Below are positions 1-43,900 of a stretch of DNA of 43,900 nt, piece after piece. Under the pieces are notes generated by a model. The model did no database searches. It saw only the letters and a program-made list of their open reading frames with translations, and was not told the origin of the DNA. This stretch comes from Candidatus Gastranaerophilales bacterium (lineage in GTDB: Bacteria; Cyanobacteriota; Vampirovibrionia; Gastranaerophilales; Gastranaerophilaceae). The DNA is taken from assembly GCA_944325815.1 (NCBI GenBank), contig CALVBV010000003.1:1-43900 (forward strand), written 5' to 3'. The first letter of the stretch is position 1, and each line of letters starts with the position of its first letter. Position numbers and translations under genes: made by a program.

Positions 1-1283
1 TAATAAAGCGATTTGTTGAGATTCGCAAGCCTCCTTGTTGCAGTTTTTTTGCGTGTTTCTTCATTATCCGAGTTAGATAATGATTTAGCAAAGGCCTCAA
101 AATCTTTTGCAGTAATCTCCCATCTTCCGGTTTGAGGATTCTTTGCGCAGACAAGGTCTTTATATGCAGAATCTTTACTATAGCATTGCCCTTCTAAGTA
201 TGCCAAATCCTGCCCTACAACAATAATTCTTGAGCAGCCTAAAATCCTTGCTGAATTTATTGCTGTATATGAAACTGTCCCCTTTGACCAATATTCTTCC
301 GCACTTTCTCCGATTATGTCAGCCCAATACAAGTTTATAGGCATATTGGCAGATATATGGGAATAAATATTTTTAAATTTAAATTTCCTCAAGACCGGAT
401 GAGAGTAAGGTTCTGTAATAAGATTTACTTCAGATAAATCCAGCCCCTCAATCTGTTTTGAAGAATCATAAGATTCTATCAAACAGAGAAAGTCCGGAGT
501 AATATTATGCTTTGCAAGCGTTTTCATTGCAGTACCCACCACAAAAAGAACAAATTTATTCCGATTTTGCTTAATTATTTCAATATCCCTGTCCAAAGTC
601 GGTCCTGCAGACACCACAACGGCAGTTCTTCCTTTATAAATATCTTTAATTGATTCCAATGGCGGTTCTTGTACAAGTTCGGGCAGATTTTCCGCTAAAT
701 ACAGAAGAAGCGGATAGAATTTCTGTTTTGTATATTTTAAATCCAAAATATACGAACCTATCATTCTGTGCAGTTTTTCTACAAATTCCCCGAATCCTGC
801 ACCGCAGAGTTCACGGTATGAATTTGTAATAAGAAGGTATGGAGAATTTTTTGTATTGGATTTTTTATAGATATATTCTCCGGCTTTATCTATATCAGAG
901 GCAATAAAAACATTTTCCTTCTGAATATCACAAGAAAAATCAACAAGACTAAACGCAATTTTTAGAATATTCAAATCCGGTTCATATAGAATAACCGTAC
1001 CCGCAGAGCCTACAGATACTGTCTGAAAAAGGTAGCCTAACCCCATTCCGTAAATTATATGTATCGAAACAGGAGTATTTTCTGTACGTGCAAATATTTC
1101 TTTAGCTTCTCCAAGCGGATTTTCTTTATGATGAAGATATTTGCCCTTATATATAAAATTATAAAAACCGTTCTCTTTCACAAGCTGCGGGACATCCGTC
1201 ACAATGTAATCCCGTAGTCTTTGAGCAAGTTCACTATCTTTAGCCGCAAGCGCGTTGATATTTTTTTCAAAAAGATTATTCAT
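1..1283 (-). CDS. Maf-type motility accessory factor (DUF115/MptE-like), 3' part cut by window edge
   Basis: The minus strand reads open from an ATG at 1283 to the window edge (about 427 codons), so the C-terminus is missing. The start is supported by an AAAGGG ribosome site six bases upstream. The protein begins MNNLFEKNINALAAK. Its middle carries the VVVSAGPTLDRD segment, which matches the glycine-rich G-P-S/T-L-D nucleotide-binding motif of the DUF115/MAF_flag10 family. It is followed by TPDFLCLIESYD and a YTAINSARILGCSRIIVVGQDLAY segment in which the GQDLA core is typical of the family. Family members transfer nonulosonic (pseudaminic/legionaminic-type) sugars to flagellin Ser/Thr residues in the cytoplasm. 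Two flagellin genes lie at the other end of this window, which fits that role, though they are 40 kb away. The gene follows rlmN on the same strand across a repeat-rich 106-bp spacer. Exact donor sugar cannot be told. Confidence 0.82.
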   Translation of the reverse strand, partial: MNNLFEKNINALAAKDSELAQRLRDYIVTDVPQLVKENGFYNFIYKGKYLHHKENPLGEAKEIFARTENTPVSIHIIYGMGLGYLFQTVSVGSAGTVILYEPDLNILKIAFSLVDFSCDIQKENVFIASDIDKAGEYIYKKSNTKNSPYLLITNSYRELCGAGFGEFVEKLHRMIGSYILDLKYTKQKFYPLLLYLAENLPELVQEPPLESIKDIYKGRTAVVVSAGPTLDRDIEIIKQNRNKFVLFVVGTAMKTLAKHNITPDFLCLIESYDSSKQIEGLDLSEVNLITEPYSHPVLRKFKFKNIYSHISANMPINLYWADIIGESAEEYWSKGTVSYTAINSARILGCSRIIVVGQDLAYLEGQCYSKDSAYKDLVCAKNPQTGRWEITAKDFEAFAKSLSNSDNEETRKKTATRRLANLNKSLY

Positions 1284-1352
1284 ATCTGCCCTTTCTTAAC
1301 TCTGAGCATTTAGCCTTCAATTTATTCCCCTCATATTTAGTCCTTCACTTTA

Positions 1353-1400
1353 CCCCTTTTTTATTTACCCCTTTACCCCTTTACCCCTTTTATTTACCCC
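1353..1400 (-). repeat. GGGGTAAA tandem repeat at the 3' end of rlmN (putative G-quadruplex)
   Basis: On the + strand there are five perfect CCCC tracts at 1353-1356, 1368-1371, 1376-1379, 1384-1387 and 1397-1400. The middle units have an exact 8-base period (TTTACCCC). In the sense direction of rlmN these are GGGG tracts separated by TAAA-type linkers, which meets the usual four-tract rule for an intramolecular G-quadruplex. The first tract lies in the last codons of rlmN. Decayed units (another CCCC at 1327-1330) continue toward the maf start. Related arrays occur at 26371 and 32235. Confidence 0.8.
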
Positions 1401-2406
1401 TGCCTCTAAGTTGTCCGCAGGCAGCATCTATATCAGCCCCGCGCTCTAATCTGACCGTAACTTTCTTGCCGGAATGTTCAAGTAAATACTTGAATTTCAT
1501 AATATCAGAGTTTGCTGGCTTTTTAAAATCATTTTCAACTACGGAGTTATAAGGAATCAAATTTATATTACACTTTATATCCTTTAAAAAATATGCAAGC
1601 TCTTTTGCAACCTGCGGTGTATCATTGAACCCGTGAATTAAAATATATTCAATTGTTATTCTTCTTCCTGTTTTGTTAATGTAATCCAAAAGTGCTTTTT
1701 TCAAATCATTTAGCGGATATTTATTTTCTATAGGCATAATCTGTTTCCTCAAATCATGCCCTGGTGCGTGCAGAGATATTGCAAGAGTAGACTGCAAATC
1801 CATCTCCGCGAGCCTGTTTATACCCGGTATAATTCCGCTTGTAGAAATTGTTATTCTTCTTGCGCCAATTTGGAAATCATTATTAAAAATCTCCAGAGCT
1901 TTAAGAACATTATCAAGGTTTAATAAAGGTTCGCCCTGCCCCATAAATACTATATTTGTAACTTTAAGCCCGGTGTCTCTTTGAATAGTTAAGACTTGTT
2001 CTATAATTTCTTTGTAATTAAGATTTCTTCTAAATCCGCCCTTGCCTGTTGCACAAAATGAACAATTTACAGCGCATCCAACCTGCGAGCTTACACATGC
2101 TGTAAGGTTTGCACGGTTGTCAAACCTCATAAGCACAGTCTCTACACATTCACCGTCAGGATATTCAACGAGATACTTTATAGTGCCGTCTTTGCTTACC
2201 TGTTTTACTTTTATCTTTGTATCAGTAACAGCGGCTATACTTTTTAACTGTTCCCTAAAATCCTTGGAAAGATTTGTCATTTCATCTATTGAAGAAACCG
2301 ATTTTGCATAAATCCAGTTATGAATCTGCTTTGCTCTGAACCTGGTTGCACCAAGCTCAGACATTAAATTTTCAAGTTCTTCTAACGTTAGTCCTGCAAG
2401 TATCAT
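1390..2406 (-). CDS. rlmN: 23S rRNA (adenine-2503-C2) methyltransferase RlmN
   Basis: Radical-SAM methylase of 338 residues, the normal family length, that methylates C2 of A2503 in 23S rRNA (and A37 of some tRNAs in Proteobacteria). The [4Fe-4S]/SAM cysteines are in CAVNCSFC: C111, C115 and C118. C104 lies seven residues before C111, as in the E. coli enzyme, and C330 in GADIDAACGQLRG corresponds to the methyl-carrying cysteine near the C-terminus. Both catalytic thiols are therefore present. The ATG overlaps the TGA of the upstream YkgJ-type gene by four bases (ATGA), so the two are probably translationally coupled. A G-rich octamer repeat begins inside the last codons and runs past the stop. 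Confidence 0.97.
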   Translation of the reverse strand: MILAGLTLEELENLMSELGATRFRAKQIHNWIYAKSVSSIDEMTNLSKDFREQLKSIAAVTDTKIKVKQVSKDGTIKYLVEYPDGECVETVLMRFDNRANLTACVSSQVGCAVNCSFCATGKGGFRRNLNYKEIIEQVLTIQRDTGLKVTNIVFMGQGEPLLNLDNVLKALEIFNNDFQIGARRITISTSGIIPGINRLAEMDLQSTLAISLHAPGHDLRKQIMPIENKYPLNDLKKALLDYINKTGRRITIEYILIHGFNDTPQVAKELAYFLKDIKCNINLIPYNSVVENDFKKPANSDIMKFKYLLEHSGKKVTVRLERGADIDAACGQLRGRGK

Positions 2407-3140
2407 TGTAATTTATCCTTATAAAATTCAATGATATCAACTTTTGCCTTTAACAAAAGTGCCTGATGGGCAACTTCATCTTTCCACGCATTAAATGCAC
2501 AGGAAGCCGGAAGCAGCTTGAGCGGATTATGCGGGAAATTTTTGCATATATCGGGTCTGTTTTCGTAATCAGAGCATAAATTTCCTTTTAACTTCGGGCA
2601 ATAGTAATAATAAACCTTTTCATCCCCCATAGTATTGTTCAGGAGTTCAAAAAATTCAGGATTAGCTTTTTTAGCGTCCTCATCCGTTTCGTATGGAACA
2701 AATACTGAGACAAAATCTTTAGAAAATTTATCCCCTCTCATAGCTCTCTGTTTAAGCTGAGCGTAAGAAAACTCGCTTGTTGCAAGCTTGCAGCAGGAGG
2801 CGCAATTATTGCAGGTATAATTTGATTTTTTGTCCAGAATATTTTTATGAATAGTTTTTAGTTTCTGCCTGTAATCTCCTGCAAGAAAGCTTAATATTTT
2901 AATCTGCCAGTCTCTGTATTCACAATTTGGAGGATATGGAGTAAAGACATCTTTTTTCTCTATTTTGCAGTCTTTAACCGGACATTTAGCACAGGGATTT
3001 TCCGGTTTAAATTTATTGACCTCTGCTCTTATGCTTTCAGCCGCTTCAATAAAAATGCGTTCATAATTATTCTTTAAATCATCAAACTGTTCTTTTAAAG
3101 GTTTTATTTCTTCTGCAGACTTACTAAAAAAATTATCCAT
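2403..3140 (-). CDS. YkgJ-family cysteine-cluster protein (putative Zn/Fe-binding)
   Basis: The frame is open up to 3257, but that extension is hydrophobic and overlaps the divergent superoxide reductase gene, so the start is placed at the internal ATG at 3140 (MDNFFSKSAEEIK), giving 245 residues. The core matches the YkgJ/UPF0153 cysteine cluster: CNNCASCCKLATSEFS, then C-P-K-L...C-S-D-Y-E-N-R-P-D-I-C-K-N-F-P. These are the eight or so conserved cysteines thought to bind zinc or an iron-sulfur centre. A second cysteine-rich patch (NPCAKCPVKDCKIEK) lies nearer the N-terminus, as in some longer clostridial homologues. Its biochemical role is not established. It is followed by rlmN with a 4-base overlap. 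The ribosome site before 3140 is weak. Confidence 0.8.
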   Translation of the reverse strand: MDNFFSKSAEEIKPLKEQFDDLKNNYERIFIEAAESIRAEVNKFKPENPCAKCPVKDCKIEKKDVFTPYPPNCEYRDWQIKILSFLAGDYRQKLKTIHKNILDKKSNYTCNNCASCCKLATSEFSYAQLKQRAMRGDKFSKDFVSVFVPYETDEDAKKANPEFFELLNNTMGDEKVYYYYCPKLKGNLCSDYENRPDICKNFPHNPLKLLPASCAFNAWKDEVAHQALLLKAKVDIIEFYKDKLQ

Positions 3141-3228
3141 ACACCAGATAATATCACAAATAGCCAAGCTCGGCAATGCGCATAAGATATAAAAAGTTAA
3201 AATGGATGAGTATAAGAAAGGATATGTT

Positions 3229-3621
3229 ATGTCAACAGAGAAATTACAACTATACAAATGTGAAGTATGCGGTAACCTTGTTCAAGTCATATTATCCGGA
3301 ACCGGGGAACTTGTCTGCTGCGGTCAGCCGATGAAATTGCTCGATATTCAGCATGATACAAGCGAGATGGGCGAAAAGCACGCCCCTAAGATTGTTTTTA
3401 GAGAAAACGAAAAATGGGTTGAAGTTAAAAATCATCCAATGACAATGGAACATTATATTCAATTTATTGAAGTATACAAAAAAGACAAATCAGAACTTCA
3501 CTTAAAATACCTTAAGCCGAATGACACCGCAGAATTTAATATTACAGGTCTTGATGACGATATTGACGCCATAGAAAATTGCAATATTCATGGTCTGTGG
3601 GGGGAGGATAAACATGATTAG
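3229..3621 (+). CDS. dfx: Desulfoferrodoxin (two-iron superoxide reductase)
   Basis: Cytoplasmic enzyme that reduces superoxide to hydrogen peroxide in anaerobes without making O2. The start at 3229 (MSTEKLQLYKC) follows an AGAAAGGA site at normal spacing; an upstream in-frame ATG at 3202 has no such site. Of 130 residues, the N-terminal desulforedoxin-like domain has C11, C14, C30 and C31, the rubredoxin-type Fe(Cys)4 centre. The catalytic neelaredoxin-like domain has the EKH motif (E49, K50, H51), H69, H75, C118 and H121, the His4-Cys square-pyramidal iron site. All ligands are present, so it should be active. The gene overlaps the ferritin gene by eight bases, pairing superoxide removal with iron storage. 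The natural electron donor (rubredoxin) is not in the window. Confidence 0.95.
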   Translation: MSTEKLQLYKCEVCGNLVQVILSGTGELVCCGQPMKLLDIQHDTSEMGEKHAPKIVFRENEKWVEVKNHPMTMEHYIQFIEVYKKDKSELHLKYLKPNDTAEFNITGLDDDIDAIENCNIHGLWGEDKHD

Positions 3622-4102
3622 TAGTGCTATTAATAATATTATTAATGAACAAATAAATAAAGAGTTTTATTCAGGCTATTTGTATTTATCAATGTCTGCA
3701 CATCTTAGAGAACTTGGATTATTTGGCTTTGCACACTGGACTAAAATGCAGGCCAAAGAAGAAGTCGAGCATGGACTTAAACTCTTTGATTATCTGATTG
3801 AAAGAAACAGTTTTGTAACTTTAAAACAGATTAAAACTCCTGAATTCGAGTTTAATGGTATACTGTCAATTTTTAACCATATTTATGAACATGAAAAAAG
3901 TATAACCGCATCCGTTATGCAGATAGCAAAAGCTGCGGAAGAAGAGTGTGACAGAACAACTCTTTCATTTATTGACTGGTTTATAAATGAACAGATTGAA
4001 GAAGAGCAGAATGTAAAGGATATAATAAAACGTCTGGAACTTTTTGGCGATAACCATGCTTCTCTATTCCTTATGGACAAAGAGTTAGGCGAACGTAACT
4101 AG
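3614..4102 (+). CDS. ftnA: Non-haem bacterial ferritin (FtnA type)
   Basis: Iron-storage protein that forms a 24-subunit shell and oxidises Fe(II) at a di-iron centre. The start at 3614 (MISSAINN) is set by a very strong GGGGGAGG site inside the end of dfx; the ATG at 3590 would lack one. The 162-residue protein keeps every E. coli FtnA metal ligand at the same number: E17, E50, H53, E94, Q127 and E130, plus Y24. The third-iron-site glutamates E126/E129 region is also acidic. It is co-transcribed and probably translationally coupled with superoxide reductase, giving an oxidative-stress operon in which the ferritin would capture iron and consume the peroxide made. A clean terminator follows at 4104. 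Confidence 0.95.
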   Translation: MISSAINNIINEQINKEFYSGYLYLSMSAHLRELGLFGFAHWTKMQAKEEVEHGLKLFDYLIERNSFVTLKQIKTPEFEFNGILSIFNHIYEHEKSITASVMQIAKAAEEECDRTTLSFIDWFINEQIEEEQNVKDIIKRLELFGDNHASLFLMDKELGERN

Positions 4103-4103
4103 T

Positions 4104-4129
4104 AAAAAAGGACTAATTAGTCCTTTTTT
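4104..4129 (+). terminator. Intrinsic terminator of dfx-ftnA
   Basis: Self-complementary AAAAAAGGACTA / TAGTCCTTTTTT arms around a short AT centre, ending in a T run, start two bases after the ferritin stop. The region 4130-4276 holds only AT-rich sequence, presumably the promoter of the next operon. Confidence 0.9.
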
Positions 4130-4276
4130 CTTGTTTTTTATTTTTGTTTTTGGTAAATTAAATTGTGTGTGGAGTATTTTTTTATTTTTGTAAAAAAATG
4201 TAAAATTCATGCTTAAATACTAGCAAAAATTTATATTTTCCAGACTTTTAATATATAGGTACCAGATGGGGTTCGT

Positions 4277-5353
4277 ATGATTAAAGCAGTAAGATTAACA
4301 GATAATACTAATTTTGGCGCGAAATCAGAAGCTAAAAAAGAGAATGATAACGAGTCAAAAATATTGCCTAATACTTTAAGGACGCGTATAGCACAAAAGA
4401 TAGACAAAACCCAGAGTGCGTTTACGGAGTATCCGATAAAAGGCCTGAGAGGAGATGTAAACTCTGATTTTTACGAATTTTTATCGATGGGAATAATTCC
4501 GTATCTTGCAGGCAGTGCAATGTTTATGGCAATGTTTAATCTGGTAACCAAACATCTTAATTTAAAATCCCAAAAACTTGCTGTTAATGGGAAGAAAATG
4601 GCGCTTGGCGTTATTTTATATGGTTTATTCAAAACATTATCAGCCGATTTAGTAACCCGTCCCGTTTACTGGGGAACCGGAGTTGATATAGAACTTCCTT
4701 ATACAAATGTAAGTTATCCGCTTCCTACGCAGCCGGGTAAAGACGCTAATATCTATCCTTTAAGACAGCAGAGAAAAGTTTATGACAGCAGAGAGTTCTT
4801 TAGAAAAGATTTACTCCAAAAGGATCCGGATTACGGCGTAAAATACTACGATAAAATAGCAAAAAAAATAGGTCTGGGAGATGATTTAAATGATTCTGTC
4901 ACAGAAACAACTCCTATAATTCAAAGTATTGTTTCTACGACCAAAACCGCAAAATCTCTTTCAACTTATGCTTGGGCAGGCCTTGGCGTCGGACTCGCGG
5001 CACAGGATGCCTGGATAGATTTATTTGATGCAATATCAAACAGAAAGCGCCATATTGCAAAACCTGGAGAAGGATTTTTTACTAAAATGGGTGCAAGAAT
5101 GAAAAATGCCGGAACTAATTTTGTAGATATTTCAAAAACATTTGGGAAATCTTTTGTAAAATCTTTTAAAACACTCTGGACAGGAGAAAAAGGCACATCC
5201 GGCTTTATGAAACATGCGGGCAAAGCCTGGATGATTTTAACAGCTCTGCTTACAATAGGAAGTACTGCAAATGTTATTTATAAGGCTAGACACATGGGAA
5301 AACTGGCAAACAAAGACCTCATAGATGATAATAAAGAAAGTACGGTGATTTAG
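4277..5353 (+). CDS. Orphan membrane protein with N-terminal NFGAK tag
   Basis: I do not recognise a family. The 358-residue protein starts MIKAVRLTDNTNFGAKSEAK after a GGGG ribosome site at 4267-4270. The Asn-Phe-Gly-Ala-Lys stretch (residues 12-16) resembles the tags of three other proteins in this window. About 50 polar residues follow. Hydrophobic segments then lie around residues 75-95 (IIPYLAGSAMFMAMF), 112-125 (MALGVILYGLFKT), 230-250 (TYAWAGLGVGLAAQ) and 325-340 (WMILTALLTIGSTANVIY), so it is probably an integral or membrane-associated protein. It is the first gene of a three-gene run that ends with a GlgE-like GH13 enzyme; its stop is one base before the next ATG. No signal peptide precedes the tag. 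Confidence 0.8.
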   Translation: MIKAVRLTDNTNFGAKSEAKKENDNESKILPNTLRTRIAQKIDKTQSAFTEYPIKGLRGDVNSDFYEFLSMGIIPYLAGSAMFMAMFNLVTKHLNLKSQKLAVNGKKMALGVILYGLFKTLSADLVTRPVYWGTGVDIELPYTNVSYPLPTQPGKDANIYPLRQQRKVYDSREFFRKDLLQKDPDYGVKYYDKIAKKIGLGDDLNDSVTETTPIIQSIVSTTKTAKSLSTYAWAGLGVGLAAQDAWIDLFDAISNRKRHIAKPGEGFFTKMGARMKNAGTNFVDISKTFGKSFVKSFKTLWTGEKGTSGFMKHAGKAWMILTALLTIGSTANVIYKARHMGKLANKDLIDDNKESTVI

Positions 5354-5354
5354 T

Positions 5355-7988
5355 ATGACATCAATTAATCCGATACAACCCAATACTGATACTACTAAGT
5401 CTCATAGAACACACAGACCCTACCGTGAGGCAGAAGGTCTTATTAAAACCTCTGACAATATAAAACCTCTTCCGGGAGAAGGGCACCTTGTACACGATTC
5501 TTTATTAACAGTTCCAAAATATTTCTTAAAAGACATTGCTTATGACATCAAGGCTATAAAAGACGGATTCAGCGGAAACGCTAATGACCACCAGAGCGGA
5601 AGACTAAATGATGTAGGTCTTAAGCTTGGCGGTATCGGAATTGCTACAATGCTTGCTGCAAGGACAAGCAATCCTATGGCAAGAGTTATGGAATACGCAG
5701 GTCTCGGTGCTTTCCTTGCTACAATGTCACTTTACCCGAAAGTTGCTATTAATACTCCATCAAGATTATATCAGGGCTTTAATATAGGCAAGGAATATAT
5801 TGATGATCAGGGGCGTAAAAAATCTGTATTACAAGACCCGAACTATATTCCGTTTGATTTATACAGAGGCGAATATCCAGGAGAAGATTTAGATGTAATC
5901 GGCGACAGACTCGGTATACCGAGAGGTGTAGAAAACAGGCACGACCTTATAAAAGAGCAGATGAGAAAAATCGGTATCCAGAATAATACATTATGGATGC
6001 TGACAGCCGGAGTTGTTCCGGTATTTACTGCTCTTATCTGCTGCGGTTTAGAAAAAATTATCGGCCCCTGGATAGAAACTGCCAGAAATTCCAGATATAA
6101 TACAAGAATATCTAAAGCACTTCAAAGAACCCAAAATATGAATATTACGACAGAAGAGATCGGAAATACCAAACTGAGCAAAAATGTTTCAAGGATTCTG
6201 TCTAACTATAAAAATCAAGAACTTCCCAAAGCAGAGTTTGATAATCTTGTAAGCTTGTTTACCCGGAACCTTGACGAAAATACCTCGGAAGGTGTTAAAC
6301 AGGATTTGGCAAAAATTCTGGGGATGGAAAAACGCGGTGTAAAATCATTTGTAACAGACGAAAACACTGCAGAAAGTATTATTAATACAGTAAGAAACAG
6401 TCTGCAGAATAGCAATAAGACTTCCCTTGAAAAAGTTTTCATACCATCTCAGGATGAAATTAATAATATTCTTAAAAAGTTTGATTCTAAAGAATTAACA
6501 GAAGAAGAGCTCTTGAAATTCAAATCAGAGCTTAAAGAACTTTTTGATACTAAAATTTCCAAAGAAAACGGGCTTTCTAAAGAATTTTTGAACGGATATA
6601 AAAATAAAATTATTGAAAATATTTCTAAAACAATACAAAAAACGCCGTCAAGCTACGTATCTGAGGCTAACATAAAAGAGATTACTGATTTTGCAAAAAT
6701 TATCAGCGTATTCAAAGAAAATGACAAGATTTTAGATAAATGTAAATCCTTCAAATTTGAACACGCGCCGGAGACGATTATTGCACGTTCATACAGTGCA
6801 AGGTTTGAAAGAGCATTACTTGACGGTCTAGGTATCAAGTATAAAGATTTGAAACTAATGAGAGAATCCGAAAAAGCTACGCAGGAAATTCTTGACAAAA
6901 AGCTTACGGAACTTGCAAACAACCCTGCAAAATATGAAGAAGTTGTCTCTAAGCTCGGTAAAATTATGTCAGATATGGAAGTCAAGCTTAACGGTAAAGC
7001 TGCAGATAAATCCCATATTGTTGATTTAATGAATGCAATAGAAAATAACTACAACAACACTGCTAAACTTCTTGATGAAACAGGCAAAGGCAAATTCTCA
7101 AATACTATTAACCATCTTGTAAAAGAAGATGTTTCAACACTTTCAAATTATGTAAGTTCAAGACAGGAATTATTTGATATTCTTGACGGAGTCAAAGAAA
7201 ATAAATTTGCAGATATAGAAAGCAAATATTGGTCAGAAGAGTTTGGAGAAAAAGGCAGACTTGAGTTTGCAAGAGAAAATGCTAAAGGCGTCGGCTCTTC
7301 TAAAAATTATACCCTTTCAAGAATTGTAGAAAGATATCAGGGTGCAAATAATTCATTCAACAGAATTTTGCACACGATGGATTTATACAAGAGACCGGAA
7401 CCAACTTCTGCTTATGATAAAGAAATTCTTCAAAAAGGTAAAGAGGCAATGCTCAATGCAACATCTTCCGACCATACATTGAAGCTTAATACAATAAATA
7501 ATCCGGACTTCTACAAAGATGTTATGAACACAATCTGGGGTGCAGAAGAAGGCAGCTATCCGCAAAGTACCAAAGGAAGAGGAAGAATTACAGAATCTAC
7601 TAAAAATGCCCTGAAACGTTATGACAGTATAGAAGCCGGAAATATACTGACAAGATTCCAGCAGTATATTAACAGGTTCAGAAACATTATAGGTAACAAT
7701 AATATAGATTTTACAAAACCGGAACATCTTCTTGATACTTCCGCATTAAAGAACTATACAAAAGAATCAAAAACAAGAATGTCAATGTTCAACCTTGTTT
7801 CACAAACTCCGGTAGACTTTGTAAAACAAGCTTCTGACAGAAGATATACAAACCATAAGTGGGCCAGACTTGCCGGAATAATCGGAGGTGTTGTACTCGG
7901 CGGAACAATTCTTGCTCAGTTAGGATTCGGAAAAATAAGAAATCCCCACAATATAAAAAAGCAGGTGAGCGATGATGCAAATAAGTAA
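5355..7988 (+). CDS. Large orphan helical protein with flanking membrane segments
   Basis: 877 residues, family not recognised. The N-terminus is hydrophilic (MTSINPIQPNTDTTK) and lacks the Asn-Phe tag. Hydrophobic stretches occur around residues 93-130 (GGIGIATMLAA; GLGAFLATMSLY), 215-235 (WMLTAGVVPVFTALICC) and 838-865 (LAGIIGGVVLGGTILAQLGF). Between them lies about 550 residues of charged, Lys/Glu/Asn-rich helical sequence without an obvious enzyme motif. The layout (short membrane region, long soluble helical body, C-terminal membrane anchor with a Lys/Arg tail) suggests a scaffold or tether at the inner membrane, but this is inference. It is one base downstream of the preceding orphan and overlaps the following GH13 gene by about 14 bases, so the three products probably work together. 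Confidence 0.78.
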   Translation: MTSINPIQPNTDTTKSHRTHRPYREAEGLIKTSDNIKPLPGEGHLVHDSLLTVPKYFLKDIAYDIKAIKDGFSGNANDHQSGRLNDVGLKLGGIGIATMLAARTSNPMARVMEYAGLGAFLATMSLYPKVAINTPSRLYQGFNIGKEYIDDQGRKKSVLQDPNYIPFDLYRGEYPGEDLDVIGDRLGIPRGVENRHDLIKEQMRKIGIQNNTLWMLTAGVVPVFTALICCGLEKIIGPWIETARNSRYNTRISKALQRTQNMNITTEEIGNTKLSKNVSRILSNYKNQELPKAEFDNLVSLFTRNLDENTSEGVKQDLAKILGMEKRGVKSFVTDENTAESIINTVRNSLQNSNKTSLEKVFIPSQDEINNILKKFDSKELTEEELLKFKSELKELFDTKISKENGLSKEFLNGYKNKIIENISKTIQKTPSSYVSEANIKEITDFAKIISVFKENDKILDKCKSFKFEHAPETIIARSYSARFERALLDGLGIKYKDLKLMRESEKATQEILDKKLTELANNPAKYEEVVSKLGKIMSDMEVKLNGKAADKSHIVDLMNAIENNYNNTAKLLDETGKGKFSNTINHLVKEDVSTLSNYVSSRQELFDILDGVKENKFADIESKYWSEEFGEKGRLEFARENAKGVGSSKNYTLSRIVERYQGANNSFNRILHTMDLYKRPEPTSAYDKEILQKGKEAMLNATSSDHTLKLNTINNPDFYKDVMNTIWGAEEGSYPQSTKGRGRITESTKNALKRYDSIEAGNILTRFQQYINRFRNIIGNNNIDFTKPEHLLDTSALKNYTKESKTRMSMFNLVSQTPVDFVKQASDRRYTNHKWARLAGIIGGVVLGGTILAQLGFGKIRNPHNIKKQVSDDANK

Positions 7989-9759
7989 GATTCAAACAGT
8001 AAATTTCAGAGCGGGAAATTATCCCGTATCAAAAGAAAAGAATGAAAACATACAGAATTACAACAGTGATTCTATCGATAAATATTTGCAGAACATGGCA
8101 CTTATTAATACGCCAAAAGTTCAGAAAATTGAGCTAAATAAAGCCGAGAATAAACCTTATAAAAATAATTTAAGAACAATGATTCGGAACAATGAATCAG
8201 TTATGCTTGCAATAGTTCCGAGAACATTTACCGCTCAGGATTTAAACGGTGATGATATTGTTACGCTAAAGACAGGCGAAAAGAACGGAACATTATTGAG
8301 TGCAATATCAAGACTGGACGAATTAAAAGAAGACGGAATTAATACAATTCACATACTTCCTATACATCCGACAGGTAAGAAAAATGCCCAGGGCACAGCC
8401 GGTTCTATTTATTCTCCGGAGAAATATGTTACAGAGGACGGACATCTTGCAATAGATCCGATGATTGTGGAAAAAGATGATCCCCGCAGTCCGAGTGAAC
8501 AATTCAAAGCATTTATAGATGAATGCCACAAAAGAAATATAAAAGTAATGCTTGATTTACCGAGCTGCGCTTCTGTAGATATGTTTGAAGCAGAACCTGA
8601 ATTAATGGCTTACGGCAGAAACGGTGAAGAAAAAACCCCGCAGGGCTGGACAGATATCAGAATGTTCGAACCCTGGGAAGATGAATCAAACAGAACTCTT
8701 AATCCTAAACTCTTAGAGATGCACAAACAATTTGTTGATGCCTGCATTGATTTGGGAATAGACGGAATCCGTGCGGACGTTGCGAGAGCGAAACCAACAG
8801 AATTTTGGGATATCCTGATTAATTATTCACATCAAAGAGATCCTGAATTTGGCTGGCTTGCTGAAAGCTACACTTATGAATGCGCTTCTCCGATGATTAA
8901 TATGCCTTATGACAGGCCGGAGGACTTGCTTAGAGCAGGATTTGACGAGTACTACGGTCAGTATCATATCTTCCACGATTGGAAAAATGCCGCAGAATTT
9001 AATGACTATATAAAGTTGAATCTTGATTTGTCTCACAGACTTCCGGCTGGAAAAAGTGTTATAGGTTCATTCCTTACACACGATGACAGCTCTTCAATGA
9101 TTCATGGCGGAGAAAATTTCTGCAAAATGACAACTGTTCTGCAAGCTACAATTCCAATGTGCAACCCGTACTTTATTGACGGATTCCAGACCGGAGATTA
9201 TTATGATTACAAATACAGAAATCGGGATAATATTGAAACCTGGACAACAACATTAGATCCGGCAGAACATCGTCAGGTTCCTAAATATGACATGAATGAA
9301 CATCAATACAGGCTGGCCTTGTTTAATCTTTCAAGAAAACCGGGCGGTGATTCTCCCGATATAAGAAGGGTTATGCAGGGAACTCTTGAGATGAGACGCA
9401 ATAACCTTGATGTTTTGGCAGATAAAAACAGCAGTTTTATTGAATTAAATAAACGGGAAGATAAAAACGACCAGATTATAACTTACGCAAGACACAATAA
9501 CGGAAAAACTCTTCTTGTTGTTGCAAATAAAAATCCAAACAGAAATGTTACAGGAATTATTGAAATTCCGGGATTAAAAGCAGACCAGAAACTCGTAAAT
9601 ATGGTGCCGGCATACGGAGAAACCAGCGAGTTTCAGACTGATGCTAATGAACTAAGAGTAAATTTAGCCCCGAATGACGCTTATGTCTTTGAAATTGATA
9701 CTCCAAATATTGAAAAAGACAGAAAAGGTCATGTTTATAAACAAAAAGTAAAGGATTAG
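7975..9759 (+). CDS. GlgE-like GH13 (alpha-amylase superfamily) enzyme with N-terminal NFRAG tag
   Basis: Two ATGs occur in tandem (7972, 7975). The AGGTGA site at 7963-7968 is better spaced for 7975, which also puts Asn-Phe at residues 10-11 like the other tagged proteins (MQISKIQTVNFRAG). The body is a GH13 barrel: INTIHILPIHPTGK resembles the PPIHPIGR region of maltosyltransferase GlgE. The nucleophile is D268 (GIDGIRADVARAK), the acid/base E297 (WLAESYTYE), and H369-D370 (SFLTHDD) is the fourth conserved region. The first region reads VMLDLPSCAS instead of the usual D-x-x-x-N-H, which again is more like GlgE. A beta-sandwich C-terminal domain (ITYARHNNGKTLLVVANK) ends the 594-residue protein. 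It probably acts on alpha-glucan in the cytoplasm, as a glycosyltransferase or hydrolase; substrate is unproven. The GlgE-specific N-terminal domain is absent or very short. Confidence 0.82.
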   Translation: MQISKIQTVNFRAGNYPVSKEKNENIQNYNSDSIDKYLQNMALINTPKVQKIELNKAENKPYKNNLRTMIRNNESVMLAIVPRTFTAQDLNGDDIVTLKTGEKNGTLLSAISRLDELKEDGINTIHILPIHPTGKKNAQGTAGSIYSPEKYVTEDGHLAIDPMIVEKDDPRSPSEQFKAFIDECHKRNIKVMLDLPSCASVDMFEAEPELMAYGRNGEEKTPQGWTDIRMFEPWEDESNRTLNPKLLEMHKQFVDACIDLGIDGIRADVARAKPTEFWDILINYSHQRDPEFGWLAESYTYECASPMINMPYDRPEDLLRAGFDEYYGQYHIFHDWKNAAEFNDYIKLNLDLSHRLPAGKSVIGSFLTHDDSSSMIHGGENFCKMTTVLQATIPMCNPYFIDGFQTGDYYDYKYRNRDNIETWTTTLDPAEHRQVPKYDMNEHQYRLALFNLSRKPGGDSPDIRRVMQGTLEMRRNNLDVLADKNSSFIELNKREDKNDQIITYARHNNGKTLLVVANKNPNRNVTGIIEIPGLKADQKLVNMVPAYGETSEFQTDANELRVNLAPNDAYVFEIDTPNIEKDRKGHVYKQKVKD

Positions 9760-9786
9760 AGGCAAAACATTAAATAGAGGAAAACA

Positions 9787-9808
9787 AAAGACCGCTTCGG
9801 CGGTCTTT
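9787..9808. terminator. Bidirectional terminator between convergent genes
   Basis: Perfect nine-base stem AAAGACCGC / GCGGTCTTT around a TTCG tetraloop, flanked by A and T runs. It separates the GH13 operon from the acetyltransferase gene on the other strand. Confidence 0.93.
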
Positions 9809-9810
9809 GT

Positions 9811-10362
9811 TTATTGCTCAATCGTTCTGATAACTTTTGCCGGATTCCCGACTGCAAGCGAGTTATCAGGTATGTCTTTTGTTACAACAGCGCCTGCGCC
9901 AATGACACACCCATCGCCTATTGTCACACCGGGGAGGACGATTACACTCCCTCCGAGCCAGCAGTTTTTACCTATTTTTATTGGCTTAGCCCATTCTAAA
10001 AAAGTATTTCTTGTCTTGTAATCCAGCGGATGAATCGGGGTATAAAGCTGTGTGTTAGGCCCTATAAAAGTATCACTGCCGATTGTTACGGGCGCACAGT
10101 CAAGAACAACGCAATTGGCATTAAAATATACTCTATCGCCAAGCTCTATATTACATCCGTAATCGCAAAAAAAGTTTGGTGTTATATAACACCCCTCACC
10201 GGCTTTTTTGAATAAATTTTTAATTATCTCTTCGCGTCTGGAAGCGTCTTTTTCCTGATTAAAATCCGCAACAGTCTCTCTTGCCTTATCTCTCAAACCG
10301 ATTAAATAATCCGTCATGGGGAAATACTCTTTTCCCTCAATCATTTTTTTAAACTCTTCCAT
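9811..10362 (-). CDS. Sugar O-acetyltransferase of the maltose/galactoside acetyltransferase family
   Basis: Left-handed beta-helix acetyl-CoA transferase. The start at 10362 (MEEFKKMIEGKEYFPM) follows GGAGG at five bases; an ATG six codons upstream has no site. This gives 183 residues, the usual length for LacA/Maa/NodL. Family features are the Mac domain at residues 5-60 (MTDYLIGLRDKARETVADF), NANCVVLDCAPVTIGSDTFIGPNTQLYTPIHPLD with the catalytic His of the T-x-x-H-P motif, then hexapeptide repeats (IKIGKNCWLGGSVIVLPGVTIGD, cut here by function rather than boundaries), ending VTKDIPDNSLAVGNPAKVI. It probably acetylates a maltose- or glucose-type sugar, which may or may not relate to the convergent GH13 enzyme next door. 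Exact acceptor is not determinable. Confidence 0.92.
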   Translation of the reverse strand: MEEFKKMIEGKEYFPMTDYLIGLRDKARETVADFNQEKDASRREEIIKNLFKKAGEGCYITPNFFCDYGCNIELGDRVYFNANCVVLDCAPVTIGSDTFIGPNTQLYTPIHPLDYKTRNTFLEWAKPIKIGKNCWLGGSVIVLPGVTIGDGCVIGAGAVVTKDIPDNSLAVGNPAKVIRTIEQ

Positions 10363-10388
10363 AAAACCTCCATACTCCATTCTATCAA

Positions 10389-10424
10389 AAAAGCGGAATT
10401 TTGATTAATCAAAATTCCGCTTTT
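10389..10424 (-). terminator. Terminator after the 60-residue orphan gene
   Basis: A perfect palindrome with 18-base arms (AAAAGCGGAATTTTGATT and its complement), followed in the minus direction by a T run. It lies 20 bases past the stop of the gene at 10444, so that small gene has its own transcription unit. Confidence 0.92.
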
Positions 10425-10443
10425 AATAAATCCTCCAGTCCTA

Positions 10444-10626
10444 TTACCAATTAGCAGCACAGCCAACAGAACTATTCAGAATTTCTGGATGTTTTTTAGC
10501 AAAATCCCAGGCGCTTCCGTTTTGAAGTTCCTGATGAAGGGAAGGAACCTGAACATCTTTTCTGTCCTCTTCTGCCTTTGCCCATATAGGTGCTGCACCT
10601 GTACTGCTTATTGCATCTGCACTCAT
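10444..10626 (-). CDS. Orphan 60-residue protein ending in CAANW
   Basis: Family not recognised. A 60-residue product starts MSADAISSTGAAPIWAKAEE and ends with SSVGCAANW. An AGAAAGGA ribosome site lies at good spacing before the ATG and a strong terminator follows, so it is very likely a real gene. It is hydrophilic, lacks a signal peptide or membrane segment and has a single cysteine five residues from the end. The small, self-contained unit could encode a regulator, a peptide precursor or a small abundant protein. The region upstream contains an inverted repeat at 10655. No modification or export enzyme is adjacent, which argues weakly against a peptide natural product. Confidence 0.72.
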   Translation of the reverse strand: MSADAISSTGAAPIWAKAEEDRKDVQVPSLHQELQNGSAWDFAKKHPEILNSSVGCAANW

Positions 10627-10654
10627 AGTTTTATCCTTTCTTTAATATCATCGA

Positions 10655-10672
10655 ATATATACTTGTATATAT
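10655..10672. promoter_or_regulatory. Inverted repeat upstream of the 60-residue orphan
   Basis: ATATATAC-TT-GTATATAT, a perfect eight-base inverted repeat with a two-base spacer, 29 bases before the ATG at 10626. Its position over the expected -10/+1 region suggests an operator, but the low-complexity AT composition makes chance plausible. Confidence 0.4.
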
Positions 10673-10722
10673 ATAAAGTCATTATTTATATAAAAATTGC
10701 ATGATTTTAAAGAAATTTTACA

Positions 10723-12279
10723 TTACTTAACATCTGTTTTTCTTTTAGTTTTATTTTTCAGAAGCAGGGTCAATGGAATGGCTATAAGCATAATAACAGC
10801 GAGTATTGTAAAAATATCGAAAAATGCACCCAGTCTTGCCTGCGCAAGTAGTTCTTTGTAAAGAGTTCCGCTTGCTTTTCTAGCAGCAACAACAGAGGGA
10901 TAATAGTGCATAAATTTTTGGTGAAGCATATTTAACTTTAAAGTAAACATAGGATTATGAGGAGAGAGATTGTCTACATAATAGTTTTGATACACCTGCG
11001 AAACTCTAGCTATGAATGTAGAAGAAACCGAAGTAGATACAGCAGTTACAATATTTTTAAACAAAGCGTGCAAGGCTGCTGCATCAGCCGTTTTAGATGG
11101 AGAAAGTGTCTGGAATGACAGAGCTGTAATAGGCACAAATGCCGTAGGTACACCTATACAGAGCAGTATATTCGGCAAGACTATACTTTCCATAGATGAA
11201 GCCGGATTCATTTGGGTAAGCATTAAAACAGAAGCCGCCATAATAAGAAAACCTGTAATAGCAAGAACTTTAGCATTTACATGTTTTGAAATTTCACCGA
11301 CAACAAGCAGTCCTATAAAGCAAATTACAGCTCTCGGAAACATTGCAAGCCCTGACATTGAGGGACTATAGCCGATTAAGCTTTGAATAAACATTGGCAC
11401 AAGAAGCAGGGTTGAATATATCATCAAATTTATAAAAGAGCTTATTGTTGTTCCCACAAGAAAATTTCTATCTTTGAATACACGAATATCGATTACGGGA
11501 TACTTATATTCAAGTTCCCACACATAGAAGAAAACAAATGAGAATATACAAATTCCCGTGAGCCAGCAAATCCAGGGTTCATCAAACCAGTTATGCTGCT
11601 GCCCTTTATCGAGGACAATCTGCATACACGCCATTGCGATTACTACAGCAATATAGCCTATATAATCGAATTTTTTATTATATTTAAGCTTTTCCGGCTT
11701 ATCGTCTTTTATCAGAAATTTAACCAGAATCAACGAAAGAATACAAAGCGGGATATTAATAATAAAAATCCACTGCCATGAGTAATTATCGGTTAAATAA
11801 CCGCCCATAAACGGGCCGGCAAGAGGCGAAAACATCGCAGCCACTCCGAACAAGCTCATTGCAACACCTCTTTGTTCCGGCGGAAAAACCTCAAGCAGAA
11901 TTGCCTGACAAAGAGGAAGAATACAGCCGCTTCCGATACCTTGAACAAGTCTTGCAAGAATCAAAGCAAGCAGGTTCGGGGCAAGAATGCACAGCAGACA
12001 TCCTATTGCAAAAACCAAAATGCTATACATAAACAAAAGCTTTTTGCCGATTGTGCGTACAAGATATCCCGTAACAGGAAGCATTAAACCGCCTGATATA
12101 ATGTAGCAGGTAATTACAGTATTGGCCTCATACTGCGTAGCGCCGTAAAATCCGGCAATATGCGGCTGGCTTACATTGGTGCCTGATGATGCCGCAAGCG
12201 CAAGAAATGAAGGCAGGAGTACCGCAATTGCCACGATATAAGGGTTTATCTTCTTTTCCTCGATAACTTCATCCGCCAT
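10723..12279 (-). CDS. emrB: EmrB/QacA-type (DHA2) multidrug efflux MFS transporter
   Basis: Inner-membrane proton/drug antiporter of 518 residues with the 14 membrane helices expected for the DHA2 family. The first helix reads NPYIVAIAVLLPSFLALAA; the GPFMGGYLTDNYSWQWIF segment is the conserved antiporter motif C region after helix 5, and GRLVQGIG-like sequence (ARLVQGIGSGCILPLCQA) precedes it. It ends with a Lys/Arg-rich cytoplasmic tail. The ATG starts one base after the stop of the emrA-type adaptor gene, giving a marR-emrA-emrB order like E. coli emrRAB. It would export hydrophobic toxins through the adaptor to an outer-membrane channel; two candidate channel genes lie in the divergent arm. 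Confidence 0.94.
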   Translation of the reverse strand: MADEVIEEKKINPYIVAIAVLLPSFLALAASSGTNVSQPHIAGFYGATQYEANTVITCYIISGGLMLPVTGYLVRTIGKKLLFMYSILVFAIGCLLCILAPNLLALILARLVQGIGSGCILPLCQAILLEVFPPEQRGVAMSLFGVAAMFSPLAGPFMGGYLTDNYSWQWIFIINIPLCILSLILVKFLIKDDKPEKLKYNKKFDYIGYIAVVIAMACMQIVLDKGQQHNWFDEPWICWLTGICIFSFVFFYVWELEYKYPVIDIRVFKDRNFLVGTTISSFINLMIYSTLLLVPMFIQSLIGYSPSMSGLAMFPRAVICFIGLLVVGEISKHVNAKVLAITGFLIMAASVLMLTQMNPASSMESIVLPNILLCIGVPTAFVPITALSFQTLSPSKTADAAALHALFKNIVTAVSTSVSSTFIARVSQVYQNYYVDNLSPHNPMFTLKLNMLHQKFMHYYPSVVAARKASGTLYKELLAQARLGAFFDIFTILAVIMLIAIPLTLLLKNKTKRKTDVK

Positions 12280-12280
12280 A

Positions 12281-13375
12281 TTATTTTATCTTAACCTTTG
12301 GTACCACTGACATACCCGGAACAATATTGTAGCCGGAGATATCTTCGTCAAATACAATTTTTACCGGAACTCTCTGTACAATTTTCACATAGCTTCCGAC
12401 AGCATTTTCCGGCGGGAATAAGCTGGATTTAGCGCCTGTTGCTCGCTGAATACTCTCAACATGCGCCTTAAAACGTTTCCGCGGATAAGTATCCACCTTA
12501 ACGCGAACCGGCTGGCCTTCTTTCATATTCGTAAGCTGGATTTCTTTAAAATTCGCAACAACCCAGACTTGTTCCGGAACAATGTTCATCAAAGGCTGGC
12601 CAATATTCACATAATTACCTTTTTCAACACTTCTTGCAGCAACTTTACCGTCTTGCGGTGCATAAATTTTGGTATATTGAAGATTTAATTTAGCTTGCTC
12701 GACTTCGGCTTCCAGCCTTTTAATTAATGCCTCATCTGCAGCAGCCTTTGCCTTTCCTGAATCCAATGCATGCTGAGAGGCCATAGAAGCTTCCTGAGCT
12801 GCATTAAAGTTTGCCTGAGCTACTTCTAAAGCTGATTTGCTGCGTTCAAAGTCCTGCTTTGAAACAATTCCGTCCTTATAAAGTTCCTGATACCTTGCAA
12901 AATCTTTTTCTGCAAAATCTAATTTTGAAGAAGCCGATGTTATATCTTCATAAGATTTGTTAACATTAGAAGAACTTTCATCTACTTTTTTCTCTGTCAT
13001 CTTTAAACCTGCTTTAGCTTCCTCAAGTTTTGCTTCTGCTTGCTCAAGTGCAACCTCAAAATCTTTCGGGTCAAGTTCCACAAGCAAATCACCCGTCTTA
13101 ACTTCCTGGTTATCATCAACCAATAATCTTATCACGGGCGCTGCAACTCTCGGCGCTACAGAGACTAATCTTCCTTCAACAAACGCATCATCTGTTGACT
13201 GAAAATATGTAGCATGAATTGCTGCATAAATACCCAGAATTACAAGTATAATAGCTGTTATTGTCGGAATAACCACACGTTTCTTCTTGTATTCGGGGCG
13301 TCTTTTTTTCAAACGCGACTTTGCTTTTTTTATAAATTCTTCATCATTATTATCAGGATGTCTTCTTTTTGCCAT
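12281..13375 (-). CDS. emrA: EmrA-type membrane fusion protein (HlyD family)
   Basis: Periplasmic adaptor of 364 residues that links EmrB to an outer-membrane channel. After a basic N-terminal stretch (KRRHPDNNDEEFIKKAKSR) there is one membrane helix at about residues 34-54 (VVIPTITAIILVILGIYAA). STDDAFVEGRLVSVAPRVA is the typical EmrA start of the first lipoyl half-domain. A long alpha-hairpin follows (residues 105-225, alternating Ala/Glu/Lys), then the second lipoyl half (YTKIYAPQDGKVAARSVEKG) and beta-barrel (VVANFKEIQLTNMKEGQPV). AGGTGAGG precedes the ATG inside the end of marR. It fits the emrA position of the operon well. Confidence 0.95.
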   Translation of the reverse strand: MAKRRHPDNNDEEFIKKAKSRLKKRRPEYKKKRVVIPTITAIILVILGIYAAIHATYFQSTDDAFVEGRLVSVAPRVAAPVIRLLVDDNQEVKTGDLLVELDPKDFEVALEQAEAKLEEAKAGLKMTEKKVDESSSNVNKSYEDITSASSKLDFAEKDFARYQELYKDGIVSKQDFERSKSALEVAQANFNAAQEASMASQHALDSGKAKAAADEALIKRLEAEVEQAKLNLQYTKIYAPQDGKVAARSVEKGNYVNIGQPLMNIVPEQVWVVANFKEIQLTNMKEGQPVRVKVDTYPRKRFKAHVESIQRATGAKSSLFPPENAVGSYVKIVQRVPVKIVFDEDISGYNIVPGMSVVPKVKIK

Positions 13376-13385
13376 TTTTCCTCAC

Positions 13386-13847
13386 CTAGTTCTGTAAAAT
13401 CGTATTATTTCTTAAATTTACTTCTAACTTATCTAAAATTTCTATAAACTTATCAACTTCATCTTCGTTCAGGCCTTCAACAATTGTATCCCATACACTT
13501 AATATCGTAGGAAGCATTTCATCGCAGATTTTCGTCCCTTTATCAGTGATATAAAGCTTTTTTACCTGTCTTCCGCCCTCTGACTCAATAACGGAAGATA
13601 AATAATCCTTTGATTCCAAAATTGAAACAATTCTTGTCATGTTAGGTCTGTCTTTAAATGTAATATTTGCAAGCTGCCGCATATACATTCCGTTATTAGC
13701 GCTGAGGGTTTTTAATACAGTAAACTGTTCCGGACTTATATCAAAGTTTTCTTTTGCGCAGGCCTGAATTGCAAAAACCTTTGAAAGAAGCCCTATTCGC
13801 GACAAACGTAACCCTATTTTATGTTTTAATAAAAGTTCTTGTCTCAT
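13386..13847 (-). CDS. MarR-family transcriptional regulator of the efflux region
   Basis: 153-residue winged-helix dimer. The DNA-binding part is recognisable at residues 40-100: FTVLKTLSANNGMYMRQLANI, RPNMTRIVSILESKDYL as recognition helix, and the wing ESEGGRQVKKLYITDKG. AAAGGA precedes the ATG. It is the first gene of the leftward emrA-emrB operon and lies directly beside a perfect 22-base palindrome that overlaps the divergent promoter region. By analogy with EmrR/MprA and MarR it should repress itself, the emrAB genes and probably the rightward RND cluster, and release DNA on binding small phenolic or drug ligands. Ligand specificity is unknown. Confidence 0.93.
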   Translation of the reverse strand: MRQELLLKHKIGLRLSRIGLLSKVFAIQACAKENFDISPEQFTVLKTLSANNGMYMRQLANITFKDRPNMTRIVSILESKDYLSSVIESEGGRQVKKLYITDKGTKICDEMLPTILSVWDTIVEGLNEDEVDKFIEILDKLEVNLRNNTILQN

Positions 13848-13856
13848 AAATTTCCT

Positions 13857-13878
13857 TTGTGTTATTATAATAACACAA
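13857..13878. promoter_or_regulatory. Perfect 22-bp palindrome: probable MarR operator in the divergent promoter
   Basis: The site reads TTGTGTTATTA followed by its exact complement TAATAACACAA. It contains a TATAAT on each strand, so the -10 elements of both divergent transcripts could be covered when it is bound. It is 10 bases upstream of the marR ATG and 17 bases upstream of the first gene of the rightward efflux cluster. Length and symmetry match MarR-family operators. Confidence 0.85.
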
Positions 13879-13895
13879 GAAGGATAAGTGTAAAG

Positions 13896-15254
13896 ATGAC
13901 ATTTAAAAAATTTTTTATAGTATTGATTTTATTAGTATCACTGCCGGTTCAGGCAAAAGAGGTCGTAAACAAACTTGACTATTTGAATCTCGACTGGTGG
14001 AAAAATTATCATGATGAAATTTTACTCAGCCACCTGCAGACTTTGTATACAAATAACCATGATTTGAAGATTGCGGCGCTTAAAACTAAACAGTCGGAAG
14101 AAAATGTCAGATTAATCGGTGCTAACCAGCTTCCGCAGGTCGGATTTGACGGCTCGTTATCAAGAGTTTTGAGCGGGGCGCAGACAGAGTTTGGCTCGGT
14201 AATAATCCCTGAATACTCTCAAAATGAATTTTTGCTGCCGCTTAGTGCTTCTTATGAAATAGATATATGGGGACAAAATTTCTTAAACAGAAAAAGTGCA
14301 AAGAAACAAAAAGAAATAACAGAACAACAGGAAAGAGCAGCTTATATTTATATAACCTCTGTTTTTACTGCTAATTATTACAATTTGATTAAATCAGAAG
14401 AATTAGAGAAAAATTTAAGAGAAATAATATCTTTGCAGACTGATATTGTAAAGATGACAGAGAAAAAATATAACTGCGGGCTTGCCCCTATTCATGAACT
14501 TTTAAATGAAAAGCAGGCTCTGGTAAAATTTGAACAGGATTTGAATAAGCTTGTTGAAACAAGAAAAATTTTGAATAATGAGCTTGTTGTTTTATTAGGC
14601 CTCAAAACAGACAAAGAGATTGAACATTCTTCATTTAGCGGGATAAGCTGCCCTGAGATTCCGGAATCTTTCTCTACAACAATAATACAATACAGGCCGG
14701 ATTTAATCAGTTCCGAAAATTATGTCAAGAAGACAGGACTTGATGTTAGGGTTGCAAGAAGAGAATTTTTGCCGAAATTTGTTATATACGGTAATCTTGG
14801 GTTTAATGCCTACAGGTGGAATCGAGTTTTTGCAAATGAAACCTTTTTATCTAATATAGGTATTCTGCCAAGCTGGGATATTTTCTCGGGAGGGGCAAAA
14901 CTTGCAAGATACAGGATTAATAAGTATGAATATAAAAAAGCTGTAGAAAGCTATGAAAGAACTGTTCTGACTTCTATACAGGAGGTTAATGATGCTTTGG
15001 TTTCCGCAAAAACAACAAAGGCCAATCTAATTAAATCAAATGACGAGTATGCACTGGAAGAAGAAAAACATCAGCTTGCACAAAGACAATTTACTATAGG
15101 CGATTCTTCAAAATTAGATGAGATGAAGTCAAATATTCATCTTCTTATTGCAAAGCAAAAGGATATCTCCTCTAAAATTGATAACGTAATTGCAACTATA
15201 TCTTTATACAAAGCAGTCGGAGGGATTGATTACACTAAGCCGGAAAATTTATAA
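13896..15254 (+). CDS. Outer-membrane efflux channel, NodT/OprM type
   Basis: The frame is open from 13839, but that would cross the operator and marR; the ATG at 13896 gives MTFKKFFIVLILLVSLPVQAKE, a clean signal peptide cleaved after QA, with AGAAGGA upstream. The mature protein has LDWWKNYHDEILLSHLQTLY, the W-W...D..L..L opening of NodT/OprM channels, then two repeated alpha-barrel/beta-strand halves (YEIDIWGQNFLNRKSA; PSWDIFSGGAKLARYRINKY). No lipobox cysteine is seen, unlike OprM. Length is 452 residues. It is the first gene of the rightward arm, ahead of an RND adaptor and pump, and probably supplies the exit duct. Because EmrAB also needs a channel, it may serve both systems. Confidence 0.92.
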   Translation: MTFKKFFIVLILLVSLPVQAKEVVNKLDYLNLDWWKNYHDEILLSHLQTLYTNNHDLKIAALKTKQSEENVRLIGANQLPQVGFDGSLSRVLSGAQTEFGSVIIPEYSQNEFLLPLSASYEIDIWGQNFLNRKSAKKQKEITEQQERAAYIYITSVFTANYYNLIKSEELEKNLREIISLQTDIVKMTEKKYNCGLAPIHELLNEKQALVKFEQDLNKLVETRKILNNELVVLLGLKTDKEIEHSSFSGISCPEIPESFSTTIIQYRPDLISSENYVKKTGLDVRVARREFLPKFVIYGNLGFNAYRWNRVFANETFLSNIGILPSWDIFSGGAKLARYRINKYEYKKAVESYERTVLTSIQEVNDALVSAKTTKANLIKSNDEYALEEEKHQLAQRQFTIGDSSKLDEMKSNIHLLIAKQKDISSKIDNVIATISLYKAVGGIDYTKPENL

Positions 15255-15346
15255 TTATTCTCCAATTGGCTTCTTGAATAGTTTTAAAGCTTTTGTTATT
15301 TTTGTTATAAAATATTATAAGATTTCATTTCAGATTTGGAGAGACA

Positions 15347-16537
15347 ATGAGAAAAAATATCATAATAATTATACTAATTGCGTTTGCGCTAATTTTAGGC
15401 AGAATGGTTTTATCTAATTTTGACAGAACAAAAACCGCCAAACAGCGTGCTATGGCCAAAACTCCTTCTGTTACGGCAGAAGTCGTCAATACAGAAGAAG
15501 TTACCAGACAATTTACCGCAACAGCAAGAGTTGCATCAAAATACAGAGTCGAGGTGCTGGCCAGAATAAGCGGTTATTTGACTAAAAGTTATTTTAAAGA
15601 GGGTGACTATGTAAAAGCAGGGCAGCTTTTGTTTGAAATAGAACCGCAAGAGTATGAATACGCAGTAGGCAGAGCAAAGGCAAATCTGGATAATGCAAAA
15701 TCACAATACTCTTATTATGAAAAACAACAGGCAAGATATAAACAATTAGTACAGCAAGATTATATTGCCCGCTCGGATTATGATAATATTCTATCGCAGC
15801 GCGACGCTTATAAAGCACAGGTAGAAAGTGCTGAAAGCGCATACAGAGATGCCAATAGAAATTTAGGCTATACAAGAGTTAAATCTCCGGTAGACGGCAG
15901 GGTAGGCATGATTTCCGTAACAGAAGGGAACTATGTTTCAATGAACAGCGGTCCGCTTACCACAATAAACAGCAGTGATCCTATATACATTACATTTCCG
16001 CTGGAATCAAAAGATTACGCAGAACTTGTAAGAATCGATAAATCTGCAAATATCAACAGAGATGTAGAATTTATTTTTAGTTCAGGGGAAAAATATAAAT
16101 ACAAAGGTATCCAGGATTTTCATGATAACAAAATAGATGAATCTACCGGAACAATAACAATGAGGGCTACCTTCCCCAATCCGGATGACCAGCTTATTCA
16201 CGGTGACTTCGGCAAGATTATAATCTACTCAAAAACGAAAGATAAAGCACCCGTTGTTCCTCAAACAGCTACAATGGAGAACCAGGAAGGAAGATATGTT
16301 TATATTTTGGATAAAGACAATCTGCCAAGAATGTCTTATATAAAAACTTCCGGAGAAAAAGACGGTTATTGGATAATAACATCAGGAGTTAAGGCCGGTG
16401 ACAGAATTATAACCAGCGGCCTCCAGAAAGTTATCCCGGGAAACCCCGTTAGAATAGTTCAATCACCAATAAAAGAATCCAAACCTAAGAAAAAAACAAA
16501 TATTTTTTCTAAAATAATAAACAAACTTAAGCAATAA
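15347..16537 (+). CDS. RND-type membrane fusion protein (AcrA/MexA family)
   Basis: Periplasmic adaptor of 396 residues. A GGAGAG site precedes the ATG. The N-terminal hydrophobic helix (NIIIIILIAFALILGRMV) acts as uncleaved anchor or signal; there is no lipobox. VEVLARISGYLTKSYFKEGDYVKAG is the lipoyl half-domain start (key residues R-I-S-G-Y and G-D-x-V), followed by an alpha-hairpin (about residues 100-165), GYTRVKSPVDGRVG and the beta-barrel (ITFPLESKDYAEL). The C-terminal membrane-proximal domain and a Lys-rich tail end it. It lies 92 bases after the NodT-type gene; that gap is AT-rich and could hold an internal promoter. It pairs with the RND pump ten bases downstream. Confidence 0.95.
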   Translation: MRKNIIIIILIAFALILGRMVLSNFDRTKTAKQRAMAKTPSVTAEVVNTEEVTRQFTATARVASKYRVEVLARISGYLTKSYFKEGDYVKAGQLLFEIEPQEYEYAVGRAKANLDNAKSQYSYYEKQQARYKQLVQQDYIARSDYDNILSQRDAYKAQVESAESAYRDANRNLGYTRVKSPVDGRVGMISVTEGNYVSMNSGPLTTINSSDPIYITFPLESKDYAELVRIDKSANINRDVEFIFSSGEKYKYKGIQDFHDNKIDESTGTITMRATFPNPDDQLIHGDFGKIIIYSKTKDKAPVVPQTATMENQEGRYVYILDKDNLPRMSYIKTSGEKDGYWIITSGVKAGDRIITSGLQKVIPGNPVRIVQSPIKESKPKKKTNIFSKIINKLKQ

Positions 16538-16547
16538 AGGAAATATA

Positions 16548-19500
16548 ATGGCAGGCAACTTATTTATAAAAAGACCAAAACTCGCAATAGTAATCTCACT
16601 TGCGATAATACTGGCAGGATTAATATCCCTGACCACTTTGCCTCTTGAGGAATATCCGTCAATTACTCCTCCGCAGGTAGTTGTTACAGCAACTTACAGC
16701 GGCGCAAGTTCTGATGTTATAACATCAACTATAGCTGCGCCTGTCGAGCTTCAACTTAACGGTATTGAGGATATGCTCTATATGTATTCCGAGTCAAAAA
16801 ACGGCTCTTATAAACTGACTTTATTTTTTGAAGTCGGCTCTGATCCGGATATGGCGTTAGTTAATGTGCAGAACCAATTACAGCTTGTTACCCCTAGACT
16901 GCCGGAAGAAGTTAAAAGATACGGGCTTTCAGTTAGGAAATCAACCGGAGGCGCCGGTTGTCTTTTAATGTCGCTATCCTCCCCTAACGGAACTTATAAT
17001 TCCTTGTACCTTGCAAATTATGCAACGATGTTTATTAAAGATGAGCTTGCACGTATAAAGGGATGCGGCAGTGTTTCAATATTCGGTGCCGGTGACTATT
17101 CAATGAGAATTTGGCTTAAGCCCGACAAAATGGCTAGTTTAGGTGTCTCGACTACCGATATAAACAATGCTGTATCTGCTCAGAACGTACAAACTCCGGC
17201 AGGCAACATTGGTGTTGAACCAATGAATGAGCCGCAGGTGCTAAAATTTACATTAAGAACAAAAGGACGGCTTAAGACTGTTGAAGAATTTGAAAATATT
17301 GTTGTAAAAGCTAATATTGACGGCTCAAATGTAAAATTAAAGGATGTTGCAAGAGTTGAACTTGGTGCGGAAAATTATTCATCTTCCGTAACCATAGCGG
17401 ATAAAAGTGCCGCAATGATATCAATAGCACAGCTTCCGGAGGCTAATACCATAGATTTGGTTAACCGGGTGCAGGATAAGATGCAAGAATTAAGCCGAAA
17501 ATTCCCAAGCGATATTGAATATCACGTGCAATACGATATTACGGAATTTGTAAGAGAATCTATTCACGAAGTTATAAGTGCTATTGTACTTGCAATTATT
17601 CTGGTAAGCGCAGTTACCTATTTATTCCTTGGAACAGCAAGAGCTGCCTTTATTCCATTCTGTGCTATTCCTGTTTCGCTGATAGGTGTTTTTATATTTA
17701 TGGCTCTTATGGGGTTTTCAATAAACCTTCTTATATTATTTGGGCTCGTTTTAGCAGTCGGCCTTGTTGTTGACGATGCAATTGTCGTACTTGAAAACAC
17801 ACAAAGACATATTCAGGAAGGAAAATCCCCAAAAGAAGCTACTGAAATCACTATGCAGGAAGTTTTTGGCGCCGTTGTTGCAACTTCACTCGTTTTGATG
17901 GCTGTGTTTGTTCCGGTATCATTTATGACCGGTATAACAGGTCAAATGTACAGACAGTTCGCAGTATGTATTGCGACCTCTATAGGATTATCGACAATAG
18001 TTGCTCTCACACTTTCACCGGCACTTTGCTCTATTATCCTAAAGTCTGGCGACGAAAAAACTGATTTTGAATTTATACAAAAATTTGAAGATTGGTTCAA
18101 CAGCGTCAGAGAAAAATATCTGGGAGTCGTCAGCTACTTTGTTCATTCCCCTAAGAAAACTCTTATGGTTTTGATAGGTGTAATATTATTTATCCTGTTT
18201 ATGTTTAAAATTACACCGACAGGTTTTCTTCCTGATGAAGACAGAGGGGCTTTATTTGTACAAGTTCAGCTTCCTGACGGTGCTACGCTTACAAGAACAG
18301 CGGATGTTGTGCATAATATAACGGATGAGCTTGCTCAAATTCCTGGCGTAGTTTCAGTTATGCAGGTTAACGGTTTTTCCGGAGAAAATACAGCATTTGT
18401 TGTTGTAAGACTAGAGCCTTGGTCAAAAAGAAAATCCGCAAAACTTTCAATAAATAATATTATGAAACAGGCAAATGCCATAACATCAAAATATACAGAA
18501 GCCAATACCTTTGTTACCCAGCCTCCTGCAATAAGCGGTATGGGGATGTTCGGCGGATTTGAATACCAGCTTCTTGATAAAGGCGATAGGACTCCTGATG
18601 AATTATTTGTAGAAGCACAAAAACTTCTGCAGGAAGCACGCCAAAATCCTGCATTTTCAAGTTTATACACATCTTACACATCTTCGCTTCCGCAGGTTAT
18701 AGTTAAAATAAAAGACGAACAGGCTATGGCGCAGGGAGTTTCAATTTCCGAAATTTATTCAACGCTTGCGGCACAATTCGGCGCTACATATATCAACGAC
18801 TTTAACAAATACGGAAGAGTCTATAGAGTTTATATGCAGGCAGATGCCCCATATCGTGCTGTCATGGGAGACCTGAGCAAGATTTATGTCAAGAATAATC
18901 AGGGAAAAATGGTGCCGATAAGCTCTGTTATTACTACTGAAAATATTGTCGGTCCGTATTTGCTTAACAGATTCAATATGTACCCGTCAATTGTAATTAA
19001 CGGTAACCCCGCAAACGGCGTAAGTTCTGGCGATGCGATGAAAGCTATGGCAGAAATTTCTGACAAAATCCTGCCTAAAGACATGGATTTTGCCTGGTCA
19101 GGAACATCACTTCAGGAACAAAAATCCGCAGGTCAGATAGGGCCAGTTATAACAATGGCTTTGACATTTGTTTACTTATTCCTGGTTGCATTATACGAAA
19201 GCTGGACGCTTCCGGTTGCAGTTCTTTTAATTTCACCTGTTGCAATGATGGGGGCATTATTCTTCCAGTATGTTTCGGGATTATCGCTTGATATTTATGC
19301 ACAGGTAGGCCTTGTAATGCTTATAGGTTTAAGTACTAAACAAGCTATATTGATTGTTGAATTTGCAAAAGATGCCATGGAAAAAGACGGAATGAACTTT
19401 ATAGACGCGTCATTACAGGCGGCGAAATTACGATTTAGAGCCGTTATGATGACAAATATTGCGTTTATTTTAGGGCTTTTACCGCTTGTTTTTGCTCACG

Positions 19501-19679
19501 GTGCAGGCGCCGGCAGCAGGCACTCTATCGGTGTTTCTGTGTTTGGCGGGATGATTGCTGTAGCATTCTTCGGCAGCATTCTTGTTCCGGCATTTTTTGT
19601 GCTTACTAACACTATGAAAATGAACTTTAATAATTATATTTCACGTTTTAGGAAAAAGAAAAAAAATGAAAATAATTAA
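16548..19679 (+). CDS. RND multidrug efflux pump (AcrB/MexB, HAE-1 family)
   Basis: Inner-membrane trimeric drug/proton antiporter, 1043 residues, the standard HAE-1 length. It begins MAGNLFIKRPKLAIVISLAI with the F-I-x-R-P-x-x-A start of the family. The proton-relay aspartates are D409 and D410 in VGLVVDDAIVVLENTQRH on helix 4. VPVSFMTGITGQMYRQFA and the duplicated second half (GTSLQEQKSAGQ; GLVMLIGLSTKQAILIVEFA with the relay lysine K in S-T-K-Q-A) are typical. The G-loop region reads GMGMFGGFEYQLLDKG. AAAGGA lies before the ATG. The 3' end overlaps the following outer-membrane channel gene by 14 bases. Together with the adaptor it forms a tripartite exporter, probably under MarR control. 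Confidence 0.97.
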   Translation: MAGNLFIKRPKLAIVISLAIILAGLISLTTLPLEEYPSITPPQVVVTATYSGASSDVITSTIAAPVELQLNGIEDMLYMYSESKNGSYKLTLFFEVGSDPDMALVNVQNQLQLVTPRLPEEVKRYGLSVRKSTGGAGCLLMSLSSPNGTYNSLYLANYATMFIKDELARIKGCGSVSIFGAGDYSMRIWLKPDKMASLGVSTTDINNAVSAQNVQTPAGNIGVEPMNEPQVLKFTLRTKGRLKTVEEFENIVVKANIDGSNVKLKDVARVELGAENYSSSVTIADKSAAMISIAQLPEANTIDLVNRVQDKMQELSRKFPSDIEYHVQYDITEFVRESIHEVISAIVLAIILVSAVTYLFLGTARAAFIPFCAIPVSLIGVFIFMALMGFSINLLILFGLVLAVGLVVDDAIVVLENTQRHIQEGKSPKEATEITMQEVFGAVVATSLVLMAVFVPVSFMTGITGQMYRQFAVCIATSIGLSTIVALTLSPALCSIILKSGDEKTDFEFIQKFEDWFNSVREKYLGVVSYFVHSPKKTLMVLIGVILFILFMFKITPTGFLPDEDRGALFVQVQLPDGATLTRTADVVHNITDELAQIPGVVSVMQVNGFSGENTAFVVVRLEPWSKRKSAKLSINNIMKQANAITSKYTEANTFVTQPPAISGMGMFGGFEYQLLDKGDRTPDELFVEAQKLLQEARQNPAFSSLYTSYTSSLPQVIVKIKDEQAMAQGVSISEIYSTLAAQFGATYINDFNKYGRVYRVYMQADAPYRAVMGDLSKIYVKNNQGKMVPISSVITTENIVGPYLLNRFNMYPSIVINGNPANGVSSGDAMKAMAEISDKILPKDMDFAWSGTSLQEQKSAGQIGPVITMALTFVYLFLVALYESWTLPVAVLLISPVAMMGALFFQYVSGLSLDIYAQVGLVMLIGLSTKQAILIVEFAKDAMEKDGMNFIDASLQAAKLRFRAVMMTNIAFILGLLPLVFAHGAGAGSRHSIGVSVFGGMIAVAFFGSILVPAFFVLTNTMKMNFNNYISRFRKKKKNENN

Positions 19680-21126
19680 TAAATTTATAATATGTATATT
19701 AATGTTATCTATGCTTCAACAAGTTTGCTTAGCAGGCTTTTGGCACCATGGAGAAAGTCTCGGCAACGAAATTAAAGCTGAAGAGTATCCGGCAAGCGAG
19801 GATGTTGAGCCGAAAGTCAGCGATGACACTCTTGTTATAAAAGGCGGGGTTGAAACAACGATGGATATAAATCTTGAAGAATGCCTAAAATATGCATTAG
19901 GCAACAACCCCAGAATACAAGCTGCTATGCAGGATGTGTTTGCTTCAGATGCAAGAGTCCGCGAAGCCTGGTCTGCGTATTTCCCCCAGTTCGGCTGGCA
20001 GACAGGATATACAAGAATCCGACAATTACAGTTGTCTGATGTATTCAGAAGAGATTTGATTTTTAACTACTTTGTTTTAGGGCAAATCAGCGCATCACAA
20101 ATGCTATATGATTTCGGGGTGACGCAGAATCAGGTTACGATTAGAAAATTGGATAACCAGGGGTATAAAATTACACTTACCGGGACGGTTAATTCTGTAA
20201 TCTGCGATGTAAAAACCGCTTATTATAACCTGCAATACGCTCTTGAGGCAAAAAAAGTTGCAGAAGATATGGTAAAAAAATACGAAGCTTTTTATAATCA
20301 GGCAAAGGCTTTTTATCAGGCCGGAACAAAGCCAAAAGTTGACGTAACGATTGCAGAAGTGAATCTGAGTAATGCTAAACTAACTCTTATTCAGGCAGAG
20401 AATGCCGTTAATATTGCTATGGCCAAACTGAATAATACAATGGGACTTCCGTATTCCAATAAATATAATGTTGCGGAAAACCTGCGCTATGAGCCTTGTG
20501 ACATCACACTTGAAGGTGCTATCAAAACGGCTAAAGAATCAAGGCCGGAATTTCAGCTTGCCGAAGTTAAAGTGGAAGAAGCTAAACAAAATGTAAAACT
20601 TGTCAAAAAATCATATTTCCCTCAGCTTACGCTTGAAGGACAATACCAAATCGGCGGTAAATCTCCAGCATCTAATTACGGTTACAACTTCGGCGGATAC
20701 TTGAACTTCCCAACAGTTAACGGTATGCTGATTAAAAACGAAATAAAAGAAGCTAAGGCACTGCATTCAAAAGAAATTGCAAATGCCAATGATACAAAAA
20801 ATAATATATATTTTGAAGTGCAAGAATCATTTTACTCTTTAACAGAGAAAAAGAATAAAATTCCCGTAGCATTCTTAGGGTTGAAGCAGGCAAAAGAAAA
20901 TTATGAGTTATCTTACGGAAGATATAAAGTCGGAGTCGGAGACCCCATTGAGCTGAAAGAAGCACAGGTTCAATACCAAAATGCAATGCTTACATACTAT
21001 CAAACTATGTATGAGTATAATACAGCACGAGCAAATTTGGAAAAATCCATAGGAAAAAATATTTCTAATGATGAAGTTCAGCTTGACTGCGGAAAAATAA
21101 AAAAGAAAAAAGCTAAAAATTCTTAA
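19666..21126 (+). CDS. TolC-type outer-membrane channel protein
   Basis: 486 residues with a signal peptide (MKIINKFIICILMLSMLQQV, cleaved near CLA-G). Two structural repeats of the TolC fold follow a 40-residue acidic linker: LEECLKYALGNNPRIQAAMQD starts the first and LEGAIKTAKESRPEFQLAEVK the second; YGRYKVGVGDPIELKEAQVQ is the characteristic equatorial segment. A Lys-rich tail ends it. The start overlaps the RND pump gene by 14 bases. It is a closer relative, by eye, of the channel at 33715 (shared A-E-V-N-L-S and G-R-Y-x-V-G-x-G-D motifs) than of the NodT-type channel at 13896. One RND pump therefore has two candidate channels in the same arm. Confidence 0.94.
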   Translation: MKIINKFIICILMLSMLQQVCLAGFWHHGESLGNEIKAEEYPASEDVEPKVSDDTLVIKGGVETTMDINLEECLKYALGNNPRIQAAMQDVFASDARVREAWSAYFPQFGWQTGYTRIRQLQLSDVFRRDLIFNYFVLGQISASQMLYDFGVTQNQVTIRKLDNQGYKITLTGTVNSVICDVKTAYYNLQYALEAKKVAEDMVKKYEAFYNQAKAFYQAGTKPKVDVTIAEVNLSNAKLTLIQAENAVNIAMAKLNNTMGLPYSNKYNVAENLRYEPCDITLEGAIKTAKESRPEFQLAEVKVEEAKQNVKLVKKSYFPQLTLEGQYQIGGKSPASNYGYNFGGYLNFPTVNGMLIKNEIKEAKALHSKEIANANDTKNNIYFEVQESFYSLTEKKNKIPVAFLGLKQAKENYELSYGRYKVGVGDPIELKEAQVQYQNAMLTYYQTMYEYNTARANLEKSIGKNISNDEVQLDCGKIKKKKAKNS

Positions 21127-21139
21127 TATATATAATGTA

Positions 21140-21168
21140 TTGTATCTTATTTGAATGTAATATATAAT
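21140..21168 (+). promoter_or_regulatory. Sigma-70-type promoter for the 83-residue orphan gene
   Basis: TTGTAT at 21140-21145 and TATAAT at 21163-21168 are separated by 17 bases. A start near 21175 would leave a leader of about 20 bases holding the AGGAGAAG ribosome site of the gene at 21194. Confidence 0.6.
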
Positions 21169-21193
21169 TATTATAATAAATAGGAGAAGAAGT

Positions 21194-21445
21194 ATGTTAC
21201 CAATCATAACGGAAGAGATGGCCTCAGAAATCTTTACTGAAGTATTTCAAGATGTCCAAAACTGGAGAAAGAATATGGTACAGTATTTAAAGGAAGAAAA
21301 TCCTGAAATTAACAGTGCCATTTTAGAAGTTGCTAAATATGATGAAAATATTGATTTAAAAGCTGTAGCACTCGGGGCTTATTTATCATACAGAATGCTT
21401 GAAGTTGCAACCGAAAACGATGTTATCGGTTCAATCGGCGAATAG
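21194..21445 (+). CDS. Small acidic orphan protein (83 residues)
   Basis: Family not recognised. It starts MLPIITEEMASEIFTEVFQD after a strong AGGAGAAG site, has its own promoter and is followed by a clear terminator, so it is very probably real. The sequence is acidic and predicted helical throughout, with no signal peptide, membrane segment or cysteine. The middle reads WRKNMVQYLKEENPEINSAI and the end LSYRMLEVATENDVIGSIGE. It sits between the RND efflux cluster and a tagged small protein gene but forms a separate transcription unit. Confidence 0.75.
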   Translation: MLPIITEEMASEIFTEVFQDVQNWRKNMVQYLKEENPEINSAILEVAKYDENIDLKAVALGAYLSYRMLEVATENDVIGSIGE

Positions 21446-21453
21446 TAGTTATA

Positions 21454-21503
21454 ATAGAAATACTTATAATTGTAAAGAAATAATAAGTATTTCTATTTTT
21501 TTA
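21454..21503 (+). terminator. Intrinsic terminator after the 83-residue orphan
   Basis: Perfect 14-base stem ATAGAAATACTTAT (21454-21467) with its complement at 21483-21496, a 15-base loop and a run of seven T. Confidence 0.9.
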
Positions 21504-21554
21504 GCAATTTTTATATTTACAAGCTTTAATGTAATCAGTAAGAAAGGAAAAATC

Positions 21555-21872
21555 ATGCAAGTATCAAAAATTACATTAACCAACTTTAAAGGCGGTAAAT
21601 TACCGCAAGCAGTAAAAAAGACTGTAAAACCGGCGGTAGAAGAAATTAAACCGGACTTTAACGTATATGCTTACGGGGTTCCCACAGGAGATATCCCTCT
21701 TGCCAATAAAGCTGAAAAAGCAGCAAAAGAACTTCCCGTCAGCTATTACCCTTATGCAACTCCGATAAAAAAAATTGAAAATAACGCGGAGAATAATGCA
21801 GCTAAAGTTAAAGATATTGCTGATAAAGAAGATAAAATTCACGAATATTTGTCAGCTTCTATGCCGCTTTAA
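21555..21872 (+). CDS. Small orphan protein with N-terminal NFKGG tag (105 residues)
   Basis: The frame is open further upstream, but AAAGGA (21544-21548) sets the start at the ATG at 21555, giving MQVSKITLTNFKGGKLPQAV. This N-terminus aligns without gaps to the GH13 enzyme at 7975 (M-Q-I/V-S-K-I-x-x-V/T-N-F-R/K-A/G-G), although the rest is unrelated. The remaining 90 residues are rich in Lys, Ala, Pro and Tyr (VYAYGVPTGDIPLANKAEK; SYYPYATPIKKIENNAEN), look disordered and contain no catalytic motif. It is therefore almost a bare tag plus linker. A strong terminator follows directly. Function unknown. Confidence 0.75.
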   Translation: MQVSKITLTNFKGGKLPQAVKKTVKPAVEEIKPDFNVYAYGVPTGDIPLANKAEKAAKELPVSYYPYATPIKKIENNAENNAAKVKDIADKEDKIHEYLSASMPL

Positions 21873-21873
21873 T

Positions 21874-21903
21874 AAAAAAAATCCCCTTAAGGGGATTTTT
21901 TTT
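21874..21903. terminator. Bidirectional terminator between two small genes
   Basis: AAAAAAATCCCCTT / AAGGGGATTTTTTT arms with no spacer, between convergent genes; the minus-strand gene's stop codon lies at its edge. Confidence 0.93.
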
Positions 21904-22090
21904 AGGCCTTTTTATTTTTATCTTCTCTTTTTTCTGCAAGCTTTTCTTTCATTTCATGAGCTTTTTCTTTTATGTTTTCTGTCATATTATGAGTTTTTTC
22001 TTTGACATCTTCTGTAGCTTCTTTTAAATCTTGTTTTAATTTATAAGCTTCTTCTTTTATTTTATCTTTCATTGATTCTTTATCTGTCAT
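21902..22090 (-). CDS. Small LEA/apolipoprotein-like amphipathic helical protein (62 residues)
   Basis: Starts MTDKESMKDKIKEEAYKLKQ after AAGGAG at eight bases. Almost every residue is Lys, Glu, Asp, Ala, Met, Thr or His, arranged in about 11-residue repeats (K-E-K-x-H-x-M-x-E-x-I/L occurs twice, THNMTENIKEKAHEMKEKL). That pattern is typical of late-embryogenesis-abundant-like or YtxH-tail-like stress proteins that form amphipathic helices on membranes or stay disordered. No cysteine or tryptophan. A stress or desiccation role is inference only. It shares a terminator with the tagged small protein on the other strand. Confidence 0.78.
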   Translation of the reverse strand: MTDKESMKDKIKEEAYKLKQDLKEATEDVKEKTHNMTENIKEKAHEMKEKLAEKREDKNKKA

Positions 22091-22218
22091 GATAATGACT
22101 CCTTTCTTAATTAAATTATTAATTATTTACCCCGAAATTTTATGCGATAATTGGAGTAAAACTTTTTATTAATGAAATATAATGATATTTATTTTAATAT
22201 GATTACAAGGAGGCAGAA

Positions 22219-22551
22219 ATGGTTAATATTCTTCTCAGATGGGTTATATATGCCTTAATAATAGTTTTCGTGTCCTGGATTATCCCTGGAATTGAAGTTG
22301 ACAATTTTTTAAGCGCCATGTTTGTTTGTGTGATAATGGCGTTAATTAATACTTTTGTAAAACCGCTTCTGCAAATTATTACTCTGCCAGTTACAATTCT
22401 TACATTCGGTTTATTTACGTTTGTAATCAATGCCCTAATGCTTATGCTCGCAGGCTGGATTGCCCCGGGATTTGAAGTCGAAGGATTTGTCAGTGCTCTT
22501 CTTGGTTCCTTATTACTTTCTCTATTATCACTTGGAGTCAGCAGAATATAA
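22219..22551 (+). CDS. Four-helix membrane protein of the 'phage holin family' PF04020 (YvlD-like)
   Basis: 110 residues, nearly all hydrophobic, with four membrane helices: about 4-23 (LLRWVIYALIIVFVSWIIPG), 30-50, 54-78 (LQIITLPVTILTFGLFTFVIN cut around the middle) and 88-108. The family hallmarks are the P-G-I-x-V loop repeated as W-I-I-P-G-I-E-V and W-I-A-P-G-F-E-V, and the N-T-x-V-K-P-x-L segment. A strong AAGGAGG site precedes the ATG. Despite the family name, homologues are ordinary chromosomal genes in many phyla, often near stress or envelope genes, and no phage genes are nearby. Molecular function is unknown. Confidence 0.9.
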   Translation: MVNILLRWVIYALIIVFVSWIIPGIEVDNFLSAMFVCVIMALINTFVKPLLQIITLPVTILTFGLFTFVINALMLMLAGWIAPGFEVEGFVSALLGSLLLSLLSLGVSRI

Positions 22552-22559
22552 ATTTAGAC

Positions 22560-22596
22560 AATACGGCAGATTGTGGAAAGGACTTTCTGCCGTATT
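22560..22596. terminator. Hairpin between convergent genes (22219 gene and rlmH)
   Basis: Perfect 11-base stem AATACGGCAGA / TCTGCCGTATT with a 15-base loop. The following T run is poor, so termination may be partial or the hairpin may mainly protect 3' ends. Confidence 0.65.
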
Positions 22597-22598
22597 CC

Positions 22599-23069
22599 TC
22601 ATTTATGATATGTTTCGTTGTTCAGAATCTTAAATCCTCTGTATATTTGTTCAACGAGCAATAAACGAGCAAATTGGTGAAGAAAAGTCATTTTGGAAAG
22701 ACTTAGTTTAAAATTTGCTCTTGCAGATACATTTTGGGAGATACCGCAAGAGGATCCTATAACAAATACCAGCTCAGAAATGCCGCTGTTTGTGATTTCT
22801 TTAATTTTTGAAGCAAACTCTTCCGACGTAAGCTGTTTCCCTTCAATTTCAAGGGTTATGACAAACGAGTCAGGCTTAATGAGTGCCAAGATTTTTTCCC
22901 CTTCCTGATTCAGGACTTTTTCAACAAGATTCTCATCTTTAATTTCAATGGGCGTAAGCTCAACTATTTCAAGTGAAGTATACGGAGAAAGACGTTTTAG
23001 AAATTCATCTATGCCGTCTCTTAAAAATTTTTCTTTGATTTTCCCGAGTGCTATAATCTTTATTTTCAT
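22599..23069 (-). CDS. rlmH: 23S rRNA (pseudouridine-1915-N3) methyltransferase RlmH
   Basis: SPOUT-class methylase of 156 residues, standard length, acting on the assembled 70S ribosome at pseudouridine 1915. It starts MKIKIIALGKIKEKFLRDGI. The SAM-binding trefoil knot is marked by LVFVIGSSCGIS, and the family signature is LSLSKMTFLHQFARLLLVEQ followed by Y-R-G...Y-H-K at the end. It is the last gene of a minus-strand run nifU-nifS-mscS-rlmH with small spacers. Confidence 0.97.
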   Translation of the reverse strand: MKIKIIALGKIKEKFLRDGIDEFLKRLSPYTSLEIVELTPIEIKDENLVEKVLNQEGEKILALIKPDSFVITLEIEGKQLTSEEFASKIKEITNSGISELVFVIGSSCGISQNVSARANFKLSLSKMTFLHQFARLLLVEQIYRGFKILNNETYHK

Positions 23070-23074
23070 AAAAA

Positions 23075-23914
23075 CTAATTCTGATTCATATATACACTTG
23101 TAGAAGGGAATGCAAATTCAATACCTTCTTCCCGGTATCTGTGGATAATTTCTCTAAGCACTCTGCTTTTTTCCACAACATACTCACTCCACGAGGCTTT
23201 TGTTGTATAGCATACAAGCCTTACGGCAATAGAGCTCGGTGCAAGATTCTCAATAAATGCAACTTCACCATCAAGTATTGTCTCATCCTCTCTTGCAATC
23301 TCTCTTAAAATTTCACAGGCACGGTCAATCTTTTCATTTGATGTTCCGTATTCAATATCAACAGTTAAATCGATTCTTCTTCTGTCTGTTTGGGAAACAT
23401 TAGTAATCTCTTCATTTGCAAGCAGGTTATTAGGAACATTAATTGCAAATCCTTCAAGACTTCTTACAGTAGTTGAACGTAGATTAATATTTTCAACAGT
23501 ACCTTCGTAACCGTTAAATTTTATATATTCCCCGATTTTATAAACTCTGTCAGCAAGAAGCCCGAAAGAGCCGAAAATATTCCCGATAGCTTCCTTTGCT
23601 GCAAAACCGACTGCCAAACCTGTAATTCCGAAACCGGCTATAAGCGAGGCTACGTTATACCCGAAACTTTGTAAAAATCCTGCAAGAAGTATAAATATAA
23701 TAACTGCTTTTATAATCTTACTTAACACCGGCATTAAATTTAAAAGCGGAGTATCAGAATTTCTTGCTTTTAATTTAGACTCAATATTATGCTGCAATAA
23801 ATCAATCAGCTTGCATATTCCCCAAATTAATACAAGATTGATTATAACCCCTATTATAAAAGGAATATGTTTCCCTATGAAACTTACTAATGACGTAAAT
23901 AATTTATCTATCAT
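23075..23914 (-). CDS. mscS: Small-conductance mechanosensitive channel (MscS family)
   Basis: Inner-membrane channel of 279 residues that opens on membrane tension during osmotic downshock. Three membrane helices lie near residues 18-38, 63-85 and 90-115; the pore helix reads AGFGITGLAVGFAAKEAIGN, with the packed Ala/Gly pattern of TM3, followed by IFGSFGLLADRVYKIGEYI and the beta domain (YEGTVENINLRSTTVRSLEG). The C-terminal mixed domain is complete. It sits between nifS and rlmH, an arrangement that looks like simple operon sharing rather than shared function. Confidence 0.96.
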   Translation of the reverse strand: MIDKLFTSLVSFIGKHIPFIIGVIINLVLIWGICKLIDLLQHNIESKLKARNSDTPLLNLMPVLSKIIKAVIIFILLAGFLQSFGYNVASLIAGFGITGLAVGFAAKEAIGNIFGSFGLLADRVYKIGEYIKFNGYEGTVENINLRSTTVRSLEGFAINVPNNLLANEEITNVSQTDRRRIDLTVDIEYGTSNEKIDRACEILREIAREDETILDGEVAFIENLAPSSIAVRLVCYTTKASWSEYVVEKSRVLREIIHRYREEGIEFAFPSTSVYMNQN

Positions 23915-23931
23915 ACTTTCCTCTGTTTAAC

Positions 23932-25116
23932 TTATCTCTGGTTTCTTAATTTTTCTAATTCATCCTGGAAAGGAGAAATAGAAGTAAGTTTATCCATTAT
24001 AGCCGGTAATTTTTCTATCACATAATCAATCTCGCTCTCTTTAGTAAATCTTGAGAGGCTTAATCTTATTGAACCATGTAAAGCTGTAAACGGTATCCCC
24101 ATAGCTCTAAGAACATGACTTGGTTCTAAAGAGCCGGATGTACATGCACTTCCGGAACTTGCACAAACTCCTATATCGCTCAAATGAAGCAGGATTAATT
24201 CTCCTTCTACATATTCAAAACCAATATTAGTAGTATTAGGAACTCTGTTTTTTACTCCTGTATTAAGTCTTGCATTAAATACATTTTTGATTATTCCGTC
24301 CTCAAGCTTATCCCTGAGTCTTTTTACTTCACTTAACTCATATTTTAAAGCCTCTTGAGCCAGTTCTGCGGCTTTTCCTATGCCTACAATATAAGGAACA
24401 TTTTCCGTACCGGCTCTTAAGCCTCTCTCCTGATGTCCTCCGTTAATAAGCGGAGTAAATCTGACATCAGATTTAGCATAAAGAACACCTACTCCCTTTG
24501 GTGCATGGAATTTATGTCCGGAAATCCCGAGCAAATCGATTTTTGTATCTTTGACATTTATAGGAATCTTGCCTGCAGCCTGAACAGCGTCAACAAAGAA
24601 TCTTGCCTCCGGTGATTTTGATTTAATATATTCCGCAATTTCTTCTACAGGATAAATAACGCCTGTTTCATTATTTGCATACATTACAGATACAAGCGCA
24701 GTATCCTTTCTCAATTTTGATTTAAACTCTTCAATGTCTAATTCACCCTGCGAATTTACCCCTATATAATCAACTTCATACCCGTTTTTTTCAAACTCTT
24801 TATACGTGTTCAATACTGCAGGGTGCTCAACCTTGGTTGTAATTATATGCCGTTTATCTTTATTACAATTTAGAACACCTTTGATAGCTGTATTAGCCGA
24901 TTCTGAACCGCAGGATGTAAAGAAAATTTCCTTTTCATTTGCAGCACCCAAAAAATCCCTGACTTTAGCGCGGGCCTCTTTAATTGCTGCAGCAGGCTTT
25001 TTGGCAAAATCATACATGCTGGAAGGATTAGCATACTCATCCTTTAGAAAAGGAAGCATTTCTTCCAGAACCCTGTCATCCACCTTTGTTGTTGCATTGT
25101 TATCTAAATAAATCAT
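23932..25116 (-). CDS. nifS: Cysteine desulfurase NifS (group I)
   Basis: PLP enzyme of 394 residues that takes sulfur from cysteine and hands it to the scaffold NifU. It starts MIYLDNNATTKVDDRVLEEM. PLP contacts are H98 (VEHPA), D176 and Q179 (VDAVQAAGK), and the Schiff-base lysine is K202 (SGHKFHAPKG). The persulfide cysteine is C325 on the mobile loop SSGSACTSGSLEPSHVL, which is the group I (NifS/IscS) loop length. It is two bases downstream of nifU, so sulfur donor and scaffold are co-transcribed. No nitrogenase genes occur in the window, so it is more likely the housekeeping Fe-S system, as in Helicobacter and other anaerobes. Confidence 0.96.
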   Translation of the reverse strand: MIYLDNNATTKVDDRVLEEMLPFLKDEYANPSSMYDFAKKPAAAIKEARAKVRDFLGAANEKEIFFTSCGSESANTAIKGVLNCNKDKRHIITTKVEHPAVLNTYKEFEKNGYEVDYIGVNSQGELDIEEFKSKLRKDTALVSVMYANNETGVIYPVEEIAEYIKSKSPEARFFVDAVQAAGKIPINVKDTKIDLLGISGHKFHAPKGVGVLYAKSDVRFTPLINGGHQERGLRAGTENVPYIVGIGKAAELAQEALKYELSEVKRLRDKLEDGIIKNVFNARLNTGVKNRVPNTTNIGFEYVEGELILLHLSDIGVCASSGSACTSGSLEPSHVLRAMGIPFTALHGSIRLSLSRFTKESEIDYVIEKLPAIMDKLTSISPFQDELEKLRNQR

Positions 25117-25118
25117 AA

Positions 25119-25949
25119 TTATACCTGTTCTACTTCAAGATTTGCGTCTACTTTATCCTTTAGAACAGATTCAACAAAACTTTTCAAAGTCATTGCAGCA
25201 TTTTTGCATCCGCTGCATACCCCTGTAAGCTTTACCTGAACCCTGTTTCCAACAACATCAATCAGTTCAATATCCCCGCCGTCTTTCTGTAATTGCGGAG
25301 ATATCTGCTGGTCGATTACTTTGCTTATTTTCAGAATTTTTTGCGTAGGTGTAAGTTCCTGTACAGCATTTTCTTTTTTATAATAAGTATCTATAATATC
25401 CTTAATAAGCCCTCTGCACCTTCCGCATGCGCCTCCTGCTTTTGTGTAATTAGTTACTTCTTCAACGGTTTTAAGATTATTGATTTTGATAGCTTCCCAA
25501 ATCTGGTTTTCCGTTACATTAAAGCATGTGCAGACAATCTTATCTCCGCTGTGAGAAACGCCAATTTCTTCTTCAAGAGTATTCTCGCCATAATATTTTT
25601 TCAAGGCGTCCTCAAGAGCCTCCTGTCCCATAACAGAACAATGCATTTTTTCCTGCGGAAGTCCGCCGAGTTCGTCTGCAATGTCTTTGTTTGTTATTTT
25701 TTTAGCCTCATCAAGAGTTTTTCCTATTATCATTTCTGTCAAAATACTTGATGACGCCACAGCAGAACCGCACCCGAAAGTTTGGAATTTAGCGTCTTTT
25801 ATAACATTTCCGTCTAATTTTAAATATAATTTTAAAGAGTCGCCGCAGGCAAGAGAACCGGCTTCTCCGATTAAATCAGCATCATCAATTTTGCCTACAT
25901 TTCTGGGGTGTCTGTAATGCTCTAACACCTTCTCTGAATATTCCCACAT
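25119..25949 (-). CDS. nifU: Three-domain iron-sulfur scaffold NifU
   Basis: 276 residues with all three NifU parts. The IscU-like domain (residues 1-125) has the cluster cysteines C35, C60 and C104. The central [2Fe-2S] ferredoxin-like domain has C140, C142, C175 and C178 (VCTCFNV; GGACGRCRG). The C-terminal Nfu domain has C245 and C248 (GVCSGCKNAAMTLKS). It assembles Fe-S clusters with sulfur from NifS. A GAGGTAA site precedes the ATG, and the 98-base AT-rich gap upstream probably holds the promoter of the nifU-nifS-mscS-rlmH run. No IscR-type regulator gene or Fe-S-dependent enzyme is adjacent. Confidence 0.97.
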   Translation of the reverse strand: MWEYSEKVLEHYRHPRNVGKIDDADLIGEAGSLACGDSLKLYLKLDGNVIKDAKFQTFGCGSAVASSSILTEMIIGKTLDEAKKITNKDIADELGGLPQEKMHCSVMGQEALEDALKKYYGENTLEEEIGVSHSGDKIVCTCFNVTENQIWEAIKINNLKTVEEVTNYTKAGGACGRCRGLIKDIIDTYYKKENAVQELTPTQKILKISKVIDQQISPQLQKDGGDIELIDVVGNRVQVKLTGVCSGCKNAAMTLKSFVESVLKDKVDANLEVEQV

Positions 25950-26047
25950 GTCTGTTACCTCGTTTGAAGTTGAATTTTACAATTAATATTTTACTACAAA
26001 AAGAGGAAATTTAAATGCGCAATTTGAATTACAGCTTATTAACCATA

Positions 26048-26362
26048 TTAATTTTCTAACCTTTTCTCTTCATTTTTGATAAACTCACAATCGGCCTCCA
26101 GGCGTTTATCCTCCATGGCATTAATCAACTCTTCAATATCCTTAATCTGCCCGAGCTCAAATCCTACTTCTGCATACAATACGCAGTCGTTGCAAAGCCT
26201 GTATGAACCATACTGAACAGAGCCGGCAAGAGATTTAGTTCCTCCGCAGGCATCACAGGTAAAATATTCATTTTCACAATCAGGATTTTCTTCTATATCA
26301 TCAAGCCGCATTTGCTCAACAACAAGCTGCATTTCCTTAACAACATCTTCTTTCGTTTTCAT
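26048..26362 (-). CDS. Small zinc-ribbon-like protein (104 residues)
   Basis: Unnamed protein starting MKTKEDVVKEMQLVVEQMRL. A four-cysteine motif (FTCDACGGTKSL ... YRLCNDCVLYAEVG, about residues 36-60) should bind zinc; helical acidic segments flank it. The C-terminus is Glu/Lys-rich. The gene follows pdxJ across a 21-base spacer made of a G-rich repeat, and the last GGGG tract may also serve as its ribosome site, as no other purine-rich site is present. Family not identified; a nucleic-acid or protein-binding ribbon is plausible. Confidence 0.75.
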   Translation of the reverse strand: MKTKEDVVKEMQLVVEQMRLDDIEENPDCENEYFTCDACGGTKSLAGSVQYGSYRLCNDCVLYAEVGFELGQIKDIEELINAMEDKRLEADCEFIKNEEKRLEN

Positions 26363-26370
26363 AATAATAT

Positions 26371-26390
26371 ACCCCTTTACCCCTTACCCC
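26371..26390 (-). repeat. GGGGTAAA-type repeat between pdxJ and the zinc-ribbon gene
   Basis: Three CCCC tracts on the + strand (26372-26375, 26380-26383, 26387-26390) separated by TTTA and TTA. The third tract lies in the last codons of pdxJ, and the array runs past its stop, as at the 3' end of rlmN. Only three tracts are present, so a complete intramolecular quadruplex would need a neighbouring GG. Confidence 0.75.
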
Positions 26391-27097
26391 TCTACCAGAG
26401 CCTTCATTTCTTTAACAGCCTGTTCTAAACCTACAAAAATAGACCTTGCAATAATAGAATGCCCGATATTTAGTTCTACAAGGTGCGGAATTTCATGCAT
26501 TCTATGAACATTCTGGTAATTTAGCCCATGCCCGGCGTTAACTTTCAGCCCGAAATTCTGGGCAAAAAGAGCTGCCCCTTTTAAATCAGCAAACACTTTT
26601 TCTTCCTCAAGTGTCCCGTAAGCTTCTGAGTATCTTCCGGTATGAAGCTCAATAAACGGCGCACCAGTCTTTGAAACAGCGGAAATCTGCTGCAGGTCAG
26701 GGTCTATAAAAAAACTTACTTCTATTTTTTTCTCAATTAAAGGTTTTACAAATTCTATTGCCCTATTAAGCTGCCCTGCAACATCGAGTCCGCCTTCTGT
26801 TGTCAGTTCCTGTCTTTTTTCAGGAACTATGCAAACAGCATGCGGCCTTAACCTCAACGCAATTTGCTGCATTTCATCCGTCATTGCCATCTCTAGGTTA
26901 AGTCTTACGCGCGGAAGCATTCTAATAGCTTCTACATCCTCATCCTTTATATGTCGCCTGTCTTCTCTTAAGTGAGTTGTAATTGAGGCCACTTTGCATT
27001 CTTTGCATATCCTTGCTGCAGTAAGTACATCCGGCTCTACTCCGCCTCTTGCATTTCTCAATGTTGCAACGTGATCTATATTTACACCTAATAACAT
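26384..27097 (-). CDS. pdxJ: Pyridoxine 5'-phosphate synthase PdxJ
   Basis: 237-residue TIM-barrel enzyme that joins 1-deoxyxylulose 5-phosphate and 3-amino-2-oxopropyl phosphate to make pyridoxine phosphate (DXP-dependent vitamin B6 route). It starts MLLGVNIDHVATLRNARGG with the N-x-D-H-x-A-T-x-R-x-A-R motif. ITTHLREDRRHIKDEDV carries the conserved H-L-R-x-D-R-R-H-I, and VNAGHGLNYQNV is the C-terminal phosphate-binding loop. The ATG begins one base after the stop of the MurT-type gene. The PdxA partner is not in the window. Confidence 0.97.
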   Translation of the reverse strand: MLLGVNIDHVATLRNARGGVEPDVLTAARICKECKVASITTHLREDRRHIKDEDVEAIRMLPRVRLNLEMAMTDEMQQIALRLRPHAVCIVPEKRQELTTEGGLDVAGQLNRAIEFVKPLIEKKIEVSFFIDPDLQQISAVSKTGAPFIELHTGRYSEAYGTLEEEKVFADLKGAALFAQNFGLKVNAGHGLNYQNVHRMHEIPHLVELNIGHSIIARSIFVGLEQAVKEMKALVEG

Positions 27098-27098
27098 C

Positions 27099-28403
27099 TT
27101 ATTTCTGTCCTTTCAAATTTTTATTCTTATTAATTTTTAATAACGCTGTATAAGTCGGAAGTATTGTAATCTCATTTCCCTCAGCATGTTTCATATATTC
27201 AATTGCCTCATCTATATCAGGTATTATTTTAATCTCCTTAATATCAGCATACTTCAATCTTAGCGCCATGTCATTTGCCCGCAGGCCTGATACTACAATT
27301 TGATTTTTAGATCCCTTCAATAGGCCGAAATCTGCATCCCAAAGCCAGGAAACATCTCTGCCGTCAGCATAGTTATCATTTATTATAATCAGTATATTAG
27401 AATCTAAATCAACAGTTTTAAGAACCTCATTAGCGCCTATCGGATTTTTGATAAGCTGTATTAAAGTCCTTTTCCCGCCTAAATACTTAACTTCACTTCT
27501 TCCAAATGCAACTTTAAAAGAGGCCAAATAATTTTCTATATCTTCAACACCGGCTTCCAGGCATAGAGAAATTGCGGCAAGAGCATTATAAGCATTAAAC
27601 AGTCCCTTAATAGGAACCTCAAAACTCTTTCCGTTTATCGTTAAAATTGAGTAATCTTTATACAGCATAACATCAGCCTTATATTTAGGTTCCGGACGTT
27701 TATATCCGCAATCGCAGTAATAGTGTCCCTGCTGGGCAAAAAATTTCTTTTCGTACATTAGAGGTTTTCCGCAAACACAATTAAAAATCTCTTCCGTTGC
27801 AGACTGAGCTTTTAAAGATTCATCAGCATAATAGACATTTTCAATACCGTAATAAATCTTTTTTTTACCGGCAAAACTTGCAACTAAAGGGTCGTCTGCG
27901 TTTAATAACAAAGTTATTTCAGGCTTTTTGTCTATCCCATCCTGAATCAGTTTTTTTGTAGTCGCAAGCTCTCCGTAGCGGTCAAGCTGATCGCGGAAAA
28001 GATTGGTCACAACAAGGTAATCCGCATCAAAATTGTCATAAATCTTGGATAGATAAGCTTCATCACTTTCAATAACTGAAAAATCAACACTCTTAAACGG
28101 ATTAAGCTGAACTGCCAGCGCGTTCACAACTCCGGTAAGCATATTCGCCCCCATAGAATTGTTGATTACGGATTTGCCGCTGCATTCCAGAAGATGTGCT
28201 ATTAATCCGGATGTCGTTGTCTTACCGTTTGTTCCTGTTACATTAATTTTAATATCAATGTATTTATTGCAGTATTTCAAAAAATCCGGGCAAATTTTCA
28301 GGACTATCATACCAATCACTGATGTTCCGGACGAAATTCGAGTAAGTTTTAATATAAAATATAAAAATTTAGCTATAATTAAAGAAAAATAAAATCTTCC
28401 CAA
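27099..28403 (-). CDS. murT: MurT-type Mur ligase (lipid II isoglutaminyl synthase catalytic subunit)
   Basis: No ATG is available; TTG at 28403 lies seven bases after a strong GGAGGA site, giving 434 residues starting MGRFYFSLIIAKFLY. The ATP loop is VTGTNGKTTT (about residues 55-64). A four-cysteine zinc ribbon inserted in the middle domain (FNCVCGKPLMYEKK ... YYCDCGYKRP) is diagnostic of MurT. The C-terminal DUF1727 domain has INDNYADGRDVSWLWDADFG, where the Asp in D-G-x-D-V-S-W is the residue thought to complete the amidotransferase active site. MurT with GatD converts D-Glu to D-iso-Gln in lipid II. The usual neighbour gatD is not next to this gene; pdxJ follows instead. Confidence 0.92.
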   Translation of the reverse strand: MGRFYFSLIIAKFLYFILKLTRISSGTSVIGMIVLKICPDFLKYCNKYIDIKINVTGTNGKTTTSGLIAHLLECSGKSVINNSMGANMLTGVVNALAVQLNPFKSVDFSVIESDEAYLSKIYDNFDADYLVVTNLFRDQLDRYGELATTKKLIQDGIDKKPEITLLLNADDPLVASFAGKKKIYYGIENVYYADESLKAQSATEEIFNCVCGKPLMYEKKFFAQQGHYYCDCGYKRPEPKYKADVMLYKDYSILTINGKSFEVPIKGLFNAYNALAAISLCLEAGVEDIENYLASFKVAFGRSEVKYLGGKRTLIQLIKNPIGANEVLKTVDLDSNILIIINDNYADGRDVSWLWDADFGLLKGSKNQIVVSGLRANDMALRLKYADIKEIKIIPDIDEAIEYMKHAEGNEITILPTYTALLKINKNKNLKGQK

Positions 28404-28483
28404 GAAATAATCCTCCAAGTGTATTTTATTTTTACAAATTCTAAAATATAATCATATAATAATACAAATATGAGTGAATAAGT

Positions 28484-28855
28484 ATGGTTTTTAAAATTCT
28501 TATTGCAATAGTTTTTATTGCAGAGTTAATAATCACAGCAACAATTATTATATTATTAGTGAAAGCAAATAAAAGAATTAATCAAACAAATATTTTTATA
28601 AATAGCGCAAAGCCTGAAATTAAAAGCATTTGTGAACTCATAAGAGGGCTTTCCGAACAAATTTATGAATTGATACCCGATTGGATAGAAGAATTGCAAA
28701 ATCATGGTAAAAAGATACTGCTTGAGCAAGCCAAAAGTATAATGGCAGGAATTTTATTTTGGAGTATAAATATAAAAGTAATGAAGAAAATAAAACAAAG
28801 CAAGATGTATAAATTGGCTTCAAAGGGTTTATCACTGCTTCAAAATGTGGTATAA
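28484..28855 (+). CDS. Single-pass membrane orphan (123 residues)
   Basis: Starts MVFKILIAIVFIAELIITAT; one membrane helix at residues 4-26 is followed by a cytoplasmic-type helical domain (KANKRINQTNIFINSAKPEI; LSEQIYELIPDWIEELQNHG) and a Lys-rich end. Two overlapping TATAAT boxes (28447-28452 and 28455-28460) stand before it, but the ribosome site is weak. It is the first gene of a run of four small genes with YtxH and DUF948-type products, and its domain order is like the DUF948 protein, so it may be a diverged partner. Family not certain. Confidence 0.65.
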   Translation: MVFKILIAIVFIAELIITATIIILLVKANKRINQTNIFINSAKPEIKSICELIRGLSEQIYELIPDWIEELQNHGKKILLEQAKSIMAGILFWSINIKVMKKIKQSKMYKLASKGLSLLQNVV

Positions 28856-28856
28856 T
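28848..28856 (+). promoter_or_regulatory. Extended -10 promoter overlapping the end of the first small gene
   Basis: TGGTATAAT (TGn extended -10) overlaps the stop codon of the gene at 28484 and lies 37 bases before the YtxH gene, so that gene and those after it may be transcribed independently. Confidence 0.5.
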
Positions 28857-28892
28857 ACATAGGCAAATAATAACAGAAAAGAGGTATAACTT

Positions 28893-29207
28893 ATGAGCAA
28901 AGAAAAATCTTCAATAGGTTTTGGACTGGGGCTTTTGGCCGGAGTTGTCGGAGGTATAATCGCCGGTGTATTGTACGCGCCGCGTCCGGGCTCTGAAATG
29001 AGAGAAAAACTTAAAGAAACCGTATGTGACCTGGCAGAAAAGCACTCACCTGCGGTAAATGAAGCTAAAAAGCAGGCTCTTGAATCTATTGATTTACTAA
29101 AATATAAACTCGAAAAACAATATAAAAAATTCGGCAACATGCTTAAATCAAAAAAAATGAGAAAAGCAAAAGAGCTTGAAGATGTATCAGATTACGATTT
29201 TAACTAA
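28893..29207 (+). CDS. YtxH-family protein (copy 1)
   Basis: 104 residues with the YtxH pattern: a glycine-rich membrane-associated helix near the N-terminus (FGLGLLAGVVGGIIAGVLYA), immediately followed by A-P-R-P-G-S-E-M-R-E-K-L, then an amphipathic Lys/Glu helix. A GAGG site precedes the ATG. In Bacillus ytxGHJ is a general-stress operon; here two YtxH genes bracket a DUF948-type (YtxG-like) gene, a similar pairing. Molecular role is not known; membrane-associated stress protein is the usual description. Confidence 0.9.
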   Translation: MSKEKSSIGFGLGLLAGVVGGIIAGVLYAPRPGSEMREKLKETVCDLAEKHSPAVNEAKKQALESIDLLKYKLEKQYKKFGNMLKSKKMRKAKELEDVSDYDFN

Positions 29208-29222
29208 CATAAAGGATTATAA

Positions 29223-29591
29223 ATGGAAACAGCACAATTATATCAAAGTTTAACTTTCTTGGCTTACGCTACAGGTGTTATTGTCATCCTTGTCGGTATA
29301 ATGCTTGTTAAAGTCTTATTCGATTTATCAAAACTGACCAAAAATATCGACGAGACAGCAACAATAATAAAAACAGAATTAGAACCGACATTGAAGAATG
29401 TTAACAAGTCTGTGGCAATTGTTAGCGGAATAATAATTAAGGCAGATGAAGGGGTTAACAAACTCAAAGATGCAATAAAAAACTCACCTCTTAATATTCT
29501 CGCAAAAATAACTTCTGTAGGCGGCACCATAACAAAAGGCTTCTTCAGCGGCTTATGTTCAGCATTTAAAATATTTAGCAAAAAGAAGTAG
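29223..29591 (+). CDS. DUF948/YtxG-like membrane protein
   Basis: 122 residues. One N-terminal membrane helix at about 10-33 (FLAYATGVIVILVGIMLVKV) is followed by a long helix with T/N/K heptads (LFDLSKLTKNIDETATIIKT, LEPTLKNVNKSVAIVSGIII), the typical DUF948 layout, and a Gly/Lys tail. AAAGGA is six bases before the ATG and the gene begins 15 bases after the first YtxH gene. The pairing with YtxH proteins matches Bacillus ytxG-ytxH, which supports the call. Confidence 0.8.
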   Translation: METAQLYQSLTFLAYATGVIVILVGIMLVKVLFDLSKLTKNIDETATIIKTELEPTLKNVNKSVAIVSGIIIKADEGVNKLKDAIKNSPLNILAKITSVGGTITKGFFSGLCSAFKIFSKKK

Positions 29592-29653
29592 GCTGAATCG
29601 GCGATACAAAAAGTTAAAAACAAAGTTAAACTACAATAGAAGGAGAAAATATT

Positions 29654-29923
29654 ATGTCAGTAACAAGATTTTTAGCAGGTTTTGCAATAGGTGCAGCAAT
29701 AGGCGCTGTAGCAGGAGTTCTTCTTGCGCCGAAATCAGGTGCGGAAACAAGAGAAATGCTCGGCGAAATGGCTTCTGATATGGCAAAAAAGACTGATGAA
29801 ACAGTAAAAGATATTCAAAGAAGAGCAGACAATATTGTATCAGATGTTCAGGAAAAGGGTGAAGAAATCATGGACAAGATACAAGAGCTTTTGAACAAGC
29901 AGAAAGAAAACCTTGAAGGTTAG
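29654..29923 (+). CDS. YtxH-family protein (copy 2)
   Basis: 89 residues: a short N-terminus, the glycine/alanine membrane helix (FLAGFAIGAAIGAVAGVLLA), P-K-S-G-A-E-T-R-E-M-L directly after it as in the family signature, then an amphipathic Lys/Glu/Asp helix (MAKKTDETVKDIQRRADNIV). GGAGAAAAT precedes the ATG. Strongly alike to copy 1 in the first 40 residues, weakly after. Co-directional with the DUF948 gene 62 bases upstream and closed by a strong terminator. Confidence 0.92.
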   Translation: MSVTRFLAGFAIGAAIGAVAGVLLAPKSGAETREMLGEMASDMAKKTDETVKDIQRRADNIVSDVQEKGEEIMDKIQELLNKQKENLEG

Positions 29924-29943
29924 TGAATATCTAAAAAATGATT

Positions 29944-29970
29944 AAAAGAGAGCTCAGGCTCTCTTTTTTG
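29944..29970 (+). terminator. Terminator of the YtxH/DUF948 gene run
   Basis: Perfect ten-base stem AAAAGAGAGC / GCTCTCTTTT with loop TCAG and a T run. Confidence 0.93.
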
Positions 29971-30017
29971 TTTGACTTATAGAGATGTTTATATTATGAT
30001 TATGAAGGATTTAATAC

Positions 30018-30104
30018 GCTCCAGTGGCGGAATCGGTAGACGCGTTGGACTTAAAATCCAATCGGGGTTCTCCCTCGGTGCCAGTTCAAGTCTGGCCTGG
30101 AGCA
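30018..30104 (+). tRNA. tRNA-Leu, anticodon UAA
   Basis: A complete 87-base class II tRNA. The acceptor GCTCCAG (30018-30024) pairs with CTGGAGC (30097-30103), with discriminator A at 30104. The anticodon arm reads TTGGA-CTTAAAA-TCCAA, giving anticodon TAA. A long variable arm (GGGGTTCTCCC region) and the GTTCAAGTC T-loop confirm leucine. CCA is not encoded. There is no intron: many cyanobacteria carry a group I intron in this very anticodon loop. The 3' 20 bases are repeated at 30284. Confidence 0.97.
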
Positions 30105-30223
30105 AATTTAAAAGACTTACTTTCGAGTAGGTCTTTTTTTATTTTCCAGACGCTCGAGCCGCTGGCTCTCGCTTGCCAGACTGCGACTGGGCAATCTTCG
30201 ATTGCTACGTCGCTGATAATAAG
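30085..30223 (+). repeat. Tandem repeat unit A: tRNA-Leu 3' end plus downstream hairpins
   Basis: From TTCAAGTCTGG in the tRNA T-loop onward, about 139 bases recur at 30284-30421, offset by 199 bases. The first 90 or so are nearly identical, the rest drift. Unit A contains the tRNA 3' end, a terminator (30110-30140), a GAGCC-GCT-GGCTC hairpin (30156-30168) and a 16-pair imperfect hairpin at 30181-30215 with 12 Watson-Crick pairs, one wobble and three mismatches. Confidence 0.9.
30110..30140 (+). terminator. Terminator of tRNA-Leu
   Basis: AAAAGACTTAC (30110-30120) pairs with GTAGGTCTTTT (30127-30137, one T-G pair) around TTTCGA, followed by T's. An almost identical copy stands at 30309-30338 in repeat unit B. 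Confidence 0.9.
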
Positions 30224-30234
30224 TTTCGCCCTGC

Positions 30235-30257
30235 TCGTGTTGCTCATCGCAACACGA
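30235..30257. other. Hairpin in the spacer between repeat units
   Basis: Perfect nine-base stem TCGTGTTGC / GCAACACGA with loop TCATC. A decayed counterpart (CACAACATGAC) follows unit B, suggesting the duplicated unit was originally about 200 bases long. Confidence 0.7.
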
Positions 30258-30283
30258 CACCGGCTCAACTCCAAGCTTACGCT

Positions 30284-30421
30284 TTCAAGTCTGGCCTGGA
30301 GCAAATTTAAAAGACTTACTTTCGGGTAGGTCTTTTTTATTTTCCAGACGCTCGAGCCGATGGCTCTCGCTTGCCAGACAGCACCTGGGCAATCAAAGAT
30401 TGCCCAGGTGCTGATAATAAG
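30284..30421 (+). repeat. Tandem repeat unit B: orphan tRNA-Leu 3' end plus perfect hairpin
   Basis: Second copy of the block described at 30085, beginning with the last 20 bases of the tRNA without the rest of a tRNA, so it is a 3' tRNA fragment. Its long hairpin at 30379-30413 is perfect: 16-base arms CAGCACCTGGGCAATC and complement around AAA. Compared with unit A, pairs five and six changed on both sides (G-C to A-T, A-T to C-G), keeping the stem. After it, 30422-30490 holds decayed similarity to the spacer of unit A and no gene. Confidence 0.9.
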
Positions 30422-30490
30422 ACTTTAACGCCCTACCTTACCCAATCACAACATGACTCCCGATTATTTGCCGGGTTACACCATCCTTGT

Positions 30491-31660
30491 TTAAATAAAC
30501 AATTTTTCAAATCTTTCCATAGCTTCTTTTGTATTCTCTTTAGAGCCAAAAGAAGTTAAACGGAAGTAGCCTTCGCCGTTTTTGCCGAACCCTGAGCCAG
30601 GAGTTCCTACAATTTGCGCATTTTGAAGTAAATAATCAAAAAACTCCCAGGATGTCATGTTGTTTGGACACTTAAGCCAGATGTAAGGAGAATATTTACC
30701 GCCTACATGCCAGATGTTACATCTTTTTAGAGTATCGGAAATCAATTTTGCATTCTCTTTATAATAATTAAGATTCTCTTTAATCTCTTTTTGTCCTTCT
30801 TCTGTAAATACAGCTTCTGCAGCTCTTTGAACAATATATGGCACGCCGTTGAATTTTGTTGTCTGACGTCTCAGCCACATTTTATTTAATTTACCTAAGG
30901 CTTTGGGAACAATTGTATATCCGCATCTTGTGCCTGTAAATCCGGCCATTTTTGAAAGTGAACAAAATTCTATTGCGCACTCTTTTGCACCTTCTATCTC
31001 GTAAATGCTATGGGGAAGACTGTTATCATCAATAAAGCACTCGTAAGCTGCATCATACAGGATTACTGCGCCAAGTTCTCTTGCATAATCAACCCACATC
31101 TTTAATTGTTCCTTGTTATATGCAGCCCCCGTCGGATTATTTGGAGAGCAGATATATATGATATCCGCTTTTACATTTTTATCCGGAAGCGGTAAGAAAC
31201 CATTTTCACCATTTGCGTCAGCAAAAATAACCTTTCTTCCGGCCATAATATTAGTATCTACATATACAGGATACACCGGATCCGGCACCAAAACGGTATT
31301 ATCTTGTCCAAACAGGTCTAAAATATTGCCTAAATCGCTCTTTGCACCATCTGAGATGAATATTTCGTCAAGTTCCAGCTCAACACCGTGGGTTAAATAA
31401 TATTTTTTTACAGCCTCTCTTAAGAAATCATACCCCTGCTCAGGGCCGTATCCTCTGAAAGTTTCCTGAATGCTCATTTCATCTACGGCTTTGTGCATGG
31501 CATTTATTACAGCCTTGCATAGAGGCAGTGTTACATCGCCTATACCAAGCCGGATGACTTTTTTATCCGGATTCTTTGTCGTAAACTCATTAACTTTGCG
31601 GGCAACCGTTGAGAATAAATAACTTTGTTCTAAATTTTCATAGTTTTTGTTTATATTCAT
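30491..31660 (-). CDS. dapL: LL-diaminopimelate aminotransferase
   Basis: PLP enzyme that converts tetrahydrodipicolinate directly to LL-diaminopimelate for lysine and peptidoglycan, the route used by cyanobacteria, chlamydiae and plants. 389 residues, slightly short of the usual 408-411. It starts MNINKNYENLEQSYLFSTVA. PLP-site residues are N175 (SPNNPTG), D203 and Y206 (YDAAYECF), K237 (CSLSKMAGFTG) and R245; FRGYGPEQGYDFLREAV is the DapL-specific substrate-binding stretch, and PDPVYPVYVDTN is also typical. It stands alone on the minus strand, downstream of a tagged orphan. In this lineage it is consistent with cyanobacterial ancestry. Confidence 0.94.
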   Translation of the reverse strand: MNINKNYENLEQSYLFSTVARKVNEFTTKNPDKKVIRLGIGDVTLPLCKAVINAMHKAVDEMSIQETFRGYGPEQGYDFLREAVKKYYLTHGVELELDEIFISDGAKSDLGNILDLFGQDNTVLVPDPVYPVYVDTNIMAGRKVIFADANGENGFLPLPDKNVKADIIYICSPNNPTGAAYNKEQLKMWVDYARELGAVILYDAAYECFIDDNSLPHSIYEIEGAKECAIEFCSLSKMAGFTGTRCGYTIVPKALGKLNKMWLRRQTTKFNGVPYIVQRAAEAVFTEEGQKEIKENLNYYKENAKLISDTLKRCNIWHVGGKYSPYIWLKCPNNMTSWEFFDYLLQNAQIVGTPGSGFGKNGEGYFRLTSFGSKENTKEAMERFEKLFI

Positions 31661-31669
31661 ACTTACCTC

Positions 31670-32203
31670 TTATTTTTTCAATATTCTGCTGAAAGGATGT
31701 TCTCTTACCATATCTGAGGCCATTTTAGAAAAATCTTTTACAAATGTTCTGATTTTTTCAAAATTTTCCAGAGTCGGCATTTGCATACGGCATTTTTTTA
31801 CAATTTTCTCATTGTCAAAATTCTCATTAGCTTTTTTTATAATACTTTCGCCCTCTGTTAATATAGTTTCCCATTTAAAAAACAACGGCTTTTTCATCTT
31901 TTTTACCTCTCCGGTAGAATTGTTAACAAAAAAAGCTGTTTTTTCATTTATTCCGATTATCGATTCTCCCTGCATTTTATCAACGGCATCACGTCCTGTG
32001 CCAAACCACCTGAAATCAATAACTTTCTGTCCTTTACCAGTATAAACCTTATGAAGAATCTGAGCTTCAAAAAAATTATCTTTATTAGGATACACCGATT
32101 CTTTATTCATTTTATCCAACAGGGAATGCAGGTTTTGCATTCCCTCTTTTGATAAATATCTTTTTGCCTGGAAATTTTGCCCCTGAATACTTTGAATTTT
32201 CAA
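31670..32203 (-). CDS. Orphan protein with N-terminal NFQAK tag (177 residues)
   Basis: Family not recognised. The start codon is TTG at 32203, after GGAGAAGG; it gives MKIQSIQGQNFQAKRYLSKE, with Asn-Phe at residues 10-11 exactly as in the proteins at 7975 and 21555. The body is basic and helical with a central stretch VIDFRWFGTGRDAVDKMQGE and ESIIGINEKTAFFVNNSTGE that look like paired beta-strands; no membrane segment, cysteine cluster or catalytic motif is visible. It lies ten bases upstream of dapL on the same strand and follows a DUF151 gene across a G-rich repeat spacer. Use of TTG may keep expression low. Confidence 0.72.
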   Translation of the reverse strand: MKIQSIQGQNFQAKRYLSKEGMQNLHSLLDKMNKESVYPNKDNFFEAQILHKVYTGKGQKVIDFRWFGTGRDAVDKMQGESIIGINEKTAFFVNNSTGEVKKMKKPLFFKWETILTEGESIIKKANENFDNEKIVKKCRMQMPTLENFEKIRTFVKDFSKMASDMVREHPFSRILKK

Positions 32204-32234
32204 AACCTTCTCCTTAACTAACTTCTTCTATTTA

Positions 32235-32281
32235 CCCCTATTCATTTACCCCTATTTACCCCCGCTCATTTACCCCCGCCC
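32235..32281 (-). repeat. GGGGTAAA-type repeat after the DUF151 gene (putative G-quadruplex)
   Basis: C tracts on the + strand at 32235-32238, 32249-32252, 32259-32263 and 32273-32277, most preceded by TTTA or ATTTA. On the sense strand of the upstream DUF151 gene this gives four tracts of four or five G with loops of six to ten bases, directly after the stop codon. Confidence 0.78.
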
Positions 32282-32790
32282 TACTGGTCGGATTCTTCGT
32301 GACGGCCTTTCATCATCTTTTCAAAATCAGAAGGTTTGATGTTCTGGATAAAATCTTTAAATTCCTGCGCCTCTTCTTCGTCTTTAGCAGAATCCGTTGA
32401 TACAGAGCCATTCATAAGTACATTTGCCGTTACATAAATCGGCGCTTCTGCTCTCATAGCAATTGCAATCGCGTCTGAAGGACGGGCATCTATTTCTAAA
32501 GTTTCACCGTCTTTTACAAGATACAGTGTTGCATAATACGTATCTTTTTCAACATCGTTTATTTCGATTTTTTCAAGAGTATATCCTGTTTTTTCAATAA
32601 TATTAGTAATCAAATCGTGCGTCATAGGACGAGCTACAACAAGTCCTTCTATACATCTTATAATAGCGCTTGCCTCTGCTGACCCTATCCAAATCGGAAG
32701 CGCTTTTCTGTTATCTAAATCATGAAGTACAACTATCGGCGAATTTGTCCTTACATCCAATGCTATACCCATTACTTTCATTTCTATCAT
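32281..32790 (-). CDS. DUF151 / bifunctional nuclease (BFN) domain protein
   Basis: 169 residues; the first 125 form the DUF151 domain: MIEMKVMGIALDVRTNSPIV, LPIWIGSAEASAIIRCIEG (the I-W-I-G-x-x-E-A-x-A-I signature), TLEIDARPSDAIAIAMRAEA (the A-R-P-S-D-A-I-A-L-A signature). Homologues are common in cyanobacteria and plants, where a DNase/RNase activity was reported for the plant protein. An acidic tail of about 40 residues (UVR-type or unrelated) follows. GAGG stands eight bases upstream of the ATG. It diverges from nadK. Confidence 0.93.
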   Translation of the reverse strand: MIEMKVMGIALDVRTNSPIVVLHDLDNRKALPIWIGSAEASAIIRCIEGLVVARPMTHDLITNIIEKTGYTLEKIEINDVEKDTYYATLYLVKDGETLEIDARPSDAIAIAMRAEAPIYVTANVLMNGSVSTDSAKDEEEAQEFKDFIQNIKPSDFEKMMKGRHEESDQ

Positions 32791-32847
32791 ATATCTGCCC
32801 TCAACCAGTGTGAACTTGAGCTAATTATAACATAAAACAGAATTATA

Positions 32848-32856
32848 TGATATAAT
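32848..32856 (+). promoter_or_regulatory. Extended -10 promoter of nadK, implying a leaderless mRNA
   Basis: TGATATAAT (TGn plus perfect TATAAT) ends eight bases before the ATG at 32864. Transcription from this box would start at or within a base or two of the ATG, and no ribosome site is present. Confidence 0.6.
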
Positions 32857-32863
32857 CCAATGT

Positions 32864-33649
32864 ATGAAAATTAACGTTGTATACAATCAGGAAATTACTA
32901 ATTATAAAGAAATTTTAGAAAAATTAGAAAAATCTTTGAAGAAACATAGTATAGAATTTGAAACCTTTACTATTGATAAAATGGGATATTTTGGAGATTT
33001 TACCTTTGTAATTGGCGGAGACGGCACTCTTTTAAAAGCAGCAAGGTTTTATTCAAAAACAAAAACACCGGTATTAGGAATAAATGTCGGCAGGCTTGGT
33101 TTTTTGGCACAAGCAGGTGCAGGCGAGTTAGATAATGTTGTAACTTCCATCATAAACGGAAAATATTCTACAGAAGAGAGGTTAATGCTTTCCTCAGGTT
33201 CAGCTCTTGCTTTAAATGATTTTGTAATTAAAGGATGTTCTCCGAGCAGAACATCAAAATTATTTTTAGAGATTAACGGTAAATTTGTATGCGACTATAT
33301 TGCAGACGGGTTAATCATTTCAACCCCGACCGGCTCGACGGCTTACGGTCTTTCTGCGGGCGGCCCTGTATTATATCCGACGCTGGACGCAATTGTTATC
33401 GTTCCTATATGCCCGCATACACTTAATGCAAGACCGCTTGTCATCCCTTGTTCCGAAAAGATAACAGTTAAAACCGGAGATAAGCTGCTTTCTGTTGCTG
33501 CAGATGGAATTGATACCGGTGAGTGTGTTAATAAAATTGATATTACAGTCTCAAAAGAGAAAGCAACACTTGTATTTTTAAAAGACGATAGTTTTTATTC
33601 GGTCTTAAGAAGCAAGCTTCATTGGGGAATTTCACCTGCTGCAGAATAA
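32864..33649 (+). CDS. nadK: NAD kinase
   Basis: 261-residue cytoplasmic enzyme that phosphorylates NAD (possibly NADH) to make NADP. Motifs are the catalytic GGDGT at residues 51-55 (FVIGGDGTLLKAA), GINVGRLGFLA, and the second conserved block STPTGSTAYGLSAGGPVL, followed by ICPHTLNARPLVIP. All expected catalytic residues are present. It starts MKINVVYNQEITNYKEIL without a Shine-Dalgarno site; the promoter places the mRNA start at about the ATG. It is divergent to the DUF151 gene with a 73-base gap. Confidence 0.96.
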   Translation: MKINVVYNQEITNYKEILEKLEKSLKKHSIEFETFTIDKMGYFGDFTFVIGGDGTLLKAARFYSKTKTPVLGINVGRLGFLAQAGAGELDNVVTSIINGKYSTEERLMLSSGSALALNDFVIKGCSPSRTSKLFLEINGKFVCDYIADGLIISTPTGSTAYGLSAGGPVLYPTLDAIVIVPICPHTLNARPLVIPCSEKITVKTGDKLLSVAADGIDTGECVNKIDITVSKEKATLVFLKDDSFYSVLRSKLHWGISPAAE

Positions 33650-33714
33650 ATTCATTCAAAAAAATGAACACTGTTTTTTGTTACTCGTCTATAATATTGT
33701 AGAGAAAAAGACAA

Positions 33715-35253
33715 ATGAAGAACAAAATCCGGATATTATTAATATTTACTTGCCTGATGATAGGGATGAGGTGTTATGCTATACAGAACATTCAGATAGA
33801 AAAGAATGCTTCTCTCGGGTTAAATGATTGTATTCGTATTGCTCTAAACAACAGCCCTGTCGTAAAAAGATATATTTTAAACCTTGATATAGCTAAATCC
33901 AGTGTAGGAGTTGCAAAATCGGCATATTTCCCGACTCTTTCGGCTGGTGTCGGCTATTCTCAAGGATTCGGACACAGGAATAACAATACCAGCTATAATA
34001 CAAGAATACTTCCTGGATTTGATGCTTCTCTATCCCAGCTTTTATGGAATTTCGGCAAAACCGGCGCTAATATAAGAATGGAAAAATTTAACAGAATTGC
34101 GGCTGAATTCGATTTTGACGAAACTGTTTTGGCAACTATATTCAATGTAAAGCTTCAATATTATGCGGTTCTTGCAGCAAAATCTTTAATGGAAGTTGAA
34201 AGACTTAATGTACAAATAAATGAAAGAAACTACCAGAGAACTCTTGCTTATTATGAAGAGGGGATTAAATCAAAAATTGACCTTGTTAATGCGGAAGTTA
34301 ATTTGAGTGATTCCAAAATTGCCCTTGTTAAAGCTGAAAATACGTATAAAAATGCAATCGTTACACTTAATAACGCTATGTACGTAGCTTTTGCACCGGA
34401 ATACAGCATTAAGAATACCGAAACATTTAATCTGCAGAACCCTTATGTTCCCATGAGCTTGACAAACATTGAAAAATACGACAAACTTCTTGAGCTTCCC
34501 GAAGGAATTTCCGATGCTGTTTATGCTGTGAAAGCCGAAAAAAGCAATGTCCTAGAAAATTATGTATTTAAAAAATATCCTTATACTTTTGAAAAATCCG
34601 TAACCATAGCAAAAGAAAACAGACCCGATTTAAAAGCTCTGGTTGCGACAGTTAACGCAATGAAACAGTATGTCCTATTAACAAAACGCCAGTATTTACC
34701 CGAACTTAGGGGCGGTGTCGGATATAGTTATACAAACAGCCGTTTTTATGCGGATAATGGCATGAGCGTTTCTTTAAACCTTGATACGACTTTCAACATT
34801 AAACAAGTGAAACACGAAATTGATATCGCAAATTCAGAACTTAATCTTGCAAAGACAGAGGTAGAACTTCTGAACCAGGATATGTATTTTACCATACAAT
34901 CAGCATATATAGATATGATTCAGCTTGAAAAACAAATTCCGCTTCTTGAGACAAAGGTTCGCCAGACACTAGAGAATCTGGAACTTGCAGACGGGCGCTA
35001 TGCTGTAGGATTAGGAGATTATATACAGCTTCAGGATGCAAGAGTCAATTATAACAATGCGCAAAGCTCTTATGTTCAGGCGGTTTATAATTATAATGTA
35101 GCAAGAGCAACCTTAGAAAGAGAAATCGCGCTTCCTCAGGAAGAAACACTGACTGTAGAGGATGTTAAAGACTATCAAAAAGATTTAAAAAAACAAGAAA
35201 AACAAATCCAAAAAGATAAAAAGAAGTTAAAAAATAAAAAGGATAACGTATGA
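33715..35253 (+). CDS. TolC-type outer-membrane channel (second TolC paralogue)
   Basis: 512 residues with a signal peptide (MKNKIRILLIFTCLMIGMRC, cleaved near CYA-I). Two TolC-fold repeats: LNDCIRIALNNSPVVKRYIL opens the first; FEKSVTIAKENRPDLKALVA opens the second; DGRYAVGLGDYIQLQDARVN is the equatorial segment, matching the 19666 protein. A Lys-rich tail (about 30 residues) ends it. A TATAAT box lies at 33690-33695. The stop overlaps the following adaptor's ATG by four bases, so channel and adaptor form a unit. No inner-membrane pump follows. Confidence 0.94.
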   Translation: MKNKIRILLIFTCLMIGMRCYAIQNIQIEKNASLGLNDCIRIALNNSPVVKRYILNLDIAKSSVGVAKSAYFPTLSAGVGYSQGFGHRNNNTSYNTRILPGFDASLSQLLWNFGKTGANIRMEKFNRIAAEFDFDETVLATIFNVKLQYYAVLAAKSLMEVERLNVQINERNYQRTLAYYEEGIKSKIDLVNAEVNLSDSKIALVKAENTYKNAIVTLNNAMYVAFAPEYSIKNTETFNLQNPYVPMSLTNIEKYDKLLELPEGISDAVYAVKAEKSNVLENYVFKKYPYTFEKSVTIAKENRPDLKALVATVNAMKQYVLLTKRQYLPELRGGVGYSYTNSRFYADNGMSVSLNLDTTFNIKQVKHEIDIANSELNLAKTEVELLNQDMYFTIQSAYIDMIQLEKQIPLLETKVRQTLENLELADGRYAVGLGDYIQLQDARVNYNNAQSSYVQAVYNYNVARATLEREIALPQEETLTVEDVKDYQKDLKKQEKQIQKDKKKLKNKKDNV

Positions 35254-36416
35254 AAATTCCGGAAATTTTAAAGAAAAAACGCGGCATAATAGCAGTAACA
35301 GCAATAATTTTGATAATTATATTTATAATTTCCTCCATCAACAAAAACAGAGTGCATTATCAAACAGCCAAAATAAAACGCAGGACAATCACTCAAGTGG
35401 TAGAGGCGTCCGGTACAATTAATCCGGTAAATACAGTATCTGTCGGTTCAACTGTATCAGGTTTGATAAGTGCAATTTACGTTGACTTTAACTCCAAAGT
35501 CACAAAAGGCCAGCTTCTTGCAGAAATTGACCCGAGAACTTTTCAGGCAACAGTTGACCAAAATGCCGCTTCAATGGCTTCTGCTCAGGCTGATTTAGCA
35601 AACAGGGAAGCTACTTTTGAAATGGCTGCAAAAACATTAAGAAGATACAAAAATCTTTATGCAAGAGATTTTATTCCTAAAAGTGAATTAGATCAGGCAG
35701 AAAGTGACTATAAAGCAAGCTTAGCTCAGGTTAATGCAGCAAGAGCAAAAATTAATCAAACACAGGCTCAATATAATCAATCACTGGTAAATTTGAATTA
35801 CACAAAAATTACTGCACCTGTAAGCGGAATGATTATTTCCAGAGAAATTGACCTCGGCCAGCCGGTTGCTGCAAGCTTTCAGGCGCCGGAATTATTCACG
35901 ATTGCTCAGGATTTAGAGAAAATGCAGATTGAGGTTAACGTCTCAGAAGCTGATATCGGAGATGTTAAAGAAGGACAGGATGTCACTTATACACTTGATG
36001 GTTATCCAAACAGTACATTTAACGGAAAAGTAACACAGGTTAGAATATCACCGACAACTGTTTCAAACGTTGTTACTTATTCTGTTATAGTTACTGTAGA
36101 TAACAGCGATTTAAAGCTTAAGCCCGGCATGACAGCGAATGTTTCTATTATTACGGCTCAAAATAAAGATGTATTGAGTGTTCCTAATGTAGCGCTTAAA
36201 TTTACTCCTGAAAAAAGCGGCAAAAAATATAAAACTCAAGGCTTGTGGGTAAAAGACGGGTTAAAATTAAAAAGAATAAATATAACAACCGGCGCGAGTG
36301 ATGATTCATATACAGAGGTAAAAGGCGACGGTATTTATGAAGGCCAAAGAATTTTAGTCGGCATAAAAAGCGGGAAAGGGACTAAAACACAAAACTTTAG
36401 ACCGCCAAGATTATAA
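35250..36416 (+). CDS. MacA-like membrane fusion protein
   Basis: 388 residues. One N-terminal membrane helix (GIIAVTAIILIIIFIISSIN, about residues 11-30) is followed by QVVEASGTINPVNTVSVGST with the lipoyl-domain G-x-I-x-P pattern, GLISAIYVDFNSKVTKGQLL, an alpha-hairpin rich in Ala/Gln (about residues 105-180), NYTKITAPVSGMIISREIDL and a beta-barrel plus membrane-proximal domain (LKPGMTANVSIITAQNKDVL). The features are those of MacA, partner of the ABC pump MacB. MacB is not in the window; the gene is closed by a terminator, so the pump must be elsewhere or another transporter used. Confidence 0.93.
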   Translation: MKIPEILKKKRGIIAVTAIILIIIFIISSINKNRVHYQTAKIKRRTITQVVEASGTINPVNTVSVGSTVSGLISAIYVDFNSKVTKGQLLAEIDPRTFQATVDQNAASMASAQADLANREATFEMAAKTLRRYKNLYARDFIPKSELDQAESDYKASLAQVNAARAKINQTQAQYNQSLVNLNYTKITAPVSGMIISREIDLGQPVAASFQAPELFTIAQDLEKMQIEVNVSEADIGDVKEGQDVTYTLDGYPNSTFNGKVTQVRISPTTVSNVVTYSVIVTVDNSDLKLKPGMTANVSIITAQNKDVLSVPNVALKFTPEKSGKKYKTQGLWVKDGLKLKRINITTGASDDSYTEVKGDGIYEGQRILVGIKSGKGTKTQNFRPPRL

Positions 36417-36419
36417 TTA

Positions 36420-36447
36420 AAAATCCGCCATCAAAATGGCGGATTTT
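36420..36447. terminator. Bidirectional terminator after the channel/adaptor pair
   Basis: Perfect 12-base stem AAAATCCGCCAT / ATGGCGGATTTT with loop CAAA, between convergent genes. Confidence 0.94.
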
Positions 36448-36462
36448 GTTATATCAAATTAG

Positions 36463-36921
36463 TTATGATTTTGTTGTATCGTAATCCGGTTTCTTTGGTG
36501 TTTCAGCCTTTGGCTCTGGTTTGGCTTCCGGCTTAATTTCAGGAGCTTTACTCTTTTTAAACCAATTCCAGGGTAATAACTTCTTGAATGAAAATTTATC
36601 TTTTTTCTTTGTGGTTAATTCAGTAATTTTGTTATTTGCAGTTTCTAATTGACTTGTAAGTTCCGTATTTTTGGCTGTAAGGTTATCTATTTCTTGTTTC
36701 AACCCGGAGACTTTCTTTCCTTTCACTACGCCGTAACCAAGTCCGGCTAAGGCAATAATCCCTAAAGCGGTATATCCAAGCATGTTAGAAGAGGCGTTTC
36801 TCTTCTCAACATCATTAGACTCATACACCATCGGCATAGATGAATAATCTTCATATCCCTGAGTCTGATTCGGAACTGTCATTGAATAATCAACTGTTCC
36901 AACATTTTTTATCGGTTCCAT
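36463..36921 (-). CDS. Single-pass orphan with coiled coil and Pro/Lys-rich tail
   Basis: AAAGG lies seven bases from the ATG at 36921 (MEPIKNVGTVDYSMT); an ATG two codons earlier is too close. 152 residues. After a polar, Tyr/Met-rich N-terminus of about 45 residues comes a membrane helix (NMLGYTALGIIALAGLGYGV, about 47-66), then a heptad coiled coil (LKQEIDNLTAKNTELTSQLE, about 74-105), a Lys/Phe/Trp-rich patch (FSFKKLLPWNWFKKSKAP) that could lie on a membrane, and a tail of Pro-Glu-Ala-Lys repeats. This looks like an envelope-spanning or surface-exposed structural protein. Family unknown. An inverted repeat lies 82 bases upstream. Confidence 0.75.
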   Translation of the reverse strand: MEPIKNVGTVDYSMTVPNQTQGYEDYSSMPMVYESNDVEKRNASSNMLGYTALGIIALAGLGYGVVKGKKVSGLKQEIDNLTAKNTELTSQLETANNKITELTTKKKDKFSFKKLLPWNWFKKSKAPEIKPEAKPEPKAETPKKPDYDTTKS

Positions 36922-37002
36922 ACACATACCTTTCTAAATTTCTGCTACACTTTTATATCTATAATAAAACAAAATATATACAAAAATTGCCTATAGAACT
37001 AA

Positions 37003-37018
37003 ATTTTGTAAACAAAAT
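37003..37018. promoter_or_regulatory. Inverted repeat ATTTTGT-AA-ACAAAAT upstream of an orphan gene
   Basis: Perfect seven-base inverted repeat with two-base spacer, 82 bases upstream of the gene at 36921. A near-identical repeat (TTTTGT-A-ACAAAA) lies 78 bases upstream of the Gly-rich orphan at 40183, and a degenerate one about 80 bases upstream of the gene at 4277. Confidence 0.4.
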
Positions 37019-37065
37019 GTTACAATACGAGGATGCGGAAAAATTAAAACTTTACAGCAACAAAC

Positions 37066-38835
37066 TTATTTACTTCTCTGGAAAAATTTTGCAATATCTT
37101 TATGCTCTATAATTTTTGATATAGGTCGGCCGTGCGGACAGGTAAACGGTTTTTCGCATGTACGCCAATTTCTTATTATCTCCTGCATCTGGAAGTTATT
37201 CAAATAAGTATTAGCCTTTACTGCAGCTTTGCAGGAAGTCGTAATAAGAATCTGTTCCTCAATATTATCAATATCTCCCTGAATATTATCCAGAATATCT
37301 GCAAGAATTTCTTTTGGCGAAACTTTAGAAAGAATTTGCGGAACTTTTCTGAATATAAGTTCATCATCCGATGTGAATTCTATTTCATATCCGAATTTTG
37401 CAAGTTTATCCTTATGAGCTTCCAAAAGCTCTCTGTCGCTTGGTGAAACCTTAATGACATCAGAAATAAACAAAAGCTGACAGTCTATATTTTTGGATTT
37501 TTTCAGTTTTTCATAAATATATCTTTCTTCGGCAATATGCTGGTCAACAATCTCCAGACCTTCTTCGCGCTCAATAAGAATATAAGTTTTTCTATATTGC
37601 CCGATTATCATCTCTTCGGGTTTTGTTGAAACAGTTTCCTGCATAAGCCTTGCCTGTACAGATTCAACAGGCGCCGGCTTTTTAAACTCTCTTATCTCAG
37701 CTGTTTTAGGCCTGTCAAAAACAACTGTCGGGATATTTTTATTTTCATCAACATATATATCACTTACGAAAGGTTTTTGATAAACAGGTTTAGGGACTTC
37801 CGTTGGAAGAGGTAAACTCTCTTTGGCAGGAAGCGTAACTTCTTCTGCAAGACCAGATAAAGCCATATCTACGGCTGAATGTATAAAATTAAACACCTGA
37901 TTCGGATTTTTGTATCTTACTTCCTTTTTGGTCGGATGTACATTCACATCGACATCCTCCGGCGGAAGTTCAAGATTTAAAATAATAAAAGGATACCTTG
38001 AAGAAGCTGTCAAATCTTTGTACACAGTGTCAATTGCTTTTTGAAATACCGGACATTTTACATTTCTAAAATTTACATACATATAATAATCTTTTTTGCT
38101 TGCTCTTGTAAAATCCGGAGTACTTACATAACCTGAAATTTTTAATCCGGAAATTTTGTCTGTTTTATGAACTTCTCTAAGATTTTTTGAGATTTCTTCC
38201 GAAAACACTTCCTTAACAGTTTGAAGCAACTCTCCCTGCCCTGTCGTCTTTAATACAGTTTTACCGTTGTTTTTTAATTCAAATCCGACTTCCGGATGCA
38301 CAAGCGAAATTGCCTGTACCAATTCATTAATATATGCAAATTCTGTTTTTGCCGATTTTAAGAACTTCAATCTTGCCGGAATATTGTAAAATAAATCACG
38401 AATCTCCATAATTGTGCCGATTGCACAACCGGTCTGAGCTTTTTTAACCTCAGAGTTTTCACACTCAACCTTTGTTCCGTAATCAAAATCCTTTGTTCGC
38501 GTAATACAGGTTAATTTAGAAATGGAAATAATACTGGCCAGAGCTTCCCCTCTAAACCCCATTGTTCTGACTGCATACAAATCTTCGCCGTCTTTTATTT
38601 TACTCGTTGCATGCTTGGAAAAAGCAAGCAGAATATCATCAGGATGAATCCCCGAACCGTTATCAGCAACTCTTATATCCCTGCAGTCATTAAAAACTTC
38701 AATACTTACTTTTGAGGCACCTGCGTCTACAGAATTTTCTACCAATTCCTTAACAACGGAATAAGGCCTTTCAATAACCTCTCCTGCTGCAATCTGGTTT
38801 ATTACATTTTTTGTAAGCTGAACAATTCTTCCCAT
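37066..38835 (-). CDS. mutL: DNA mismatch repair protein MutL with endonuclease domain
   Basis: 589 residues. The GHKL ATPase part starts GRIVQLTKNVINQIAAGEVI with the ERPYSVVKELVENSVDAGAS helix that holds the catalytic Glu, DNGSGI and GFRGEALASI (motifs II and III). A proline-rich linker of about 90 residues follows. The C-terminal dimerisation domain has VDQHIAEERYIYE, matching D-Q-H-A-x-x-E-x-x-x-x-E except Ala to Ile, then TTSCKAAVKAN and CPHGRP, the other zinc/metal motifs. It is therefore a nicking MutL of the MutH-less type. MutS is not in the window. The gene lies between an orphan and a divergent DUF2229-type gene. Confidence 0.96.
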   Translation of the reverse strand: MGRIVQLTKNVINQIAAGEVIERPYSVVKELVENSVDAGASKVSIEVFNDCRDIRVADNGSGIHPDDILLAFSKHATSKIKDGEDLYAVRTMGFRGEALASIISISKLTCITRTKDFDYGTKVECENSEVKKAQTGCAIGTIMEIRDLFYNIPARLKFLKSAKTEFAYINELVQAISLVHPEVGFELKNNGKTVLKTTGQGELLQTVKEVFSEEISKNLREVHKTDKISGLKISGYVSTPDFTRASKKDYYMYVNFRNVKCPVFQKAIDTVYKDLTASSRYPFIILNLELPPEDVDVNVHPTKKEVRYKNPNQVFNFIHSAVDMALSGLAEEVTLPAKESLPLPTEVPKPVYQKPFVSDIYVDENKNIPTVVFDRPKTAEIREFKKPAPVESVQARLMQETVSTKPEEMIIGQYRKTYILIEREEGLEIVDQHIAEERYIYEKLKKSKNIDCQLLFISDVIKVSPSDRELLEAHKDKLAKFGYEIEFTSDDELIFRKVPQILSKVSPKEILADILDNIQGDIDNIEEQILITTSCKAAVKANTYLNNFQMQEIIRNWRTCEKPFTCPHGRPISKIIEHKDIAKFFQRSK

Positions 38836-38909
38836 TGATATCCCCTTTTTTCATATTATACCCTAATTTATTTTTAAGATATAATATAAATTAAAATGGA
38901 GGGATATAA

Positions 38910-40037
38910 ATGGCAAAAAATAAAAAAATAAAAGTAGCATTTCCTCACATGGGGACAATTTCAATTGCCTGGGCAGCAGGCTTAAGGAAAATCGGAGTAG
39001 AGCCGTATATTCCGCCATACACGAGCAAAAGAACCCTTTCGCTCGGGACCAAAAACTCACCGGAAGCAATCTGTCTCCCGTATAAGCTTATTCTGGGCAA
39101 CTTTATAGAAGCTATAGAAGGCGGTGCTGATTATGTTGCAATGATTACCTCTCCAGGAATATGCAGGCTTGGAGAATACGGAACCAATATTCACAATACT
39201 TTAAAAGATTTAGGGTATAATGCAAATTATATAGAACTATCCCTCTATGACGGAATAAAAGGATTGTATAAATTTTTAAAAGAACTCTCAGGTAAAAATG
39301 ACCCTATTTTGATTCTTAGAGCTATTAATATAACAATGCGAAAAATTTTTGCAATAGATGATTTAGACAGAGCTCTTTCATACTACAGAGCCCGTGAAAT
39401 CAAATTCGGCGACGCAGAAAAAAACTATAAAAAGGCTCTAAAAATGATTGACAAAGCCAATTCCACAAGAGAACTGCATGTTGCATACGAAAAAGCACTG
39501 AAAGAGGTTGAAAAGACTGAAATCGATGCACAAAGAGAGGTTTTGAATGTTGATATTACAGGTGAAATATTTCTTGTAAATGATGAATTTTCAAACCAGA
39601 ACATAGAGCGTGAACTTGGCAGAATGGGCGTAGAAACCAGAAGAAGCCTGACTGTCGGAAGCTTTTTAAAAGACGCCATAATCCCTAAAGCCTTCAGACC
39701 GCCCGAAACCCACCTTCAAAGAGCAGAGAGAATGGCAAAGCCTTATCTTATGAGAGATATAGGCGGCGACGCTCTTGAATGCGTTTCTGATGTGGTTTTT
39801 GCTGATGAAAAGGGAAAAGACGGCATAATTCACATTTCTCCGTTTACCTGTATGCCGGAAATTATGTCACAGAACATATTCCCGACAATGAGAGGAGAAC
39901 ACGAAATACCTATTTTAACCCTTATTATGGACGAACAGACAGGAAAAGCCGGATACATAACAAGACTTGAAGCATTTGTAGATTTAATGAGACGTAAAAA
40001 ACGTGCAAAGCTTGGCAAGAATAAAACCAGAATATAA
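38910..40037 (+). CDS. DUF2229-type acyl-CoA dehydratase activase-related protein
   Basis: 375 residues starting MAKNKKIKVAFPHMGTISIA after GGAGGG. It resembles the 2-hydroxyacyl-CoA dehydratase (HgdB-like) domain often annotated as 'CoA protein activase' or DUF2229: KVAFPHMG, SPEAICLPYKLILGNFIEAI, MITSPGICRLGEYGTN and HISPFTCMPEIM. The cysteines in those three blocks are likely ligands of a [4Fe-4S] cluster, so it is probably an oxygen-sensitive cytoplasmic protein. In many anaerobes this domain is fused to or next to an ATPase (activator) module; neither is adjacent here. Physiological substrate unknown. It ends with a basic tail and a terminator. Confidence 0.82.
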   Translation: MAKNKKIKVAFPHMGTISIAWAAGLRKIGVEPYIPPYTSKRTLSLGTKNSPEAICLPYKLILGNFIEAIEGGADYVAMITSPGICRLGEYGTNIHNTLKDLGYNANYIELSLYDGIKGLYKFLKELSGKNDPILILRAINITMRKIFAIDDLDRALSYYRAREIKFGDAEKNYKKALKMIDKANSTRELHVAYEKALKEVEKTEIDAQREVLNVDITGEIFLVNDEFSNQNIERELGRMGVETRRSLTVGSFLKDAIIPKAFRPPETHLQRAERMAKPYLMRDIGGDALECVSDVVFADEKGKDGIIHISPFTCMPEIMSQNIFPTMRGEHEIPILTLIMDEQTGKAGYITRLEAFVDLMRRKKRAKLGKNKTRI

Positions 40038-40055
40038 AAGAGCCTGCGGCTCTTT
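40037..40055 (+). terminator. Terminator after the DUF2229-type gene
   Basis: AAAGAGCC / GGCTCTTT stem with loop TGC, then a T-rich run, overlapping the stop codon. Confidence 0.88.
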
Positions 40056-40092
40056 CTTTTTATATAAAACTAATTCACCTCTTTATGTTAAG

Positions 40093-40105
40093 TTTTGTAA
40101 CAAAA
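40093..40105. promoter_or_regulatory. Inverted repeat TTTTGT-A-ACAAAA upstream of the Gly-rich orphan
   Basis: Perfect six-base arms around one base, 78 bases before the ATG at 40183; compare the site at 37003. The stretch between it and the gene is very AT-rich, with several TATAT boxes. Confidence 0.4.
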
Positions 40106-40182
40106 TAAATAAAAACTGAAATCCGATGTTTTTTATATACTTATTATATATATAAGATGTAAGAAACTACGAGGTACAGACT

Positions 40183-41310
40183 ATGTCAAGAATCAATTGT
40201 CACAGCGCATTTAAACACTACGAGATGTTTCACTCCGGACATTGCGGAGGCGGATATAATAATGTATCCAATACCGTATTTAATATTAACTGCGGCGGAC
40301 ACGGCGGTTTTTGGAACGGCTTTGGTCTTGGCTTAGGAAATGCCTTCGGCAGTTTATTCAGCGGCTTCCTTGGAGGCGGAATGGGCTTCGGTATTCCAAT
40401 GTTCGGCAGCGGATTCAGTATCGGCAGACCTATGTTCGGCGGAGGCTGGGGCGACTGGGGCAGCCGTCGTTCAGACAGAAGCAGCGAAAAAGAAACTATT
40501 AAAGAAGTTGTAAAAGATGATCCTGATTGTGCGAAAATAGCTGATATTACAGGCGAAATCAAAGAATTAGGCAAAAATCCTACAAAAGATGAAATTAATA
40601 AAATTATAAAAAATATAGATGATGCTATTGAAGATTTAGATAATAATAATAAAACAGCTCAAAAGAGAACTCTTGAAAATCTAAAAAGACAATTAGAAAA
40701 TAAACTCAATAACATAACTCCGGAACCGGATCCAGAACCTTCTGTTGTTGATCCAGCAAATCCAACTCCAGACAGCCAGCCACCTGTAGTTCCTACAAAA
40801 GGCAAGGTCAAAATAAACGGTGAGGAAGTCGACCCGAAGAGTATTACTCTGGATGACTTAATAACTGCTAATGATGATGAACTGGGTAAAATAACAAAAA
40901 AACAAGCATTTCTTATACTTGGAAACCTTGGGTATATAAAAGGCAGCGGCAACAATGCAGTAGGTCATTTATCAAATGTTTATGCAGTTTTGAAACTTCT
41001 TGAAAAATCCGGTGTAACCGTAGAAGTTGAAAATAGAAAAGAATCAGACGATAAATGGATAAAAGGTCCGTTGAGTAATGTTACTAAAGGCACTGACGGT
41101 AAACTTTCATATAACGTTAATTGTGCAAATATCGGGGCTTTCGGTGCAACATATAACTTCCAGGCTCAAGATGCAAACAATACTAAATACAAAGTAACAT
41201 CAACAGACACATCAGTAAAAGTTGATAACACAATAGAAGTTGAATACCAGGGTGAAAAGAAACCATTGATTAACAAATCCGGAAGAGTTCTTGCTAAACT
41301 GGCACAATAA
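40183..41310 (+). CDS. Glycine-rich orphan protein (375 residues)
   Basis: Family not recognised. After MSRINCHSAFKHYEMFHSGH comes a Gly/Phe-rich region (residues 20-95: GFGLGLGNAFGSLFSGFLGG; GGGMGFGIPMFGSGFSIGRP) that is low in charge and could associate with membranes or self-assemble. Next is a charged helical part (IKELGKNPTKDEINKIIKNI, about 125-175), a Pro-rich linker (PEPDPEPSVVDPANPTPDSQ), and a C-terminal domain of about 170 residues with mixed alpha/beta character (KVKINGEEVDPKSITLDDLI; KITKKQAFLILGNLGYIKGS). There is no classical signal peptide. Cysteines are at C6, C21 and C37. GAGG precedes the ATG. A secreted or surface structural role is a guess. Confidence 0.75.
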   Translation: MSRINCHSAFKHYEMFHSGHCGGGYNNVSNTVFNINCGGHGGFWNGFGLGLGNAFGSLFSGFLGGGMGFGIPMFGSGFSIGRPMFGGGWGDWGSRRSDRSSEKETIKEVVKDDPDCAKIADITGEIKELGKNPTKDEINKIIKNIDDAIEDLDNNNKTAQKRTLENLKRQLENKLNNITPEPDPEPSVVDPANPTPDSQPPVVPTKGKVKINGEEVDPKSITLDDLITANDDELGKITKKQAFLILGNLGYIKGSGNNAVGHLSNVYAVLKLLEKSGVTVEVENRKESDDKWIKGPLSNVTKGTDGKLSYNVNCANIGAFGATYNFQAQDANNTKYKVTSTDTSVKVDNTIEVEYQGEKKPLINKSGRVLAKLAQ

Positions 41311-41334
41311 ATAAAATAAAATAAATAAATTAAT

Positions 41335-41362
41335 AAAAACCGCTCTATAAAGGGCGGTTTTT
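41335..41362. terminator. Bidirectional terminator between Gly-rich orphan and 58-residue gene
   Basis: 11-base stem AAAAACCGCTC (41335-41345) with GGGCGGTTTTT (41352-41362), one T-G pair, loop TATAAA; it overlaps the stop codon of the small gene on the minus strand. Confidence 0.9.
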
Positions 41363-41537
41363 ATTTTATAAATACATATTTTTCTCCGTAAGGACTAGGC
41401 TGGCTTTTAATTTTTTCCAAAAAATCTCCAAGATTATATATGGATTCCGCGTTAAACGGATTACATATTTTATTTATCTGCAAAATCTCTTTTTCAGACA
41501 ATAATTTTGTGACAATTTGTTCGCTTGTTAACTCCAT
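41361..41537 (-). CDS. Small orphan protein (58 residues)
   Basis: A short minus-strand gene starting MELTSEQIVTKLLSEKEILQ and ending PYGEKYVFIK, with AAAGGA four bases before the ATG and a terminator overlapping the stop. Charged and helical, one cysteine (C25), no signal peptide or membrane segment. It is divergent from the flagellin leader and convergent with the Gly-rich orphan. No known family recognised; proximity to flagellin genes is suggestive only. Good codon structure, ribosome site and terminator make it probably real. Confidence 0.62.
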   Translation of the reverse strand: MELTSEQIVTKLLSEKEILQINKICNPFNAESIYNLGDFLEKIKSQPSPYGEKYVFIK

Positions 41538-41612
41538 AAAATCCTTTGTGTTAATTGGTTATAAAAAGTCTAACATCAATATTATTATGATTCAAGTAAA
41601 AAATCTAACTAA

Positions 41613-41632
41613 AGTTTGAGAAATTTCAAACT
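41613..41632. promoter_or_regulatory. Inverted repeat in the flagellin upstream region
   Basis: AGTTTGA-GAAATT-TCAAACT, seven-base arms around six bases, 176 bases upstream of the first flagellin. It overlaps a TAAAGTTT box that looks like a sigma-28 -35 element, but no matching GCCGATAA -10 box follows at the right distance, so promoter type is undecided. It could be an activator or repressor site. Confidence 0.4.
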
Positions 41633-41715
41633 ATTTTAGAATTTCAAAAAGACAAAGCAATGTGTATTATGTATATGTGAAGGATTAAATACCCCGAACA
41701 ATAATATTAGAAAGG

Positions 41716-41807
41716 CTTGCAAAAGTATTTTGCAGGTTTATTTGGCAAACAATAAATATTTTATTGTTTATCAAGGATGAAGGCTAAACAGAAAAGGAGA
41801 TCGAATT
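41716..41807 (+). promoter_or_regulatory. Structured flagellin 5' leader with two hairpins and a CsrA-like site
   Basis: Hairpin 1 at 41716-41736 (seven-base perfect core TGCAAAA / TTTTGCA, loop GTA, extended to nine pairs with one wobble). Hairpin 2 at 41747-41769 has perfect ten-base arms AAACAATAAA / TTTATTGTTT with loop TAT. Directly after it CAAGGATG (41772-41779) matches the core of the CsrA-binding consensus, and a second GGA lies in the ribosome site AAGGAG (41794-41799). This two-site layout resembles the CsrA-regulated hag leader of Bacillus. Confidence 0.55.
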
Positions 41808-42779
41808 ATGGCCACTATTACTATTAACACTAACTTAGCGTCATTGACTGCGCAGAGGAATTTGTCAGCTGCAACAACCGGCATGAACACAGCAATGGAG
41901 AGATTGTCAACAGGTTACAGAATTAACTCCGGTGCTGATGATGCGGCAGGTTCAGCTGTATCAACATTGATGGAAGCACAGATTTCTGCTTACGATGTGG
42001 CAGAAGCAAATGCTACTATGGGTTTAACCTTACTTGATACAGAAGAAGGAGTTCTTGATATTGTAGGCGATTACTTACAGCGTATCAGAGACTTGACCCA
42101 GCAGGCTGCTAACGGAACCTATGGTACATCATCATTGGAAGCAATCAGAGCGGAAGTTGAGCAAAGAATGCTTGAAATTAACCGTCTTTGCCAAGTAATT
42201 GATTATAACGGAATACAATTGCTTGACGGAACCAGCAATGCGGCACAAAGCGGCGACGGCGTTAATTTGCAGGTCGGAAACAATGCAGGATTGCCGAACG
42301 TAATAAACCTGGATGCAAGTTTATTTGAATCTGCAATGTGCTCTGTAATATTTTTCTCAGGTTTAGGCATAACTAAATTTGATTTTGCAAGAACAGGAGA
42401 AGAAGTAACCCAGGAATTACAAGATGCTTATGCTGACGCAAAAGCTGCAGTCGGCGCAGACGGCATAACTGCTATTTGTCAGGCAGTATACACAAATGAT
42501 ACTACTGCACGTCAATTTATATATTTCATAGATGACGCAATTGAAAATATATCAGACAGAAGAACTTTAATCGGTGCATATATGAACCGTGTAGAATCAG
42601 CTGTTGATGCTTTGAGTGTACAGAAAGAAAACATTGTATCAGCAAATTCATCTATTAAGGATGCTGATGTTGCGACAGAAGCTTCTAATTATATCAAATA
42701 CCAGATTCTTCAGCAATCTGCAGCAACCTTGCTATCTACAGCTAACCAAACACCAAGTATAGCTTTAAACTTAGTATAA
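41808..42779 (+). CDS. fliC: Flagellin, copy 1
   Basis: 323-residue filament protein exported by the flagellar type III apparatus. The N-terminal D0/D1 part is typical (MATITINTNLASLTAQRNLS; ERLSTGYRINSGADDAAGSA; LQRIRDLTQQAANGTYGT), as is the C-terminal part (GAYMNRVESAVDALSVQKEN; SNYIKYQILQQSAATLLSTA; NQTPSIALNLV). The variable region between about 145 and 235 is short, so the filament has only a small outer domain. Unusually it has three cysteines (C128, C178, C224), all kept in copy 2. The TLR5-type stretch L-Q-R-x-R has D where Salmonella has E. AAGGAG precedes the ATG after a long structured leader. Confidence 0.97.
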   Translation: MATITINTNLASLTAQRNLSAATTGMNTAMERLSTGYRINSGADDAAGSAVSTLMEAQISAYDVAEANATMGLTLLDTEEGVLDIVGDYLQRIRDLTQQAANGTYGTSSLEAIRAEVEQRMLEINRLCQVIDYNGIQLLDGTSNAAQSGDGVNLQVGNNAGLPNVINLDASLFESAMCSVIFFSGLGITKFDFARTGEEVTQELQDAYADAKAAVGADGITAICQAVYTNDTTARQFIYFIDDAIENISDRRTLIGAYMNRVESAVDALSVQKENIVSANSSIKDADVATEASNYIKYQILQQSAATLLSTANQTPSIALNLV

Positions 42780-42798
42780 TATAAAGGAGAGTAAAGAA

Positions 42799-43770
42799 AT
42801 GGCTACAATCACAATCAATACGAACTTAGCCTCTCTGACCGCTCAACGTAATTTATCAGCAGCAACAGACGGTATGAACACTGCAATGGAAAGATTGTCG
42901 ACTGGATATAAAATCAATTCCGGCGCTGATGACGCTGCAGGCTCAGCTGTATCAACATTGATGGAAGCACAGATTTCTGCTTATGATGTTGCTGATTCAA
43001 ACGCACAAATGGGTATTTCATTACTTGATACTCAGGAAGGTGTTTTGGATATTATCGGTGATTACCTTCAGCGTATCAGAGATTTGACCCAGCAGGCTGC
43101 TAACGGGACTTACGGCACATCATCTTTAGAAGCCATAAGATCAGAAGTTGAGCAGAGGATGCTTGAAATTAACCGTCTTTGCCAGGTAGTTGATTATAAC
43201 GGTATTCAACTGCTTGACGGGACAAGCAATGCGGTACAAAGCGGCGACGGAGTAAATCTGCAAGTCGGTAATAATGCCGGTGCACCTAATGTAATCAATT
43301 TAGATTCTTCGTTATTTGCATCTGCAATGTGTACGACAATATTCTTCTCAGGGCTTAACATCAATCAATTTGATTTCACACGTTCTGCAGATGAGGATAC
43401 ACAGAAACTTCAAGATGCTTACACAGAAGCAAAAGCTGCTGTCGGCGCTGACGGCATAACTGCTATGTGCCAGGCTATCTATACTAATGACACAACTGCG
43501 CGTCAGTTTATATATTTTATAGATGATGCAATTGAAAACATATCAGATAGAAGAACACTTATTGGTGCCTACATGAACCGTGTAGAATCAGCTGTTGATG
43601 CATTGAGCGTTCAAAAGGAGAATATTGTATCATCTAATTCATCGATAAAAGATGCGGATGTTGCAACAGAGGCGTCGAATTATATTAAATACCAAATTTT
43701 ACAGCAGTCAGCAGCAACCCTGCTTTCTACTGCAAACCAGACGCCGAGTATAGCTTTAAACTTAGTGTAA
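42799..43770 (+). CDS. fliC: Flagellin, copy 2
   Basis: 323 residues, same length as copy 1 and about 90% alike by eye, with no indel. The N- and C-terminal domains are almost identical, and changes cluster at residues 66-80 and 162-205. The DNA differs at many third codon positions, so the duplication is not recent and the protein is held by selection. The cysteines C128, C178 and C224 are conserved. AAAGGAG lies eight bases before the ATG, 19 bases after copy 1, with no terminator between them, so both are probably on one mRNA. Sugar modification by the Maf-type protein at the window's left end is plausible. Confidence 0.97.
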   Translation: MATITINTNLASLTAQRNLSAATDGMNTAMERLSTGYKINSGADDAAGSAVSTLMEAQISAYDVADSNAQMGISLLDTQEGVLDIIGDYLQRIRDLTQQAANGTYGTSSLEAIRSEVEQRMLEINRLCQVVDYNGIQLLDGTSNAVQSGDGVNLQVGNNAGAPNVINLDSSLFASAMCTTIFFSGLNINQFDFTRSADEDTQKLQDAYTEAKAAVGADGITAMCQAIYTNDTTARQFIYFIDDAIENISDRRTLIGAYMNRVESAVDALSVQKENIVSSNSSIKDADVATEASNYIKYQILQQSAATLLSTANQTPSIALNLV

Positions 43771-43780
43771 GTAATAGCGG

Positions 43781-43819
43781 AATACCTGTCCGGGAGTTAC
43801 GGACAGGTATTTTTTTTTG
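43781..43819 (+). terminator. Terminator of the flagellin operon
   Basis: Perfect 11-base stem AATACCTGTCC / GGACAGGTATT, loop GGGAGTTAC, then nine T. Confidence 0.96.
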
Positions 43820-43826
43820 CTCAAAT

Positions 43827-43856
43827 AAAAAAAACCGCTTGTAAAAAGGCAAGCGG
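43827..43856 (-). terminator. Minus-strand terminator of a gene beyond the right edge
   Basis: Read on the minus strand, CCGCTTG pairs with CAAGCGG and eight T follow, so a convergent gene is expected to the right of the window. Confidence 0.75.
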
Positions 43857-43860
43857 AAAA

Positions 43861-43881
43861 GGGAAAAGGGATTAAAAAGGG
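43861..43881 (+). repeat. Degenerate G-tract repeat downstream of the flagellin genes
   Basis: GGG tracts at 43861-43863, 43868-43870 and 43879-43881 separated by A-rich linkers. This loosely resembles the GGGGTAAA arrays elsewhere, again G-rich on the + strand downstream of a + strand gene, but with three-base tracts; a chance purine run cannot be excluded. Confidence 0.4.
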
Positions 43882-43900
43882 AAAAAATATAAATCTTACA

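Follow-up and report, generated by a model that had tools for sequence, protein, structure and literature searches.

Does the juxtaposition of two membrane proteins of unassigned family with a GH13 enzyme mark a working unit, and what might such a unit do? The question arises in a 1.84-Mb genome of the Gastranaerophilales (class Vampirovibrionia), gut-dwelling, non-photosynthetic kin of cyanobacteria. The sequence analysed is from contig C3, and by the window we mean the whole 43,900-nucleotide stretch examined. The ORF list gives three genes at 4277-5353, 5355-7988 and 7972-9759, which encode P0001, a 358-aa membrane protein with four predicted hydrophobic segments, P0002, an 877-aa helical membrane protein, and P0003, a 595-aa GH13 enzyme without a signal peptide, respectively; these genes, the features mapped within them and the two hairpins described below are on the + strand. 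A single base separates P0001 from P0002, while P0003 starts at an ATGATG (7972/7975), preceded by a Shine-Dalgarno-like GGTGAG, and shares 17 or 14 bases with the 3' end of the P0002 gene. Terminator-like hairpins lie upstream, between a ferritin-like gene and the operon (4104..4129, AAAAAAGGACTAATTAGTCCTTTTTT), and downstream, where the hairpin is bidirectional (9787..9808, AAAGACCGCTTCGGCGGTCTTT), and the three-gene unit is therefore bounded at both ends. This agrees with the operon proposed in the original prediction, based on spacers of 1 and about -14 bases and the terminator at 9787, with the second hairpin now closing the 5' side. Genes that by sequence appearance are desulfoferrodoxin-like and ferritin-like (3229-4102) are found immediately 5' of the operon, beyond the upstream terminator.

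Conservation of the operon in relatives had been set beforehand as its test, and we surveyed 60 genomes of the family from 41 genera, with homologous loci lying in assemblies named mostly as Candidatus Gastranaerophilales. The P0001 and P0002 genes were adjacent in 54 of these and were both missing from the same six, and an operon-type GH13 gene came next after P0002 in 50 of the 54 pair-bearing genomes; in the remaining four (G004, G030, G042 and G055) the contig stops at or just past P0002. The predicted co-conservation was thus upheld by joint presence and joint absence alike. All three operon genes are missing from the six pair-less genomes, where a shorter GH13 paralogue is the only one, and since these genomes span four genera, and g23 among them also includes an operon-bearing member, the operon has probably been lost more than once, each time with its three genes together. 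Furthermore, the order P0001-P0002-GH13 was the same in all ~90 loci that span the three genes, which indicates that the arrangement is not due to chance. The flanking genes, by comparison, are not conserved, and we rejected them as additional core members as even the commonest neighbour occurs in only 9 of 40 loci. We also observed a gene of undecaprenyl-diphosphatase-like appearance upstream on the same strand, at a median distance of 82 bases, in 9/40 loci (L104, L106, L109, L133, L134, L135, L138 and two more).

Comparison of the two membrane proteins using HHalign revealed a shared module (probability 94%, E 1.2e-7), formed of residues 23-252 in P0001 (4343..5032) and residues 39-242 in P0002 (5469..6080), and they are therefore paralogues, a relationship that was not foreseen in the original prediction. 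In P0002 the module contains two to three hydrophobic segments and a loop with near-invariant residues D150, K156, D161 and D168. About four hydrophobic segments are predicted in each protein, several of them weak (family Kyte-Doolittle means 1.0-1.4), and the last of those in P0002 is at its C-terminus (residues 840-858; 7872..7928). AlphaFold models of P0001 and P0002 (pLDDT 82.5 and 87.6, respectively) are almost wholly helical, and the earlier description of P0002 as a membrane-anchored helical protein therefore stands as a prediction. Neither protein gave a match above cut-off in Pfam, NCBIfam, PHROGs or PADLOC, sequence comparison with solved chains returned weak helical matches only, and Foldseek gave no match at E <= 0.001. 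Using VIA-align, helical stretches of P0001 matched BAR-domain or long-helix proteins with Z up to 6.0, which we read as generic helical similarity. We found no description of a P0001-P0002-GH13 system in the literature. With hydrophobic segments predicted in both and no family or clear fold match for either, the proteins are indeed the membrane orphans they had been taken for, and, as no described family was found for it, the pair defines its own here.

A phylum-wide search with a P0002 profile identified homologues in f2, a second family within the order, and in f4 and f10, which lie elsewhere in the class; all three have the gene order P0001-P0002-GH13 unchanged. Sampled members of other families of the class had no homologue, bar one marginal match in f3 (E 2.5e-4), and in photosynthetic cyanobacteria we detected only three weak helical matches (E about 1e-4), which were read as chance. 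In three f4 genomes P0002 and the GH13 enzyme are encoded as a single ORF of 1030 (L152), 986 (L154) and 1082 aa (L155), in which the P0002 module is followed by its C-terminal hydrophobic segment and then by the entire GH13 domain; the point of fusion thus comes after the segment that corresponds to residues 840-858 of P0002. Phylogenetic analysis of the enzymes supported GH13 orthology in the distant lineage (100/100) and placed the three fused copies in one clade (99/97), which points to one fusion event or more, and not necessarily to three. No other observation argues as strongly as this fusion for a joint function of P0002 and the enzyme. In f2 we also noted tandem, near-alike genes for proteins of 629 and 627 aa lying 3' of the operon (L162:12564-14453 and 14600-16483).

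P0003 matched the Pfam alpha-amylase family PF00128 with 25.3 bits against a cut-off of 22, and the GH13 triad of Asp/Glu/Asp at the ends of strands 4, 5 and 7 is present as the nucleophile D269 (8776..8778), the acid/base E298 (8863..8865) and the third catalytic residue D371 (9082..9084), each found in 65/65 operon orthologues, in keeping with the GH13 assignment of the third protein. The calcium-type loop (D-x-N-G-x..I..E) is mostly retained in these orthologues, while region I of P0003 reads DLPSCAS as opposed to the usual D-x-x-x-N-H. In a profile search of solved relatives, the best match was the GH13 maltodextrin glycosyltransferase (maltosyltransferase, PDB 1gju/1gjw) from Thermotoga maritima (E 1.3e-24), with three collinear stretches that cover the barrel and C-terminal domain, followed by 4gkl, 3dhu and GlgE; with a single-sequence search 4gkl ranked first. 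The T. maritima enzyme has DFIPRTAA in region I and, like P0003, is non-canonical with no N-H, although it is a distant relative and the match includes no membrane partner. The alpha-amylases 4gkl and 3dhu resemble P0003 in the barrel (profile E 1.5e-23 and 1e-18, respectively) and have the GTxGSxY segment and region II in common with it, but they keep the N-H of region I where P0003 has S-C. P0003 had been described as GlgE-like, and its likeness to GlgE, a maltose-1-phosphate maltosyltransferase, extends over ~200 residues of the GH13 barrel (E 1e-14). However, PF21702, which models the C-terminal domain of GlgE, scored 16.8 bits, below the cut-off of 27, and the N/S domain specific to GlgE is missing, with no Pfam match N-terminal to a barrel that starts at about residue 75-81 of 595. 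Unlike GlgE, P0003 has putative membrane partners. We rejected GlgE membership on domain content, and, with the T. maritima transferase a nearer solved relative, consider the earlier description overstated. Searches of PADLOC and phage-protein libraries gave nothing useful, with a weak GlgB-type GH13 match (PADLOC) as the one hit. Because the best profile match is the T. maritima enzyme, region I is non-canonical and the GlgE N/S domain is missing, our preferred, if unproven, reading is that P0003 would be a transferase of short glucan units more likely than a simple amylase, a reading based on distant similarity and one motif.

We also examined what else is encoded around the operon and its relatives. 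A large GH13-related gene (1211-1479 aa) lies directly 3' on the same strand in 8/40 family loci (L113, L114, L115, L119, L122, L124, L125 and L126), from several genera, with one copy incomplete at the edge of the sequence retrieved, and a relative is found divergently upstream in seven f4 loci (L152, L154, L155, L156, L157, L158 and L161); in the genome studied here the large GH13 gene is away from the operon, on contig C56 (L183:3513-8027). Members of this large family (about 1200-1500 aa) have an xFxG motif near the N-terminus in those examined. In several f4 loci an MFS transporter adjoins the large GH13 gene, and the two transporters that we searched were SLC45/sucrose symporter-like (TIGR01301 E 1e-42 and 6e-30; SUC1 8bb6). 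The proximity of the large GH13 and an SLC45-type transporter indicates that the setting is alpha-glucan metabolism. GlgA, short phosphorylase and GH77 enzymes are present in family genomes with and without the operon, which suggests that the operon supplements glycogen metabolism and is not needed for its core, a point that weighs against the reading proposed below.

Taken together, we think it on balance likely that the operon encodes a clade-specific, membrane-bound alpha-glucan-processing complex, confined to part of the Vampirovibrionia, in which P0003 is transferase-like and cytoplasmic. P0001 and P0002 go back to one ancestral membrane module and are likely to pair with each other in the cytoplasmic membrane, and, judging by the fusion, the docking site of P0003 would be the membrane segment at the C-terminus of P0002. 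Its substrate there may be an alpha-1,4-glucan or maltodextrin, with transfer of short glucan units a likelier reaction than simple amylase action. In this family P0003 most likely sits on the cytoplasmic face, where it would use glycogen inside the cell or maltodextrin that has been taken up; a paralogue with a signal peptide would work separately, outside the cytoplasm. An enzyme-scaffold system for alpha-glucan at the membrane had been proposed originally; of this, the membrane-bound enzyme is retained owing to the fusion, and alpha-glucan owing to the GH13 and SLC45-type neighbours, while the GlgE identity and the role given to an N-terminal tag are not.

The side of the membrane on which P0003 works is where an alternative is best placed to compete. 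This holds that the enzyme is periplasmic, with P0001 and P0002 anchoring and translocating it, and that it processes incoming starch fragments beside the uptake machinery, a possibility that we consider unlikely but by no means negligible. The nearest paralogous clade is indeed exported, which had not been anticipated in the original prediction. This GH13 paralogue (contig C11, L175:13165-14691, - strand, in the genome studied here; relatives in L186-L205) was detected in nearly all family genomes searched, including those without the operon, the exceptions being G012 and the incomplete G031. It is 43% identical to P0003 and shares with it the barrel and a region I of the DLPxC type, but is shorter, lies away from P0001/P0002 and belongs to a separate clade, with the split from the operon GH13 enzymes of all lineages having 100/100 support. 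A signal peptide is present in all 21 copies read, whereas none was found in any operon enzyme, which stands against a periplasmic P0003. Cysteine content likewise differs, with the family operon enzymes at 1.12% and the exported paralogue at about half this (0.58%). Of the own genome 427 kb was sampled. Cytosolic-like proteins of this genome have 1.44% cysteine and exported-like proteins 0.75%; the operon enzyme is nearer to the cytosolic-like level and the cytoplasm is therefore favoured. The middle region of P0002 contains 0.29% cysteine, which would fit an extracytoplasmic site, but its helical repeats may bias this figure.

Evidence from the distant lineage is more favourable to a periplasmic enzyme. 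In the Gastranaerophilales family, the positive charges that flank the last P0002 hydrophobic segment are evenly spread and favour neither side, but in f4 and f10 more positive charge lies N-terminal of this segment, which mildly favours an extracytoplasmic C-terminus, and as this is the site of the GH13 fusion the fused enzyme would then be outside. The SLC45/sucrose-type transporter that adjoins the locus in this lineage would also suit processing beside uptake. The low cysteine content of the operon enzymes there (0.52%) is uninformative, however, as the background of the lineage is itself low (0.62%). For the Gastranaerophilales family, signal peptide and cysteine data lead us to place P0003 probably on the cytoplasmic face.

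Further possibilities concern the role of the membrane pair. One is that the paralogous pair serves as a conduit or vectorial platform, with the GH13 enzyme coupling glucan transfer to membrane transit in a system limited to non-photosynthetic relatives of cyanobacteria, which seems to us quite improbable. A synthase-like alpha-glucan exporter or importer, with P0001 and P0002 as the conduit and a glucan that is lengthened or shortened in transit by the GH13 transferase, we hold to be very improbable: two paralogous multi-segment proteins with near-invariant polar loop residues, and an enzyme fused straight after the last membrane segment, would be consistent with it, but neither protein resembles a transporter or synthase family, and about four weak hydrophobic segments per protein argue against a channel of this kind. 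Finally, that the genes are merely linked, being co-transcribed but with separate functions and the membrane pair serving, for example, in envelope or membrane organisation, is scarcely probable, because although core glycogen genes are elsewhere in the genome and no domain can be recognised in the membrane pair, the three genes are lost together, are kept over separate lineages while their flanks change, and are in part fused.

Two large uncharacterised membrane families, retained by most genomes of a common gut lineage known mainly from metagenomes, now gain a testable alpha-glucan context, and the natural P0002-GH13 fusions are a ready construct for structural work. If the proposal is correct, the membrane would be a site where some bacteria arrange their alpha-glucan enzymes, with consequences for our view of starch or glycogen use by Gastranaerophilales in the gut.

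We finally assessed the N-terminal tag that had been proposed to organise the system, by surveying the N-terminal 40 residues of proteins encoded in the window and in loci L099-L138 and L166-L205. An F-x-G/A motif was enriched approximately twofold at residues 11-20, with 59 matches in 986 family proteins compared with ~30 per ten-residue block elsewhere, the usual tagged N-termini being MNINPINSKSINFGAK or MKVNNNYSKIHFTGYK, and it occurs in the distant lineage too (RFSG, RFGA). The tag is thus real as an N-terminal feature, and possibly clade-wide. As predicted, two of the three operon proteins carry it, as NFGA in P0001 (residues 12-15; 4310..4321) and NFRA in P0003 (residues 11-14; 8002..8013), with none in P0002. 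However, the former is poorly conserved and the latter absent from most orthologues, with the strict form in 12/71 P0001, 23/65 P0003 and 0/84 non-redundant P0002 sequences. Given its absence from P0002 and patchy occurrence in the others, we rejected the tag as a conserved organiser, and it is unlikely to hold a P0001-P0002-P0003 complex together. Elsewhere in the window, two near-alike flagellin-like genes are arranged in tandem (41808-42779 and 42799-43770; 323 aa each), and a 105-aa protein with no Pfam family (21555-21872) bears a clear tag (MQVSKITLTNFKGG).
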